NCBI RefSeq assembly: GCF_001885215.1
Contig: NZ_CP018091.1
Span: 1,674,001 to 1,738,000, forward strand
DNA length: 64,000 nt
Reading direction: 5' to 3'
Source: Synechococcus sp. SynAce01
Lineage (GTDB): Bacteria; Cyanobacteriota; Cyanobacteriia; PCC-6307; Cyanobiaceae
Shown here in pieces: positions 1 through 64,000 of this stretch; positions within the stretch are counted from its first letter, which is position 1; each line of letters begins with the position of its first letter. Below the pieces are notes generated by a model, which made no database searches, was not told the origin of the DNA, and saw only the letters and a list, made by a program, of their open reading frames with translations. A program made the position numbers and the translations under genes.

Positions 1-2
1 GC

Positions 3-3000
3 TGCATGGAGCACCGCGGTGGCTGTGGCGGTGACAGCGACTCCGGCGATGGCGCCGGCATTCTCTCCGGCATCCCCTGGAGTTTTCTCGAAGCGGTCTG
101 GCCGGAATCGCGCGCAACGGTGCCCAACCGGCGGGGTCTGGCCATGCTGTTCCTGCCGGCCGATCCGGAGCGGCTGCAGCAGGCCCGCCAATTTTGTGAA
201 CAGGCCGCCCAAAGCCTTGGCCTGCGCAGTCTGGGTTGGCGCCCGGTGCCGGTTGATCCCAGTGTTCTCGGCCCCTTGGCCCGCCAGACCGCCCCGGTGA
301 TCGAGCAATGGCTGGTGGAGTCCGACGCCAGCGGTGATGCCCTGGAGGCGCTGCTGTTTCGCTGCCGCCGGCGGGTCGGTGACCTGGTCAGGGAAACCTG
401 GGGGCCTGAAGTTCGAGACCTTTACTTCGCTTCGTTCAGCGGCCGCACCCTGGTTTACAAGGGGATGGTGCGCTCGGAAGTGCTGCCGGCCTTCTACAAC
501 GACCTGAGAGACGAGCGCTTTGCCGTGAGTTTCGCGGTGTATCACCGCCGCTTCAGCACCAACACCCTGCCCCGCTGGCCCCTGGCCCAGCCGATGCGGT
601 TGCTGGGCCACAACGGTGAAATCAATACCCTGCTGGGCAATCTCAACTGGGCCCAGGCCGCCGAATCCCACCTCGATGCCGCCTGGGGTGCCGCCGCCGC
701 CGACCTCAAGCCCGTTGTGAACGCGGCCTTCAGCGATTCTGCCAATCTCGACGCCATGCTCGAGCTGATGGTGCGCAGCGGCCGGCCAATCACCGACTGC
801 CTCCTGACCCTGGTGCCTGAGGCCTTTCGCGAGCAGCCGGAACTCGATTCCCGCCCAGAGGTGCGGGCATTTTACGAGTACTCCGCCTGCCTCCAGGAAC
901 CCTGGGATGGCCCGGCGTTGCTGGTGTTCAGTGACGGACGCAGTGTGGGTGCTTCGCTGGATCGCAACGGACTGCGGCCTGCCCGCTACTGCATCACTCG
1001 CGATGGCCTGGTGGTGATGGGTTCGGAAACCGGTGTGGTGCCCATCGAGGAAAGCCGGATCATTGAAAAGGGTCGGCTCGGCCCTGGCCAGATGCTGGCC
1101 GTCGACCTGGAAAACGGTCGCTTGCTGAAGAACTGGCAGGTCAAGGAAGAGGTGGCGGCCCGCCATCCCTATGGCGCCTGGCTCCAGGAGCAACGCCGCA
1201 GCCTTCAGGCCCAGCCCTGGCAGGACGCCAAGTCGATGGGCGAACTCGATCTGCTCCAGCACCAGACCGCCTTCGGGCTCACGGCCGAGGATCTCGATCT
1301 GGTGATCGAGGACATGGCCGGTCAGGGCAAGGAGCCCACCTACTGCATGGGCGATGACATCCCCCTGGCGGTGCTCTCCACCAAGCCCCACCTCCTCTAC
1401 GACTACTTCAAGCAGCGTTTTGCCCAGGTCACCAATCCGCCGATCGATCCGCTCCGCGAAGAGCTGGTGATGAGCCTGGAGATGCATCTGGGCCGCCGCG
1501 GCTCAGCCCTCAGGCCCGAACCCTCCTCCGCCTCGGTGCTGCACCTCGATAGCCCGCTGCTCAACGAGCGTGAACTGGCCGCCCTTGCTGGTCAGGGCCT
1601 CTCCACCGTCAGCTTGTCGACCCTCTTCTCCGTCGGCACCGGGCCAGGCGGACTGGAGTCGGCGGTGCAACAGCTCTGCGCCGACTCGGAAGCCGCCGTC
1701 AGGGAGGGGTGCCAGATCCTGGTGCTCTCTGACCGCTCCAACGCCGACCGCTGTGCCCAAGGCCGTCCTGAACCCGGTCTGACAGCCACCACCACCTACA
1801 TTCCGCCGTTACTTGCGGTTGGAGCGGTTCACCAGCACCTCCTGCGCCTGGGGCTGCGTCTGCAGGTCTCCCTGGTGGCCGACACCGGCCAGTGCTGGAG
1901 CACCCACCACCTGGCCTGCCTGATCGGCTTCGGCGCCAGCGCCGTCTGCCCCTGGCTCACCTGGGAAACCACCCGCCACTGGCTCGACCATCCCAAGACC
2001 CAGTCGCTGATGGAGCGCGGCAAGCTGCCACGCCTCGATGCCGCCGCCGCCCAGGCCAACGTGCGCCAGGCCCTGGAGGCCGGCTTGCGCAAGATCCTCT
2101 CCAAGATCGGCATCTCGTTGCTGGCCAGCTATCACGGCGCCCAGATCTTCGAGGCCATCGGCATCGGCGCCGATCTGATCAGCCTGGCCTTCAAGGGCAC
2201 CACCAGCCGGGTCGCCGGCCTGAGCCTGGCCGATCTGGCCAGCGAAACCCTGGCCTTCCATGCCAAGGCCTACCCGGAGCTGAACCGCAGCAAGTTGGAG
2301 TTCATGGGCTTCGTCCAATACCGCACCGGCGGAGAATTCCATCTCAACAGCCCGGAGATGGCCAAGGCCCTGCATGCCGCCGTAGCTGCAGGCCCTGGCT
2401 ACGACCACTTCTCCACCTACCGCACCCTGCTCGAGCACCGGCCGGTCACGGCCCTGCGCGACCTGCTTGAACTGAAGCTGGCGCCCACACCCTTGCCGCT
2501 CGACCAGGTGGAGAGCGTTGAGAGCATCTGCAGCCGCTTCTGCACCGGTGGCATGAGCCTTGGCGCCCTTTCGCGCGAAGCCCATGAGGTTCTGGCCGTC
2601 GCCATGAACCGGATCGGCGGCAAGAGCAACAGTGGCGAAGGCGGTGAGGATTCCGCCCGCTTCCGCGCCCTTGAGGATGTGGATGCAGGTGGGCACTCGC
2701 CCACGCTGCCGACGATTCGGGGGCTGCGCAACGGAGACACGGCCTGCTCAGCGATCAAGCAGATCGCCTCCGGCCGCTTCGGTGTGACCCCGGCCTACCT
2801 ACGCAGTGGGCGGCAGCTTGAGATCAAGGTGGCCCAGGGGGCCAAGCCCGGCGAAGGCGGCCAGCTTCCCGGCCCGAAGGTGGACGCCTACATCGCTGGG
2901 CTGCGCAACAGCAAGCCTGGTGTGGCCCTGATTTCTCCACCCCCGCACCACGACATCTATTCCATTGAGGATCTGGCCCAGCTGATCCACGATCTTCACC

Positions 3001-4469
3001 AGGTTCACCCCGCCGCCAAGGTGTCGGTGAAGCTGGTCGCCGAGATCGGTATCGGCACCATTGCCGCCGGTGTGGCCAAGGCCAATGCCGATGTGATCCA
3101 GATTTCCGGCCACGATGGCGGCACCGGCGCCTCGCCGCTCAGTTCGATCAAACACGCCGGCAGCCCGTGGGAGCTGGGGCTCTCCGAAGTGCACCGCAGC
3201 CTGCTGGTCAATGGTCTGCGTGATCGCGTGCTGCTACGCACCGATGGCGGCCTCAAGACCGGCTGGGACGTGCTGATGGCTGCGCTGCTGGGCGCCGAGG
3301 AGTATGGCTTCGGTTCGGTGTCGATGATCGCCGAAGGTTGCATCATGGCCCGGATCTGCCACACCAATAACTGCCCGGTCGGGGTGGCCTCGCAAAAAGA
3401 AGCCCTGCGCAAGCGCTTCACCGGCCTGCCGGAGCATGTGGTCAATTTCTTCCTGTATGTGGCCGAGGAGGTTCGCCAGTTGCTCAGCCTGTTGGGTGTC
3501 GCCCGGCTTGAAGATCTGATCGGCCGCAACGAGCTGCTCGTGCCCCGGGCGGTTGAGCTGACCAAAACCGGCTCCCTCGATCTCACCTGCCTGCTCGAGC
3601 CCATCCCCCAGGCGGCCGACCGCAGCTGGCTGAAGCACCGGGCAGAAGCCCATGGCAATGGGCCGATCCTTGAAGATCAATTGCTCAGCGACCCGCAGGT
3701 TCTTGCCGCCATCGAGTCCCATGGCCAGGTCAGCCGCAGCCTGGCGATCGTCAACACCGACCGCAGCGTCTGCGCTCGCTTGGCGGGTGAAATCGCCGGG
3801 CGCCATGGCAACACCGGTTTTCGTGGCCGCCTCGATCTCCACTTCGAGGGTGTCGCCGGTCAGAGTTTCGGTGCCCTGCTGCTGGAGGGGATGAACGTGC
3901 GGCTGGAGGGCGATGCCAACGATTACGTCGGCAAAGCCATGAATGGCGGCCGGATCGTCCTGGTTCCCCCAGCTGGCTGTGTCAATCCGGGCGCCCAGGT
4001 GATCCTCGGCAACACCTGTTTGTATGGCGCCACCGGCGGCGCTCTTTTTGCCCTCGGCCGCGCCGGTGAACGCTTCGCGGTTCGCAACAGCGGCGCCCAT
4101 GCCGTTGTTGAGGGCAGTGGTGATCACTGCTGCGAATACATGACCGGCGGCATCGTGGTGATCCTGGGCAGCACCGGTCGCAACGTCGCTGCCGGCATGA
4201 CCGGCGGTGTCGGCTTTCTGCTCGATGAGCAAGACGCCCTCTCCGGTCGCCTCAACACCGAGACCGTTGCCATCCACCCCCTTGAGACCACCGAGCAGGA
4301 GGCGTTGCTCAAGCCGTTGCTTGAAACCCATCTGGAAGTCACAGGCAGCCGCAAGGCCGCCGAAATCCTCGCCAACTGGCCCCAGTGGCGTGGACGCTTC
4401 AAGGTGCTCGTTCCCCCCAGCGAGCTGGCCGCCCTTGGCCTCAGCGAGCGGGTGAAGGTGGCGGTTTAG
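3..4469 (+). CDS. gltB: Glutamate synthase large subunit, ferredoxin-dependent type (5' end outside window)
   Basis: Makes glutamate from glutamine and 2-oxoglutarate. The frame is open at the window edge and the first in-window residues read CMEHRGGCGGDSDSGDGAG, a motif that normally follows the N-terminal catalytic cysteine by a few dozen residues, so only a short 5' piece is missing. Order: class II amidotransferase domain, central domain, FMN-binding synthase domain starting near residue 845 (GGMSLGALSREAHE), 3Fe-4S cysteines near residues 1112-1123 (CIMARICHTNNC), then a C-terminal GXGXG beta-helix. No small (NADPH) subunit gene follows, and the protein resembles cyanobacterial ferredoxin-GOGATs (also named glsF), so ferredoxin is the probable donor; this is inference. 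It ends 7 bases before the convergent lipA stop. Confidence 0.95.
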   Translation, partial: CMEHRGGCGGDSDSGDGAGILSGIPWSFLEAVWPESRATVPNRRGLAMLFLPADPERLQQARQFCEQAAQSLGLRSLGWRPVPVDPSVLGPLARQTAPVIEQWLVESDASGDALEALLFRCRRRVGDLVRETWGPEVRDLYFASFSGRTLVYKGMVRSEVLPAFYNDLRDERFAVSFAVYHRRFSTNTLPRWPLAQPMRLLGHNGEINTLLGNLNWAQAAESHLDAAWGAAAADLKPVVNAAFSDSANLDAMLELMVRSGRPITDCLLTLVPEAFREQPELDSRPEVRAFYEYSACLQEPWDGPALLVFSDGRSVGASLDRNGLRPARYCITRDGLVVMGSETGVVPIEESRIIEKGRLGPGQMLAVDLENGRLLKNWQVKEEVAARHPYGAWLQEQRRSLQAQPWQDAKSMGELDLLQHQTAFGLTAEDLDLVIEDMAGQGKEPTYCMGDDIPLAVLSTKPHLLYDYFKQRFAQVTNPPIDPLREELVMSLEMHLGRRGSALRPEPSSASVLHLDSPLLNERELAALAGQGLSTVSLSTLFSVGTGPGGLESAVQQLCADSEAAVREGCQILVLSDRSNADRCAQGRPEPGLTATTTYIPPLLAVGAVHQHLLRLGLRLQVSLVADTGQCWSTHHLACLIGFGASAVCPWLTWETTRHWLDHPKTQSLMERGKLPRLDAAAAQANVRQALEAGLRKILSKIGISLLASYHGAQIFEAIGIGADLISLAFKGTTSRVAGLSLADLASETLAFHAKAYPELNRSKLEFMGFVQYRTGGEFHLNSPEMAKALHAAVAAGPGYDHFSTYRTLLEHRPVTALRDLLELKLAPTPLPLDQVESVESICSRFCTGGMSLGALSREAHEVLAVAMNRIGGKSNSGEGGEDSARFRALEDVDAGGHSPTLPTIRGLRNGDTACSAIKQIASGRFGVTPAYLRSGRQLEIKVAQGAKPGEGGQLPGPKVDAYIAGLRNSKPGVALISPPPHHDIYSIEDLAQLIHDLHQVHPAAKVSVKLVAEIGIGTIAAGVAKANADVIQISGHDGGTGASPLSSIKHAGSPWELGLSEVHRSLLVNGLRDRVLLRTDGGLKTGWDVLMAALLGAEEYGFGSVSMIAEGCIMARICHTNNCPVGVASQKEALRKRFTGLPEHVVNFFLYVAEEVRQLLSLLGVARLEDLIGRNELLVPRAVELTKTGSLDLTCLLEPIPQAADRSWLKHRAEAHGNGPILEDQLLSDPQVLAAIESHGQVSRSLAIVNTDRSVCARLAGEIAGRHGNTGFRGRLDLHFEGVAGQSFGALLLEGMNVRLEGDANDYVGKAMNGGRIVLVPPAGCVNPGAQVILGNTCLYGATGGALFALGRAGERFAVRNSGAHAVVEGSGDHCCEYMTGGIVVILGSTGRNVAAGMTGGVGFLLDEQDALSGRLNTETVAIHPLETTEQEALLKPLLETHLEVTGSRKAAEILANWPQWRGRFKVLVPPSELAALGLSERVKVAV

Positions 4470-4476
4470 TGGCCGT

Positions 4477-5346
4477 TCAGCGGGGATACTCCCGCATCAG
4501 CCGTCGCACCTCACCGGCGTGGTAGCTGCTACGGGTGAGCGGCGAGCTGACCACCTGCAGGAAGCTCAGCTCGGTTTCGCCATGGAGCCGGAAGGCCTGG
4601 AACTGCTCCGGGCTCACAAACCGCTGCACCGGCAGGTGCTTCGGGCCTGGTGAGAGGTACTGGCCGATCGTGACGATGTCGACCCGGTGCTGGTGGAGAT
4701 CGCCGAGCACGTCCAGCACCTCCTCGTCGCCTTCGCCCAGCCCCACCATCAACCCGGATTTTGTATAGGCGCGAGGCCAGCCTTCGCGCACCCGTTGCAG
4801 CAGTTCCAGGGAGCGTGCGTAGATCCCCTGGGGTCGCACCTGCCGGTAAAGCCTGGGCACCGTCTCGATGTTGTGGTTGAGCACATCCGGCCCGGCCGCC
4901 ATCACGGCGGCAAGGGCGTCCCAGTTGCCGCAGAAATCCGGAACGAGCAGCTCAATGGTGGTGCCGGGGGAGCGCGCGCGCACCTGCTGGATGCAGGCAA
5001 CGAACTGGCTGGCCCCCCCGTCGTCGAGGTCGTCGCGATTGACCGAGGTGATCACCACATGGCTCAGGCCAAGCCGTGCCACCGCCTCGCCCAGCCGCAG
5101 CGGTTCGCTCGCATCAAGCGTGCGCACGCTCTTGTCGAAGTCGATGTCGCAGTAAGGGCAGGCGCGGGTGCAGCCCGGCCCCATGATCAAGAAGGTGGCG
5201 GTGCCGCTGGCGAAGCATTCACCGATGTTCGGGCAACTGGCCTCCTGACAGACGGTGTTCAGCGCCAGGTCGGTGAGCAGGTCGGCAACGGCCCCAATGC
5301 GCTCCCGTTGCGGAGCTTTGACACGCAGCCACTCGGGTTTCAGCAA
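4477..5346 (-). CDS. lipA: Lipoyl synthase (radical SAM)
   Basis: Inserts two sulfurs into protein-bound octanoate to make lipoyl cofactor. With the chosen start, the auxiliary 4Fe-4S cysteines are about residues 33, 38 and 44 ([12 protein letters not shown]), the radical SAM CxxxCxxC is residues 59-66 (CTRACPYC), and the C-terminal RSSY motif is near residue 272. The frame is open further upstream to a GTG at 5448, but that start would run antisense into tRNA-Pro (5421-5493) and adds a tail unlike LipA. I prefer the TTG at 5346, which has GGGAGG about ten bases upstream; TTG at 5364 is an alternative. About 289 residues, the usual size. Confidence 0.93.
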
Positions 5347-5420
5347 GAACGCAGGGCCTCCCAAAGGCTGGGGTTCAAATGTAGGGGGGAGCGTTGATTG
5401 ATCGCCTAAGCTCTTCCCAA

Positions 5421-5493
5421 CGGGATGTGGCGCAGCTTGGTAGCGCACTTCGTTCGGGACGAAGGGGCCGCAGGTTCGAATCCTGTCATCCCG
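5421..5493 (+). tRNA. tRNA-Pro(CGG)
   Basis: Cloverleaf read by eye: the acceptor CGGGATG pairs with CATCCCG, the D arm is GCGC/GCGC, the anticodon stem CTTCG/CGAAG encloses loop TTCGGGA with anticodon CGG, and the T loop is TTCGAAT. CCA is not encoded. It lies between the divergent 5' side of lipA and the 3' end of the cobalamin gene. Confidence 0.95.
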
Positions 5494-5498
5494 ATTGA

Positions 5499-7307
5499 TC
5501 AGGCCTGGCCCAGTTCAGCGCCTGGATAGCCGCGCGGGGTCACGATCCGGCCGTCCTGCAGCCGGGTGGTGCTGTTGCCCACCAGCACCAGGCTGAGCAT
5601 GTCGACCTGGTCGTGGGGGAGGTCGCCGAGCCGGTGCAGGCTGACCTGCTCCTCCTGGCGGCCCAGTTGGCGGGCCAGCACCACGGGAATGGCGGTGGTG
5701 CGCCCCTCGGCCAGCAGCTCCAGGGCCCTGGCCAGCTGCCAGTCGCGGCCGAGCGAGCGAGGGTTGTAGAGAGCCACCACAAAATCGCCCAAGGCCGCAG
5801 CCCGCAGGCGCCTCTCGATCGATGGCCAGGGCGTGAGCCGATCGCTGAGGCTGATCGTGCAGAAGTCGTGCATCAGCGGCGCCCCGACCCGGGCCGCCGC
5901 CAGCTGCAGGGCAGAGAGGCCGGGGTGCACGCTGAAGCCCGGTCTGCTGCCGTCCTCGCGCTGCAGCCACAGTTCCAGGGCCAGCCCGGCCATGCCGTAG
6001 ATGCCGCTGTCTCCTGAGGAGACCAGGGACACCGTCAGGCCCTGGCTGGCCAGATCCAGGGCCTGGGCACAGCGTTGGCGTTCCTGGGTGAGTTGGCCGT
6101 CGCAGCGCCACTGGTCGGGTCGCCGCAGCGGCTCAAGCAGGTCGAGATAGAGCCCGTAGCCCACCCAGACCGTGCTGAGGGCCAGGGCCTGGCGGGCGTC
6201 GGGAGTGAGCAGATCGAGGCTGCCTGGGCCACTGCCAATGAGGTGGAGGTGCCCCTGGGCGGGCGCCCATTGGCTGGCGGCCTTGGCGATCGCCAAGGTG
6301 GCGGCCCCCTGCTCTGGCGCCCCTTCTGGGCCCACGTCCAGGCCCAGTGCGGCGCTGGCTGCCCGCTCGATCCGTTTGTTGACCAGCAGTGAAGCCTCCG
6401 GTCCTGCGGCGAGCAGGGCTGCGGCCTCGGCGACGCTGGCGGTGCCCATTTCCTTCTCTACAGCCAGCGATGGGGTGGGTACCGCCACCGGGGCCAGGCT
6501 CGTGGCCCCAAACAGGCGCAGCGGCCAGCCTCGCTGCTGCGCCAGGGCCAGAAGGGCCGGTTCATCCCCTTTGCGATCGACGCTGGCCAGCCCGGCCACC
6601 GCTTGCGGCGCCAGTTGGTGCTCGCTGAGGGCCTGATCGACAGCCCGTACCAGCAGGCTGAGGCTCGTGTCTCGCTCACAGCCGATCCCCAGCCATAGGC
6701 AGGGCGGGTGCCAGCGGCAGCCTGGGCCCTGGCGGTGGCTGACGTGCAGCGAAAGGCCCGACTCCAGTTGCGCTTTGGGCCCGGCGGCCGCCGCGTCCAG
6801 CTGCTGCCAGAGGGTCAGGCCGGCCTCCTGCTGGAGCTCAGGGCCCCGGCCCCGCGCCGCCGCCTTCATCAGCCCATCCCAATCGCCGCCGCCCCGCCGC
6901 CAGCCCCAGTCCCGGCCGAAGCAATCGAGGGCCAGGCGACCCGCGGCGCCGCTTGATCCGCTCAGCACCGCTTGCCCCCCCAGCAGGGCGGCCACCCGCT
7001 GGCTGAGGGATTCGCCACCGGCCCCATGCCCCCCCAGCAGGGGGATGGCGAAGCGACCAGCCGGATCCACCACCACGACGGCGGGGTCCTCGGCTTTGCC
7101 TTTGAGGAGGGGCGCGATCAGTCGGGTGATTGCGCCACAGGCGCCTACCACCACGAACGCGGCGGCGCTGTCCCAATGCTGGGCCAGAAACTCAGCGAGC
7201 GGTGCGTCCGCAGCTGCTCGCTGCAGCAGGCCGGCCTGCTCCAGCCGACTCAGAACCGACCCACTGGAGCGACTCAGACCCAGACCCCAGCAGATGTGTT
7301 CGCCCAT
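5499..7307 (-). CDS. cobJ: CbiG-CobJ fusion: cobalt-precorrin-5A hydrolase / precorrin-3B C17-methyltransferase
   Basis: Bifunctional corrin-ring enzyme of 602 residues. Residues 1 to about 340 are CbiG-like: the N-terminal part holds [14 protein letters not shown] and [20 protein letters not shown], and a C-terminal CbiG segment begins near GIGCERDTS (207-215). From about residue 352 the SAM-dependent methyltransferase begins ([18 protein letters not shown]) with [12 protein letters not shown] further on. Fusions of these two activities are known in cyanobacteria. The ATG at 7307 overlaps the stop of the upstream secreted-protein gene by one base (TGATG), so translation of the pair is probably coupled. 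The linker DNA near 6281-6298 carries an 18-bp palindrome containing a HIP1 octamer. Confidence 0.92.
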
Positions 7308-8524
7308 CAGCTCAACTTGTCATCCGGCCGGTCCAGGCCGTTGCCAGCCGCGTCGGGCGGGACGACAGCTTCGTTGGAAAGGACGACGGCATCGGTTTCG
7401 GCGCTGGTCTCCGGATCCTGCCGCTGGGGTGGATCGCTCTCTGCTGTTACGGGTTCAACGTGTTGGTCTGGTTGGGCTGGCGGCTCTTCTGCGGAATCGG
7501 AATTGGCTGGGTCCGGTTCTGCCGCGTCAGCAACGGTTGGCTCCGGGCTTTCGCCGGTTGGCAGCGGCAAGCTGGTTGCGTTGGGGCCCATCGGCTCGGC
7601 TGCCGCCCGGCCAAGGATCTGATCGAGCTCAGCGGCCGAGAGTGTCCCCTGAAGCCAGCGGTTGTCGCCTTCCGGAGCGAGGGTCACCTCTTCGACCAGG
7701 CTGTTGTAAGGAGGGTTGAGGGAGTCGCCGAGGCTGTCGAGAAGCTCCAGTTGCACCGCATTGCCGCCTTGGCGCAAGCCCGTTAGCCAGACGGTGGTCT
7801 GGCGATCGACCAGGAAACTGTCGCCGTTCACCGTGACCCGCAGCAGCCAGTGGCGATCGTCATCACGCAGCCTCTGCAGCGGAGCATCCACCAGCAACCA
7901 GTCGATCGGGACAGGCTGCTCCCTTACCTGATCAAAAGGAATGGCGCTGATCAGCTGGGCAGAGCCCGCGACGGGTAGTTCGGCAGGATTGACGGCGGCG
8001 CGGTGCAATCTGACCTGGCGGAAACCACCAGCTGATTTCACCGCCTCACCCCCGGGTTTGGCGGCATAGACACTGAGCCTGTGGCTGCCGGGCCTGAGTG
8101 GGGCCATCGTCAGGTGCAAGCGCACGGGGGCCAGGCCGTCGCTGGGCGGATCACTCAGCCGCAGGGGTTCCTGTTGGTCGAGCTGAACCACGAGGTGGGG
8201 GCCGATCCCGAGGGGGCCTGGTCCCACCAGGGGCCAGTCGTCGATCTCGAGCTCCAGATCCCAGGGGCCTGCGGGGAGCATCGCGTCGTTGGCGGGCGAG
8301 AGGATCCTCAACCGCGGTTGCCGCTCAGCCAGCAGGGCCTGCACCTGCTGAACCGCCAGCGGCGGAGCAACCTCCTGCAGGGCACCAGCTGGATTGGTGG
8401 GGGAGGGCCCCCGGTTGGTTGGAGCGGCCGGACCGGCAGATGGCCACACACTCCAGGCTCCGCAGAGGAGCACGGTCAGGGAGAGCAGCGTCGCTGCCAG
8501 CCATCGAAGTCCCAACGAGATCAT
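7307..8524 (-). CDS. Conserved secreted or membrane-anchored protein of unknown function
   Basis: About 405 residues from the ATG at 8524 (MISLGLRWLAATLLSLTVLL), which starts a hydrophobic signal or anchor segment; the frame is open upstream to 8764 but that part looks non-coding. The middle has beta-rich, Ig-like wording (RILSPANDAMLPAG, PLRPGSHRLSVYAAKPGG), suggesting an extracytoplasmic beta-sandwich. The last roughly 100 residues are rich in Pro, Glu, Asp and Ala and look disordered. I do not recognise a named family. Its stop overlaps the CbiG-CobJ start by one base, so the two are likely one transcript, although nothing in the protein points to cobalamin. Confidence 0.75.
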   Translation of the reverse strand: MISLGLRWLAATLLSLTVLLCGAWSVWPSAGPAAPTNRGPSPTNPAGALQEVAPPLAVQQVQALLAERQPRLRILSPANDAMLPAGPWDLELEIDDWPLVGPGPLGIGPHLVVQLDQQEPLRLSDPPSDGLAPVRLHLTMAPLRPGSHRLSVYAAKPGGEAVKSAGGFRQVRLHRAAVNPAELPVAGSAQLISAIPFDQVREQPVPIDWLLVDAPLQRLRDDDRHWLLRVTVNGDSFLVDRQTTVWLTGLRQGGNAVQLELLDSLGDSLNPPYNSLVEEVTLAPEGDNRWLQGTLSAAELDQILGRAAAEPMGPNATSLPLPTGESPEPTVADAAEPDPANSDSAEEPPAQPDQHVEPVTAESDPPQRQDPETSAETDAVVLSNEAVVPPDAAGNGLDRPDDKLS

Positions 8525-8769
8525 CGGATCACCCTTGAAGGCCCCTGTCCCTGGGACCAGTCTGCGCGCCGCTTGCGTGGGTCCCTTGCCTGGCGGGCCT
8601 GGCTCTGCTGGCGACTGATGGTTGGAATAGCAAATTTTTGAATAACAAAAGCAATGCAGAATTCCTTGGCTCGTTGATAAGTATCCCTTGCTAGAGCCCT
8701 GTCGCTGACAGGAGAGCCGCTGGATTGAACCTTTGTTACTTCCGCGCCTAGGGGCCCGAAACACGCCCT

Positions 8770-8775
8770 TATACT
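8770..8775 (+). promoter_or_regulatory. Candidate -10 element for psaA-psaB
   Basis: TATACT lies about 200 bases upstream of the psaA ATG in the 451-base gap between two divergent genes (8525-8975). A GTTACTT stretch sits about 20 bases further upstream. No clear TTGACA -35 is visible. The AT-rich part of the gap at roughly 8625-8665 may hold the promoter for the divergent secreted-protein gene. Long psaA leaders are normal in cyanobacteria; the exact start site is unknown. Confidence 0.35.
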
Positions 8776-8975
8776 CTCGCCAGCGGTCCCTTCATTGGGA
8801 CTTCAGCTCCAGTTGTGGCAGGGGGTTCTGGCGATTAGCTGGTCCTCTGTCTCCCTGGTTTCCATGGCCGCGGCGGGCCTGTTCTGCCAACGCCATGAGA
8901 CCCACCGGCCAGGCTTCCCGCCTGCGCCCGAGGGGTGGACCCCCACCTCGATCCCGTCCCTCGAGGAACGTCTCG

Positions 8976-11279
8976 ATGACCATCAGCCCACCAGAGCGTG
9001 GGACAAAGGCGAAGGTCTCCGTCGATCGGAACCCTGTTCCTGTCGATTTCGATGTGCTCGGCAAGCCCGGCCACTTCGATCGCAGCCTCGCCAAAGGTCC
9101 CAAAACCACCACCTGGGTTTGGAACCTCCACGCCAACGCTCACGATTTCGACAGCCACACGAGTGATCTTGAGGAAGTTTCCCGCAAGATCTTCAGTGCT
9201 CACTTCGGCCACTTGGCCGTCATTTTCATCTGGCTCAGCGGCGCCTTCTATCACGGTGCCCGCTTCTCCAACTACACCGGTTGGCTGGCCGATCCCCTGC
9301 ACGTCAAGCCCAGTGCGCAGGTGGTTTGGCCGATCTTTGGCCAAGAGATTCTCAACGCCGATGTGGGCGCCGGTTTCCACGGCATCCAGATCACCTCAGG
9401 CCTGTTCCATGTGTGGAGAGCCTGGGGTTTCACCAATGAGTTCCAGTTGCTTTGCACGGCAATCGGCGCCTTGGTGATGGCCGGTCTCATGCTCAATGCC
9501 GGTGTCTTCCACTATCACAAGGCAGCTCCAAAGCTGGAGTGGTTCCAGAACGTTGAGTCGATGCTCAACCACCATCTGGCCGGTCTTCTCGGACTGGGCT
9601 CCCTCTCCTGGACTGGACACCTGTTGCATGTGTCCCTGCCCACCACCCAGTTGATGGATGCCATCGACGCTGGGGCCCCTCTGTCGCTCAATGGCAAGGT
9701 CATTGCTTCGGTGGCGGACATCCCCCTGCCCCATGAATTCATCAATCAGGACCTGATTGCCCAGCTCTTCCCAGGCTTTGGAGCAGGGCTTGCGCCCTTC
9801 TTCACCGGGAACTGGGCTGCCTACAGCGATTTCCTCACCTTCAAAGGTGGATTGAATCCCGTCACTGGCAGCCTCTGGATGACAGACATCGCCCATCACC
9901 ACCTGGCGATCGCGGTCCTGTTCATCATTGCCGGCCACCAGTACCGCACCAACTGGGGAATTGGTCACAGCCTGAAGGAGATCCTTGAAGGCCAGAAGGG
10001 TGATCCCCTGCTGTTCCCCGCTCCGAAGGGCCACGATGGTCTGTTCGAGTTCATGACCACCTCCTGGCATGCCCAGTTGGCCGTGAACCTGGCCCTGCTT
10101 GGGTCGCTGACCATTATCGTGGCGCATCACATGTATGCGATGCCTCCCTATCCCTACATCGGGATCGATTACCCAACTCAGTTGTCGCTATTCACCCACC
10201 ACATGTGGATTGGTGGCTTCATCATCGTTGGGGCTGGTGCCCACGCGGCTATCGCACTCATCCGCGATTACGACCCGGCCAAGCATGTGGACAACGTGCT
10301 CGATCGCGTTCTCAAGGCTCGCGATGCCCTGATCAGCCACCTCAACTGGGTGTGTATCTTCCTGGGCTTCCACAGCTTCGGCCTCTACATCCACAACGAC
10401 ACCATGCGTGCTCTGGGCCGTCCCCAGGACATGTTCAGTGACTCCGCCATTCAGCTGCAACCTGTTTTCGCTCAGTGGATTCAGGGACTGCATGCCGCCG
10501 CTGCCGGCACCACAGCGCCTAACGCGCTCTCCGGTGTCAGCGAGGTGTTCAACGGAGCCGTTGTTGCTGTGGGTGGCAAGGTGGCCGCCGGTCCGATCCC
10601 CCTGGGAACGGCCGACTTCATGGTCCACCACATCCACGCCTTCACGATCCACGTCACCGTGCTGATCTTGCTGAAGGGTGTGCTTTACAGCCGCAGCTCC
10701 AGGCTCATCCCCGATAAGGCGAACCTGGGCTTCCGCTTCCCCTGTGACGGCCCCGGCCGTGGCGGTACCTGCCAGGTTTCAGCTTGGGACCACGTGTTCC
10801 TGGGTCTGTTCTGGATGTACAACTCCATCTCGATCGTGATTTTCCACTTCAGTTGGAAAATGCAGAGCGATGTCTGGGGAACCGTCAATCCGGATGGCAC
10901 TGTTCAGCACATCGCCAACGGCAACTTCGCTCAAAGCGCCATCACCATCAATGGTTGGCTGCGTGATTTCCTCTGGGCCCAGGCCTCTCAGGTGATCAAC
11001 AGCTATGGCTCCTCCTCGAGTGCCTATGGCCTGATGTTCCTCGGTGCTCACTTCGTCTGGGCCTTCAGCCTCATGTTCCTGTTCAGCGGCCGCGGCTACT
11101 GGCAGGAGCTGATTGAGTCCATCGTCTGGGCTCACAACAAGCTGAGGGTTGCTCCAGCGATTCAGCCACGGGCGCTGAGCATCATCCAGGGTCGCGCCGT
11201 TGGCGTTGCCCACTATCTCCTGGGCGGTATCGCTACCACCTGGGCGTTCTTCCTGGCCCGACTCGTCGCGGTCGGCTGA
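8976..11279 (+). CDS. psaA: Photosystem I P700 chlorophyll a apoprotein A1
   Basis: Core PSI reaction-centre subunit, 767 residues with 11 expected membrane helices, binding P700, A0, A1 and half of the FX cluster. The FX loop [12 protein letters not shown] has Cys590 and Cys599. The start is ATG at 8976 ([20 protein letters not shown]), preceded by GAGGAACG; the frame is open further upstream to 8733 but those residues do not resemble PsaA. psaB follows after 20 bases, so the two are co-transcribed. Confidence 0.98.
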
Positions 11280-11299
11280 CCTCCTCCTGACCTTTCCAC

Positions 11300-13528
11300 A
11301 TGGCAACGAAATTTCCTTCGTTTAGCCAGGGTCTGGCACAGGACCCGACAACCCGCCGTATTTGGTACGGCATCGCCACGGCTCACGACTTCGAGAGCCA
11401 TGACGGGATGACGGAGGAGAAGCTTTACCAAAAGCTCTTCTCCACTCACTTCGGTCACCTGGCGATCATCGGCCTCTGGGTTTCGGGAAACCTGTTCCAT
11501 ATCGCCTGGCAGGGCAACTTTGAGCAGTGGGTCGCCGATCCGCTGCACGTCCGTCCCATCGCTCACGCGATCTGGGATCCTCACTTCGGCCAGGGGGCCA
11601 TCACCGCCTTCACCCAGGCGGGCGCAACCTCCCCGGTGAACATCGCTTATTCCGGTCTGTACCACTGGTGGTACACGATCGGCATGACCACCAACGCCGA
11701 GCTTTATCAGGGATCCATCTTCATGATGATCCTCTCGGCTTGGGCGCTTTTCGCCGGTTGGCTCCACCTTCAGCCCAAGTTCCTGCCTTCCCTGGCCTGG
11801 TTCAAGAACGCTGAATCCCGGCTGAACCACCACCTGGCTGTTCTGTTCGGTTTCAGCTCCATCGCCTGGACCGGTCACCTGGTCCACGTGGCCATCCCCG
11901 AGGCCCGAGGCCAGCACGTCGGTTGGGACAACTTCCTCAACGTGCTTCCTCACCCAGCCGGTCTGGCTCCGTTCTTCACCGGCAACTGGGGGGTCTATGC
12001 CGAAAATCCCGACACTCTCAATCAGGTCTTCGGAACTTCCGAAGGTTCTGGTACAGCGATCCTCACCTTCCTGGGTGGCTTCCAGCCCCAGACCGAGGCG
12101 CTCTGGCTCACCGATATCGCCCACCACCACCTGGCGATCGGCTGCCTGTTTGTGATCGCTGGCCACATGTATCGCACCAACTTCGGGATCGGCCATTCGA
12201 TCCGGGAGATTCTGGAGGCTCACAATCCTCCTCAGGGCACACCGTTCGGTGGCGCGCTTGGTGCCGGTCATAAGGGCCTTTATGACACGATCAACAACTC
12301 CCTGCACTTCCAGCTCGGACTTGCCCTTGCTTCGCTCGGGGTGATCACCAGCCTGGTGGCTCAGCACATGTATGCGTTGCCGTCCTATGCGTTCATCGCC
12401 AAGGACTACACAACGCAGGCAGCGCTTTACACCCACCACCAGTACATCGCCATCTTCCTGATGGTCGGTGCCTTCGCTCACGGTGCGATCTTCTTCATCC
12501 GTGATTACGACCCCGAAGCCAACAAGAACAATGTTCTGGCTCGGATGCTCGAGCACAAAGAAGCGATCATCAGCCACCTGAGCTGGGTATCCCTGTTCCT
12601 CGGTTTCCACACCCTGGGCCTCTACGTCCACAACGATGTGGTCGTGGCCTTCGGTACCCCCGAGAAGCAGATCCTGGTGGAGCCGGTCTTCGCTCAGTTC
12701 GTTCAAGCCTCCAGTGGCAAGTTGCTCTACGGCATGGATGTCTTCCTGTCGAATGCCGACAGCATTGCCTCCACGGCCTGGCCTAACTACGGCGCTGTCT
12801 GGCTGCCTGGCTGGATGGAAGCGATCAACTCGGGAACCAACGATGTGTTCCTGCAGATCGGCCCTGGTGACTTCCTTGTTCACCACGCCATCGCCCTTGG
12901 ACTGCACACCACCACCTTGATCCTGGTCAAGGGTGCACTCGACGCCCGGGGTTCCAAGTTGATGCCTGACAAGAAGGACTTCGGCTACTCCTTCCCCTGC
13001 GACGGCCCCGGCCGTGGCGGCACCTGCGATATCTCAGCCTGGGACGCCTTCTACCTGTCGGTTTTCTGGGCCCTCAATACCGTCGGTTGGGTCACCTTCT
13101 ACTGGCACTGGAAGCACCTCGCCATCTGGCAGGGCAACGTGGCTCAGTTCAACGAATCAAGCACCTATCTGATGGGCTGGTTCCGCGACTACCTCTGGCT
13201 CAACAGCTCCCAGCTGATCAACGGTTACAACCCGTTCGGGACGAACAACCTGGCTGTCTGGGCCTGGATGTTCCTCTTCGGTCACCTGGTCTGGGCGACA
13301 GGATTCATGTTCCTGATCTCCTGGAGGGGCTACTGGCAGGAATTGATCGAGACCATCGTCTGGGCGCACCAGCGCACACCGCTCGCCAACATGGTTGGCT
13401 GGCGTGACAAGCCGGTTGCACTCTCGATCGTTCAAGCCCGTGTGGTTGGTCTGGCGCACTTCTCTGTGGGTTACATCCTCACGTACGGTGCTTTCCTGAT
13501 CGCCTCTACATCCGGGAAGTTCGGCTAA
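11300..13528 (+). CDS. psaB: Photosystem I P700 chlorophyll a apoprotein A2
   Basis: Partner of PsaA in the PSI heterodimer, 742 residues beginning [20 protein letters not shown]. The FX-binding loop contains Cys567 and Cys576 ([12 protein letters not shown]), identical in wording to PsaA. The His-rich helices that coordinate chlorophyll (for example [12 protein letters not shown]) are present. It ends 48 bases before an intrinsic terminator, making psaAB a compact two-gene operon. Confidence 0.98.
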
Positions 13529-13575
13529 CGCCTCACTCCCACCTAATTCTCGAGGGACGAACCTCAACCATTCCC

Positions 13576-13599
13576 CCCGGCTACTGCTGGGGTTTTTTA
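13576..13599 (+). terminator. Rho-independent terminator of psaAB
   Basis: A 7-bp stem (CCCCGGC with GCTGGGG, one G-U pair) and a 4-base loop are followed directly by TTTTTT. It is placed about 50 bases after the psaB stop. Confidence 0.85.
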
Positions 13600-13841
13600 T
13601 TGGGAAAAGGATTGCCCGCCTGCCTGCCTAACTGTCTGTTGCCCGTCTTTCTTGCTGGCTGCCAGGTCCAGGGTTCAGCCTCTTTGTGTATGGCCACAGT
13701 TTTCTCTGCCTGGCCCTGCGAGCCCTGCTGGCCCTACGAGCCGCTGCTCCCTTTGGGCAGCAAAACCCACGTATATTCAATGATGTGCTGATCTGTTCGC
13801 CCTGTCCCAGAGTCGGTGATTCGCTCTGATCTGACGACTGT
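13600..13841. other. Intergenic stretch between psaB terminator and RND pump gene
   Basis: No gene I can support. A plus-strand frame at 13600-13791 (63 codons, many Cys and Pro) has no ribosome-binding site and no recognisable content. The stretch lies between the convergent 3' ends of psaB and the RND gene. Confidence 0.5.
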
Positions 13842-16800
13842 TTACTGTTCCGATTCGCTTGGGGAAGAGCCGCGCTTGGGCCACCATTTCCTGCCTTCCA
13901 GTAATTTCATTTCCAGATAGACCACCGGCACCACGAACAGGGTGAGTGCCGTGGCCACCAGCAGGCCGGAGAACACCACAGTGCCGATACTCACCCTGCT
14001 GGCAGCGCCGGCACCCGTGGCGAAAACCAGGGGCAGAAAACCCGCCAGTGAGGTGAGGGCTGTCAGCACAATCGGCCGCAGGCGGCTGATGGCGGCCTCT
14101 TCGATCGCTTCGCGCAGGGCCATCGCTTCCTGCAGACGTTGATTGGCAAATTCAACGATCAGGATTCCATTCTTTGCCGCCAGACTCACCAGGACCAGCA
14201 TTCCGACCTGGGCGTAGATGTCCAGAAAGAGTCCCCGACCAGCCAGACCTAGCAACGCTCCCAGCAAGGCCAGCGGAACGGTGATCAAAATGATGATCGG
14301 ATCGAGGAAACTCTCGTAGAGGGCGGCCAGCACCAGGAACGTCGTCACGAGGCCCAGCACAAAAAGCTGCTGGGTCTTGCCGCCCGCCTGACGCTCCTCT
14401 CGGGCCAGTCCCACCCATTCGAGGTCGGTGACCGGACTGCCCTGCTCCTGCTTGACCTGCTCAAGGATGGCGATGGCCTGGCCTGTGCTGACGCCGTCCT
14501 TGGGCAGGGCCTGCACGGTGATTGAGCGTGACAGGCGACTGCGGTTGATGGAGGTGGGCCCGGTGGCTGGAACCAGCCGCGCCACTTCCCCCAGCGCAAT
14601 CAGGTCACCGCCGCGGCTGCGCACTTTCAAGGCCAGCACGTCTTCGGCATTGCGCCGGTCTTCGCCATCAAGCTGGACCACGACCCGCCGCACCCGGTCC
14701 CCTTCAAAGCTGTCGTTCACATAGCGACTGCCAAAGCTGGCCCCGAGGGTGTCGACGACGGTGTCGAGATCGAGGTCGAGGGAGGCCATCCGCAGCCGAT
14801 CCGGTTCAAGCCGCAGCAAGGGGGCGTCGGCACTGAAGCGTGTGCTGACCCGCTCAAAGGCGTCGGTGGCGTTGGCCGCTGCGATGAAGCTCCGCACCTC
14901 GGCCTCGAAGTCGCTGAGATTGAGCCGGCCGCCGCTGATGTCGAGCAGTTCGAGCTCCAGCCCCCCCTCGCTGCTGAATCCCCGCACGGGGGGAGGGACA
15001 CTCAGCAGCACCGTGGCCTCGGGGATCTGTTCGCGCATGGCCGCCCCCAGCCGTTGGGCGATGGCTTCGTTGCTGTTTTCTTTGGCGTTGCCCCGCTGCT
15101 CCAGCGGTTGTAGGCGCAGGAAGAAGATGCCTCTGTTTGGGGCGCTGTCGCCGAAGGAGCGGCCGGCGTAGAAGTTGCCGACCCGCACCAGCTTTTCTTC
15201 GGCCACCACCTGCCGGACCTTCTCCACCACCCGCTCGGTGCTGCGCAGTGAGGCACCACCGGGGAGCACCACGACGCCGCGCACCTGGCTGTCGTCTTCT
15301 TGGGGGATGAAGCCGGTTGGCAGCTGGCCAAGGCCCCAGCCCGCCAGCACCAGCCCGCCGAGTAATCCGAGCAGCACCAGGCGGCGGCGCCGAAAGCTGC
15401 GTTCCAAGGCCTTGCCGTACCAGTGGCGCAGCCGGTCCAGCCAGCGTTGGGGGCGCTGCAGCAGCCGGCTCAGCCAATCGGGTTCCTTCCAGCCATGGCC
15501 GAGCAGCCAGCTGGCAGCCACGGGAGTGAAGGTGAGGGCGTTGAGGGTGGAGAAGAGAATCGTGGCGCCAATCGTGATCGCGATCGGTTGGTAAAGCCGG
15601 CCGACACTGCCGGGAATGGCCAGCACCGGCAGGAAGACCACCACCAGCACCAAGGAGGTGGCGATCACGGCACCCCCCAGTTCCTGCATGGCATTGCGGG
15701 CGGCCCGCATCGGCGATTCGCCGGCTTCCAGCCGCCGACCAATGTCTTCGCTGACGACAATGGCGTCATCCACCACAAGTCCGGTGGCGAGCACCATGCC
15801 GAACAAGGTGAGCGTGTTGATCGAGCTGCCTGTGAGCCGTAAGACCGTGATGCTGCCAATCAGGGCAACCGGGACCGCCACAGCGCTGACCAAGGCCAGT
15901 CGACTGTTGCCCAAGGCCACCAGCAGCACGAGCAGCACGAGCAGCACCGCATCGCGCAAGCTGTTCCAGGTCAGCTGAATGCTTTCGCGCACCGTATCGG
16001 CCACATCGACGATCCGTTGCAGCTCCATGCCTGGCGGGAAGCTGGTCTCGATCTCGGCGAGGGAGGCATTGACGGCATTGCTGACATCCAGGGCATTGCT
16101 ACCGTCCCGCTGGAAGATCAGCACCGCCACGGTGGGATCGCCGCCCAGATTGATGGCCGTGCTCTCGAAGTCTTCGAGATCCAGGCTCACCCGCCCCACC
16201 TCCTTGAGCAACACCACCCCGCCGTTGGGGGTTTTGGCGACCACCAGCTCTTCGAGTTCAGGCACGCTGCGCAGCCGCCCTTCCATCTCCAACGGGAAGG
16301 TGGTTTCCTGATTTTCTGGGCTGGGGGCATCGCCCACCTGGCCCAGGGCCGCCAGCACGTTCTGCTCGCGCAGGGCGTCCACCACATCGCTGATCGTCAG
16401 CCCACGTGTTTCGAGAGCCCTGGGATCCAGCCATAGCCGGAAGGCCAGCGGGCTGCTGCCGACGACGGCCACATTGCCGACCCCTGGCACCCGTTGCAGC
16501 GTGTCCCGCAGCTTTTCATCCAACCAGCCGCTCAAGAAAGCGGGTTCGAACAGCCCCTCGGGCGCGCTGAAACTCAGCACCATCAGCAGATCGTCGGAGC
16601 TGCGCCTGACTTGTACCCCCAGCCGCGCGACCTGGGGCGGCAGGCGCGGGTTGGCCAGGGAGGCTTCGTTCTGGGCGTTGATCTGATTGAGCTCGGGATT
16701 GCCCCCCTCAAAGGTCAGGGTGATCGAGCTGCTGTTGGCCGAGCTGGTGGAACGGATCGTTTCGAGTCGCTCCAGCCCGTTCAACTGGCGCTCCAGGGGG

Positions 16801-16994
16801 GTGGTGACGCCCTGCTCCACCACGGCGGCGCCGCCACCGGGATAGTTCGCTCGCACATTGACCCTGATCGGCGCGATCGGTGGCAGGTTTTCCACCTGCA
16901 GTCCCTGAAGGCTGATCAGGCCAACCATCACCACCAACAGGCTCACCACCAGGGTGAGCACGGGGCGTTTCAAGAACGGGTCCGACACCGACAT
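13842..16994 (-). CDS. RND-family efflux pump inner-membrane transporter (AcrB/HAE1-like)
   Basis: Proton-driven exporter of 1050 residues, full family length. It opens with MSVSDPFLKRPVLTLVVSLL (first membrane helix), has two large periplasmic loops, and carries the paired proton-relay aspartates in helix 4 (VVDDAIVVSEDI, Asp409-Asp410). The second half repeats the fold and ends with SIGTVVFSGLLVATALTLF and a short cytoplasmic tail. Neither a membrane-fusion protein nor a TolC-like channel gene is adjacent, so the partner proteins must be encoded elsewhere. It stands alone on the minus strand between psaB and psaL. The substrate cannot be told from sequence. Confidence 0.9.
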   Translation of the reverse strand: MSVSDPFLKRPVLTLVVSLLVVMVGLISLQGLQVENLPPIAPIRVNVRANYPGGGAAVVEQGVTTPLERQLNGLERLETIRSTSSANSSSITLTFEGGNPELNQINAQNEASLANPRLPPQVARLGVQVRRSSDDLLMVLSFSAPEGLFEPAFLSGWLDEKLRDTLQRVPGVGNVAVVGSSPLAFRLWLDPRALETRGLTISDVVDALREQNVLAALGQVGDAPSPENQETTFPLEMEGRLRSVPELEELVVAKTPNGGVVLLKEVGRVSLDLEDFESTAINLGGDPTVAVLIFQRDGSNALDVSNAVNASLAEIETSFPPGMELQRIVDVADTVRESIQLTWNSLRDAVLLVLLVLLVALGNSRLALVSAVAVPVALIGSITVLRLTGSSINTLTLFGMVLATGLVVDDAIVVSEDIGRRLEAGESPMRAARNAMQELGGAVIATSLVLVVVFLPVLAIPGSVGRLYQPIAITIGATILFSTLNALTFTPVAASWLLGHGWKEPDWLSRLLQRPQRWLDRLRHWYGKALERSFRRRRLVLLGLLGGLVLAGWGLGQLPTGFIPQEDDSQVRGVVVLPGGASLRSTERVVEKVRQVVAEEKLVRVGNFYAGRSFGDSAPNRGIFFLRLQPLEQRGNAKENSNEAIAQRLGAAMREQIPEATVLLSVPPPVRGFSSEGGLELELLDISGGRLNLSDFEAEVRSFIAAANATDAFERVSTRFSADAPLLRLEPDRLRMASLDLDLDTVVDTLGASFGSRYVNDSFEGDRVRRVVVQLDGEDRRNAEDVLALKVRSRGGDLIALGEVARLVPATGPTSINRSRLSRSITVQALPKDGVSTGQAIAILEQVKQEQGSPVTDLEWVGLAREERQAGGKTQQLFVLGLVTTFLVLAALYESFLDPIIILITVPLALLGALLGLAGRGLFLDIYAQVGMLVLVSLAAKNGILIVEFANQRLQEAMALREAIEEAAISRLRPIVLTALTSLAGFLPLVFATGAGAASRVSIGTVVFSGLLVATALTLFVVPVVYLEMKLLEGRKWWPKRGSSPSESEQ

Positions 16995-17099
16995 GGGGCT
17001 GTTGCAGCCGCTCGGCTGATCCGTGTTTCAAGGGCTGTTCTAAGGCGTCGGCAAAGGGGGCTGGATGGAGGCCTGCGGTAGGGGTGGCGATAGCGCATG

Positions 17100-17124
17100 A
17101 AAAAGCCCCACCTGAGTGGGGCTC
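17100..17124 (-). terminator. Rho-independent terminator of psaI-psaL
   Basis: AGCCCCAC and GTGGGGCT form an 8-bp perfect stem with loop CTGA. Read on the minus strand it is followed by a run of T (the A run at 17100-17105 on the plus strand). It is 36 bases after the psaL stop and separates psaIL from the RND gene. Confidence 0.85.
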
Positions 17125-17159
17125 AGAGCCTGGGCCCGCCCTTGGATGGCGGGTGTGAC

Positions 17160-17651
17160 TCAGCTGAGGCCGGCCAGGCCGCCGGTGAGCTTCATCAGTG
17201 GCGAGCCCATCAGGCTGCCAGCCAGGAACCAGGCGAAGGCGGCGCCGCCGCAACCGCCGAGCCAGAAGCCGCTGGCGAATTCGGCCCAACCGGCTTTGGT
17301 GAACAGGTCGGCAGGTGGGTTGTCGATCGTGGCGTCGGGGGGCTGGACATTGGGACCAGTGCCCGCCGTGCCGTAAATCGACAGGCAGATCGTGAGGATC
17401 GAGACCAGCCCGATCGTGGCCAGCAGGCCAGAGGTGCTGGCGTATTCGGTCAGACGCAGGGGACCGGTGAGGGCGAACGGTCCGTAGAGCAGAAAGCCAT
17501 GGGCCATGCCCACTTCAAGGCCGCGACGGTTCGGCGACAGGGAAGGCCGGTAGGCCGGCAGGGCATTCAGAAACGCCTTGGAGAAATAGCTGCTGTTGAC
17601 GGGAGTGGCCAGATTGCCGACGGTGGCATCAGCGACGGGTTGCACGGTCAT
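17160..17651 (-). CDS. psaL: Photosystem I subunit XI
   Basis: Membrane subunit that forms the contact surface of PSI trimers in cyanobacteria, 163 residues. Recognised from [21 protein letters not shown] and the following helices ([18 protein letters not shown], and a final Gly-rich helix [18 protein letters not shown]). It follows psaI with a 72-base gap and ends at a strong terminator. PsaL and PsaI contact each other in PSI, so the pair is a natural operon. Confidence 0.95.
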
Positions 17652-17723
17652 GGAAAAGAACGGGGAAGGGAACGAACGCAGCAGGCCACGCGCAGGGAGG
17701 CAATCCGCAGGGGATCGCTGGGC

Positions 17724-17840
17724 TCAGTCGCGGGCTTCGATCACGTTGAACAACAGGGCCATGGCGATGGCCGGGCCAAGGATTCCAACGAATGGAACGA
17801 GGATGGACGGCAGCCAGGCGGCGGCGAATTCTCCAGTCAT
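17724..17840 (-). CDS. psaI: Photosystem I subunit VIII
   Basis: A 38-residue single-helix protein reading MTGEFAAAWLPSILVPF followed by VGILGPAIAMALLFNVIEA, typical PsaI: a short lumenal or stromal head, one hydrophobic helix and a charged end. It starts at ATG 17840 and stops with TGA at 17724, upstream of and on the same strand as psaL. PsaI helps to anchor PsaL in the PSI complex. Confidence 0.9.
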   Translation of the reverse strand: MTGEFAAAWLPSILVPFVGILGPAIAMALLFNVIEARD

Positions 17841-17850
17841 GGCTCGGGCC

Positions 17851-17874
17851 AATACAGCAACCGGCGGTACTGTA
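17851..17874 (-). promoter_or_regulatory. Inverted repeat ATACAG/CTGTAT upstream of psaI, possible operator
   Basis: ATACAG (around 17851) and CTGTAT (around 17869) are perfect 6-bp complementary arms about 12 bases apart, 11-34 bases before the psaI start. The spacing suits a dimeric regulator site, but no known consensus was matched with confidence. Confidence 0.35.
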
Positions 17875-17951
17875 TCGAGCACTTCCGGGCTCACCTGGCA
17901 GGGTCGCCAGGGGTGACATAAAAATCAATCCCCCATGGAGCTCTTCAGCTG

Positions 17952-18446
17952 ATGGCGTTCTTCAGTGGCGTCCTGATCACCGGCATTTTTCTTGTCGCCT
18001 GGCTGCTCGGTCGTCCCGGCCTGGGCCAGCGGGCTTCGGCCCGGGGAGGGACCAGCCCAGGGCGTGCTTTGCCGGCGGCCAGTCTGGTCGCAAAGACCAA
18101 GACCAAGACCAAGACCAAGATCCAGGACAAGGCCACTGGCTGGGCAGCGGTCACTGATTTGGAGTTTGGGTCGTTCAGCGCTGGTGAGCGGCAGAAGCAA
18201 CGGCTCCTGCGCGAACTCGCTGTCGCCTTTCGCGGCAGAGGCGACGATCGGCTCGCGGCCATCCACCTGGCCCTGCGATCGGGGGATCGCTCCGTGCTGC
18301 CCTTTCTGCGGCGGGGCCGTCTTGATTCCGATCCACGGGTGGCGGCCCTGGCCGCCGAGGGGCTGGTCCGATTCCGTGGCAAGCCGGCGGCTCAGCCGCT
18401 GCCGCTGCCACTGAGACGGCCGCGCAAGGTGTCCCGCACCCGGTAG
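17952..18446 (+). CDS. Hypothetical membrane-anchored protein with HEAT-like repeat
   Basis: 164 residues. The N-terminus (MAFFSGVLITGIFLVAWLLG) is one membrane helix or signal anchor. Next comes a linker with a KTKTKTKTK run encoded by tandem AAGACC hexamers at 18093-18122. Residues from about 95 (DDRLAAIHLALRSGDRSVLP) and about 125 (DPRVAALAAEGLVRFRGK) look like PBS-lyase or HEAT-type helical repeats. The last 55 bases overlap the convergent glycosyltransferase. The function is unknown; similar small proteins sit in picocyanobacterial genomes, but I cannot name one. Confidence 0.7.
   Translation: MAFFSGVLITGIFLVAWLLGRPGLGQRASARGGTSPGRALPAASLVAKTKTKTKTKIQDKATGWAAVTDLEFGSFSAGERQKQRLLRELAVAFRGRGDDRLAAIHLALRSGDRSVLPFLRRGRLDSDPRVAALAAEGLVRFRGKPAAQPLPLPLRRPRKVSRTR
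18093..18122 (+). repeat. Hexanucleotide tandem repeat (AAGACC x4 plus AAGATC)
   Basis: Four exact AAGACC units and a fifth with one change, in frame, encode alternating Lys-Thr. Such a run can change copy number by slippage without breaking the frame. Confidence 0.9.
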
Positions 18447-19375
18447 ATCGGCCGACCCTGGCTTTCGTGATAGGTGCGCATCTGCAGTTCGGCCAGCAGG
18501 CCGAAGCAGAACAACTGGACGCCGGCCAGGATGGCGAGAACGGCCACCGACAGCAACGGCCGGTTGCCGATATCGGCATCGAAGATCAGCTTTTCGCCCA
18601 ATAAAACCAGGCTGATCACCAGCCCAACAGCCAGGGAGGCCAGACCGCCGAAACCAAAGACATGCATGGGTCGGGTCAGGAATCGCTTCATGAACCAGAC
18701 CGTCAGCAGGTCCATCAGCACCCGGAAGGTGCGATCGATGCCGTACTTGCTGCTGCCGAAGCGGCGGGCGTGGTGGTTCACCTTCACCTCGCTGATCCGA
18801 GCTCCCTCGATGAAGGCCAGGGCCGGCAGGAAACGGTGCAGTTCGCCATAGAGGTTGAGATCGGCCACCACTTCGCGGCGGTAGGCCTTGAGCGAACAGC
18901 CGTAATCGTGGAGCCGTACGCCCGTGACCCGGGCGATCAGGCGATTGGCGATCTTGGAAGGGAGCAGCCGCTGCAGCGCCGCATCCTGGCGCTGGTGGCG
19001 CCAGCCGCTGACTAAGTCGTAGCCCTGATCCAAGCGCTCCAGCAGCAGGGGGATGTCGGCAGGGTCGTTCTGCAGATCGCCATCCAAGGTGATCAGCACC
19101 TCCCCAGCGCTGGCATCGAACCCTGCCGCCATCGCCGCTGTCTGGCCGTAGTTGCGGCGCAGCACCACCGCCACCAGTTCCGGAATCCGGCTGGCCTGCG
19201 CTGCTAGGGCGGCGGCGGTTCCGTCGCTGGAGCCGTCATCCACCAGCACCAGCTCAAAGCTTCGCCCCATCGGCCGCAGAACGGCCAGAAGCTGATCCAG
19301 TAGCAACGCCACACTGTCCTGCTCGTTGTACAGGGGGATGACCACCGAGAGCTCGAGTTGGCTCGGTTCGCCCAT
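18392..19375 (-). CDS. Family 2 glycosyltransferase, polyprenyl-phosphate sugar transferase type (GtrB/DPM1-like)
   Basis: Transfers a sugar from a nucleotide donor to a polyprenyl phosphate at the inner membrane; 327 residues. Motifs: VVIPLYNEQDS at the N-terminus, DDGSSDGT (46-53) and the metal-binding DGDLQNDP (98-105). Two C-terminal membrane helices follow (HVFGFGGLASLAVGLVISLV and LLSVAVLAILAGVQLFCFGL), as in bactoprenol glucosyl- or mannosyltransferases. The sugar is unknown. The next gene upstream on the same strand is the NlpC/P60 gene, so an envelope role fits. Confidence 0.88.
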   Translation of the reverse strand: MGEPSQLELSVVIPLYNEQDSVALLLDQLLAVLRPMGRSFELVLVDDGSSDGTAAALAAQASRIPELVAVVLRRNYGQTAAMAAGFDASAGEVLITLDGDLQNDPADIPLLLERLDQGYDLVSGWRHQRQDAALQRLLPSKIANRLIARVTGVRLHDYGCSLKAYRREVVADLNLYGELHRFLPALAFIEGARISEVKVNHHARRFGSSKYGIDRTFRVLMDLLTVWFMKRFLTRPMHVFGFGGLASLAVGLVISLVLLGEKLIFDADIGNRPLLSVAVLAILAGVQLFCFGLLAELQMRTYHESQGRPIYRVRDTLRGRLSGSGSG

Positions 19376-19434
19376 GGCGTTTGGCAGGTATGGGGGCCTG
19401 CAACCTACGGGAGCCGCTGCCTCCAGCCGCCTGC

Positions 19435-20217
19435 TCAGGGAAGGGTTGTGCCGTCATGGCAGCGCACCACCCGGCCGGCTCCGCGCAGTTCGCTGCGGTA
19501 GTGGCTGGCCACCGGATCGCGACTGTGGGCGGCAAGCTGATCCACCGCCAGCCCGTTGTGGCCATGCTCGGCTCCTGAGCTGTGCAGATAGCGGCCTTTG
19601 CCCAGATACAGCCCCACATGGGTGCAGCGTTGTGGTCGGCCGAAGAAGATCAGATCCCCAGGCCGCACCAGGCTGAACAGGCTGGGGCGGATCGCCACCG
19701 CCTGGCAGAAGCGTTCCTGTTGATAGGCATCCCGGGGGATCCAGATTCCGGCACTGGCAAAGGCGCTCTGGACCAGGCCGGAGCAGTCGTAATTCGGGCC
19801 CGTGGTGCCACCCCAGAGGTAGTGGTTGGGTTTGTCAGCCGCCTGGCTGGCGTAGTGCAGCACAGCCGGGAGCGCCGCCTCGATCCGGCCTGGATCGAGC
19901 AGGCGGCGCCGGGGTGGCTCTGCGGCCAGGGCTGCGCCCAGCAGGTCGGCCTGCTCTAGCCAGCAGGGATAGCCGTCTTCGAGCAAGCGCACCTTTAATC
20001 GCCCGCCCCTGGCCGAGCAGGGCTCAAGCACGTCCAGGCAGCGCCCGGCGGCGACCTGGGTGGCCAAGCCCGAACCCCGCATCCGGCTGTAGCCATCAAG
20101 TGGCCGCCCCAAGCGCCAGCAACTGCCTGCGATCAGCAGCTCTTCTGCCGCCGGCGTGCCCGCTGGCAGCGCAGCCCGGGGCCCAGAGCTGGGGATTGAG
20201 GTGCCTAATCTCAGCAT
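19435..20217 (-). CDS. NlpC/P60 cell-wall peptidase
   Basis: Predicted gamma-D-glutamyl-diamino acid endopeptidase that trims peptidoglycan stem peptides; 260 residues from ATG 20217 (MLRLGTSIPSSG). An N-terminal SH3b-like region (about residues 25-95) precedes the C-terminal catalytic domain. The catalytic Cys145 is in YDCSGLVQSAF, His200 is in THVGLYLG, and PGDLIFFG lies between. No obvious signal peptide is seen. The gene is divergent from the beta-lactamase-like gene, with starts 17 bases apart, so they may share a promoter region. Confidence 0.88.
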   Translation of the reverse strand: MLRLGTSIPSSGPRAALPAGTPAAEELLIAGSCWRLGRPLDGYSRMRGSGLATQVAAGRCLDVLEPCSARGGRLKVRLLEDGYPCWLEQADLLGAALAAEPPRRRLLDPGRIEAALPAVLHYASQAADKPNHYLWGGTTGPNYDCSGLVQSAFASAGIWIPRDAYQQERFCQAVAIRPSLFSLVRPGDLIFFGRPQRCTHVGLYLGKGRYLHSSGAEHGHNGLAVDQLAAHSRDPVASHYRSELRGAGRVVRCHDGTTLP

Positions 20218-20234
20218 TGTTGCGGTCTTGGCTG

Positions 20235-21173
20235 ATGGCGTTTTACCGCCTTGAGGGGGCGATGGGCGACATCCTGCACGAGCGGATCCGCGAACTGGAG
20301 CAACAGGGCCGCCCCGGACTCGCGGCCCAGCTCTCGGTGTGCTGGCTGCGTTACGACCGTTCCTTGATCGGCAGGGCGGACAGCCTGAGCGATCCACAGG
20401 CCTTCTGGACCGAGCCCGTCTCTGGCGCCTGCTGGCGGGGAGACCAGGCCGTTTATCCAGCCAGTGTGGTGAAACTGTTTGTTCTGGCCGGGGTGGAGGC
20501 CTGGTTGCAGGCTCGCTTGATCGAGGACGGCAGCGAACTGAGGCGGGCCATGGCCGACATGATCAGGGATTCCAGCAATGACGCCACATCCCTGCTGGTG
20601 GACGTGCTGAGCGGCACCAGCAGTGGCCCGGCTCTGCCTGAGGCCAAGCTGCAGGCCTGGATCGCCCAGCGTCAGCTGCTCAATCGCTGGTTCGGCGGCC
20701 TGGATTGGCCCGAGTTGACGGGTTGCAATCTCTGTCAGAAAACCTGGGGTGATGGCCCCTATGGACGGGAACGCCAGTTCTATGGACCGGCGATGGAGAA
20801 CCGCAACCGGCTCAGTGTTGAGGCCACCGCGCGCCTCCTGCACGCGATTGTGGCCGGCAGCTTTGTCTCACCCCCGGCCTGCAGCCGGATGCGTCACCTG
20901 CTCAGGCGATCGCTGGATCCAGGTGAACGACGGGCCGATCCGGAGAACCAGGTGGATGGCTTCCTCGGTGAAGGCCTACCGGAGAGGGCGAGGCTGTGGA
21001 GCAAGGCCGGCTGGATGAGCCAGGCGCGCCACGACGCCGCCTATGTGGAGATTGATGGCCACCATCCCTTCATCCTGGTGGTGTTCAGCGAGGGTGCTGC
21101 CCGCGCTACCGACCACACCCTGCTGCCGGAGCTGGCCCGCCGGCTGGCCCAGGCCTGCCGGCGCCCTGACTGA
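20235..21173 (+). CDS. Beta-lactamase-like serine hydrolase (class A fold)
   Basis: 312 residues. Class A-like motifs can be placed: SxxK as Ser77-Val-Val-Lys80 (YPASVVKLFVLAG), an SDN-like SSN at 113-115, and Lys257-Ala-Gly259 in place of KTG (LWSKAGW). No signal peptide, so it may be cytoplasmic. A chromosomal hydrolase of peptides or peptidoglycan fragments is as likely as a resistance enzyme. ATG 20235 keeps the MAFYR start; ATG 20262 has a better GAGGG ribosome site and is a real alternative. It is divergent from the NlpC/P60 gene, which hints at a shared cell-wall role. Confidence 0.8.
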   Translation: MAFYRLEGAMGDILHERIRELEQQGRPGLAAQLSVCWLRYDRSLIGRADSLSDPQAFWTEPVSGACWRGDQAVYPASVVKLFVLAGVEAWLQARLIEDGSELRRAMADMIRDSSNDATSLLVDVLSGTSSGPALPEAKLQAWIAQRQLLNRWFGGLDWPELTGCNLCQKTWGDGPYGRERQFYGPAMENRNRLSVEATARLLHAIVAGSFVSPPACSRMRHLLRRSLDPGERRADPENQVDGFLGEGLPERARLWSKAGWMSQARHDAAYVEIDGHHPFILVVFSEGAARATDHTLLPELARRLAQACRRPD

Positions 21174-21240
21174 AGCTGGGGGCAGAACGCCCAGCACGCC
21201 GGTCTTGGCGCCAGCGGCGCGAGCCAGGGCATCAAAGAAA

Positions 21241-21329
21241 CGGAGAGGGAGGGATTCGAACCCTCGACAGAAGTTGCCTCCTGTAACTCCTTAGCAGGGA
21301 GCCGCTTTCAACCACTCAGCCACCTCTCC
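21241..21329 (-). tRNA. tRNA-Ser(GCT)
   Basis: Read on the minus strand, the acceptor GGAGAGG pairs with CCTCTCC. The anticodon stem encloses GCT, a long serine-type variable arm follows, and the T loop is TTCGAAT. CCA is not encoded; length is 89 bases. Confidence 0.95.
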
Positions 21330-21347
21330 AGGGGCGATCCGAGCTTA

Positions 21348-22541
21348 TCAGCGCTCTCGCCGACCTGCCTCGGCCTGGAGCCTCGGCAGGCGGTGCTTGA
21401 AGCCGCAGAGGATTTCCCAGGAGATGGTGCCCGAGGCCTCGGCCCAGTGCTCCGGTCCGATCACCTGGCCACCTTCTTTGCCGAGCAGGGTCACCACCGA
21501 TCCCTGCACCAGTTCATGGCAGTCGGTGGCATCGATGATCAGCTGGTCCATGGTGATGGCACCGACCTGGGCCAGCCGTTTCTCGCCGAACAACACCGTC
21601 AGCGTGTTGGAAAGGCGCCTGGGCACCCCATCGGCGTAACCAATCGCCACCACCGCCAAGCGACTCGGCCGCTGGGTCAGGAAACGGTGCCCGTAGCTCA
21701 CCCCTACCCCGGTGGGCACCTCGCGGATCAGGGTCACCCTGGCGCGAACGTCCATCGCCGGCTCCAGTGCGACGCTGCCACCGAGATGGGGAGCAGGGCA
21801 ATGGCCATACAGGGCCAGCCCCACCCGCACCAGGTCGTAGTGGAGGGATGGGCTGCGCAGGGTTCCTGCCGAGTTGGCCAGGTGGCGGCGGCCTGTGGAC
21901 AGCCCCTGGCTGGCCATCGCCTGGAGCGCCGCCCCAAACCGCAGCTTTTGCAAGGCGGTCAGGCTGGCGTCGCCATCATCGGGGCTGTCGGCATCGGCCA
22001 GATGGGAATACACCCCGGCCACCTGCACGGCATCGAGCCCGTTGAGCACCGCCAACAGCTGGGCCCCGTCTGGCCAGTCAATGCCCAGACGGGTCATGCC
22101 CGTATCGAGCTTGAGATGCAGGGCCATGCGGCGGCCACTGCCACTGGCCAGGCTCTGGCAGAGCAGGGCTTGGCGTTGGCTGCTGATCGTGGGCATCAGC
22201 TGCCAGTGCAGGCAGCTCCTCAGTTCCTCGGGTTCGCTGAGGTTGCCCATCACCAGCAAGGGGGCCTCGATCCCCGCCTGGCGCAGTTCCACTCCCTCCT
22301 GGAGGGTGGCCACACCGAGGCTGTTGGCCCCCCCGGCGAGGGCCGCCTGGGCCACCGGCAGGGCACCGTGGCCGTAGCCATCGGCCTTGACAACCGCCAT
22401 CAGCTCGCAGCCTTGGGCCAGCAGGGCCTTGAGACGGCGAGCATTGCGGGCGATGGCGGCCCCGTCTACCTCCACCCAGGCCCGTTGGCGGGGATGGAGC
22501 AGTCCACAGGTTGGGGAGGCAGAGCCTGGCTCAGCGGCCAT
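21348..22541 (-). CDS. alr: Alanine racemase
   Basis: PLP enzyme that makes D-alanine for peptidoglycan; 397 residues. The PLP lysine is Lys52 in AVVKADGYGHGA. The second catalytic region with Tyr is around GVSYGHRFLTQ and VAIGYADGVPR. Alr fold order is intact (TIM barrel then C-terminal beta domain with LIIDATDCHELVQG). The start at 22541 leaves 112 bases to the divergent HNH gene. Confidence 0.95.
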   Translation of the reverse strand: MAAEPGSASPTCGLLHPRQRAWVEVDGAAIARNARRLKALLAQGCELMAVVKADGYGHGALPVAQAALAGGANSLGVATLQEGVELRQAGIEAPLLVMGNLSEPEELRSCLHWQLMPTISSQRQALLCQSLASGSGRRMALHLKLDTGMTRLGIDWPDGAQLLAVLNGLDAVQVAGVYSHLADADSPDDGDASLTALQKLRFGAALQAMASQGLSTGRRHLANSAGTLRSPSLHYDLVRVGLALYGHCPAPHLGGSVALEPAMDVRARVTLIREVPTGVGVSYGHRFLTQRPSRLAVVAIGYADGVPRRLSNTLTVLFGEKRLAQVGAITMDQLIIDATDCHELVQGSVVTLLGKEGGQVIGPEHWAEASGTISWEILCGFKHRLPRLQAEAGRRER

Positions 22542-22653
22542 CGAAGTGGAAGGTACCCAATCGACCGTAGGGCGGACCCGTGATCAGACGTGATTGAACC
22601 GTTAGCATGGCGCCATCGGCCGGAACTGGCACCCACTTCATGGGTCGAGCACC

Positions 22654-23151
22654 GTGAGCCAGGTCCTCGTTCTCAACGCCTCCTACGAGCCGCTCAACAT
22701 CACCAGCTGGCGCCGCGCCACTGTGATGGTTCTCAAAGGAAAAGCCGAAGGACTGGAGCACGATTCAAGTCACTTCATCCGCAGTGATTTGCTGCTGCCC
22801 ACGGTGATCCGTCTGCGGCAATTCGTGCGGGTTCCCTTCAAGCAACTTCCGCTCACCCGTCGCAACGTCTTTCAGCGCGACAGCCATTCCTGTCAATACT
22901 GCGGCTACCAGGGGGATCAGCTCTCGATCGACCATGTGATCCCCCGCAGCCGCGGCGGCATCGATAGCTGGGAGAACGTCACCACAGCCTGTTTGCGTTG
23001 CAATGTGCGCAAGGGCAGTCGCACGCCACGGGAAGCGGCGATGCCCCTGGCGAAAGTGCCCCGCCGGCCGGTGAGCACCTTGTATTTTGAAGCCACCCGC
23101 CACATCCGCTCCGGCCGAGGGGAATGGGCCAAATATGTGATCGGGGCCTGA
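22654..23151 (+). CDS. HNH endonuclease family protein (cyanobacterial core type)
   Basis: 165 residues from a GTG start. The HNH zinc fold is complete: CxxC at Cys80/Cys83, Asp93-His94 in SIDHVIPRSRGG, Asn108, and a second CxxC at Cys113/Cys116. The N-terminus (VLVLNASYEPLNITSW) is typical of the widely conserved cyanobacterial single-domain HNH proteins. The biological role is not known to me; there is no restriction or mobile partner nearby, so a housekeeping DNA role is more likely than defence. Confidence 0.88.
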   Translation: MSQVLVLNASYEPLNITSWRRATVMVLKGKAEGLEHDSSHFIRSDLLLPTVIRLRQFVRVPFKQLPLTRRNVFQRDSHSCQYCGYQGDQLSIDHVIPRSRGGIDSWENVTTACLRCNVRKGSRTPREAAMPLAKVPRRPVSTLYFEATRHIRSGRGEWAKYVIGA

Positions 23152-23168
23152 ATTGGCCCGCCCTCTGA

Positions 23169-24272
23169 TCACCCGCTCCCACTGGCCTCAGTGGCCAGCT
23201 TCTCCATCTGCTGGCGCTGGTCGTCGGCGATGCAGGCGCCGATCAGCTCATCGAGTTGCCCCGCCAGGACCGGCTCCAGGCTGAAATTGCGGTGCAGACG
23301 GTGGTCGGTGATGCGGTTGTCTTTGACGTTGTAAGTGCGAATCTTCTCGCTGCGATCACCCCGCCCCACCTGGGCCCGCCGGGCGGAACTCTCCGCTGCT
23401 GCCGCTTCGGCCAGCTCCCGCTCCAGCAGCTTGGCCCGCAGGATCTCCAACGCCCGTTCCTTGTTCTGAAGCTGGGAGCGCTCCTGGGTGCAGAACACCC
23501 GGATGCCCGTGGGCTTGTGCAGCAGGTCGACCGCCGTTTCAACCTTGTTGACGTTCTGGCCACCGGCGCCACCGGAGCGGGCGGTGCTGATCTCCAGGTC
23601 GCCGGGGTCGAGCCGAACTTCAACCGGATCGGCTTCCGGCATCACCGCCACGGTGGCGGTGGAGGTGTGCACCCGTCCCTGTGATTCGGTGGCCGGGACC
23701 CGCTGCACCCGATGAACGCCGGCCTCGTACTTGAGCTGGCTGTAGACCCCTTCGCCACGGATCGAGAGGATCAGTTCCTTATAGCCACCAAGATCGGCTT
23801 CTGAGGCACTCAAAGGTTTCACGCTCCAGCCCAGGGTCTGGGCATGGCGCTCGTACATCCGGGCCAGATCACCGGCCCACAGCGAAGCTTCATCACCGCC
23901 GGCTCCTGCTCTGATCTCCAGCATCACGCTGCGCCGATCGCGCGGGTCGCGGGGCAGCAGGGCGAGAATGAGGCGATCGCGCAGAACCTCGATCTGGGCA
24001 TTGAGCTCCTGCAGCTCATCCTCTGCCAGCGCTTCCATCTCAGGGTCGCCGCGGTTCTCCCTTAGCAGTTGCCGCGTCTCGCCGAGCTGCCTCTGGAACT
24101 GCTGAAGTTGGCCATGGCCCAGCACCAGGGGTTCGAGGCGCGAGCGCTCCCGGGCGAGTGATTCCAGCTGGGTGGGATTGGAAGCCACGGCCGGATCGGC
24201 CAGTTGTCGCTCCAGGGTGGCGAAGGTGCGGCAGGCCACCTCCAGCCGCTCGCTCAAAAACGAGACATCCAT
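23169..24272 (-). CDS. prfA: Peptide chain release factor 1
   Basis: Recognises UAA and UAG stop codons and triggers peptide release; 367 residues. The codon-reading PxT motif is Pro193-Ala-Thr195 ([10 protein letters not shown]), which marks RF1 rather than RF2. The GGQ catalytic motif is at 237-239 ([16 protein letters not shown]). It lies downstream of rpmE on the same strand but beyond a strong terminator, so it probably has its own promoter or depends on read-through. Confidence 0.97.
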
Positions 24273-24293
24273 GGGCCCAGCTCAGCGGACAAC

Positions 24294-24322
24294 AAAAAGC
24301 CGGAAGCCCAGAGGCTTCCGGC
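24294..24322 (-). terminator. Rho-independent terminator closing the ribosomal block
   Basis: A perfect 10-bp stem GCCGGAAGCC/GGCTTCCGGC with a 4-base loop is followed, on the minus strand, by TTTTT (24298 down to 24294). It lies between rpmE and prfA. Confidence 0.9.
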
Positions 24323-24368
24323 AACGGCTGGGGGCAGACCCCTTGGCCGCAGGGCATGGGGACCCTGA

Positions 24369-24638
24369 TCAGGACGCGACGTCGTCGGTGGCGGCAGCGG
24401 TCTGCTCAGCCTGGCTGGCGGCACTGTCGATGCTGCCCATGCCGTACTTGCGCATGAAACGATCAACGCGCCCTTCGGTGTCGAGGATCTTCTGGGTGCC
24501 GGTATAGAAGGGGTGGTTGCCACTCCAGACGTCGACATGGAGCTCGCTCTGGGTGGAGCCTGTGGTCATCACCACTTCTCCGTTGCAGATCACCTTGGCG
24601 TCGGGATACCAGGTGGGATGAATGTTGGCCTTGGGCAT
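24369..24638 (-). CDS. rpmE: 50S ribosomal protein L31
   Basis: 89 residues beginning MPKANIHPTWYPDAKVICNG. Only one cysteine is present where zinc-binding L31 has CxxC pairs, so this is the cysteine-poor form. The acidic, Ala-rich C-terminal tail (after about residue 70) is longer than in E. coli L31. Last gene of the ribosomal block. Confidence 0.95.
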   Translation of the reverse strand: MPKANIHPTWYPDAKVICNGEVVMTTGSTQSELHVDVWSGNHPFYTGTQKILDTEGRVDRFMRKYGMGSIDSAASQAEQTAAATDDVAS

Positions 24639-24648
24639 GGGAGGAGAA

Positions 24649-25056
24649 TCAGCGCTTGGAGAACTGGGGAGCTTTACGGGCTTTCTTCAGGCCGTACTTG
24701 CGGCGCTCTTTGGCGCGGGGATCCCGGCTGAGGTGGCCTTCGGTCTTGAGCGGCTTGCGGTTGTCAGGCGAGAGATCGCAGAGCGCACGGGCCGCACCTT
24801 GCTTGATCGCATCGGCTTGGCCGGTGAGGCCGCCGCCCTTGACGTTCACCAGCAGGTCGTAGGCGCTGGCAAGGCCGAGGGTGTCGAGGGGGGCCTTCAC
24901 CGCTGCCAGGTAACTGGGGTTGTAGTTGAGGTAGTTGTCACCGGGGCGGCCGTTGATGGTGATCGAACCGGTGCCGGGAACCACCCGCACCCGTGCCACA
25001 GCAGTTTTGCGGCGGCCGGTGCCCCAGTACACGACGCGGTTGGAAGGGGTGCTCAT
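24649..25056 (-). CDS. rpsI: 30S ribosomal protein S9
   Basis: 135 residues, with the basic C-terminus ending [12 protein letters not shown], whose final Lys-Arg reaches the P-site tRNA in the ribosome. Its ATG overlaps the rplM stop by four bases (ATGA), the usual rplM-rpsI pairing. Confidence 0.97.
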
Positions 25057-25505
25057 TGGGCGGAGGCGGAAGGATCGAGGGTCATGATCTGGGGCTGTTG
25101 GGCCGTGTGGGGATGGTCAGTTCCCTTGTAGACCTTGAGTTTGCGGAACAACTGCCGGCCCAGGGCGTTGTGGGGCAGCATGCCCTTGATCGCCTTCTCG
25201 ACGATCCGCTCGGGCAGCCGGGCCTGAAGGGCGGCAAAGGTTTCCGTCTTCATGCCGCCTGGCCTGCCGGAGTGGCGGCGGTAGATCTTCTGATCGGCCT
25301 TGTTGCCACTGATGCGGATCTTGTCGGCGTTGACAATGATCACGAAATCACCAGTGTCGAGGTGGGGCGTGAAGGCGGGTTTGTTCTTGCCCCGCAGCAC
25401 GCTGGCCACTTCAGTGGCCAGGCGGCCAAGGGTCTGATTCTCGGCGTCTACCAGGAACCACTGGCGTTCGAGGGAATCCAGGGAGGGAACGGAGGTCTTG
25501 TTCAT
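25053..25505 (-). CDS. rplM: 50S ribosomal protein L13
   Basis: 150 residues from ATG 25505 ([20 protein letters not shown]). The frame is open upstream into the truA tail, but only this start gives a normal L13. L13 wording: [30 protein letters not shown] and [11 protein letters not shown]. Overlaps rpsI by four bases. Confidence 0.97.
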
Positions 25506-25620
25506 CGCACCGGCAGGCCGGATCACATAACGCCCCATCTCGGCGGAGGGGCTGGACAGGGAAGGAACGGCAGGGAATCCGCAGAACGGGCTCTGGTCTG
25601 CGCATTCACAGCTCTTGAGC

Positions 25621-26487
25621 TTAAACCTTGGCCTGCCCCCCATTGCCAAACCCTGGAGGAAGCGGTGGTGGATCGTTGCCCTGGAGGACGAAGTGCGGCT
25701 GGCCATCGAACCAGAGAGCTGGCGCAAACAGCTCCTCGGGGTACCCCACGCGCAGCAGGCAGAGGCCCTGGGGCGGGGCCGCTTCCTTGACCTCCTCCCG
25801 AGCCTGCTGGCGCCAGCGCCGCTCGAACTGGGCTAGCGACAGCCGGCCTTCGCCGACCAGGACGAGTTGGCCCATGAGCAGGCGCACCATGCCGTAGAGG
25901 AAGCCGCTGGCCTGGATCTCGCAGACGATCAGATCACCGCGCCGCTCCAGAGCCACCTCCTGGACCGTGGTGCGGGAATGCAGCCGCCGGCTGCCGGCTT
26001 TGCGAAACGTGGAGAAGTCGTGGTGGCCCAGCAGACCCTCCAGCGCTTCGGCCATCGCCCGCTCGTTGAGGCGGAAGCGGTAGCGGTGCCAGCTGTAGGG
26101 CGCCAGGAAAAGATTGGGCGTGCGGCCGTTATAGAGGGTGTAGCGGTAGCGCCGGTAGGTGGCCGAGTAACAAGCATGCCAACTGGAGGGCACCTCGGCG
26201 GCGGCGCGGACCCGAACCGTGGGCGGCAGCGGACCATTGAGTGCCTTCGGCCAGCGCGGGGCGGGGATCGGGCCGCTGGCGTCGAAATGAACCACCTGGC
26301 CGGCCGCATGCACGCCGCTATCGGTGCGACCGGCGGCCACGCAGGCCATGGGCCGCAAGGGATCGAGCCGGGCTAGGGCCAGCTCAAGGGTGGCCTGGAC
26401 ACTGGACTGGGCGGTTTGGCGCTGCCAACCGCAGAATGCTGAACCCTCGTATTGGAGGCAGAGGGCAATCCTGCGCAGGGCGCTCAG
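25621..26487 (-). CDS. truA: tRNA pseudouridine(38-40) synthase, start codon non-canonical
   Basis: Converts U38-40 of tRNAs to pseudouridine. The catalytic aspartate is in [11 protein letters not shown] (Asp56 with the start used here). The conserved N-terminal part ([20 protein letters not shown]) is upstream of the first TTG (26358), so it must be translated, but no ATG, GTG or TTG occurs between it and the in-frame stop further upstream inside rplQ. The best candidate is a CTG at 26485-26487, whose CTGA overlaps the rplQ stop TGA in the same geometry as ATGA couplings elsewhere in this block. That gives 288 residues, a normal TruA length. Other near-cognate starts (for example ATT) are possible. 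Confidence 0.85.
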
Positions 26488-26834
26488 ACCAGCTCGATGA
26501 TGGCCATCTCGGCATTGTCGCCGCGACGGGGCACCGTGCGAATGATCCGGGTGTAGCCACCCTGGCGCTCTCCGTAACGCTCCTGCGCCTTGTCAAACAG
26601 GGAGTGGACCAGCTGCTTGTCGAAGATGTAGCCCATGGCCCGGCGGCGGGCGGCCAGGCTGCCTTCCTTGGCCAGGGTGATCATGCGCTCGGCCTCATTG
26701 CGCAGCGCCTTGGCGCGCGCTTTGGTGGTGGTCACGCGACCCTCCCGGATCAGCTGGGTGGTCAGGCCACGGAGCAGGGCTTTGCGTTGGTCGGCGGGAA
26801 GTCCCAGCAGGGGGACTCGGCACTGGTGTCGCAT
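26484..26834 (-). CDS. rplQ: 50S ribosomal protein L17
   Basis: 116 residues, [20 protein letters not shown] onward, with L17 landmarks [18 protein letters not shown] and [15 protein letters not shown]. Follows rpoA in the usual alpha-operon order and overlaps the probable truA start. Confidence 0.97.
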
Positions 26835-26884
26835 GGTTCCGGGGCGGTGAAAGAAAGGGGAGGCTGGCCGAGGGGCCGGGCCGT

Positions 26885-27823
26885 TCAGGCTGTGGTGCGG
26901 CTCTGGGGCAGGGAAATGCCGATGCGCTCGAGGGCTTCGATCACTTCGTCGGCCGACTTGGAGCCGAAGTTCTTGATCTCGAGGAGATCCTCATAGCTGA
27001 AGCCCATCAGATCGGAGACCGAATTGACCTGGGCGCGCTTGAGGCAGTTGTAGGCGCGAACCGAAAGGTTCAGCTCCTCCAGGGGGATCTGGCTTTCGGC
27101 GGAGGGTTCTGGCTCCAGGCCAGGCTCCTCAACCATGGTGAGGCTGGCCAGGGGCTGGAACAGGGCGATCAGTTGATTGGCTGCCTGGGCCATGGCGTCG
27201 TCTGGGGTGATGGCGCCGCTGGTGTGGATGTCGAGGCGAAGGCGCTCACGGGCCGAGCCGCCTTCGCCCACGGCCGTTTCATCGATCGTGTAGTTGACCC
27301 GCCGCACCGGCATGAACACGGCATCGATCTGGAGCAGATCGATCGAACTGGTGTCTTCCTGATGACGATCCACCGGGCGATAGCCCACACCTCGCTCGAC
27401 GTGAACCTCCAGCTCCAGGCTGTGGCCATCGGCCACTGTGGCGATCGGGCGATCCAGGTCGATGACCTGTACCTGCGAGGAGAATTGGAGATCGGCGGCA
27501 GTGACCGTGGCGGGGCCGGTAACCACCAGCCGGCCGATCTCCACTTCGCGGGTGCGGCTGCTGACAACCACTTCCTTGCAGTTCAGCAGGATGTCGAGGA
27601 CGTCTTCACGCACCCCAGGGATGGTGGCGTATTCGTGGTTCACACCGGCGATGCGCACGGCGGTGATGGCACTACCTTCCATGCCACCCATCAGGACACG
27701 CCGCAAGGCGTTACCCAGGGTGACGGCTTGACCACGGTCGAGGGGCCCGATCACGAACACCCCGGTCTGGGAGCGGTCGTCGGCAATCTCATGCTCGACG
27801 CGATCGATCTGATACTGATGCAC
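26885..27823 (-). CDS. rpoA: DNA-directed RNA polymerase subunit alpha
   Basis: 312 residues. The N-terminal assembly domain ([20 protein letters not shown] and [16 protein letters not shown]) is followed by a short linker and the C-terminal domain ([20 protein letters not shown] and [20 protein letters not shown]), which contacts UP-elements and activators. Located between rpsK and rplQ as in other bacteria. Confidence 0.98.
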
Positions 27824-27892
27824 GGCCGGAAGGAGGGGGGAATGGAACGCCCGAGGGCTTGGTGAAGCCGAGGGCTTAATGGAAACGACGAC

Positions 27893-28285
27893 TCAGACCC
27901 GGCGCCGCTTGGAACGGCGGCAGCCGTTGTGCGGCAGGGGGGTGACATCGCGGATCAGGGTGATCTCCAGACCGGCCACCTGCAGGGCACGGATCGCGGT
28001 TTCCCGGCCTGAGCCTGGGCCCCTGACCAGCACTTCGATCTGGCGCATGCCCTGATCGAGGGCGCGGCGTCCAGCGGCTTCTGCGGCCGTCTGCGCAGCG
28101 AAAGGGGTGCCTTTGCGAGCGCCCTTGAAACCGCTGGCACCAGCCGACGACCAGGAGATCACTTCACCTGCCGAGTCGGTGATCGACACGATGGTGTTGT
28201 TGAAGGTGCTCTGGATGTGAGCAACGCCATTGGGGACGTTGCGCTTGGTTTTTTTGGCGCCGGTTTTCTTGGCTGGCTTTGCCAT
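27893..28285 (-). CDS. rpsK: 30S ribosomal protein S11
   Basis: 130 residues. S11 landmarks: [38 protein letters not shown] and the terminal [18 protein letters not shown]. Preceded by rpsM with a 64-base gap. Confidence 0.97.
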
Positions 28286-28349
28286 GGATCGTGGCCTGGG
28301 GTAGGGGAATGGAGAACCTGAGCGCCGCAGCTGGCATCAGGGGGACGGC

Positions 28350-28715
28350 TTATTTCTTCTTGCCGGCCACGGTTTTGCGAGCACCCCGGCGGGTGCGGGC
28401 GTTGGTGCGGGTGCGCTGGCCGCGAACAGGCAAGCCCATGCGATGGCGACGACCGCGCACACAGCCGATGTCTTGCAGACGCTTGAGGGCCATGCCCTCC
28501 TGCCGGCGCAGATCGCCCTCGAGGGTGAAGGATTCGGCGGCGGCACGCAGCTTCTGAATGTCGCCGTCTTCGAGATCCTTGACGCGGATGTCGGGGCTGA
28601 CACCAGCCTTGGCCAGGATCTTGTGGGACCTGGTCAACCCCACGCCGTACACGTAAGTGAGTGAAATCTCGACCCTCTTGTCACGAGGGATATCAACACC
28701 GGCAATCCGAGCCAC
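28350..28715 (-). CDS. rpsM: 30S ribosomal protein S13
   Basis: 121 residues from GTG at 28715, giving the standard start (M)[17 protein letters not shown] four codons upstream is possible but adds residues S13 does not have. The basic tail [14 protein letters not shown] contacts tRNA and S19 in the ribosome head. A gap of about 105 bases separates it from rpmJ. Confidence 0.95.
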
Positions 28716-28821
28716 GAATGAAAACAATCAGTTGGGAAGGTTGGGTCGCCCGGCCCCTTGGGGTCTGGGCGGTTGCGCCCCCGAAGCGGGGACGGCAAAG
28801 TTAGGAGAAGAGCCGTTCGGC

Positions 28822-28935
28822 TCAGCCCTGGCGTTGCTTGTGCTTGGGATTGGAGCAGATCACCATCACCCGGCCGTGGCGACGAATCACCCGGCACTTG
28901 TCACACATTTTCTTGACTGAGGCACGCACCTTCAT
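28822..28935 (-). CDS. rpmJ: 50S ribosomal protein L36
   Basis: 37 residues, [19 protein letters not shown] and onward, ending KHKQRQG. The zinc-binding set is visible: Cys-x2-Cys (CDKC), then Cys and His (ICSNPKHKQ). It sits 37 bases after adk. Confidence 0.96.
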
Positions 28936-28972
28936 GGGCGTCGGCTCTCCAATTTTTCAAACAGCTAAGCTA

Positions 28973-29530
28973 TCACAGGGGCTTACCGACAACAGCAGCC
29001 ACCCGCTGGGCGATGGCGTCGATCGAACCGGTGGCATCGACCGGCACCAGCAGGTTGCGTGAGCGGTAGTAGGCGATCAGGGGCTCCGTTTGCTCCTGGT
29101 AGACAACGAGGCGATTGCGGATCACCGCCTCGTTGTCGTCGTCGCGGCCGCGGTTGAGCAGTCGTTTGATCAGCTCGTCATCATCGAGCTCGAGCAGCAG
29201 AACCGATTCGATCGGTTGCTGGAGTTCTTCGAGCAACAGAGTGAGGGCTTCGGCCTGGGCGACGTTGCGGGGAAAGCCATCCAGCAGCCACCCTCCGGTG
29301 TGGGCCTCCAGTCGGTGGCGAACGATCGCCAGCACCAGGGCATCGCTGACCAGCTCGCCCCGGGCCATCACCGCCTCGGCTTCCTGGCCAAGCGTGCTGC
29401 CGGCCTTGACTTCGGCCCGCAGCAACTCGCCGGTGGAGAGGTGAAGCAGCTCGCGATCGGCTGCCAGCCTCTCGGCCTGGGTGCCCTTGCCGGCCCCAGG
29501 CGGACCAAGGAACAAAATACGGTTGGTCAT
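28973..29530 (-). CDS. adk: Adenylate kinase
   Basis: Interconverts AMP, ADP and ATP; 185 residues, the short form lacking the large LID zinc domain. The P-loop is GPPGAGKGTQ near residue 9, the AMP-site motif is STGELLRAEV, and WLLDGFPRN follows. The ATG overlaps the secY stop by four bases (ATGA). Confidence 0.97.
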   Translation of the reverse strand: MTNRILFLGPPGAGKGTQAERLAADRELLHLSTGELLRAEVKAGSTLGQEAEAVMARGELVSDALVLAIVRHRLEAHTGGWLLDGFPRNVAQAEALTLLLEELQQPIESVLLLELDDDELIKRLLNRGRDDDNEAVIRNRLVVYQEQTEPLIAYYRSRNLLVPVDATGSIDAIAQRVAAVVGKPL

Positions 29531-30846
29531 TGACGCACCATCCCTTCGTAACGTTGAGAGATCACATAGGTTTGCACCTGCTTGGCCGTGTCGATGGCGA
29601 CGCCCACCAGGATCAGCAGGGATGTGGCCCCCAAGCCTTGAAAGGTGCGCACCTGGGTGGCACCCTCGACGGCTGAGGGAATGATGGCCACGGCACCAAG
29701 GAAGAAACCGCCGAGCAGGGTGAGACGGTTCTGAACACCGCTCAGGTAGGTGGCCGTGGCGGAGCCGGGCCGGACCCCCGGGATCGCCACACCGGTGCGC
29801 TTCAAATTGGTAGCGATGTCGACAGGGTTGACAGTGAGCGAGGCGTAAAAGAGTGAGAAGCCGATGATCAAGCCGAAAAACACCAGCGCATAGAGCCAAG
29901 GCGTGCTGCTGTTCGGGTTGAGATAGCCGGCCAGACGGATCAACCAGGGCGATTGCGTCAGGTTGGCGACCGTGAGTGGCAGGAACACCACCGCTGAAGC
30001 GAAAATGATCGGCATCACCCCGCCGGCGTTGAGTTTCAACGGCAGATAGCTCTGGCGTGCCGCGAGCAGGCTGACCTGGCCCACCTGGCGCTTGGCACTC
30101 ACGATCGGGATGCGGCGGCTGCCCTCCTGGACGAAGATGATGCCGACGATCGTGACGAGAAAAATCACCACCAGGATGATGATTCCGCCCACGGTGGCCC
30201 GGTCACCGCTCTGGGCGAGCTCGACGGTGGAGCCGAGCGCCCTGGGCAGGGTGGCCACGATGTTCACGAAGATCACCAGGGAGGCACCCTGGCCGATGCC
30301 GCGCTCGGTGATCACCTCACTGATCCACATCACCACCATCGAACCGGTGACTAAGGCCAGGGCGGTCTGAATCACGAAGACAGGCTCGGGTACACCCGGC
30401 AGGGCGTACTGCCGCAGGATCAGGGCAAAGACGGTGCTTTGCAGCACGCCCCAACCCAGGGCCACATAGCGGGTGATCTGGGCGATCTTGCGCCGTCCGG
30501 CCTCCCCTTCGTTCTTCTGGAGATCTTCGAGCTGGGGAATGGCCGCTGTGAGCAGCTGCAGGATGATCGAAGCGTTGATGAACGGCAGAATCCCCAGCGC
30601 GAACACGCCGAGGGTGGAGATGCCGCCGCCGGTGAAGATGTCAAGGAAGCCGATCAGCTGGCCGCCCTGCTGGATGAATTCCTGAAAGGCCACCCGATCG
30701 ATGCCTGGCACAGGGATGTAGATCCCCAGCCGCACCAGAAGCAGCAGGCCGAGGGTGGTCAAGACGCGGTCGCGCAGCCCCTTCGATTGGACCAGTTGGG
30801 TGAGGATTTCACCGGCACTGGGGTTACGCCCCCGGCTGACGAGCAT
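29527..30846 (-). CDS. secY: Preprotein translocase subunit SecY
   Basis: Channel-forming membrane protein of the Sec pathway, 439 residues with ten expected helices. Landmarks: PGIDRVAFQEFIQ after helix 1, FFLVT-type helix VVIFLVTIVGIIFVQEGSRR, and the cytoplasmic loop LKRTGVAIPGVRPGSATATY that binds ribosome and SecA. Cyanobacteria use SecY in plasma and thylakoid membranes. A 166-base gap (30847-31012) to rplO shows no gene. Confidence 0.97.
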   Translation of the reverse strand: MLVSRGRNPSAGEILTQLVQSKGLRDRVLTTLGLLLLVRLGIYIPVPGIDRVAFQEFIQQGGQLIGFLDIFTGGGISTLGVFALGILPFINASIILQLLTAAIPQLEDLQKNEGEAGRRKIAQITRYVALGWGVLQSTVFALILRQYALPGVPEPVFVIQTALALVTGSMVVMWISEVITERGIGQGASLVIFVNIVATLPRALGSTVELAQSGDRATVGGIIILVVIFLVTIVGIIFVQEGSRRIPIVSAKRQVGQVSLLAARQSYLPLKLNAGGVMPIIFASAVVFLPLTVANLTQSPWLIRLAGYLNPNSSTPWLYALVFFGLIIGFSLFYASLTVNPVDIATNLKRTGVAIPGVRPGSATATYLSGVQNRLTLLGGFFLGAVAIIPSAVEGATQVRTFQGLGATSLLILVGVAIDTAKQVQTYVISQRYEGMVRQ

Positions 30847-31012
30847 GGTGTGAGCGAGCGAAGAACGGGGGCGAGATAGTCAAAGCCGCCTGCGCAGCCG
30901 GTGATCGGTGGCAGACGGCTCAGGTTGCGGAGACCGACTCCGGTTCCAGCAGTTCATTCAAGCGGTTCAAGGGGATGGCGGCGGTTGCGGCCTCCTTGTC
31001 GATCAGGGTTGA

Positions 31013-31465
31013 TCAGGCAATCAGTTCACAACTGCCACCAGCCGCTTCGATCTTCTCACGGGCACTGCTGGTGAAACCAGCGGCCTGGACAGTGAGGCTG
31101 ACGCCCAGATCACCATCCCCGAGCAACTTGAGGGGATGCTTCGGGCTGGTCACCAGCCCAGCGGCCTCCAGCGAATCGAGGTTGACCGTGCTGCCAGCAG
31201 CCAGGCCGGCGAGTTTGCCGACATTCAGCACGGTGAAGGCTTTCGGATTCACCAGGGTGAAGTGCTTGAGCTTGGGCAGACGGCGATAGAGGGGCATCTG
31301 GCCACCCTCAAAGCCGGGCCGGGTCGGACGGCCGGAGCGGGATTTCTGCCCGCGCATGCCGAAACCGCAGCTGGCGCCCTGACCGGCGGCGATGCCGCGC
31401 CCCTTGCGCAGCTTGCGGCGGCGGGAGCCGACCTGGGGTTTGAGGGTTTGGAGTGAAAGTGTCAT
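31013..31465 (-). CDS. rplO: 50S ribosomal protein L15
   Basis: 150 residues. L15 landmarks: the Gly/Arg/Lys-rich N-terminus [20 protein letters not shown] and [14 protein letters not shown]. It follows rpsE after 8 bases, leaving no room for an L30 gene. Confidence 0.97.
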
Positions 31466-31473
31466 CAGGGGGC

Positions 31474-32136
31474 TCAGGAGTAGATCTGCTCGAGGGAGAT
31501 GCCCCGCTCTTTGGCGGTCTCCTTGTGGGTGCGCAACACCTGCAGGGCGTGGATGGCGGCGCGGGCGTTGTTGAGGGGTGTTTTGCTGCCCAGGCGCTTG
31601 GCCAGGACGTTCTTGATGCCGGCGAGCTCAAGGACCGTGCGAATCGAACCACCCGCGATCACGCCGGTGCCCGGTGCGGCCGGCCGCATCATCACGCTGG
31701 CGGCACCGTCTTCGCCGCGGCTGTCGGTGGGGATCGAACTGGTGCGGGTCAGGGGCACCTTGACCAGATGCTTTTTGCCATCGGCCACGCCCTTGCGGAC
31801 GGCACCGATCACATCACCGGCCTTGCCGACACCGACACCGACCTGGCCGCGCTCGTTGCCGACGACGACGATCGCCCGGAAGCTCATCTTCTTACCGCCT
31901 TTGACGGTTTTGGAGACGCGGCGGATCTGGACCACCCGCTCCTGCCATTCGGAGTCGCGCTCCTGACCACGCCGGTTGTCGCCCCGACGTCCACCACCGC
32001 GTCGGTCACCCGACCTGGCATCGCCACCCCTGCCGCCGCCGCCACCGCGGCGCTCCTGCTGGCCTTCGGCCGCTGCTGGGACAGCGGCGGCTCCTGGAAT
32101 CTCGCTGGACTGGACCTGTTGGTTGATTTCGCTCAT
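31474..32136 (-). CDS. rpsE: 30S ribosomal protein S5 with Arg-Gly-rich N-terminal extension
   Basis: 220 residues from ATG 32136 ([20 protein letters not shown]). The S5 domain starts near residue 62 ([20 protein letters not shown]) and includes [16 protein letters not shown]. Residues about 24-60 are low-complexity, alternating Arg, Gly and Asp ([20 protein letters not shown]), an extension of roughly 50 residues over E. coli S5. The tail may touch RNA; this is inference. Confidence 0.96.
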
Positions 32137-32149
32137 GGTTGGATCCGGT

Positions 32150-32515
32150 TCAGAACAGGAGGCCCGCTTCTCGGGCGGCATCGGCAAGGGCCTTGACCCG
32201 GCCGTGGTACAGCTTGCCACCGCGGTCGAAGACGACCTGCTGGATGCCCTTGGCCAGGGCCCGCTGGGCCACCAGCTGCCCCACGGCAATGGAAGCATCG
32301 CAACAGGCGCTCACTTCGAGGCTGGCGCGCAGGTCTTTGTCGAGGGTCGAGGCGGCACAGAGGGTGTTCTGGGCCTCGTCGTCGATGACCTGGGCGTAGA
32401 TGTGGTTGTTCGAGCGGAACACAGCAAGCCGCGGCCGTGCCGCCGTGCCGTTGAGGTGGCGACGCAGGCGACGGTGACGCTTCTGGGTCTGCTGTTTGCG
32501 TGGAAGGGAGGACAT
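32150..32515 (-). CDS. rplR: 50S ribosomal protein L18
   Basis: 121 residues, binds 5S rRNA. Landmarks [18 protein letters not shown] and [19 protein letters not shown]. The basic N-terminus ([16 protein letters not shown]) is typical. Lies 13 bases before rpsE. Confidence 0.97.
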
Positions 32516-32547
32516 GACGGATAGGGGTAGGGAGGCTTAGGCCGTCC

Positions 32548-33087
32548 TCATTTCTTGCCAGATTTGCCGGCCTTGCGCAGGATGCGCTCGCCCTCGAACT
32601 TGATGCCCTTGCCCTTGTAGGGCTCAGGAGGACGAATGGCGCGGATCTTGGCGGCTTCATTGCCTACCAGCTCCTTGTTGGAACCGGAGACCATCACCTG
32701 GGTGTTGTTCTCAACGGAGAAGGTGATCCCCTCGGGAGGAACCATCTCAAGCGGGTGGCTGTAACCGGCGCTGACCATCAGCTTGCGGCCTTGGACTGCG
32801 GCCCGGTAGCCGACGCCGATGATCTCGAGCTTGCGGGAAAAACCTTTGCTCACCCCTTCGACCATGTTGGCCACCAGGGTGCGGCAAAGCCCATGGCGTT
32901 CGCGGGAGCGACGGCTGCCGTTGGCGGCCTCAACGCGGACAAAGCCATTGTCCTGGCTGACAACAACGCCATCGGGGAGGACGCGGCTGAGCTCACCCTT
33001 GGGACCTTTGACCGACACGGCCAATCCGCTCAAGGTGACGGTCACCTTGTCGGGGATGGGGATCGGCGCTTTACCTATGCGTGACAT
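32548..33087 (-). CDS. rplF: 50S ribosomal protein L6
   Basis: 179 residues with the duplicated L6 fold. It starts [20 protein letters not shown] and ends near [20 protein letters not shown], the conserved 23S rRNA-binding tail. Confidence 0.97.
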
Positions 33088-33101
33088 GGATGACCTTCGT
33101 A

Positions 33102-33503
33102 TCAGTAGATGTAGCAGAGCACTTCACCGCCCACGCCCTGCTTACGGGCGTCACGGTCGCTCATCACACCCCGGGAGGTGGAGATGATCGCCACACCCAG
33201 GCCACCCAGCACCTTGGGCAGCTGACGGGTGTTCTTGTAGATGCGCAGACCGGGCTTGCTGACGCGCCGCACGGAGCGGATCGTCGGCTGGCGATGCTTG
33301 CCGCTGTACTTGAGTTCGAGGACGAGATGCCTGAGAACGCCTTCGCCTTCTTCGCTGATCTCAGCGATGAAGCCCTCTTTCTGCAGCACCTTGGCGATGC
33401 TGTGGGAGAGGCGCGAAGCCGGAACTTTGGTGGACTGGTGCTTCTTCTCACTCGCATTGCGAATGCGGGTGAGCATGTCTGAAATCGGGTCGTGGTTGGC
33501 CAT
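33102..33503 (-). CDS. rpsH: 30S ribosomal protein S8
   Basis: 133 residues, [20 protein letters not shown] onward, with the C-terminal [20 protein letters not shown] motif that binds 16S rRNA helix 21. It follows rplE directly (18 bases), so no S14 gene lies between as it does in E. coli. Confidence 0.97.
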
Positions 33504-33521
33504 GGTGGGTCCGAAGAGGGC

Positions 33522-34061
33522 TCAGTTGCTGCGGAACGGCATTCCCATCTCGCGGAGGAGGGCCCGGCCCTCTTCGTCGTTACGGGCACTGGTCACGATG
33601 GTGATGTCCATACCGCGGATGGCGTCGATCTTGTCGTAGGAGATTTCGGGAAAGATGATCTGTTCCCGCACCCCGAGGGTGTAATTGCCCCGCCCGTCGA
33701 AGCTTTTGGGGCTGACGCCACGGAAATCCCGGATCCTCGGAAGGGCCAGGTTGATCAGGCGCTCCAGGAAGGCGTACATCCGCTGACCACGAAGGGTGAC
33801 GGCCACGCCGATCGGCATGCCCTCGCGGATCTTGAAGGCCGCAATGGCCTTCTTGGCCCGGGTCACCACCACTTTCTGACCGGTGATGGTGGCCAGCTCC
33901 GCGATCGAAGCCTCCAGGGCCTTGGCGTTCTGGGCGGCTTCGCCAAGTCCCCTGTTCAGGGTGACTTTGACCACCTTGGGAACTTCGTGGACGTTGGAGA
34001 GGTTCAGATCCTTGAGCAGCTTGGGCTGGATCGTCTCCCGGTAGCGCTGTTTGAGTGACAT
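33522..34061 (-). CDS. rplE: 50S ribosomal protein L5
   Basis: 179 residues, 5S rRNA-binding. Landmarks [38 protein letters not shown] and the C-terminal [21 protein letters not shown] 97-base gap separates it from rplX. Confidence 0.97.
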
Positions 34062-34158
34062 GGCGGGCTGGGGTTTGCGCTTCTGGACGTGGTCAGAAAG
34101 CGAGGAGAGGGGGGAAAGGAAAGGACGCTGTGGCGTCGGTGGTCAGAAGGAAGGCTGA

Positions 34159-34515
34159 TCAGTCGATCAACTCACCGGTTTTCTTGAGCCGGCGTTTTTT
34201 GCTGCCGTCGGCCTGGATCTCGATGCCGACCCGGCTGGCCACGGACTTGCTGGTGGAGAAGACCATCAAGTTGGAGGCATGCACGGAGGCTTCCTCGGTG
34301 GAGATGCGTCCGCTCTCCCCTTCCTGGACGGGTTTGATGTGGCGTGTGCGCAGGTTGACCCCTTGCACAACAGCCCGGTTCAGGTCGGGAAGGGTGCGCA
34401 GAACCTCGCCGGTTTTGCCCTTGTCCTTACCGGCAATCACCTTGACGGTGTCGCCTTTACGGATCCGCATCTTGATGCGTTCCGTTGGCTTTTTCTTAGC
34501 GATGGCAGTGGCCAT
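34159..34515 (-). CDS. rplX: 50S ribosomal protein L24
   Basis: 118 residues with the KOW motif near [20 protein letters not shown], which starts ribosome assembly on 23S rRNA. A short N-terminal extension ([16 protein letters not shown]) precedes it. One base separates it from rplN. Confidence 0.97.
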
Positions 34516-34516
34516 T

Positions 34517-34882
34517 TCAGATCACCTCCGGGGCGAGCGACACAATCTTGGTGAAGTTCTTTTCCCGCAGTTCGCGAGCGACCGGACCGAACACCCGTGT
34601 GCCTTTCGGGTTGTTGTCCGCGCCGAGGATCACCGCCGCGTTGTCATCAAAGCGGATCGAATTGCCGGTGTCGCGGCGCATGGTGGCGCGCGTCCGTACG
34701 ACCACCGCCTTCACCACATCCGACTTCTTGACTCCCATGTTGGGCATGGCGTCCTTGACGGCGGCAACGATCACATCACCGACGTGGGCGTAGCGGCGGT
34801 TGGTGCCCAGAACGCGGATGCACTGGATGCGTTTGGCGCCGCTGTTATCAGCGACATTGAGGTAAGTTTCCTGCTGAATCAT
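34517..34882 (-). CDS. rplN: 50S ribosomal protein L14
   Basis: 121 residues. L14 landmarks: [40 protein letters not shown] and the terminal [12 protein letters not shown]. Confidence 0.97.
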
Positions 34883-34891
34883 GGGGTGACC

Positions 34892-35143
34892 TCAGTTGGC
34901 GCCGGTGGGGTTGAGCACCTCGGCGACAGCCCAACGCTTGGTGCGGCTGAGCGGACGGGTCTCGGTGATACGGACTCGGTCGCCGACTTGGCAACGGTTG
35001 TCTTCGTCGTGGGCTTTGTAGCGGATGGTGCGGCTGACGGTCTTTTGATAGATGGGATGGGGAAAGCGGTTTTCGACCGCTACCACCACCGTTTTATCCA
35101 TCTTGTCGCTGACGACGGTGCCGACCCTTTCCTTGAGTGCCAT
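34892..35143 (-). CDS. rpsQ: 30S ribosomal protein S17
   Basis: 83 residues. S17 landmarks: [40 protein letters not shown] and [13 protein letters not shown]. Confidence 0.97.
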
Positions 35144-35160
35144 GGTGGGTATCGGGGGGA

Positions 35161-35376
35161 TCAGGAGGCGGTGAGAGCGGAGCGCTGCCGCTCCTTCTGC
35201 ACCGTCAGCAGCTGGGCCAGCTTGATGCGGCTCTGCTTGAAGCGGTGCGGGTGCTCCAGACGGCGGGTGGCCCGCTGGAAGCGCAGATCGAACAATTCAC
35301 GGCGGCAACCGTTGATCTGATCGATCAGATCGGCGTCATTGAGGAGACGCACTTCGGCGATGTCAGGACGGGCCAT
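35161..35376 (-). CDS. rpmC: 50S ribosomal protein L29
   Basis: 71 residues. The helical-hairpin landmarks are [20 protein letters not shown] and [16 protein letters not shown]. Two bases separate it from rplP. Confidence 0.96.
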
Positions 35377-35378
35377 GG

Positions 35379-35864
35379 TTAGGACTCTCCAGCGGGAACG
35401 GCGTCGAGAATGGGCTCGGGACCGGGAAGATCACCCAGCTCCGTTGCCATTTCGGCTTGGCCGATGAACTTGGTTTTGACCGGCAGCTTGTACTGGGCCA
35501 GACGCATCGCTTGCTTGGCGATGGCTTCGGTGATCTCAGGTCCACCCATCTCAAAGAGGATGCGACCGGGTTTGATCACGGCCACCCAGAACTCCGGGTT
35601 GCCCTTACCGGAGCCCATCCGTGTTTCGGCAGGGCGCATGGTGACCGGTTTGTCGGGGAAGATCCGGATCCAGATCTTGCCCCCCCGCTTGACGTAGCGG
35701 GTCATGGCCCGGCGGCTGGCTTCGATCTGGCGGGATGTGATCCAGCCACATTCCTGGGCCTGCAGTGCAAACTGACCAAAGGCAATGGTGTTGCCTCGGG
35801 TGGCGACACCGCACATGCGGCCTCGCTGCTGTTTGCGGAATTTGACGCGTCGTGGACTCAGCAT
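35379..35864 (-). CDS. rplP: 50S ribosomal protein L16
   Basis: 161 residues, starting [20 protein letters not shown], with [20 protein letters not shown] and [21 protein letters not shown]16 shapes the A-site tRNA and peptidyl-transferase region. The C-terminus is about 20 residues longer than in E. coli L16 (acidic [17 protein letters not shown]). Confidence 0.97.
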
Positions 35865-35880
35865 GGTTCAGGGCTCCTGA

Positions 35881-36609
35881 TCACTCTTTGTTGGAGCGGT
35901 CTTCAAATTCTTGGGGACGCCGGTTGGCGCGGCGACGTGGTGCTCCAGCGGCGGGCAGTTGCTCCTTCTGCCCGGGAAGCACCTCCCCTTTGAACACCCA
36001 GACCTTGATCCCAAGCACCCCGTAGGTGGTGGTGGCCACCTTGGTGGCGTAATCAATGTCGGCGCGCAAGGTGTGCAAGGGCACCCGACCTTCCCGGGTC
36101 CATTCGGTCCGGGCGATCTCGGCACCGTTGAGGCGCCCGCTCACCTGGATCTTCAGGCCGAGAACACCGGCACGCTGGGCCCGTTGGACGGTCATGCGCA
36201 TCACCCGCCGAAAAGCCACACGCTTTTCCAGTTGTTGGGCGATGTACTCGGCCAACAAAAAGGCGTCGGCGTCGACCCTTTCGATTTCCACCACGTTGAT
36301 GCGCACCTGACGGTTGCGATCGCCGAGGGTGGTTTGGATGCCCGTCCGCAAATCTTCGATGCCGCTGCCTTGGCGACCGACCAGCACGCCGGGGCGTGCG
36401 GTTTTGAGTTCCACCTCAAGTTGGTCGGCCTTGCGGGCGATCAGCACATCGCTGATGCCGGCACTCGCATACTTCTTGTGGATGAATTTGCGAATCCGAT
36501 GATCCTCCTGGAGCAGGAGGGGATAGGTCTTGCTTGGGGCGTACCAGCGGGAGCGGTGCTCCTGGGTAATCCCCAGTCGCAGGCCGGTTGGATGGATCTT
36601 GTGTCCCAT
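35881..36609 (-). CDS. rpsC: 30S ribosomal protein S3
   Basis: 242 residues from ATG 36609 ([20 protein letters not shown]); the frame is open upstream but is not S3-like there. The KH domain is around [16 protein letters not shown], and the C-terminal domain has [20 protein letters not shown]. The C-terminal tail after about residue 210 is basic and Pro/Arg-rich. Confidence 0.97.
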
Positions 36610-36628
36610 CAGTCGGTGTCCTCGGGAT

Positions 36629-36991
36629 TCAGGTGATGGGTGCTGCCACAGCAATGCTGATGTGGCAGGTTTGTTTTTTGATGGCGAAGGCCCGCCCCTG
36701 GGCGCGGGGACGGAATCGCTTCAGGGAGGGTCCCATGTCGGCGATCGCCGTGCTGATGATCAGCGAGGCGGGGTCAAGGCCGAGATTGTTTTCGGCATTG
36801 GCCACTGCTGAGCGCAGCACCTTGGTGATCGGTCCTGTGGAGCGGTAGGGCATGAACTCAAGCAGGATCAGCGCCTCGCGATAGGAGCGGCCGCGGATCT
36901 GATCGAGCACCCGGCGCACCTTGGAAACGGATCCGCGGATGTAGCGGCCGTGGGCGCGGGCTTCTGTGCTGGGTGGGGTTGGATTGACCAT
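36629..36991 (-). CDS. rplV: 50S ribosomal protein L22
   Basis: 120 residues from ATG 36991 ([20 protein letters not shown]), which has an AGGAG site upstream; the alternative start eight codons earlier is less likely. Landmarks [19 protein letters not shown] and the exit-tunnel loop region [20 protein letters not shown]. Confidence 0.96.
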
Positions 36992-37004
36992 GGTGTTTCG
37001 CTCC

Positions 37005-37280
37005 TTAACGGGCACCTTTTTTGTCCTTGATGTGGCCGCGGAAGGTGCGGGTGGGGGCGAATTCCCCCAGCTTGTGGCCCACCATCTGCTCGGTCACGTA
37101 GACCGGCACATGGCTCTTGCCGTTGTGAACGGCAATGGTGTGGCCGATCATCATCGGCAGGATCGTCGAAGCCCGTGACCAGGTTTTGATCACGGATTTA
37201 TCGCCGGAGCTGTTCTGCGTCTCGACCTTGCGCAGAAGGTGATCGGCGATGAATGGTCCTTTTTTGAGTGAACGTCCCAT
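37005..37280 (-). CDS. rpsS: 30S ribosomal protein S19
   Basis: 91 residues. S19 landmarks: [40 protein letters not shown] and [20 protein letters not shown]. Confidence 0.98.
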
Positions 37281-37318
37281 GGCGGATTAAGCAGAGTGCA
37301 AAACGGGGTTGATGACCA

Positions 37319-38182
37319 TCACGAATCCCGTCCGCCACGGCTCCGCTTGGAGGTGCGGCGACGTTTCCGCAGCACAAACCGGTTGCTCGGCTTGTTGCGC
37401 TTTCGGGTTTTGAGGCCGAGGGCAGGCTTGCCCCAGGGGGTGACCGGACCAGAGCGGCCGATCGGAGCGCGGCCCTCGCCACCACCGTGGGGGTGGTCAC
37501 AGGGGTTCATCACACTGCCGCGCACCTGGGGACGGCGGCCGAGCCAGCGCTTGCGTCCGGCTTTGCCCAGGCTGGTGTTGCGTATTTCCGCGTTGCCCAC
37601 TTCCCCGAGGGTGGCGTAGCACTCGCGACGCACCAGCCGCACTTCGGTGGATGGCAACTTGAGGGCGACGTAATCACCTTCTTTGGCCATCACCTGGGCA
37701 CTGGCCCCTGCGGTGCGAACCATCTGGCCACCCCGGCCGGCGTAGAGCTCGACGTTGTGAACGCTCGAACCCAGGGGAATGGCCGAGAGGGGCAAGGCAT
37801 TGCCGGTTTCGATCGGCACCTGAGCGCCGGCGACAACCGTTTGGCCCAGCTCAATCCCAGCAGGCGCAAGGATGTAACGCTTTTCGCCGTCGGTGTAGAA
37901 GAGCAACGCCAACCGGGCGTTGCGGTGGGGGTCGTAGTGGATGGCGGCCACGCGGGCGACCACATCGTGCTTGTCACGGCGGAAGTCAACCATGCGGTAG
38001 AGCCGCTTATGGCCGCCGCCACGGTGGCGGCAGGTGATCACGCCGCGGTTGTTGCGACCCTTGCTGCGGTGCTTGGCGACGACCAAGCTGCGCTCGGGTT
38101 TGCGCTCAGTGATTTCACTGAAGTCGCTGACGACGCGGCCGCGGGTGCCGGGGGTGTAGGGGCGGTACTTGCGAATTGCCAT
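37319..38182 (-). CDS. rplB: 50S ribosomal protein L2
   Basis: 287 residues, required for subunit joining and peptidyl transfer. Landmarks: KSKGRNN-type region [20 protein letters not shown] and the conserved C-terminal histidine stretch [20 protein letters not shown]. Confidence 0.98.
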
Positions 38183-38197
38183 AACGTTTTAGATCCC

Positions 38198-38500
38198 TCA
38201 GGCCTCTGGGAACAGCTGGATGGCATTGCCTTCGGCAAGGCGCACCACCGCTTTTTTGACTTGGGCGCGTTTGCCCGCGAACCGACCGATCCGCCGGGAG
38301 CGACGCGGTGGGTTCATGGTGCTCACGCCGATCACCTTCACCGAGAACAACTCCTCGACGGCGGCCTTGATGTCGGGCTTGGCCGCACGCGGATCCACTT
38401 CAAAGGTGTACTGATTCAATTCAAGGCCTCGGGTGGCCTTCTCGGTGATCAGTGGCCTGCGGATCACATCCGCCAAACGGCCTGCAAAACGTTCAGTCAT
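38198..38500 (-). CDS. rplW: 50S ribosomal protein L23
   Basis: 100 residues. Landmarks [20 protein letters not shown] and [21 protein letters not shown]23 lies at the tunnel exit and docks trigger factor and SRP. Its first 8 bases overlap the end of rplD. Confidence 0.97.
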
Positions 38501-39137
38501 CGTTGTAGACCTCCTGAATCTTGGCCAGTGCCTCCTCGCTCAGCACCAATTGCTTGGCATTGAGCAGGTCGAACACGTTCAACTGGTCGGCGGCGATCAA
38601 TTTCACCGTTTCGAGATTGCGAACCGAGAGACGCACCGCTTCAGACGGCCCGTCGAGGATCAGCAACACTTTCGCCCCTGCGGCAATATCGAGGCGTTGC
38701 AGGGCTGCCACGATCTCGCGGGTTTTGGGGGCTTCCAGGTCGGCGGCGAAACCCTTGACCACGACGATGTCAGCGGCCCGGCTGATCAGGGCCGTACGCA
38801 GGGCGAGCCGACGCTCTTTGCGGTTCATGGCCACGGCATAGGAGCGAGGCTTGGGACCGAAGATCACGCCACCACCGGGGCGGAGTGGTGTGCGGATGGA
38901 ACCCTGGCGAGCGCGACCCGTTCCTTTTTGCTTGTAAGGCTTGCGGCCACCGCCCCGCACCTCGGCGCGGGTGAGTGTGCTGGCCGTGCCCTGTCGGGCA
39001 TTGGCCAGTTGCCGCACCACGGCGCGATGGACCAGTCCGGCGGCGGACGATTTCTTGGCGACTTTCAGGTCGAGGGAAGCTTCACCAGCTTCCTTGCCTT
39101 GCCAGTCGCGAACGACGCATTGAATCATGGTTGCCAT
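38493..39137 (-). CDS. rplD: 50S ribosomal protein L4
   Basis: 214 residues. Landmarks [20 protein letters not shown] and [20 protein letters not shown] (the loop that lines the exit tunnel). In E. coli L4 also represses the S10 operon; whether that holds here is unknown. Two bases follow the rplC stop. Confidence 0.97.
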
Positions 39138-39139
39138 CC

Positions 39140-39787
39140 TCAGTTCGCGTCCTTCGCACCGACACGCAGCGCCGGACGGATGTTGAGCAGGGCGCCGGGC
39201 TTGCCCGGAACCGAACCCTTCACCACCAGCAAATTGCGCTCGGTGTCCACCTTCAGGATCGTCAGACCCCTCGTGGTGATTTGCTTGCCGCCGTAGCGGC
39301 CGGCCATCCGCTTGCCGGGATAAACCCGGCCCGGCGTGGTGCCGGCACCGGTCGAGCCGGGCTGGCGGTGGTTCTTGGAACCGTGGGTCATGGGGCCGCG
39401 GCTGAAGCCGTGGCGTTTCTGATAACCACTGAAGCCGCGGCCGATGGTGTCACCACTGACATCGACCTTCTGACCGGCTTCAAAGCGCTCGACTGTGATC
39501 GGTTCACCCAATTCCAAACCTTCAACTGTGTTGAGGCGGTATTCGGTGAGATGACGCAGCAGCTCGCTGCCTGATTTGGCCAGGTGCCCCCGAGCTGGCT
39601 GGTTGACGAGTTTCTCGCGAATCTCGCCAAAACCAACCTGCACGGCGGTGTAGCCGTCGCTGCTGGGGGTTTTGAGTTGGGTGATGCGGCAAGGACCTGC
39701 CTCGATCAAGGTGACCGGGATGGACTTGCCCTCCGCGTTGAAGAACTGGGACATGCCCAGTTTCTTCCCAAGAATGCCGATGGCCAT
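39140..39787 (-). CDS. rplC: 50S ribosomal protein L3
   Basis: 215 residues from ATG 39787 ([20 protein letters not shown]); the frame is open upstream but has no L3 content. Landmarks [20 protein letters not shown] and [20 protein letters not shown]. First gene of the block: rpsJ (S10), which begins this operon in many bacteria, is not present upstream. Confidence 0.97.
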
Positions 39788-40227
39788 AGGAAGGGAATAA
39801 CGCCAGCAAGGACAGCGCCTCAAAGCTTTTGCAAGCCTGAAGACGTGAAGCTGATTCGGGCGAACGCGCTGGACCAGACTGGAAGTCTGATTCCGGGGCT
39901 GCACCTGAAAATTCAGGGCAGAACCGGTTGGGCTAGCGGTAGGGCGAAACAGCAGGCTGGGACTTTCCCGCCCGATCGAAATCAGGCGACAGTTTCCCGC
40001 CATTCCGATGAATTGCTCTTCTGTCCTTTCAAACGGAAGTGAAAAACCTGGAAATGGACTGGCCTAGGTAGACCTCACCGACAGCGGTGAGGTCCTGCAA
40101 TGGTCCGGAGGCCCGGCTAGCGGTCGGGCGCAGATCAATTGCACAGCTTTAAACCATACCCCACAGCCTTTCTGACCGGTTTAGGCTTCCGGCTGTCAGA
40201 TTCAGTCCAGTTGTTCTGGAGCCTCCC
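39788..40227. other. Divergent regulatory region between rplC and ndhN
   Basis: 440 bases without a supportable gene. It must contain the promoter and leader of the ribosomal block (minus strand) and the ndhN-ldpA promoter (plus strand). The one strong structure is the inverted repeat at 40072-40093. The region is less GC-rich than its neighbours. Confidence 0.6.
40072..40093. repeat. Perfect 9-bp inverted repeat (hairpin) in the rplC-ndhN intergenic region
   Basis: ACCTCACCG and CGGTGAGGT flank a 4-base loop. There is no T run on either strand, so it is not a plain terminator. It lies about 285 bases upstream of rplC and 134 bases upstream of ndhN, so it may be a leader structure or a protein site. 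Confidence 0.8.
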
Positions 40228-40689
40228 ATGCCCCTCTTGCTGACTGGCCGCCGCTTCCGTGACGACCTTGAGCAAGCAGGAGCGTTGGCCCTTTATGCCC
40301 CGCTCGAAGGCGGAGCCGAAACTCGCCTGATGCGCCGCCTGCGCGCTGCCGGCTACCGGGCCCAGATGACCTCGGCGCGAGGGTTGGGTGACCCCGAGGC
40401 CTTTCTATTTGAGCTTCATGGGGTTCGTCCACCCCACCTCGGCCACCACAGTGTTGGCCGTGATGCGGCGGTAGGAACCGTTCAGCGGGTCATGCCGCAG
40501 TTGGGTTCCCTCTTGGTCGGTAGCCAACCGATGTTGTTGTGGTTGCTTGAGGCCCAGGTGTTGTCCTCGGCGGAGAGGACATCCCTCTGCAACCTGACCC
40601 GCAGGGAACCACGATTGAAGATCGTGGCGGAGATGGGCGGCTCGCGCAGTTTGCGCTGGGAGCCTTTGGAGCAGTGTGTCGACGCCTGA
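40228..40689 (+). CDS. ndhN: NAD(P)H-quinone oxidoreductase (NDH-1) subunit N
   Basis: Peripheral subunit of the cyanobacterial and chloroplast NDH-1 complex, used in cyclic electron flow and respiration; 153 residues. It starts [20 protein letters not shown] with a GGAG site upstream, and has [20 protein letters not shown] and [20 protein letters not shown], which are typical NdhN. The last 14 bases overlap ldpA, an arrangement seen in other cyanobacteria. Confidence 0.92.
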
Positions 40690-41719
40690 GCAGGCCCTTG
40701 CCGCTGGTCGCTGGGTCAAGTTGATCTGCGGGGCCAGCAATCAGGACCTTGCCGGGATCGAGGATCTCTGCGGGATCTACACCCTGGCTGGGGTTCATTG
40801 TATTGATGTGGCCGCAGACCCCGCTGTTGCCGCAGCCGCTCGTCGGGGCATGGCCTGGGCGCTTGATCAGGCCATGCCCCGACGAGCGGCTGCGGCTCCG
40901 CCCTGGTTGATGGTCAGCCTCAGCGATGGGGACGATCCCCACTTCCGCAAGGCCTGGTTCGATCCGCTGTGCTGCCCAGCTGATTGCCCCCGTCCCTGCC
41001 AGCAGGTCTGCCCTGCCCTGGCGATTGCAGCGACCGGTGCTGTTCAGTCCGATCGCTGTTATGGCTGCGGCCGCTGTCTGCCGGTCTGCCCCCATGGGCT
41101 GATTGAGGAGCAGGGGCAGATCCTCTCGGCCTCGATGGTGGCGCCGCTGCTGGCCCGCCTCCGGCCCGAGGCGGTGGAGATTCACACCCGCGTTGGTCGT
41201 GGCGAGGCCTTCGCCAAGCGCCTGCTGCAGGTGGAGGCTTCCGGGCTGAGCCTGCGGCGGCTGGCTGTGAGCTGTGGCCTGGAGGGCCCTGCCGGCGTCC
41301 GCCCGCTCCAGCTGGCCGAGGAGCTCTGGGGGCGGTTTGCCCGGCTGCGCGCCGGTGGCCTCCGCCCGCTCTGGCAGCTCGATGGGCGGGCCATGAGCGG
41401 GGATATCGGCCAGGGCACGGCCCACGCGGCTCTGCGCCTGCTCGCGGCGGTGCGACCGATCGCTCCTCCAGGCCCCCTCCAGCTGGCCGGCGGAACCAAT
41501 GCCTCCACCCTGCCGTTGTTCCGCCGCCAGGCCGGTTCCGCCCTGGCGGCCAGGAGCCAGGCCGCTGGCGTGGCCTTCGGCGGTGTGGCTAGGGCGTTGC
41601 TGCAGCCTTTGATCCTCCAGGCCGAACAAAGAGGGCACCGTCTGCTTGATGACCGGCTGCTCTGGCCCCGGGCCCTTGAGCTGGCACGGGGGCTGGTGGC
41701 TCCCTGGCTGGCCTGCTGA
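40676..41719 (+). CDS. ldpA: Light-dependent period protein LdpA (iron-sulfur protein)
   Basis: In Synechococcus elongatus LdpA is an Fe-S protein that feeds redox and light information into the circadian clock; 347 residues here from GTG. Cys-rich motifs are [15 protein letters not shown] (about residues 100-115) and [14 protein letters not shown] (about 128-141), enough for 4Fe-4S clusters. Residues 52-74 are encoded by a perfect 29-bp inverted repeat and read as a near-palindromic Ala/Arg peptide ([13 protein letters not shown], then [10 protein letters not shown]) just before the conserved [20 protein letters not shown] suspect part of this is an insertion. Overlaps ndhN by 14 bases. Confidence 0.9.
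40829..40896. repeat. Perfect 29-bp inverted repeat inside ldpA
   Basis: The left arm 40829-40857 is exactly complementary to the right arm 40868-40896, with a 10-base loop 40858-40867. Every one of the 29 positions matches. The repeat is in frame and encodes residues 52-74 of LdpA. It is GC-rich, so the mRNA could form a very stable hairpin early in the coding region. Confidence 0.97.
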
Positions 41720-41769
41720 TCGCTAGAACTGCTGGTCAGGGCTTGCCAGACTGCCCTTCGAGTGAATTC

Positions 41770-43512
41770 GTGATCCCTCCCGGCCCTATCCCGCCGTCTG
41801 CTGTCGTCCCGCCCGTTCTCCCTCGGCGGGTCATCGATGACCTCGACCTGCTCCTGGAGATGTTGCCGGATGGCGTGCGTCTGGCGCTGGCGAGTCCTGC
41901 CAGCCGCGAGGATCTCCTGGAAATTGTCCTGGATCTGGGCCGCAGCCCCCAGGCGCGCTATTCCGGCCGTACCGTTCAGCTGGAGGCTCGGCTGATCGAG
42001 CGCGCCGACCTGGCCTCGGTGGTTCAGCGGCTCGGTCCATTCGGCGGCGACAACCGGGCCGGAATCGAGCGCACCCTGCACCGGATCAGCGCCATCCGCA
42101 ACCGGGTGGGCGAGGTGGTTGGCCTCACCTGCCGGGTGGGCCGGGCCGTGTTCGGCACCGTGGCGATGGTCCGTGACCTGCTCGATTCCGGCCAGTCGCT
42201 GCTGTTGCTGGGCCCGCCTGGCGTTGGCAAAACCACGGCGCTGCGCGAGATCGCCCGGGTGTTGGCGGACGACCTGGAGCGTCGGGTCGTGGTAATTGAC
42301 ACCAGCAATGAGATCGCCGGGGACGGGGACATCCCCCATCCCGCCATCGGCCAGGCCCGGCGCATGCAGGTGGCGCGGCCGGAACTTCAGCACGAGGTGA
42401 TGATCGAAGCGGTTGAAAACCACATGCCCGAGGTGATCGTGATCGATGAGATCGGCACCGAGCGCGAGGCCCTGGCGGCTCGCACCATTGCCGAGAGGGG
42501 GGTGCAGCTGGTGGCCACGGCCCATGGCAACGAGCTGGCCAACTTGATCCGTAACCCGACGCTCTGCGACCTGATCGGTGGTCTTCAGTCGGTCACCCTG
42601 GGCGATGAGGAGGCGCGCCGGCGCGGCAGCCAGAAGGCGGTGCTCGAGCGAAGCGCCGCCCCCACCTTCCCGCTGGCGGTGGAGATGCGCAGCCGCAGCC
42701 GCTGGCTGGTTCACGTCGATGTAGCCGCCACCGTCGATGGCCACCTGCGCGGCCAGCCGCGCCAGCCCCAGATCCGTGAGCTGGAGGCGGACGGGCGGGT
42801 GCGGCTGGAGCATCCCGTTGCGCCGCAGGCGGGCCTGCGGCCGCCACGGCGCCAGACTGCCGCTCTGAGCGCACGCCAGCCCCTGGCCCCGCTCCCCCTG
42901 CCTGATCCGGCCGCAGCGCGCCCCGATCGACTGCCAGAGCGACTGCTGGAGCGATTGCCAGATCAACCGCCGCCGCCAGCTCTGATGCGGATCTTCTGCT
43001 GCGGTGTCAGTTCCCAGCTGCTGGAGCAGGCGGCGCGCAGCCGTCAGTTGCCGGTGCAGCGGGTGTGTGACCTGGAGCAGGCCGAGGCAGTGCTCAGTCT
43101 GCGCCTGCAGCTGGGCCGCGACCCGGAGGTGCGCCGCCTGGCCCAGCGCCATCGCCTGCCGATCCTGGTGATCAAGGCCGACACCCTGCCCCAGGTTGTA
43201 CGCGGGCTTGAGCGGTTGTTGCGCCGTCGTCAGGAGCTGCCGCCAGGGGGGATCACCCCTGGGGAGTTGGCCCCAGGGCAGGCAGGGGTGGCCATGGGTC
43301 CTGTTCCGTGGCCCGAGGATGAGTCTGAGGCGATCAAAGAGTGCCGCCTGGCGGTGGAGCAGGTTGTGCTGCCGATCGGCCGCCCGGTGGAGCTGCTGCC
43401 GCGCAGCCCCAGGGTGCGGCGGCTTCAGGCGGAGGAGGTGAGCGGTTACGGCCTTCGCAGTGCGGAATTCGGCAGTGGTGATCAACAGCGTCTGCGCGTC
43501 TTCCCCCGTTGA
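41770..43512 (+). CDS. AAA-type ATPase with R3H-like tail (Ycf45 homologue)
   Basis: About 580 residues. It resembles the Ycf45 and stage III sporulation AA-like ATPases of cyanobacteria and plastids. Walker A is GPPGVGKT at about 148-155, Walker B is EVIVIDEIGTE, and a conserved VIDTSNEIAGDGDIPHPAIG lies between. A Pro/Arg-rich linker (roughly 330-400) leads to a C-terminal part starting LMRIFCCGVSSQLLEQA. The end aligns by eye with R3H nucleic acid-binding domains (RRLQAEEVSGYGLRSAEFGS), but Ala stands where the R3H histidine is expected. I use GTG 41770; TTG 41743 is an alternative. Its cellular role is not established. Confidence 0.85.
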   Translation: MIPPGPIPPSAVVPPVLPRRVIDDLDLLLEMLPDGVRLALASPASREDLLEIVLDLGRSPQARYSGRTVQLEARLIERADLASVVQRLGPFGGDNRAGIERTLHRISAIRNRVGEVVGLTCRVGRAVFGTVAMVRDLLDSGQSLLLLGPPGVGKTTALREIARVLADDLERRVVVIDTSNEIAGDGDIPHPAIGQARRMQVARPELQHEVMIEAVENHMPEVIVIDEIGTEREALAARTIAERGVQLVATAHGNELANLIRNPTLCDLIGGLQSVTLGDEEARRRGSQKAVLERSAAPTFPLAVEMRSRSRWLVHVDVAATVDGHLRGQPRQPQIRELEADGRVRLEHPVAPQAGLRPPRRQTAALSARQPLAPLPLPDPAAARPDRLPERLLERLPDQPPPPALMRIFCCGVSSQLLEQAARSRQLPVQRVCDLEQAEAVLSLRLQLGRDPEVRRLAQRHRLPILVIKADTLPQVVRGLERLLRRRQELPPGGITPGELAPGQAGVAMGPVPWPEDESEAIKECRLAVEQVVLPIGRPVELLPRSPRVRRLQAEEVSGYGLRSAEFGSGDQQRLRVFPR

Positions 43513-43630
43513 AGGCCAAAAGCGTCGGTCGGCTTCGGCGCGCCGAGGGAGAGGAGATTGACGAAGGACGGCCCGCTGTGGGTAACTAGCAAAGCAACCG
43601 GTCCCGAGACGTTCGGCTCCACCGGGTTAT

Positions 43631-43702
43631 TGGGCCGTCGCCAAGTGGTAAGGCAGCGGGTTTTGGTCCCGCCATTCCTAGGTTCGAATCCTAGCGGCCC
43701 AG
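43631..43702 (+). tRNA. tRNA-Gln(TTG)
   Basis: The acceptor TGGGCCG pairs with CGGCCCA. The anticodon stem GCGGG/CCCGC encloses TTTTGGT with anticodon TTG. The T loop is TTCGAAT. It is followed within a base by a T run (43703-43708), which probably ends the transcript. Confidence 0.95.
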
Positions 43703-43726
43703 TTTTTTCAGTCAGCGCCTGCCCCT

Positions 43727-44476
43727 GTGTCTTCCAGACCCCTGCTGGTCTTCGATTTTGACGGGGTTCTGGTCGATGGCATGGCGGAGTACTGGTGGAG
43801 TTCCCGCCGGGCCGCTCTGGGCCTCGATCCCAGCCTGGTGTTGCCGGAGCAGGCACCAGTTGGTTTTGCCCGTCTGCGCCCCCTGATTCACAAGGGCTGG
43901 GAGATGGTGTTGGTGGCCGCCGAGCTGGCTCGCCCCGGCGCTGATCCGGCTGCGATTGAGGCCGATTACGCCGGAGCACTGTCGGCGGCCCTGGCCCGAT
44001 CCGGTTGGCAGCCTTCCCTGCTGCAGGCGGCCCTGGAGGAGGTGCGCCGTGGGGCGATCGCCAGCGACCGAGGGCGCTGGCTGGCTCTGCATCGTGCCTA
44101 TCCCGGCGTGCCCGAGCGGCTGCTGGCCCTCTCTGGCGAAGGTGCCGACTGGGCCGTTCTGACCACCAAGGGTGCGGCCTTTGCCCGCGAGCTGTTGGCC
44201 GCCTTGCAGCTGAGCCCCTGGCGGCTCTACGGCCACGAGCAGGGTAGTAAGGCGGAGGTGCTGCTGCAGCTGCGTGGCCTGGGGCGGCCGCTGTGGTTCA
44301 TCGAAGACCGCCGCCCCACCCTCGAGACGATCCTCTCCACGCCCGGCCTGGAGCAGGTGCGCTGTTTCCTGGCCGCCTGGGGTTACCTGGGGCCAGGCGA
44401 TCGCACCGCCCTGCCGCCGGGGATCGCCCTGCTGGAGCCCGACCGCTTCGCCGGCCCCTTGGCGATCTGGCCTTGA
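43727..44476 (+). CDS. HAD-superfamily hydrolase
   Basis: 249 residues from a GTG start. HAD motif I is VFDFDGVLVDG with nucleophile Asp10 and Asp12. Motif II is the threonine in WAVLTTKG, and motif III/IV is around HEQGSKAEVL and WFIEDRRPTLE. The cap is helical, inserted after motif I. Probably a phosphatase of the phosphoglycolate phosphatase-like group; the substrate is unknown. It is followed by recA after 133 bases. Confidence 0.85.
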   Translation: MSSRPLLVFDFDGVLVDGMAEYWWSSRRAALGLDPSLVLPEQAPVGFARLRPLIHKGWEMVLVAAELARPGADPAAIEADYAGALSAALARSGWQPSLLQAALEEVRRGAIASDRGRWLALHRAYPGVPERLLALSGEGADWAVLTTKGAAFARELLAALQLSPWRLYGHEQGSKAEVLLQLRGLGRPLWFIEDRRPTLETILSTPGLEQVRCFLAAWGYLGPGDRTALPPGIALLEPDRFAGPLAIWP

Positions 44477-44484
44477 CCCGCTAG

Positions 44485-44498
44485 CGTACGCCTGTACT
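44485..44498. promoter_or_regulatory. Candidate LexA (SOS) operator upstream of recA
   Basis: CGTACGCCTGTACT matches the cyanobacterial LexA consensus RGTACNNNDGTWCB at all fixed positions except the first base (C instead of A or G). It is 112 bases before the recA ATG, next to TACTAAT and GATACG, which could serve as -10 elements. Confidence 0.5.
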
Positions 44499-44609
44499 AA
44501 TCTCAGTTGATACGCCAGCTCCCATTGGTGGCATCTGTGCCTTGAGGCCGCTGCCGCTCCCGTGCCGGGATCTTCGCGCCGCAGCCTGTTCCTTTGCTTC
44601 CCCTGCTCC

Positions 44610-45779
44610 ATGGCCTCCGATCCCAAGACCACTGACCTCCGGCTCGCCCATCCCCGCTCCGGCGGCTCCAGCCCTGCCGCCTCATCGGAGCGCGACAAGG
44701 CGCTCAGCCTGGTGTTGGGACAGATCGAGCGCAACTTCGGCAAGGGCTCGATCATGCGCCTGGGCGATGCCTCCCGCATGCGGGTTGAAACCGTGTCCAC
44801 CGGCGCGCTCACCCTGGATCTGGCCCTGGGCGGGGGCTATCCCAAGGGCCGGGTGGTGGAGGTCTATGGCCCGGAAAGTTCGGGTAAAACCACCCTCACC
44901 CTGCATGCCATCGCCGAGGCCCAGCGCCGCGGCGGGGTGGCGGCTTTCGTCGACGCCGAACATGCCCTTGATCCTGTCTATGCCGCTGCCCTGGGCGTCG
45001 ACGTTGAAAATCTGCTGGTCTCCCAGCCGGATACGGGCGAGATGGCGCTGGAGATTGTTGATCAGCTGGTCCGCTCTGCCGCCGTTGACATCGTCGTGGT
45101 CGACTCGGTGGCGGCCCTGACCCCCAGGGCTGAAATCGAGGGAGAAATGGGTGATCTGGCTGTGGGCAGCCAGGCGCGCCTGATGAGCCAGGCGATGCGC
45201 AAGATCACCGGCAACATCGGCAAATCGGGCTGCACGGTGATCTTCCTGAACCAGTTACGCACCAAGATCGGCGTCACCTACGGAAACCCGGAAACCACCA
45301 CCGGTGGTAACGCCCTCAAGTTCTATGCCTCGGTGCGGCTGGATATCCGCCGCATTCAGACCCTCAAGCGCGGCACGGAGGAATACGGCATCCGCGCCAA
45401 GGTGAAAGTGGCCAAAAACAAAGTGGCGCCACCATTCCGGATCGCTGAATTCGATATTTTGTTTGGCCGCGGCATCAGCACCCTCGGTTGTGTTCTCGAT
45501 CTGGCCGAGGAAACCGGCGTGGTGGTGCGCAAGGGCGCCTGGTACAGCTACGAGGGGGACAACATCGGCCAGGGACGTGACAACACGATCACCTGGCTGG
45601 AGCAAAACCCGGAGAAGAAAGAGGTGATCGAAGCAGCCGTGCGCCGCAAACTCACCGAAGGGGCCGATGTCACCGCTAATTCGATGAAGCCTCTGGCAGC
45701 GGCTGCCGCCAAGTTGGCGAACACGGCCTCCGCTGTAAACGAAGCAGGGGGCGAAGTGGTTGAAGCCAGCTCGAGCTGA
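44610..45779 (+). CDS. recA: Recombinase RecA
   Basis: Strand-exchange and SOS co-protease protein, 389 residues from ATG 44610 ([20 protein letters not shown]). The P-loop GPESSGKT is at 87-94, the DNA-binding loop region is [20 protein letters not shown], and [20 protein letters not shown] follows. An in-frame ATG at 44562 would add a Cys/Phe-rich tail and is less likely. N- and C-terminal extensions are slightly longer than in E. coli RecA. A LexA-like site upstream suggests SOS control. Confidence 0.97.
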
Positions 45780-45818
45780 AGGACCTGGCCGTTCAGCTCT
45801 CCCTCCCGGCCTTGCTAG

Positions 45819-46175
45819 TCAGCTGGCCAGGGCCACCGGTACCTGGCTGACGCTGACGGTCTGAGAACCTGTTTCCTGGAGGGAAAGGGCGAGCCGCTGC
45901 AGCTCCTGGATCGCTTCGGCACCCTCCAGTTTCACCAGCTCACGACCGTTGCGTGATTCCACCCAGGTGATGCCGAAATCGGAAACGAGGAATCGCACCA
46001 TGTGGCCATCACCAAGATCGGCCACAAAGGAAGCGCCCTGGGCTTCAAGTCCGTCGCCGCAGGCATAACAGGTGGCAGCCAGTCCCTTGGCCTTGAGGCT
46101 GCTGGCCAGAGCCTGCAGGCTCATGACAAGGTCTTGGACCAGGCAGCGATAGTGCTCAGCCAGGCGAAGAAACAT
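45819..46175 (-). CDS. DUF1815 family protein
   Basis: 118 residues from ATG 46175 (MFLRLAEHYRCLVQDLVMSL). It matches by wording the small cyanobacterial DUF1815 family: an N-terminal helix, YACGDGLEAQGASFVADLGD, and VRFLVSDFGITWVESRNGRE. Two cysteines (CYAC) could bind metal. No function is known for the family. It is convergent with recA and downstream of DUF2839 on the same strand. Confidence 0.8.
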   Translation of the reverse strand: MFLRLAEHYRCLVQDLVMSLQALASSLKAKGLAATCYACGDGLEAQGASFVADLGDGHMVRFLVSDFGITWVESRNGRELVKLEGAEAIQELQRLALSLQETGSQTVSVSQVPVALAS

Positions 46176-46227
46176 GGGAAGGTGCACAAGTAGTGCCGCG
46201 ATCCTAAGGTTTTCTTCTGATTGTTGA

Positions 46228-46241
46228 GAGTATAAATACTC
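46228..46241 (-). promoter_or_regulatory. Inverted repeat with TATACT, probable promoter or operator of the DUF1815 gene
   Basis: GAGTAT-AA-ATACTC is a perfect 6-bp inverted repeat in the 85-base gap before DUF1815. On the minus strand it contains TATACT, a plausible -10 box about 55 bases before the start. Confidence 0.4.
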
Positions 46242-46260
46242 AGACCCAGACGGGTTGCGC

Positions 46261-46506
46261 TCAGCGCCCGTCGGCCAGGTCCCACCAGCCGACAGCGGGG
46301 CCGATGAAGCGCACGGTGAGCCAGAACAGCACCAAGGCTGCGATGCCCACCCAGGCACCCTGCGTGGAGAGTTGCACGAAGCGGTCGGCCTGCTGCCGGC
46401 TGAGGGGGAGCCAGGAGACCAGCCGCGGCGAGGTGTCCTGGTTGGCCTCCTGTTTTTTTTGGCGGGGGGGCAACCCCTGGGCGAAACGCCTCTTGGCTTC
46501 TCCCAT
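46261..46506 (-). CDS. DUF2839 family membrane protein
   Basis: 81 residues starting MGEAKRRFAQGLPPRQKKQE, then DTSPRLVSWLPLSRQQADRF and one membrane helix (WVGIAALVLFWLTVRFIG). This is the pattern of the cyanobacterial DUF2839 family. The N-terminus is cytoplasmic and basic. No function is known. It lies 29 bases downstream of the helicase-like gene on the same strand. Confidence 0.8.
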   Translation of the reverse strand: MGEAKRRFAQGLPPRQKKQEANQDTSPRLVSWLPLSRQQADRFVQLSTQGAWVGIAALVLFWLTVRFIGPAVGWWDLADGR

Positions 46507-46535
46507 CGCGCTGCGTCTGACTGAATGGGCTCAGA

Positions 46536-47966
46536 TTAGGTGGGCAGCAACCGGTTGAGTCCTGACCAGGGTTCCAGCTTGGCGAAGACCTGCTGGCCCC
46601 AGCTGCGGCTGCGCACCCGGCCATCGAGGATGGCCAGCCGGCCGGGGCCTCTGCGCAGGCAGGCTGTGGCCCGCTGCAACTGGCCAAGGGCCTCGGGGAG
46701 CAGCAGTTCCCGGAACCAGTCCCGACCCTGTTCCCGCAGCCTGGCCACCCGGGCAGCGGTCAGGGGATCCTCGAGGCTGTTGATCGGCAACGGCCCGACG
46801 ATCAACTGACAAGGCAAGGGCAGCCGGTCTTGGTGGTCGAGCCACCAGGCCCAGCCGCAACAGATCACCCCGTTGCTGGCCGGTGCGGTGTTCTGGTGGC
46901 AGACCCGGCTGCCGAACTCGGCGGCCAGGCCGCTGGCCAACGACAGCCTCAGGGCTGGATCCTCCACCAGCACGATGCTCAGACCTGCCTGGGCCAGAAC
47001 CAGCCGACGGCTGTGGTCCAGTAGGTGGTGGCCGTAGTGGGGGCTGTTCGGTAACGGCTGACGCAAGGGCACGTAGAGGGGCAGTGGGTCGCTCAGGGGT
47101 GGTTCAGCGAAATCAACCACTACCCGGGGATTGATGCCGGCGAGGGTGGCTTCCTTGCCGAGCTGGCCCACCAGCACCACGCCCCGTCCGTTGAGCAGCC
47201 CCTGCATCAACTCCAACGGTTCCAGGGGTTGGCGGTGCAGTTGCCACTGCAGCTGCTGGCGGTCGGCCGTGGCCCAACTGGCCCAGCGGGGGCCGGCTGA
47301 GGCCAGCCAGTCAGGCCATGGATCGGGCAGGGGGCCGAACAGCTTGAGGAGTTGCCGCAGCGGGGCCTCCTCCTCTGCGGCCAAGGGAACCTGGGTTGTC
47401 GGGCTCTGCGGGTGGCTGAAGATGCGGCGGCTGAGCCGTTGATGCAGGGAGAGCAGGCTGGCATCAGCCGCGGGCAGGCCACGGCGCAGCTGCTCCCAGT
47501 GGCCGTTCTCCAGGCTGATTTCAAGGGCTTGGCGCAACCTGGTCTCCAGCAGCTCCGCCTCCGGGACTACCAGCTGGCGGAGGCCCAGGTCATCGCTGCG
47601 CCACGCCTTCACCAGGTCCGTGTGGCTCAACAGCCACAGTCGGGCTTGATCCGGGGCACGTTCCCCTTCCCAGCAGGGCAGGCCAAGCCCCGCGGCACGC
47701 AGCCGGGGCAGTTCCACCTGCAGCAGGCGGCGGCGCAGCGGTTCGCTGACCACCAGGGCCAAGGGAGCCTCGCTCATCGCCAGGGGCACCAGCAGTCCCA
47801 CCAGCCAATCGGGGTCACTGCCCGGCGCCAGCCGGATCAAGGTGTGATCGCTGCGGCGCAGGCTGCGCCCCACCAGGCGGCAGAGCGTGAGGTGATGGGG
47901 CCAGCCGCTTCCACCTTCAAGCCGAAGGAGTTGCTTGAGCTGATGGTGGGCTTGGGCTTCCAACAT
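46536..47966 (-). CDS. Helicase-like protein, DinG/helicase C2-related, possibly non-catalytic
   Basis: 476 residues from ATG 47966 (MLEAQAHHQLKQLLRLEGGS). The C-terminal third (LPEALGQLQRATACLRRGPG, then AILDGRVRSRSWGQQVFAKL) looks like the helicase C2 part of DinG/XPD-type helicases, with the terminal arginine-rich motif. I could not find a Walker A GxGKT; the nearest is VGQLGKEATLAG, which lacks it. So it may be a degenerate relative rather than an active helicase. The first residues are only 42 bases from the divergent tyrA. Family assignment is by eye and weak. Confidence 0.55.
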   Translation of the reverse strand: MLEAQAHHQLKQLLRLEGGSGWPHHLTLCRLVGRSLRRSDHTLIRLAPGSDPDWLVGLLVPLAMSEAPLALVVSEPLRRRLLQVELPRLRAAGLGLPCWEGERAPDQARLWLLSHTDLVKAWRSDDLGLRQLVVPEAELLETRLRQALEISLENGHWEQLRRGLPAADASLLSLHQRLSRRIFSHPQSPTTQVPLAAEEEAPLRQLLKLFGPLPDPWPDWLASAGPRWASWATADRQQLQWQLHRQPLEPLELMQGLLNGRGVVLVGQLGKEATLAGINPRVVVDFAEPPLSDPLPLYVPLRQPLPNSPHYGHHLLDHSRRLVLAQAGLSIVLVEDPALRLSLASGLAAEFGSRVCHQNTAPASNGVICCGWAWWLDHQDRLPLPCQLIVGPLPINSLEDPLTAARVARLREQGRDWFRELLLPEALGQLQRATACLRRGPGRLAILDGRVRSRSWGQQVFAKLEPWSGLNRLLPT

Positions 47967-48008
47967 CGCCAAAGCGTAGGAAGCTGGGCTGAGCGGGCCG
48001 TACCGGTG

Positions 48009-48884
48009 ATGACAACCCTGTGGCGCGACCAACCGGTGGGCTTAGTCGGACTGGGCCTGATCGGTGGCTCGATCGGGCTGGATCTCCGGGCGGCTGGCCT
48101 GGAGGTGCGGGGCTGGGTGCATCGCCAGGCGACGGCGGAGCGGGCCAGCCAACGGGGCCTGGCAAGCCAGGTGGGCACCGATCCAGCCGTGCTGGCCGGC
48201 TGTGGCCTGGTGGTGCTGGCTCTGCCACTCGATCGGCTGCTGGATCCGGCCGCCGAGCTGATCGCGGCTTTGCCGAATGGTGCTGTGATCACCGATGTCG
48301 GTTCGGTGAAAGGCCCGGTGCTCCAGGCCTGGCATGGCAGGGTGCCGCGCTTCGTGGCCAGCCATCCGATGGCCGGCACAGCGGCGGCGGGGGTGGAGGC
48401 CGGCCAGCGGGATCTGTTCCGCGGCCGCCCCTGGGTGGCCACCCCGTTGGCCGACACCGACCCTGAAGCCCTGGCGGTGGTGCGTGAGCTGGCCACGCTG
48501 CTGGCGGCCCAGTGGCTGGAGTGCGCCGCCGCCGCCCACGACGAGGCCGTGGCGCTGATCTCCCATCTGCCGGTGTTGGTCAGTGCGGCCCTGTTGCAGG
48601 CTGCGGAGCGGGGATCGGCTGCCGCTGTCGCCGGGGGTGTGCCGGCCCTGGTGCGGGCCCTGGCCTCCAGCGGCTTTGCTGACACCACCCGGGTGGGCGG
48701 TGGCAACCCGGAGCTGGGCACGCTGCTGGCCCGCTGCAACCGGGAGGCGCTGCTGGACGCGCTGAGCGATTACCGGGGCTGCCTTGAGCAGCTGGAGGGG
48801 CTGGTGGCTCAACAGCGCTGGGCGGAGCTTGAGGCCACACTGGCGGCCTGTCAGCAGTTGCGGCCTCCTTTCCTCAAGCCTTGA
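48009..48884 (+). CDS. tyrA: Prephenate/arogenate dehydrogenase
   Basis: Oxidative decarboxylation in tyrosine synthesis; cyanobacterial enzymes usually prefer arogenate and NADP. 291 residues from ATG 48009 (GTG 48006 is an alternative). The nucleotide-binding GLVGLGLIGGSIG is at 11-23, followed by ITDVGSVKGPVLQAW, FVASHPMAGTAAAG (substrate His) and a C-terminal helical dimer domain with LISHLPVLVSAAL. It is convergent with the CrtD-like gene. Confidence 0.92.
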   Translation: MTTLWRDQPVGLVGLGLIGGSIGLDLRAAGLEVRGWVHRQATAERASQRGLASQVGTDPAVLAGCGLVVLALPLDRLLDPAAELIAALPNGAVITDVGSVKGPVLQAWHGRVPRFVASHPMAGTAAAGVEAGQRDLFRGRPWVATPLADTDPEALAVVRELATLLAAQWLECAAAAHDEAVALISHLPVLVSAALLQAAERGSAAAVAGGVPALVRALASSGFADTTRVGGGNPELGTLLARCNREALLDALSDYRGCLEQLEGLVAQQRWAELEATLAACQQLRPPFLKP

Positions 48885-48917
48885 ATGGCGATCGGGGTCT
48901 CAGGGCCCCAGCTGCGA

Positions 48918-50441
48918 TCAGGCCAGCGCCAGGTTGAGGCCCCGCCCGGCCAGCAGTTGCCGGCAGACCATCAGCGCCGAGAGGCTCACGCCTGCGGTGC
49001 CCTCGCCCGGGTGGATGCCGTCGCCGCACAGCCAGAAGCCCGGCAGCGGGGTGCGGCTGGCCAGGCCGAAGGGGCCGAAGCGGGACGGGCGCTGGCCGAG
49101 GCCGCCGACGAAGCCAAAGGGCCTTCCTGTCCAGTGGGCAAAGCCCCGCGGCGTGGCCAGCTCGCTGTGGCGGTAGTGCTCCGGCCGCAGCCCGAGGAGT
49201 TGGCCCAGCCCCGCCTGGATCTCTGCCAGCGCTTCCTGCTTGCGGGCCTGATAGGTGGGCTCGTCACCATCGAACCAGGGCCGGGCCGGTGTGAACACAC
49301 TGGCAATCACGGTGGCCTCCCCCGCCGGCGCGCGCCCATCCCCCTCCCGGCTGATGGACACAAACAATGAGCCCGGCTCGGTGCCGTCCAACTGGAGGTG
49401 GGCGGGACAGCCTGCGGGAAGGGCGCTGCGGGCGACCGCGGCGTAGAGAACCAGGGCGCCGCTGGGATCGCTGAACCCCTGCAGCCGTCGCTGGTACCCC
49501 GCCGGCAGGGCCTCCCCCAGCAACGCCGGCAGGGCCTGCGGGGGTGCCGTGCAGATCAGATCGCGGCAACCCAGTTGGAACGGCCGGCCGCCGGGACCCT
49601 GGCCCTGGATGTTCCAGCCGGAAACCTGCTCTGGCCGCAGCCGGCTGACGCGGTGACGGAGCCGCAGACTGCCGCCCGCAGCAGTGAGCCCCTGCTCCAG
49701 GGCGCTGCTCAGGGCCTGCATCGAGCCCTCTAGGTGCCACAGACCCTGGGGCTCCTGGGCCATGGCCAGCACCGTGGCGCCGTAGAGGGCAGCGGTGCGA
49801 TCAGCCGGTTCCTGGGAGTAGAGCCGCAGCTGCAGATCAAGGAAGCGGCGCAGCCGCTGGTTGTCCGCGCAGCCGCTCAGCTGCAGCAGATCGGCCACGC
49901 TCGCTCCCACCAGCAGGCCGCTGGCCAGATTGCCTGGCCGCAGCGACCCGATCAGCTGGCCCAGGTCCCAGAGGTTGCGGGGCGGCAGCACCGGATCGCG
50001 GCCGGCAAATCCCCAGCTGGCCTGATGCAGCCAGTCGCAGAGGTTCCAGAACGGGTCACTGCCGGGAAAGTGTTGCTGCCGCTCCTGCTGCCAACGCCCA
50101 GGATCGCGCCAGAGCCTGATCGGCGGCTCGCCATCGCCCAGATCCACCACGCAGCCGGGATCGAGGGGTGTGGCGGCCGGCGCCGGCAGACCCAGATGCC
50201 GGAACAGACGGCTATGAATGCCGCCCGGCTCCAGCCCAGCCACCTGGGTCGCCCCCACATCAAAGGTGTAGGCCCCCCGCCGGAAGGTGCCGGCGCAGCC
50301 GCCGCTCTGCAGGTGGCCCTCCAGCAGCTCCACGCTCAGCCCTTGGCGCGCCAGCAGGGCCGCTGCCGTGAGGCCGGCGATGCCAGCGCCGACCACGGCC
50401 ACATCGCAAGTGGCCTGCGGAGGTAATCGGCTCTGGGCCAC
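48918..50441 (-). CDS. FAD-dependent carotenoid desaturase-like oxidoreductase (CrtD/CrtH group)
   Basis: 507 residues. The N-terminal dinucleotide fold is DVAVVGAGIAGLTAAALLAR followed by SGGCAGTFRRGAYTFDVGAT, typical of phytoene desaturase and carotenoid isomerase relatives. The C-terminal FAD motif is GFWLCGDGIHPGEGTAGVSL. Wording is closest in my judgement to the cyanobacterial C-3',4' desaturase CrtD, but carotenoid isomerase CrtH is in the same superfamily and I cannot separate them by eye. It is divergent from the fructosamine kinase. Confidence 0.8.
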   Translation of the reverse strand: MAQSRLPPQATCDVAVVGAGIAGLTAAALLARQGLSVELLEGHLQSGGCAGTFRRGAYTFDVGATQVAGLEPGGIHSRLFRHLGLPAPAATPLDPGCVVDLGDGEPPIRLWRDPGRWQQERQQHFPGSDPFWNLCDWLHQASWGFAGRDPVLPPRNLWDLGQLIGSLRPGNLASGLLVGASVADLLQLSGCADNQRLRRFLDLQLRLYSQEPADRTAALYGATVLAMAQEPQGLWHLEGSMQALSSALEQGLTAAGGSLRLRHRVSRLRPEQVSGWNIQGQGPGGRPFQLGCRDLICTAPPQALPALLGEALPAGYQRRLQGFSDPSGALVLYAAVARSALPAGCPAHLQLDGTEPGSLFVSISREGDGRAPAGEATVIASVFTPARPWFDGDEPTYQARKQEALAEIQAGLGQLLGLRPEHYRHSELATPRGFAHWTGRPFGFVGGLGQRPSRFGPFGLASRTPLPGFWLCGDGIHPGEGTAGVSLSALMVCRQLLAGRGLNLALA

Positions 50442-50493
50442 GCGTGTCCTGCGTCAAAGAGCCGGCATGCTGGCAGCCGGATGAGGGCCTCCG

Positions 50494-51450
50494 ATGGTGG
50501 AACCACTGGCGAGCTGGGTGGAGCGTCAGCTGGGAACCAGTCTGGTTCGCTGCCAGCCGGTGGCGGGCGGTTGCATTCATCGGGCCTGGAGTCTGGAGCT
50601 GGGCGATGGCCGCCGCTTGTTTGTCAAAACCAACAGCGCGGCGATGTTGCCGCTTTTTGAGGCGGAAGCCGAGGGGCTCAGGGCCTTGGCCGCTGGGGCG
50701 GATGCCGAGCTGCGGATCCCGGCCCCGCTGTTCTGCGGCCTGGAGGGGGAGCGGGCCCTGCTGGCAATCGAGTGGCTCGATCTGAGGTCCTCCGGCGATG
50801 GCAACGGTTGGACCCGTTTGGGAGCTGCCCTGGCGCGGTTGCACCGGCGCAGCAGCTCGCTGAAGCCCGGTGCCTTCGGCTGGGAACACGACAACTACAT
50901 CGGCTCCGGCCTGCAGATCAACGGCTGGTCGCCTGACTGGGGCTGGTTTTTCACCGAACGCCGGCTCCGCCCCCAGTTCGAGGCGGCGGCGGCCAGTGGC
51001 GGCCCTTGGCAGGAACGGCTGCAGCAGCCGATCGAGAACCTGCTCAAGCGAATGCCGGCTTGGCTCAACGGCCATGGCGCCCTGCCGAGCCTGGTTCACG
51101 GCGACCTCTGGGGCGGCAATGCTTCGCTGTTGGCCTCAGGGAGCGAGTGGGCTCGCCCGGGAGCTTCGGCCTGCGGCGCTGTCTTCGATCCGGCGGTGTA
51201 TCGCGGTGATCGGGAGGTGGATCTGGCGATGGCGCGCCTGTTCGGAGGGTTCCCCGAGCCCTTCTTCAACGGCTATGAAGCCGAATGGCCCCTCGCCCCT
51301 GGCCACTGCCAACGCGCACTCTTCTACAACCTGTATCACCTGCTCAACCACGCCAACCTCTTTGGCGGTGGCTACTGGCAACAGGCGGAAGCACGGGTCT
51401 GGGAGCTGAACAAACTGATCGCCGCCCGCGCCGACACCTCCGCCGACTGA
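50494..51450 (+). CDS. Fructosamine kinase family protein
   Basis: 318 residues. Members phosphorylate fructosamines or ribulosamines on glycated proteins and so reverse glycation. The kinase fold shows a nucleotide lysine (RRLFVKTN, Lys45), the catalytic loop LVHGDLWGGN near 196, and the metal-binding FDPAVYRGDREVDLAM. NYIGSGLQ in the middle is a family hallmark. It stands alone; the actual substrate in this organism is not known. Confidence 0.9.
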   Translation: MVEPLASWVERQLGTSLVRCQPVAGGCIHRAWSLELGDGRRLFVKTNSAAMLPLFEAEAEGLRALAAGADAELRIPAPLFCGLEGERALLAIEWLDLRSSGDGNGWTRLGAALARLHRRSSSLKPGAFGWEHDNYIGSGLQINGWSPDWGWFFTERRLRPQFEAAAASGGPWQERLQQPIENLLKRMPAWLNGHGALPSLVHGDLWGGNASLLASGSEWARPGASACGAVFDPAVYRGDREVDLAMARLFGGFPEPFFNGYEAEWPLAPGHCQRALFYNLYHLLNHANLFGGGYWQQAEARVWELNKLIAARADTSAD

Positions 51451-51516
51451 CCTGGGAAGGGGAAGGTGAAGGTTGGCCGGCCTGGCAAGCCATCGGCTTG
51501 GCGGTCTAGCTGGCGA

Positions 51517-51918
51517 TCAGCCCAGATATTCCTGACGCAGGGTCTGAAGCTTGCTGATCACGGCGGAGCGTTTCTCGCTGGTGGTCAAGTTGTGCCAGCT
51601 CCACTGGCCGACCACCACCAAGCCGAGCAGCTCCAGCAAACCAGGCACCACTGGCAACAGATTGATGGTGTCGAGCACACCCTTGATCAGGACCTGGGCG
51701 ATGATCACCGCCAGCAAAATACCGACGGCCTTGCCCACCCGGCCGGCCTGGCTCCAGTCGACCTTGTCAAGGGTTTCGTTGACCTTGCCAAGGATTTCGC
51801 TGTAGCGCTCGGTGAAAGGGGTGGTGACGGTTTCTGCCGCAGCGTCCGTGGATGATTCGGTCATCGGTCGTTCCGTTTGGGCCGTTTGCTCCTGTTGCTC
51901 GGTGCTGGCTTCGCTCAT
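51517..51918 (-). CDS. CAAD-domain thylakoid membrane protein
   Basis: 133 residues from ATG 51918 (MSEASTEQQEQTAQTERPMT). The N-terminal half is acidic and disordered. Then come two membrane helices (VGKAVGILLAVIIAQVLIKG and LLPVVPGLLELLGLVVVGQW) between charged helices, the CAAD pattern known from cyanobacterial aminoacyl-tRNA synthetases and the plastid Curvature thylakoid 1 proteins. Here it is free-standing. It may shape or bind thylakoid membranes (inference). Confidence 0.85.
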   Translation of the reverse strand: MSEASTEQQEQTAQTERPMTESSTDAAAETVTTPFTERYSEILGKVNETLDKVDWSQAGRVGKAVGILLAVIIAQVLIKGVLDTINLLPVVPGLLELLGLVVVGQWSWHNLTTSEKRSAVISKLQTLRQEYLG

Positions 51919-51964
51919 CAACAGAGAGGCAGTGGATTGGGATTCAAACCCATAACGTATCGGC

Positions 51965-52498
51965 ATGGGACAGCCCTGGCCAGAGCTGGTGCACATTGGT
52001 CGCGATCGGCTGACCGAGCTCGAAGCGGTTCTGGTGGCCCAGAGCCCCACTGAAAGTTGCGCCTTGCTGCTGGGAACCTGCCTGCCTGCTGGTGATGGAC
52101 CTGCCTGCCCGCCGGCGTTGCGGATCGAGGCGGTCTGGCCCTGCCTGAATGTCTGGGAGCCTGCTTCTGAGCGCCCCAGACGCTTTGCGGTTGATCCCAG
52201 AGAGCAGCTGCTGTCACAGAAATGGGGACGCCGGCACGGCTGGCAGCTGATCGGCACGGCCCACTCCCATCCGCTTGGAGAGGCGTTGCCTTCCGATCTC
52301 GACCGGTCCCTGGCTTTCCCGCCGGCGCTGATGTTGATCGCCTCCGGCCTGGTGGCAGGCCCCGGCCGGGCCGAAGGCAGAGGACGCAGCACGGCAACGA
52401 CGATCCGGGCCTGGTGGCTGAGTGAGCCTGCCGAGCCAGCTTCAGGGCTGGCTGAGGCCCACCCCCTTCCACTGGGGATCGAAGATTTGGGAGAATAG
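51965..52498 (+). CDS. JAB/MPN (Mov34) metalloprotease-like protein
   Basis: 177 residues. The JAMM zinc motif is visible: Glu30, His100-x-His102 in GTAHSHPLGEALPS, then Ser110 and Asp113. Bacterial members cut or process ubiquitin-like sulfur-carrier proteins (ThiS/MoaD type) and take part in cysteine, thiamine or molybdopterin sulfur transfer. It lies 47 bases upstream of moeB on the same strand, which supports a sulfur-carrier job. No small ThiS/MoaD-like gene is next to it. Confidence 0.85.
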   Translation: MGQPWPELVHIGRDRLTELEAVLVAQSPTESCALLLGTCLPAGDGPACPPALRIEAVWPCLNVWEPASERPRRFAVDPREQLLSQKWGRRHGWQLIGTAHSHPLGEALPSDLDRSLAFPPALMLIASGLVAGPGRAEGRGRSTATTIRAWWLSEPAEPASGLAEAHPLPLGIEDLGE

Positions 52499-52545
52499 GG
52501 ACATAGCCGCGACAGGCGGCTGCCCATGGCCCCGGCCCTCTGCCC

Positions 52546-53715
52546 ATGCTTCCTCCCGATACCAGCGGCGTTCAGCTCTGCCCCGATGAGGTGGCGCGCT
52601 TCTCCCGACATCTGATCCTGCCGGAAGTGGGCATGGAGGGCCAGAAGCGGTTGAAGGCTGCCTCGGTTCTCTGTGTCGGCACCGGTGGGCTGGGCTCACC
52701 GCTGCTGCTGTATCTGGCGGCGGCCGGCGTCGGGCGGCTCGGCATCGTCGATTTCGATGTGGTCGACACCAGCAACCTGCAACGCCAGGTGATTCACGGC
52801 ACCAGCTGGGTGGGCAAACCCAAGATCGAATCGGCCAAGCACCGCATCGCTGAGATCAACCCCCACTGCCAGGTGGATCTCTACGAAACCGCCCTCACCA
52901 GCGACAACGCCCTGGAGATCATTGCCCCCTACGACATCGTCTGCGACGGCACCGACAATTTCCCCACCCGCTATCTGGTCAACGACGCCTGCGTGCTGCT
53001 GGGCAAGCCGAATGTCTATGGCTCGATCTTTCGCTTCGAGGGTCAGGCCACGGTGTTCAACTACCAAGAAGGGCCCAACTACCGCGACCTGTTCCCCGAA
53101 CCGCCGCCGCCGGGCATGGTGCCCTCCTGCGCCGAAGGCGGGGTGGTGGGGGTTCTGCCCGGCATCATCGGCATGATCCAGGCGACGGAAACGGTGAAGC
53201 TCATCACCGGCATCGGCACCACCTTGAGTGGTCGTTTGCTGCTCTTTGATGCCCTGAAGATGGCCTTCCGCGAATTGAAGTTGAGGCCGAGTCCGGATCG
53301 GCCGGTGATCGATCGCCTGGTCGACTATCAGGAATTCTGTGGTGTGGGGGGCAGCGAGCCCGGCATGGAGGAGGCTGGGGCAATGGACACGATTTCTGTC
53401 ACCGACCTCAAGGCCTTGCTGGATGCCCAGCCCGCCGATCTGCTGCTGGTGGATGTGCGCAACCCACCGGAAGCCGAGATTGCGGTGATCCCCGGTGCCG
53501 TGCTGATCCCACTCGATCGCATCGAGAGCGGTGAGGCGGTGGAGGAGCTGCGCCAGCTCGCCGCAGGCAAGCGGCTTTACATGCACTGCAAGGTTGGAGG
53601 CCGCTCAGCCAAGGCCTTGATCGCCCTTCAGCGTCATGGCATCGAAGGGGTCAACGTGGCAGGCGGGATCAATGCCTGGAGCCGGGAGGTTGATGAGGCT
53701 GTGGCGCTTTACTGA
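52546..53715 (+). CDS. moeB: Molybdopterin-synthase adenylyltransferase with rhodanese domain (MoeB-R)
   Basis: 389 residues. An E1-like adenylation domain has the ATP motif VLCVGTGGLGSPLLLYLAAA (GTGGLG at 45-50), DxDxVDTSNLQRQ, and Cys195 in MVPSCAEGGVVG as the possible thioester residue. From about residue 283 comes a rhodanese domain with active-site Cys348 (MHCKVGGRSAKAL). It activates sulfur-carrier proteins, and the rhodanese part may hand over sulfur. The zinc cysteine pairs of E. coli MoeB are replaced (PNYRDLFP, DRPVIDRL), as I recall for other cyanobacteria. It may serve MoaD, ThiS or both. Confidence 0.9.
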   Translation: MLPPDTSGVQLCPDEVARFSRHLILPEVGMEGQKRLKAASVLCVGTGGLGSPLLLYLAAAGVGRLGIVDFDVVDTSNLQRQVIHGTSWVGKPKIESAKHRIAEINPHCQVDLYETALTSDNALEIIAPYDIVCDGTDNFPTRYLVNDACVLLGKPNVYGSIFRFEGQATVFNYQEGPNYRDLFPEPPPPGMVPSCAEGGVVGVLPGIIGMIQATETVKLITGIGTTLSGRLLLFDALKMAFRELKLRPSPDRPVIDRLVDYQEFCGVGGSEPGMEEAGAMDTISVTDLKALLDAQPADLLLVDVRNPPEAEIAVIPGAVLIPLDRIESGEAVEELRQLAAGKRLYMHCKVGGRSAKALIALQRHGIEGVNVAGGINAWSREVDEAVALY

Positions 53716-53751
53716 GCCAGCTTTTGAGGCTGGGGCTCAACGGGGCGTGAC

Positions 53752-54906
53752 TTAGTAGTCGACTCCCCGTTTGAGTTCCACTCCCCTCTCGGCGTAGTGC
53801 TTGTGGCAGACCATCTCCGAGTGGATGCTGGCCAGATCAAAGTAGGTCGGAGCATTCTTGCAACGACCGGTGATGATCACCTCGGTTTCTGCTGGTTTGC
53901 GCAGCAGGGTCTGCACGATCGGCTCCACCGGCAGTAGCTCGAGATCCACAGTGGGATTGAGCTCATCGAGGATGACTGTTTTATACAGACCGCTGGCGAT
54001 GGCCGCCCGGGCGATTTCCCAGGCGCGCTCTGCTTCGACATAGTCGATTGTTTGCTGCTGGCCGCGCCAGACGATCGCATCGCGGCCGGAGCGCAGGTGA
54101 TCAACCAAATGGGGGAAACTCTCGCGCAGGGCGGCAATGGCCGCATCCTCGGTGTAGCCGCTCCCCCCTTTTAGCCACTGCAGGATCAGGACCCGATGGC
54201 TCTTGTCCTGGCTGATGCCCCGACCGATCGCCTGGAGTGCCTTGCCCAGAGCGCTGGTGGATTTGCCTTTGCCGTCCCCTGTGTAGATCTCGATTCCCGA
54301 GAGGCCTGAGATTCCGGCCTGGGGATGGTGGTGAGCCCGCATTTCCGAATGCAGATCAGCCTGCTGGATCAGTTGTTGGGGGGCACCACGGCCTGTCACG
54401 ATCACTTCCATGCCCGGCGGTCTGGCGGCCAGGGTGTTCACCACGTCGGCGGTGTCGAGCAGGCCGAGGTCGAGAACGGGGTTGAGTTCATCGAGAACCA
54501 CCACTGAATACAGGGCGCTGGCAATGGCTCCCTTGGCGATGTCCCAGCCCCGCTGGGCTTCCTGTTTGTCGAAGCGGTTGGCCTCCGTTGCGGTGAAGAA
54601 ATCACCACGGCCGGTGCGCACCTGATCAATCAGGTGGGGGAATCCCTGCTGCAGCGCTTCGATCGCGGCGTCTTCGTCGTAAGCGCGGCCGGGCCCCTTC
54701 AAGAAGCGGAGCAGCAACACGCGCGTCCGCTTCTGCTCGCAGATCCCTAGACCGATCGTGCGCAGCACCACCCCGAGGGCCGCCTGACTCTTCCCTTTGC
54801 CTTCTCCGTCATAGAGGTGCAACTGACCGTGAAGACGTTCGTTGCTGTCGGCGGCTGTGCGGATGCCAATGCCTTGGCCCGTGACCCTTGAAGTCGCTGT
54901 CATCAC
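53752..54906 (-). CDS. CobO-like corrinoid adenosyltransferase, tandem duplication
   Basis: 384 residues made of two copies of the CobA/CobO P-loop ATP:corrinoid adenosyltransferase domain. Copy 1 is about 28-190 with GEGKGKS at 34-40; copy 2 is about 203-370 with GDGKGKS at 210-216. Each copy repeats AIEALQQGFPHLIDQVRTGR / AIAALRESFPHLVDHLRSGR and VVLDELNPVLDLG / VILDELNPTVDLE. Both P-loops are intact, so both halves could bind ATP. Standard CobO is a homodimer of single domains, so this may be a fused dimer. It is divergent from larE. Confidence 0.88.
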   Translation of the reverse strand: MMTATSRVTGQGIGIRTAADSNERLHGQLHLYDGEGKGKSQAALGVVLRTIGLGICEQKRTRVLLLRFLKGPGRAYDEDAAIEALQQGFPHLIDQVRTGRGDFFTATEANRFDKQEAQRGWDIAKGAIASALYSVVVLDELNPVLDLGLLDTADVVNTLAARPPGMEVIVTGRGAPQQLIQQADLHSEMRAHHHPQAGISGLSGIEIYTGDGKGKSTSALGKALQAIGRGISQDKSHRVLILQWLKGGSGYTEDAAIAALRESFPHLVDHLRSGRDAIVWRGQQQTIDYVEAERAWEIARAAIASGLYKTVILDELNPTVDLELLPVEPIVQTLLRKPAETEVIITGRCKNAPTYFDLASIHSEMVCHKHYAERGVELKRGVDY

Positions 54907-54948
54907 CAGCCTTCTACCGTTGGATTCTAACGAGCTGTGCCTGGGGCC

Positions 54949-55854
54949 ATGCCATCAAAAGGACAGCATCAGCATCCTCTCGTTGAATCCCTGGGCGAGG
55001 AGCTCTGGCCGCAACTCCAGGGACTGCGGGATGTCCTGGCCCGATCTGGTTCTGTCGTGGTGGCCTATTCCGGCGGGGTCGACAGCGCCCTGGTGGCAGC
55101 CATCGCCGCCGAGCAACTTGGCGATAGGGCCCTGGCCGTCACCGGTGTCTCGCCGGCCCTGGCACCCCATCTGTTGGAGGAGGCCCGCCGCCAGGCTGCC
55201 TGGATCGGCCTGCGCCATCAGGAGGTCGCCACGGCGGAACTCGATGACCCGGCTTACGTTGCCAACCCCAGCGAGCGTTGCTACGCCTGCAAGCGTGAGT
55301 TGCACGGTCTGCTCGCCCAGGTGGCCGCTGCCGCCGGCGGGACCCGGGTGGTCGATGGGGTGAATCTCGATGATCTCGGTGACCATCGGCCAGGAATCCG
55401 CGCGGCCAGGGAGCGTGGCGTTGGTTCACCGCTCGTCGAACTGGGTATCGGCAAGGCGGCGGTGCGCCAGATCTCCCGGGCCCTAGGCTTCCCCTGGTGG
55501 GACAAACCGGCCCAACCCTGCCTGGCTTCCCGGTTTCCCTATGGAGAGCCGATCAGTGCCTCGCGGCTCTCGCGGGTCTCAGCGGCCGAAGATTGGTTGC
55601 GCCAGCAGGGCCTGCGCGAGATGCGGGTGCGAAGCCAGGGCGAAACCGCCCGGATTGAAGTGCCCGTCGATCAGCTCGGCTTGCTCGTTGAAGATGGCGC
55701 GCGCGAAGACCTTGTTACAGCTTTCCGGCAGCTTGGTTTTACGGCCGTGAGCCTGGATCTTGAGGGTTTGGTGAGCGGCAAGTTGAATCGACGTCCCGAA
55801 AACCAACCCCCCAACCCCAGCAGCCACAAGATCCCGGGCAACGGGGCTGGCTGA
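54949..55854 (+). CDS. larE: ATP-dependent sulfur transferase LarE
   Basis: PP-loop protein that gives up sulfur to build the nickel-pincer cofactor in Lactobacillus; 301 residues from ATG 54949 (GTG 54937 also possible). The PP-loop is VVAYSGGVDSALVAAIA at about 38-54; the sulfur-donor cysteine region is NPSERCYACKRELH; and PWWDKPAQPCLASRFPYGEP is a family hallmark. larA, larB and larC are not in this window, so its substrate here is uncertain. It is convergent with speD. Confidence 0.88.
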   Translation: MPSKGQHQHPLVESLGEELWPQLQGLRDVLARSGSVVVAYSGGVDSALVAAIAAEQLGDRALAVTGVSPALAPHLLEEARRQAAWIGLRHQEVATAELDDPAYVANPSERCYACKRELHGLLAQVAAAAGGTRVVDGVNLDDLGDHRPGIRAARERGVGSPLVELGIGKAAVRQISRALGFPWWDKPAQPCLASRFPYGEPISASRLSRVSAAEDWLRQQGLREMRVRSQGETARIEVPVDQLGLLVEDGAREDLVTAFRQLGFTAVSLDLEGLVSGKLNRRPENQPPNPSSHKIPGNGAG

Positions 55855-55870
55855 ACCATCCCCCGCCGCT

Positions 55871-55910
55871 TGGTCGTCAGGCTGTGAGCACGGTCGTCAG
55901 GCTGCCAGCA
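55871..55910. repeat. Two tandem 20-bp copies overlapping the speD stop
   Basis: Units 55871-55890 and 55891-55910 differ at three of 20 positions (the first base and two internal ones). One unit contains the last codons and stop of speD; the other lies after the stop. Confidence 0.85.
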
Positions 55911-56379
55911 CGATCGGCAGGCGGAGCTCGCTGCCCAGGGCCGCCGGGGTTTCCCGCCGGAAGCTCTTGAGTTTGTGATGGCCCGCGGTGAGTTCCTGGC
56001 AGAGCACCTGACAGGCCCGCTCCGGCATGGTGTGATCGCCGCAGGTGAACACATCCACCGCCGCATAGCCCGATTCCGGCCAGGTGTGGATGGAGATGTG
56101 GGATTCAGCCAATAGGGCCAGCCCGGTCACTCCCTGCGGTTCAAAGCGGTGGGTGATCAGATTCAGAAGGGTGGCGCCAGCCCGTTTCGCTGCGTTGGTG
56201 ATGGCGCTTCTGAGAAAAGCTTCGTCGTCGAGCTTGCCTTTATCGCAGTCGTAGAGCTCGAGGATGCAGTGTTTTCCCACCATCTCGGTGGCACTGGGAG
56301 TGGGCGGCTTAAGGCTCTCGTTGCTTTGGGCTCCACTCCATCCCGGGTTGGGGTGAAGGCAGGGCAGGCTCTGGGTCAT
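55897..56379 (-). CDS. speD: S-adenosylmethionine decarboxylase proenzyme
   Basis: Makes decarboxylated SAM for spermidine synthesis; 160 residues. It is self-cleaved between Glu92 and Ser93 in [20 protein letters not shown] to give the pyruvoyl cofactor on the larger chain. The conserved [13 protein letters not shown] follows. The first 33 residues are Pro/Ser-rich and variable; ATG 56283 ([14 protein letters not shown]) would give a shorter but complete enzyme. Confidence 0.93.
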
Positions 56380-56416
56380 TGAATCTGATCAACCAACCCC
56401 CCATCCTAGTCTCCTC

Positions 56417-57523
56417 TCAATCGCAGCTGGTGACTATTCCTCCGTGGATCTCGATGCGCTGCGACTGCGCCGACCAGCTGGCATTGAAGGCCTCGACGTG
56501 GGTGGCGCTGATCAGGCACTGATGGCCTTCCCCCACGGCCTCCAGCAGCAGTTGCTGGCGCTGCGCATCAAGCTCGGCCAGCACGTCATCGAGCAGCAGC
56601 AGGGGGGGCTCTCCCCAGAGCTGGCGTACCAGCTCCAGTTCGGCCAGCTTGAGGGCCAGCACGAGGCTGCGTTGCTGGCCGGCCGAGCCGTAGCGACGGG
56701 CCGATTGCCCGCCCAGCAGCAGGCCCACCTCATCGCGATGCGGCCCCACCAGGCACTGGCCTAGGCGCAGTTCCTCGCTGCGTTGCTGCCTCAGCTGCTC
56801 AGCCAGGGCGTCGCGCCAGGGCCCCTCCTCCTCCTCCCCCTCCAGGCGACTACCGGCCTGATAGCCCAGCTCCAATCGCTCCCGGCCGGCGCTGAGCCGC
56901 TCCTGCCAGGCGGCGGCCAACGGCTGCAGCCGGGCGAGGGCGCGGCGGCGGCGGCGGTGCAGGCGTGTGCCCACCAGGGCCATTTGTTGGTCGAAGGCGT
57001 CGAGCAGGCCGCCTTGCTCCCCAGGGGCGATGCCGCGGCGCAGCAGCTGGCTGCGCTGACGCAGCAGCCGCCCGTAGCGCCGCAGCAACTCGCTGTAGAC
57101 GGGCTCAAGCTGCAGCACCACCCGATCCAGCCACTGGCGGCGCAGGGCCGGCTCGCCGCGGACCAGGTCCAGATCCAGGGCACTGAACACCACCACCCGC
57201 AGCGGGCCGATCAGGTCGTGGTGGCGCTCCAGGGTCTTGCCATTGCGGCGCGCCTGCCGTCCTCCCCTTCGCCGCAGCTCAAGTTCCAGCTGATCGTCGC
57301 CACAGCTGGCCCGGATCAGGGCGGCCGGGTCACCGTGGCGGATCAGATCCTGATCGCTGCCGGTGCGATGGGAGCGCAGGCTGCCCAGCAGCTCGACGGC
57401 CTCCAGCAGGTTTGATTTCCCCTCACCATTGGCGCCAATCACCAGCAGCCTCGGGGCCGCCAGGTTCAGCCCCAGCTGGGCGTAGTTGCGAAAGTGGTGC
57501 AGCTCCAGGCGGTGCAGCCGAAT
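56417..57523 (-). CDS. recF: DNA replication and repair protein RecF, start codon non-canonical
   Basis: SMC-like ATPase that loads RecA at gapped DNA. Walker A is GANGEGKS (30-37 with the start used here), and the signature and Walker B motifs are near the end ([20 protein letters not shown] and [15 protein letters not shown]). The conserved N-terminal strand ([20 protein letters not shown]) is in frame but has no ATG, GTG or TTG before it; the frame closes at a TGA at 57578-57580. I take ATT at 57523 as a tentative start (368 residues). The GTG at 57442 gives a protein without the strand that precedes Walker A. Confidence 0.85.
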
Positions 57524-57604
57524 GGGTCTGGGGCGGCATGCGGTTAAGGTACCTCTGTCAGTAGAAGCGACAGCTTTTCACTGAGCGGCTTTCAGTCGCT
57601 GTCA

Positions 57605-57678
57605 GGGCATGTAGCTCAGCTGGATAGAGCATCAGATTCCGGTTCTGAGGGTCGGGGGTTCGAATCCCTCCATGCTCG
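57605..57678 (+). tRNA. tRNA-Arg(CCG)
   Basis: The acceptor GGGCATG pairs with CATGCTC (one G-U). The anticodon stem TCAGA/TCTGA encloses TTCCGGT with anticodon CCG. The T loop is TTCGAAT. It sits between the divergent recF and the convergent GNAT gene; CCA is not encoded. Confidence 0.95.
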
Positions 57679-57680
57679 TT

Positions 57681-58157
57681 TCACTCCACCCTCCCCGCCG
57701 GAGTTCGCAGGGAGAGTCCCATCGCCCGGATCCCGCCCGGATCCACAAGGAATCCATAGCGTTGCAGGGCCTGGAGAGCTTCCGGTGGGGCCGCCACCGA
57801 CACACTGCAGCCACTGAGTTCCTTCTTCAGCCGGCTCAGAGCGGTGTGAACCAGGACCGAGAGCACGGCCTGCTGTTGGGGATCCCCGGGAGAAGCGGCC
57901 AGGTCCCAGAGGTTGGCGTTGAGTGCCTGATCACTGGTGGCGCGCACAAATCCCACCAGACTGCCGGCCGGATCATGGATGCTCAGCTGCCAGGCGCTGC
58001 GTTGCAGCACCAGGCCGAGACGTTGCTCGTTTCTGCTCCTCTCCCCGCAAGCGATCAGCAGCGCATTGAGCTCGCCCACGTCGGGAAAGACGTCACTGCT
58101 GATCGCATAACCCTCGGGCAGGCGAGGGGCGGGAGGCTTGTTGCGAAAGGGGATCAA
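57681..58157 (-). CDS. GNAT-like N-acetyltransferase
   Basis: 158 residues. GNAT-type order: an N-terminal strand and helix (PEGYAISSDVFPDVGELNAL), VGFVRATSDQALNANLWDLA, and a helix after AASPGDPQQQAVLSVLVHTA corresponding to the acetyl-CoA loop region, then LQALQRYGFLVD at the end. The usual R/QxxGxG/A is not clear (PGDPQQQ), so activity is uncertain. The substrate is unknown. It starts 7 bases from the ppc stop. Confidence 0.7.
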   Translation of the reverse strand: MIPFRNKPPAPRLPEGYAISSDVFPDVGELNALLIACGERSRNEQRLGLVLQRSAWQLSIHDPAGSLVGFVRATSDQALNANLWDLAASPGDPQQQAVLSVLVHTALSRLKKELSGCSVSVAAPPEALQALQRYGFLVDPGGIRAMGLSLRTPAGRVE

Positions 58158-58164
58158 GCGTTCC

Positions 58165-61100
58165 TCAGCCCGTGTTGCGCATGCCGGCCGCGATCCCGTT
58201 GATCGTCAGCAGCGCTCCCCGCAACAGCTCGCTGCGGCTGTAGGTGCGGCTGTCGGGGCTGTCGTCGCTCGCTTCGCTCATCGGTGGCTGGCGGTTCTGG
58301 TCCCTGAGTCGGCGCAGCAAGGCAACTTGAAGAAAGCCCAGGGGGATGATCGTGCGGTTGCGCAGGTCGACCGAGAGCTGCAGGGCTGGATCGCCATCGA
58401 GCAGGCGGCCATGGCCGGAGATCTGCAGCACCAGATCGCGGGTGAGGGTGAACTCGGCGGCGATCTCCGCGAAAATCTGCTCGAAGGCAACGCGATGTTC
58501 CGGGCGGCCGAGCGCTTCAACGTAGTGATGGGCCAGATCCAGGTCCACCTTCGAGAGCGTCATCTCCACCTTGGAGATCAACATCCGGAAGAACGGCCAG
58601 CGCTGGTAGAGCAGCCGCAGCAACTCCAGCTGGCCCGGGTCACTGTCGAGTTCCTCCTGCAGGGCCGCCCCCACCCCAAACCAACTCGGCAACAGAAAGC
58701 GGCTCTGGGTCCAGCCGAACACCCAGGGGATCGCCCGCAGACTGGAGAGATCCTTGGCCCCGCTCTTGCGCCGCGCCGGACGACTGGAAATCTGCAGCTT
58801 GCTGATCTCCTCGATCGGGGTGACCTGCTGGAAAAAAGCGACCAGATCCGGATTGTCGTGGACGAGTTTGCGGTAGTGCAGACGTGAGCTGGCGCCCAGC
58901 CGGGCCATCAGCTCGTTCCAGCTGGGGGTGTCGTCGAGGCTGGTGCTCACCAGGCTGTTCTGGAGCACAGCGGTGGTCATGGTTTCGAGGTTGTAGAGCG
59001 CCAGCTCTGGCAAGGAATACTTCGACGCCAGCACCTCGCCCTGCTCGGTGATCTTGATGCGGCCGTTCATGGTGCCGCTGGGCTGGGCCAGGATCGCCTG
59101 ATAGGCGGGCCCACCGCCACGCCCCACCGATCCACCGCGGCCATGGAAGATCCGCAGTGCCACGTCGTACTGACAGGAGAGGCGCTGCAGGGAGATCTGG
59201 GCTTTGTGGATCTCCCAGTTGCTGGAGAGGAAGCCGGAATCTTTGTTGCTGTCGGAGTAGCCCAGCATCACTTCCTGCAGGGGCTTGTCGGCCTCGCCGC
59301 TGCTGGCCAGCAGTTGGCGGTAGAAGGGCTCGGCGAACAGCCGATCCATCACTGCCGGGGCGCGCTGCAGATCTTCCACCGTTTCGAACAGGGGCACCAC
59401 CAACAACTGGGTGCTGACCGTTTTCGGGTCGACCAGGCCGGCTTCTTTCGCCAGCAGCATCACTTCCAGCAGATCCGAGACCGTATGGCACATCGAGATC
59501 ACGTAACTGCGGCAGATTCGCGCGCCGAATTCCCGTTGCAACCGCTCCAGCATGCGAAAAACCGCGAAGGTCTCGGCGGTGGCCGGGCTCCAGCTGGCGG
59601 CTGGCGGCAGCAGGGGCCGGCGGGTCTGGAGTTCCGCCAGCAGCCAGGTGATCCGCTGGTCTTCGTCCATGGCGCCGTAGGCCACGGGTAGCTGCAGGTA
59701 GCGGCTCAGTTCGTCGAGGGCATCGCTGTGGCGGGTGCTCTCCTGGCGGATGTCGAGGGTGGCCAGGCTGAAGCCGAAGATGTGCACCTGGGAGAGCAGT
59801 TTGCGCAAGGGCTCGCAGCTCAGACCGGTGTTCTCCAGGCTGTCGCGGAGCAGTTCCAGTTCGGCCCGCAGTTCGCCCACGGAGCCGTAGTGGAGGTCTT
59901 CAGCGGGTGAGGAGACCATGCCGGTGCCGAAGGAGAGGCCGGCCGTGTTGCTGGGACCGTCGCAGGGGGATTCCCAGCCCGCATCGGCGAGTTGCTGGTT
60001 GCGTTGCTGGGTCAGCTGCAACCGCTCCAGGGTGTAGCTGAGTTTCAGCCGATAGGGCTCAAGCCGGTAGCGCGCCGCTCGTTCTTCATAGATGTCGGGG
60101 AAGCGCAGCCGGTCGATCTCCAGCGATTCGAGCAGCGGTGCACTCACCTGGCTCCACTGCATCGAGATGCTGAGCTGATCGCGCAGATCCTGCACCGAGG
60201 CGATGTAGCGCTCGATCATCAACTGACGCTGAAAGCAGGCGGTGCGCCAGGTGATGTCCGGGGTGACGGAGGGGTTGCCATCGCGATCCGAGCCCACCCA
60301 GGAGCCAAAGGTGCAGAAGGCATCCCGCGGTGGTTCCACATCCGGATAGCTGCCGGCTAAGGCGCTGTGGATGCGCAGGCGCAACAGGGGCATGGCATCG
60401 AAGAGCACCTGCTGGAAGTAGTGCAGGGCGTAATCCACCTCATCGAGCACCGAGGGCTTGAACTGGTGGAGTTCATCGGTGCGCCACCAGAGCCGAATCT
60501 CTTCTTCGAGCTGGAGACGCAGGTTGCGCTTGTCATGGAGCTCGGCGGGGCTGTCCTGCTGGAGCTTCTGGATCAGGGAGGCGACCCGGCGTTGTTTGTG
60601 CCGCACCGTATGCCGCACGATTTCGGTGGGGTGGGCTGTGAAAACGAGGCGGATGTCGAGTTCCCGCAACAGGGTTTCGAGCTGGGCGGGCGGCACGTTC
60701 AGCCCGCGCAGCCGCGTGAACAGTTCCTTGAAGGTGGCCGGATCGGTCTGGCTGGCCAGCGGCGGGGCAAAGGGGTCGGGGCTGGGCGGAGGCAGCCCGT
60801 CTTTGAGGCTGGCGAGATAGCTGTCTTCCTCGATGTGCTGCTCAAGGATGTTGACCAGCTGGAAGTAGAGCGAAAAGGCCCTGGCCGCGGCAATCGCCTC
60901 AGCCAGATCCATCTCCCGGATCAGCTGAACGATCGGCGCGTTCTTCTCCGGCTGCAGCGCCGACTCACTGGTTTCTTCGCTGAGCTCCTTGAGCCTCAGC
61001 AGCCGCTCAGCCTGCTCGGGCGGACACTCGCTGCGCAGCACCGTTTTCCAGAGATCCTCCACCAGCTCCAGGCGCTCGCCCAGAAGCCGGGTCACGCGCG

Positions 61101-61209
61101 GTGCCGGCTGGGTGGGGTCGGGGCCAGGGGACTCCTCCATGGCGGCTGAAGCTGCGGTCAGAAACTGCCGCATGGGAGCCGGCTCAGCGAAGGAAGGAAC
61201 CATGATCAT
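58165..61209 (-). CDS. ppc: Phosphoenolpyruvate carboxylase
   Basis: Fixes bicarbonate onto PEP to make oxaloacetate, the main anaplerotic route in cyanobacteria; 1014 residues. The catalytic His motif is [14 protein letters not shown] near 190, then [19 protein letters not shown], the [14 protein letters not shown] loop and the C-terminal GMRNTG. There is no plant-type N-terminal phosphorylation serine motif. The ATG at 61209 overlaps the stop of gshA by four bases (ATGA), so I keep it, although ATGs at 61203 and 61140 are possible. Confidence 0.97.
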
Positions 61210-62384
61210 CCCAAAGGGTTCAGGGCTTCTGTGTTGTGTGGTGCCGGTTGCCGCTCAAGGTTGGCCATCGCCTCGATCTCAGAAGTCAAGATCGACTCGA
61301 TGCTTTCCCCCCGTTGGTGACGCCCCAGCCAGCGCATCGCCTCATTGCCACCGTCATGGGCGCCGTCATGGCCACCGTCCAGCACCTTGGCCAAGGGAGC
61401 CAGCCAGGGCCCAAGGCCCAGTTGGATCGCCAGCGGCTGCATGGATTCAAGCTCCCGCCGCAGCCAGGTGCGGGCCGGCAGGGGCTCGCCGCTGCGCCAG
61501 TCGAGCAGTTCGGCGTCCAGGCTGGCCCTGGCGGCGGCCAGGTCGTTGGCGTCAGATAGTTCGGCCAGCTCGGCATGGCTGAGGCTGCTGGCGCGTAGGG
61601 GGTCATGGGCCTCTGGATTCGAGTCGAGCTGCAACAGCCGCAACTCGATGAAGGCCGTGATCGCCAGCAGCACCAGGGGGTCGCTGATCAAATCGCAGAT
61701 GCGGATCTCCAGCCGATTGAGATCGTGGGGGCGGCTCTCCCCGTTGGGGCGCACCGAGGTCCAGAGATGGCGGACGTTCTGCATGCTGCCGGCCGCCATC
61801 TGCTCCTCCATCCAGCGGATGTAGTGGTGGTGATCGAGGAACAGCGGCACCTTGGCCGGGGTGAGCGGGAACTGCAGCCAGCGCTGGGAATGGGCTCCGC
61901 TTGCTTTGCCATCGAGGAAGGGCGAACTGGCGCTCAAGGCCAGTAGCAGGGACGCCTCGCAGCGCATCAGCCGGCAGGCGGCGAAGAGTGATTCCATCGC
62001 CGTGATGCCCAGATTGATGTGAACGCTGGCGGTGACCACGCTGGTGCCGTAGGTGCTTTCAATGAAGCCGTGGTACGCGTTGGTGGGATCGGAGCGCTCG
62101 AAGCGGCTGCTGTCGCCCAGGCTCAGGGTGCTGCCGGGAATCAGGGTCAGCCCCTGCTGCTTCAACCAACGCCGCAGCTGCCGGCGTGGCACCTGGAGCA
62201 TGGTCAGTTGGTCGGTGTAATTGGCATCGGGGTGGGTGATGTATTCGAGATTGCGGTGATCCGGCTCGGTCACGAAGCCAGGAAGCGCCGCCGCCACCTG
62301 CTCGGCCATCCCGACCACAGTGCCGTTGGCCTGGCCGGTGAACAGCTCCACCTCGAATCCCTTCAGCAGCAAAGGGCCACTCAT
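61206..62384 (-). CDS. gshA: Glutamate-cysteine ligase (cyanobacterial type)
   Basis: First step of glutathione synthesis; 392 residues. It resembles the cyanobacterial and plant-related GCL family rather than E. coli Gsh[21 protein letters not shown] at the start, [16 protein letters not shown], then [20 protein letters not shown] and [20 protein letters not shown]. Its stop overlaps ppc by four bases and its start overlaps the trpE stop by four, so it is the middle gene of a coupled trio. Confidence 0.88.
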
Positions 62385-63907
62385 GGCGTTCCATCCTCAA
62401 GGCAGGCCAGCGCCTTGAGCAGGCCACGGGCCTTGTTGAGGGTTTCTTCGTATTCGGCTGCCGGCTGCGAATCGGCGACCAGACCGGCGCCCGCCTGCAC
62501 CTGAACACGCCAGCCGCCGGCTGGGTCAGGCAGCACCACCATGGTGCGAATCGTGATGGCGGTGTTGAGGGCGCCGCCCAGATCGACGGCGCCGTAGACG
62601 CCGGAGTAAGGCCCCCGGGCGTCGGGTTCAAGCTCGTGGATCAGCTGCATGGCTCTGATTTTCGGGGCTCCGCTGACCGTTCCTGCCGGAAAGGAGGCCT
62701 GGAGCAGGTCCCAGATGTCCTGGTCTGCTGCCAGCAGACCCTCCACCTGGCTGACGATGTGCATGACGTGGGAATAGCGCTCAATCACCATTAAGTCGGT
62801 GACCGCGACGCTGCCAGGTCGGCAGACCCGGCCCAGATCGTTGCGGCCCAGATCGACCAGCATCACATGCTCTGCCCTTTCCTTGGGATCGGCAAGCAGC
62901 TCCTGCTCCAGCCGCTGGTCCTCCGCCTCGCTCTGGCCCCTGGGGCGGGTTCCGGCAATGGGCCGAAGCGAGGCCAGCACGCCCTGCTCGCTCGGCTCGG
63001 CCTTGACCATCACTTCAGGGCTTGAACCGATCAGATACCAGCCGCCGAAGTTGAAGAAGGCCATGTACGGGGAGGGATTCACCATCCGCAGGCTGCGGTA
63101 GAGCTCAAAGGGATCGCGTTGGATCGGCGTTTCCAGCCGTTGGCTGATCACCAGTTGGAACACGTCACCGGCGGCGATGTGGCCCCGGGCCGCCTCCACG
63201 GCCGCTTCGTAGTCGGCCTGACTGCGGTTGCTGGTGGTGGCCAGCGGCTGGGTGGGCTCGGCGTTCCAGCGCAGGGGTTTGACACCCTTGGGCAGGGGGG
63301 CCTGCATGCGTTGCTCCAGGCTGTGGATCCTGGCTTCGGCGCTGGCGTAGGCCTGCTCGGCACTGCTGCCGTCGCTGAGATCGCCATAGGCCACAGCAAT
63401 CAACTGCCGTTTCACCTGGTCGAAGACCAGCAGGCTGTCGGCCAGCATCCAGCAGCCGTCGGCAGGCCCGGCTGGATCATTGGCGTGGACCGGCACGCTG
63501 GGCTCGATCCAGCGGATCAGTTCGTAGCCCCAGAAGCCAAACAACTGACCCACCGGTGGCAGACCCGGCACCGGGGTGGAGTGAAGGTGACTGAGGCGTT
63601 CTCGAAGTAGTTCGAATGGATTTCCCTGGTGGTGGCAGATCCGGCCATCCCGCCAGACCTGCTCGGCGCGTTCGCCTCGCACCGTCAGGGTCCAGAGCGG
63701 ATCGGCCACCACGTAGCTCCAGCGCCCCAGGTGCTCCCCTCCTTCAACGGATTCGAGCAGCACGCCATGGCGACTGGCAGCCCCCACCTTCAGCCAGGTG
63801 GTCAGCGGCGTTTCCAGATCGGCGGGCCAGCGCTTGGCGATCGGGATGAAATTGTTGCCGGCGCTCGCCAACGCAAGGAAGGCAGCGTGATCGGGAGAGG
63901 TCTTCAC
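62381..63907 (-). CDS. trpE: Anthranilate synthase component I
   Basis: Chorismate to anthranilate with TrpG; 508 residues. The tryptophan feedback site LLES is in GVLLESVEGGEHLGRW. Catalytic motifs are SSPEVMVKAEP, LVDLGRNDLGRVCRPGS, ERYSHVMHIVSQVEG and PAGTVSGAPKIRAM. No TrpG fusion is present. It ends four bases inside gshA. Confidence 0.95.
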   Translation of the reverse strand: MKTSPDHAAFLALASAGNNFIPIAKRWPADLETPLTTWLKVGAASRHGVLLESVEGGEHLGRWSYVVADPLWTLTVRGERAEQVWRDGRICHHQGNPFELLRERLSHLHSTPVPGLPPVGQLFGFWGYELIRWIEPSVPVHANDPAGPADGCWMLADSLLVFDQVKRQLIAVAYGDLSDGSSAEQAYASAEARIHSLEQRMQAPLPKGVKPLRWNAEPTQPLATTSNRSQADYEAAVEAARGHIAAGDVFQLVISQRLETPIQRDPFELYRSLRMVNPSPYMAFFNFGGWYLIGSSPEVMVKAEPSEQGVLASLRPIAGTRPRGQSEAEDQRLEQELLADPKERAEHVMLVDLGRNDLGRVCRPGSVAVTDLMVIERYSHVMHIVSQVEGLLAADQDIWDLLQASFPAGTVSGAPKIRAMQLIHELEPDARGPYSGVYGAVDLGGALNTAITIRTMVVLPDPAGGWRVQVQAGAGLVADSQPAAEYEETLNKARGLLKALACLEDGTP

Positions 63908-63921
63908 GGCGACGGCCAGGC

Positions 63922-63946
63922 AAAAAAAACGGGGCCCCGGGCCCCG
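63922..63946 (-). terminator. Rho-independent terminator upstream of trpE
   Basis: The 17-base perfect palindrome CGGGGCCCCGGGCCCCG (63930-63946) is followed on the minus strand by eight T (the A run 63922-63929). It would end a minus-strand gene whose body lies beyond the window edge. The last 46 bases of the window are compatible with the 3' end of such a gene, but I could not identify it. Confidence 0.75.
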
Positions 63947-64000
63947 CCTTTCTAAATGGTGATCGGTTCAGGTTCTCAGGACCTGCCTGCCGCTCAGGAG

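Follow-up and report, generated by a model that had tools for sequence, protein, structure and literature searches.

The window, by which we mean the whole 64-kb stretch of Synechococcus sp. SynAce01 DNA that was analysed, carries the genes ndhN and ldpA in the same orientation, and a long inverted repeat lies inside ldpA (Table 1). The ldpA product matches two Pfam families above their cut-offs, LdpA_C (148.9 against 22.2 bits) and LdpA_Fe-S-bd (77 against 27.6 bits), and its best NCBIfam match is NF045992 (LdpA), with 322.7 bits under a cut-off of 450. As described in passages of PMC5520375, LdpA is a redox-sensing clock input, and S. elongatus mutants are altered in period length only. The structure model of LdpA, obtained with 46 aligned sequences (mean pLDDT 92.7), contains a helix at residues 49–66, a loop at residues 67–76 and a strand at residues 77–83, and the right arm of the repeat (residues 65–74) falls mainly in this predicted loop between the helix and the strand. 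A fold search with the same model gave weak barrel-type matches only, with a lowest Foldseek E of 2.4e-5 and a TM of about 0.4 when scaled by query length, the weak likeness being to barrel enzymes such as homologues of thiamin phosphate synthase and of the tryptophan synthase alpha chain. Two family members give only distant LdpA matches over roughly the first half of the protein, at 30% identity (G009:C17:13693-14238) and 33% identity (G029:C5:38540-39037), and to judge from their sequences these are perhaps diverged or different proteins.

Table 1 Features of the ndhN–ldpA locus and of the inverted repeat in ldpA (positions in the window)
Feature	Position	Strand	Remarks
ndhN	40228..40689	+	Pfam NdhN, 204.5 bits; 3' end overlaps the ldpA start by 14 bases
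ldpA CDS, 347 aa, GTG start	40676..41719	+	Open reading frame; Pfam domain matches
Left arm, source copy	40829..40857	+	Encodes a conserved helix stretch, residues 52-61
Inverted-repeat loop, 10 bases	40858..40867	+	
CAG, possible priming microhomology	40868..40870	+	Reverse complement of CTG 40855-40857; putative role
Right arm, new copy	40871..40896	+	Reverse complement of 40829-40854 at 26/26 positions
Predicted ldpA mRNA hairpin, ~30 pairs	40829..40896	+	-72.9 kcal/mol as RNA, -46.7 as DNA

The two arms of the repeat (40829-40857 and 40868-40896) are reverse-complementary at 29 of 29 positions with 10 nucleotides between them and, reading from the GTG at 40676, span codons 52–74 of ldpA in frame. 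The coordinates and codons given for this perfect repeat by the original prediction were thereby reproduced, and its judgement that a chance origin is improbable is borne out by the base composition of the window, from which 1.6e-10 perfect repeats with arms of at least 29 bases and a loop of at most 60 bases are expected in 64 kb and 6.9e-9 genome-wide. In a scan of 464 kb, made up of the window and 20 stretches of 20 kb and covering about 17% of the 2.75-Mb genome, the ldpA 29-mer is the sole perfect inverted repeat with arms of at least 16 bases (loop at most 60). The runners-up are three repeats with 15-base arms, and the 464 kb give no sign of long palindromes being spread over the genome. 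Open stop-to-stop frames of 295–519 codons in the same 464 kb hold three 15-bp repeats and one 14-bp repeat; coding DNA of SynAce01 may therefore contain shorter inverted repeats, with the proviso that long open frames are frequent by chance at such a GC content. In long stop-to-stop frames of SynAce01, 15-bp perfect repeats with loops of 0–3 bases are found at L129 13489-13521 and at L130 3596-3625 and 5008-5039.

The near mirror symmetry of the encoded peptide arises because of the codon register of the DNA repeat. As the sequence shows directly, each left-arm codon has its first base opposite the second base of a right-arm codon, and the third bases face each other. In this register, GCN (Ala) turns into GCN, CGN (Arg) into CGN and ATG into ATG, while GGN turns into CCN (Pro) and TGG into CAG (Gln), and the right arm (40871..40896) codes for AMPRRAAA plus two bases of the following Ala codon. 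The palindromic peptide follows formally from the DNA repeat, given Ala/Arg-rich codons, and is not a separate feature. The same register has to be considered when asking whether point mutations could have converged by chance on the repeat in an Ala/Arg-rich, GC-rich linker, the codons of which are self-complementary. GCN and CGN do complement each other here, and matches of 4–8 bases between the helix and the linker are usual in relatives (144/150 rows). However, the 29/29 match includes third positions as well as ATG, GGC and TGG codons, its expected number is the 1.6e-10 given above, and permuted helix–linker pairings reached at most 11 bases in 40 rounds over 150 sequences. We therefore consider chance convergence scarcely credible.

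Comparison with relatives allows the two arms to be told apart. The ldpA search matched 274 of 300 genomes, and the loci read were 30, one of them from SynAce01, together with 80 chosen among the matches listed. One set of 108 rows comprises another 110 loci and the window minus L027, in which the motif was not found, L022 and L025; two of its rows are SynAce01 (the window and L001), and some genomes occur twice, from two collections. A second set, of 150 distinct sequences, derives from the window and the 210 of 218 relatives' loci that fitted the pattern; one of the 150 is the window, and the other loci of its own genome were excluded. The median identity of the left arm to the same place in the other 149 distinct sequences is 72% at the nucleotide level and 70% at the amino acid level. 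For the right arm, placed at its best offset in the linkers of the relatives, the median nucleotide identity is 50%, which equals that of shuffled letters (0.50 versus 0.50). With conservation on the left and no more than shuffled-letter identity on the right, this sequence comparison identifies the left arm as the ancestral source and the right arm as the derived newcomer. Both conserved flanks of the right arm are intact, and the reading frame is kept.

The segment from a conserved D to PWLM has 36 residues in SynAce01 and 30 residues in 85 of the 108 rows, with a range of 29–41, and the nearest relative, represented by L002 and L031, which are identical there, has 34 residues. To judge from these alignments, the net lengthening is 6 residues relative to most rows but only 2 relative to the nearest relative, and the linker appears to have been replaced as well as extended. 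The original prediction that a template switch copied the left arm backwards and thereby lengthened LdpA, with an insertion to be sought by alignment around residues 63–74, is thus upheld only in part. The backward copy of the left arm and the greater length than in most rows agree with it, whereas linker sequence was also replaced and most of the extra length is already present in the nearest relative. Only two same-genus relatives have an LdpA match, with protein identities of 76% and 71%, and a third one, with an 80% complete genome, gave no LdpA match. Global alignment of the linkers gives scores of -4.5 to L002 and -0.5 to L003, both from same-genus relatives, and 55% and 48% of the fourfold sites of ldpA differ from L002 and L003, respectively. 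SynAce01 and L002 have GATCAG before the linker in common, and the rest of the nearest relatives' linkers is too diverged to show switch points.

The sequence pattern is best explained by a single short-range template switch of the quasipalindrome type, recent in the lineage, which very probably made the ldpA palindrome. A nascent strand ending in GATCAG would fold back while ldpA is being copied, so that its 3' CAG pairs with a CTG lying 10 bases upstream in that strand. From this primer the polymerase would read 26 bases of the nascent strand backwards, namely codons of the conserved helix, and resume on the true template ahead of CCCTGG. The outcome would be a variable linker that has been rewritten by a reverse-complement copy, in frame and longer, in a loop that tolerates changes in length. 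We infer in this scheme the priming bases, the same-strand route, the single event, its recency, its near-neutrality, the point of return and how many bases were replaced. A primer of 3 bases is short and common, and switching on the same strand and switching to the other strand both fit the sequence. GC skew over 20 sampled stretches is weak and dnaA was found near the contig start; neither places the leading or the lagging strand. Because the arms have no mismatch while 48–55% of fourfold sites differ from L003 and L002, the event would be young, provided that no homogenisation of the arms has followed it. The perfect arms thus suggest a young copy, and later homogenisation could also have kept them perfect.

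A fold-back chimera, that is, an artefact of sequencing or assembly, could give a similar pattern. The evidence consists of assembled sequence, and a hairpin of such GC content is hard to sequence. However, the genome is one contig of 2.75 Mb, and the right arm lies exactly in the variable linker with its frame kept and the conserved flanks intact. Fold-back artefacts are usually long-armed and arise regardless of frame. An artefact is accordingly judged to be highly improbable.

In-frame palindromic DNA in protein genes is also known from the Rickettsia palindromic elements, which form a multi-copy mobile family, and the insertion of such an element, or of a REP- or MITE-like one, would likewise place a palindrome in frame in a protein-coding gene such as ldpA. 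The ldpA repeat resembles the Rickettsia elements in being an in-frame palindrome but differs from them in being single-copy and built from the gene itself. In the complete genome of SynAce01, the best other match has 21 bases (E 0.009), and the longer matches of 35 and 44 bases are only 83% and 78% identical (E 0.06 and 0.2), none of them being a convincing second copy. The 39 related genomes searched yield no more than two matches, of 19 and 21 bases (E 0.003 and 0.008). Furthermore, the left arm belongs to the usual ldpA sequence and is present in relatives. Because no convincing further copy was found in its own genome or in the 39 relatives, a mobile element was rejected, and we assign it next to no probability.

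The template switch would leave a stem in the ldpA mRNA, and this stem could itself be the object of selection. According to this alternative, the hairpin holds up ribosomes or is a site of RNase III cleavage, and LdpA levels fall compared with NdhN; co-transcription of ndhN and ldpA is assumed here from their 14-base overlap. The predicted stem is very stable (Table 1) and makes the segment the most stable per base among the 150 distinct sequences, and folding of the 275-nt context gives a z-score of -6.43. A perfect duplex of such length would be a plausible RNase III substrate, whereas translating ribosomes would open a stem within the coding region. Against selection on the hairpin, the next longest helix-to-linker match among the 150 distinct sequences is 15 bases in one lineage and at most 10 in the others, no comparable stem is present at this place in the other 149, and a single genome cannot show conservation or covariation. 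Nor does any Rfam family match at the gathering score in 40500-41200. The bases after the stem, TCCGCCCTGG, have no T run as an intrinsic terminator would, and the one terminator-like site in 40600-41100 lies elsewhere, at 40781-40794, in a scan that takes loops of 3–8 bases only. The scans for a terminator and for a known RNA family were thus negative in these ranges. A functional mRNA hairpin under selection is very improbable. On the simplest view of the sequence, the stem is a tolerated by-product of the template switch, and, as modelled, it could slow ribosomes or be an RNase III substrate. An effect of the hairpin on LdpA translation, as had been suggested when the repeat was first noticed, or on ldpA expression is hypothetical and not needed by the template-switch explanation, and a link between the repeat and the clock is hypothetical.

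Shorter repeats occur in ldpA of other lineages. The longest helix-to-linker match among the 150 distinct sequences is 29 bases in SynAce01, followed by 15 bases in Synechococcus sp. CS-1329 (L033 and L144, the same sequence); matches of 10 bases are found in L150/L032 and L151, from the genus of L144, and in L012, from another genus, and L153 has 9. In L033, the 15-bp perfect repeat (1661-1705, loop 15) lies at the same LdpA linker where L150/L032 and L151 have 10 bp. Between L144 and L151, 3 of 4 adjacent right-arm bases and 2 left-arm bases differ, and without both groups of differences the 15-bp match would not exist; as far as these sequences go, either arm of the L144 repeat could be the copy. 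In L095, a metagenome-assembled cyanobacterium, a 20-bp perfect repeat with a 10-base loop (2135-2184) lies in a second ldpA loop that varies in length; this loop is longer in L095 than in the 15 sequences compared, and its repeat could have come from a further template switch or from the assembly. The background scan of relatives covered loci L002-L110 only. In these 425 kb, the perfect repeats with arms of at least 15 bases and loops of at most 60 are those of L033 and L095 and one 16-bp repeat, found in L003 and L049 (apparently one genome represented twice) close to the ldpA match but not within it.

A general excess of helix–linker complementarity among the relatives is weak at best, with a mean of 6.03 observed against 5.55 permuted. 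Matches of at least 9 bases number 6 of 150 against 2.65 expected, and are those of SynAce01, of L012 and of four related sequences from a single genus (L144, L150, L151 and L153); in the wider segment of the 108 rows, L039 has an 11-base match. The three ldpA cases suggest recurrence and fall short of proving a hotspot, the loops surveyed being those of ldpA alone, L095 being a metagenome assembly and the excess across relatives being slight. It is a tentative idea, which we hold to be rather less than probable, that template switches repeatedly hit the length-variable loops of LdpA, that bacterial proteins grow and rewrite loops via adjacent backward copies, and that LdpA records several such events. 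If it is true that the other ldpA repeats arose likewise, template switching would provide a one-step route to new loop sequence and length, and a cluster of altered residues in a loop of this kind would not have to signal selection.

A literature search, mainly of non-subscription sources, found neither the ldpA event nor a like cyanobacterial case in the titles and abstract starts of the matches listed. Inverted repeats of bacterial genomes have been surveyed in PMC10434271, the passages of which contain nothing on the ldpA case. The template-switch studies compared so far, each through a part of its text, concern reporters, yeast substitution clusters and RNA genes, whereas in ldpA the old and new arms are separable by comparison and the product is situated in a protein loop whose length varies. 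In coding genes of S. cerevisiae, template switching makes perfect inverted repeats and alters neighbouring residues (PMC8604942), and the ldpA case resembles these in the reverse-complement copying between nearby stretches of a protein-coding gene. However, the passages of that work deal with substitutions only, indels being uncounted, in at most 5 residues and with a longest arm of 16 bp, whereas ldpA has 29-bp arms and a loop length that differs from those of relatives. In RNA genes, a single template switch yields a perfect hairpin stem by reverse-complement copying (PMC8794818, in part); the stem is the product there, whereas in ldpA it lies in a protein gene, probably as a mere by-product. 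Nematomorph mitochondria have coding palindromes, for which template switching is offered as a possible mechanism in the passages of PMC6649704; like the ldpA repeat, these are perfect, lie in protein genes and have both arms translated, but they reach 284 bp and their two arms encode conserved residues, whereas in ldpA only one arm does so and the other falls in a variable loop. For bacteria, intramolecular template switching within a coding gene is described, in the part of PMC7202029 consulted, for quasipalindrome reporters in E. coli lacZ, which were engineered so that an imperfect repeat becomes perfect; the ldpA repeat, in contrast, is natural, and the nearest relatives have little symmetry at its place. 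The kind of mutation is thus already known, and ldpA is a clean new natural example of it in a bacterial protein gene.
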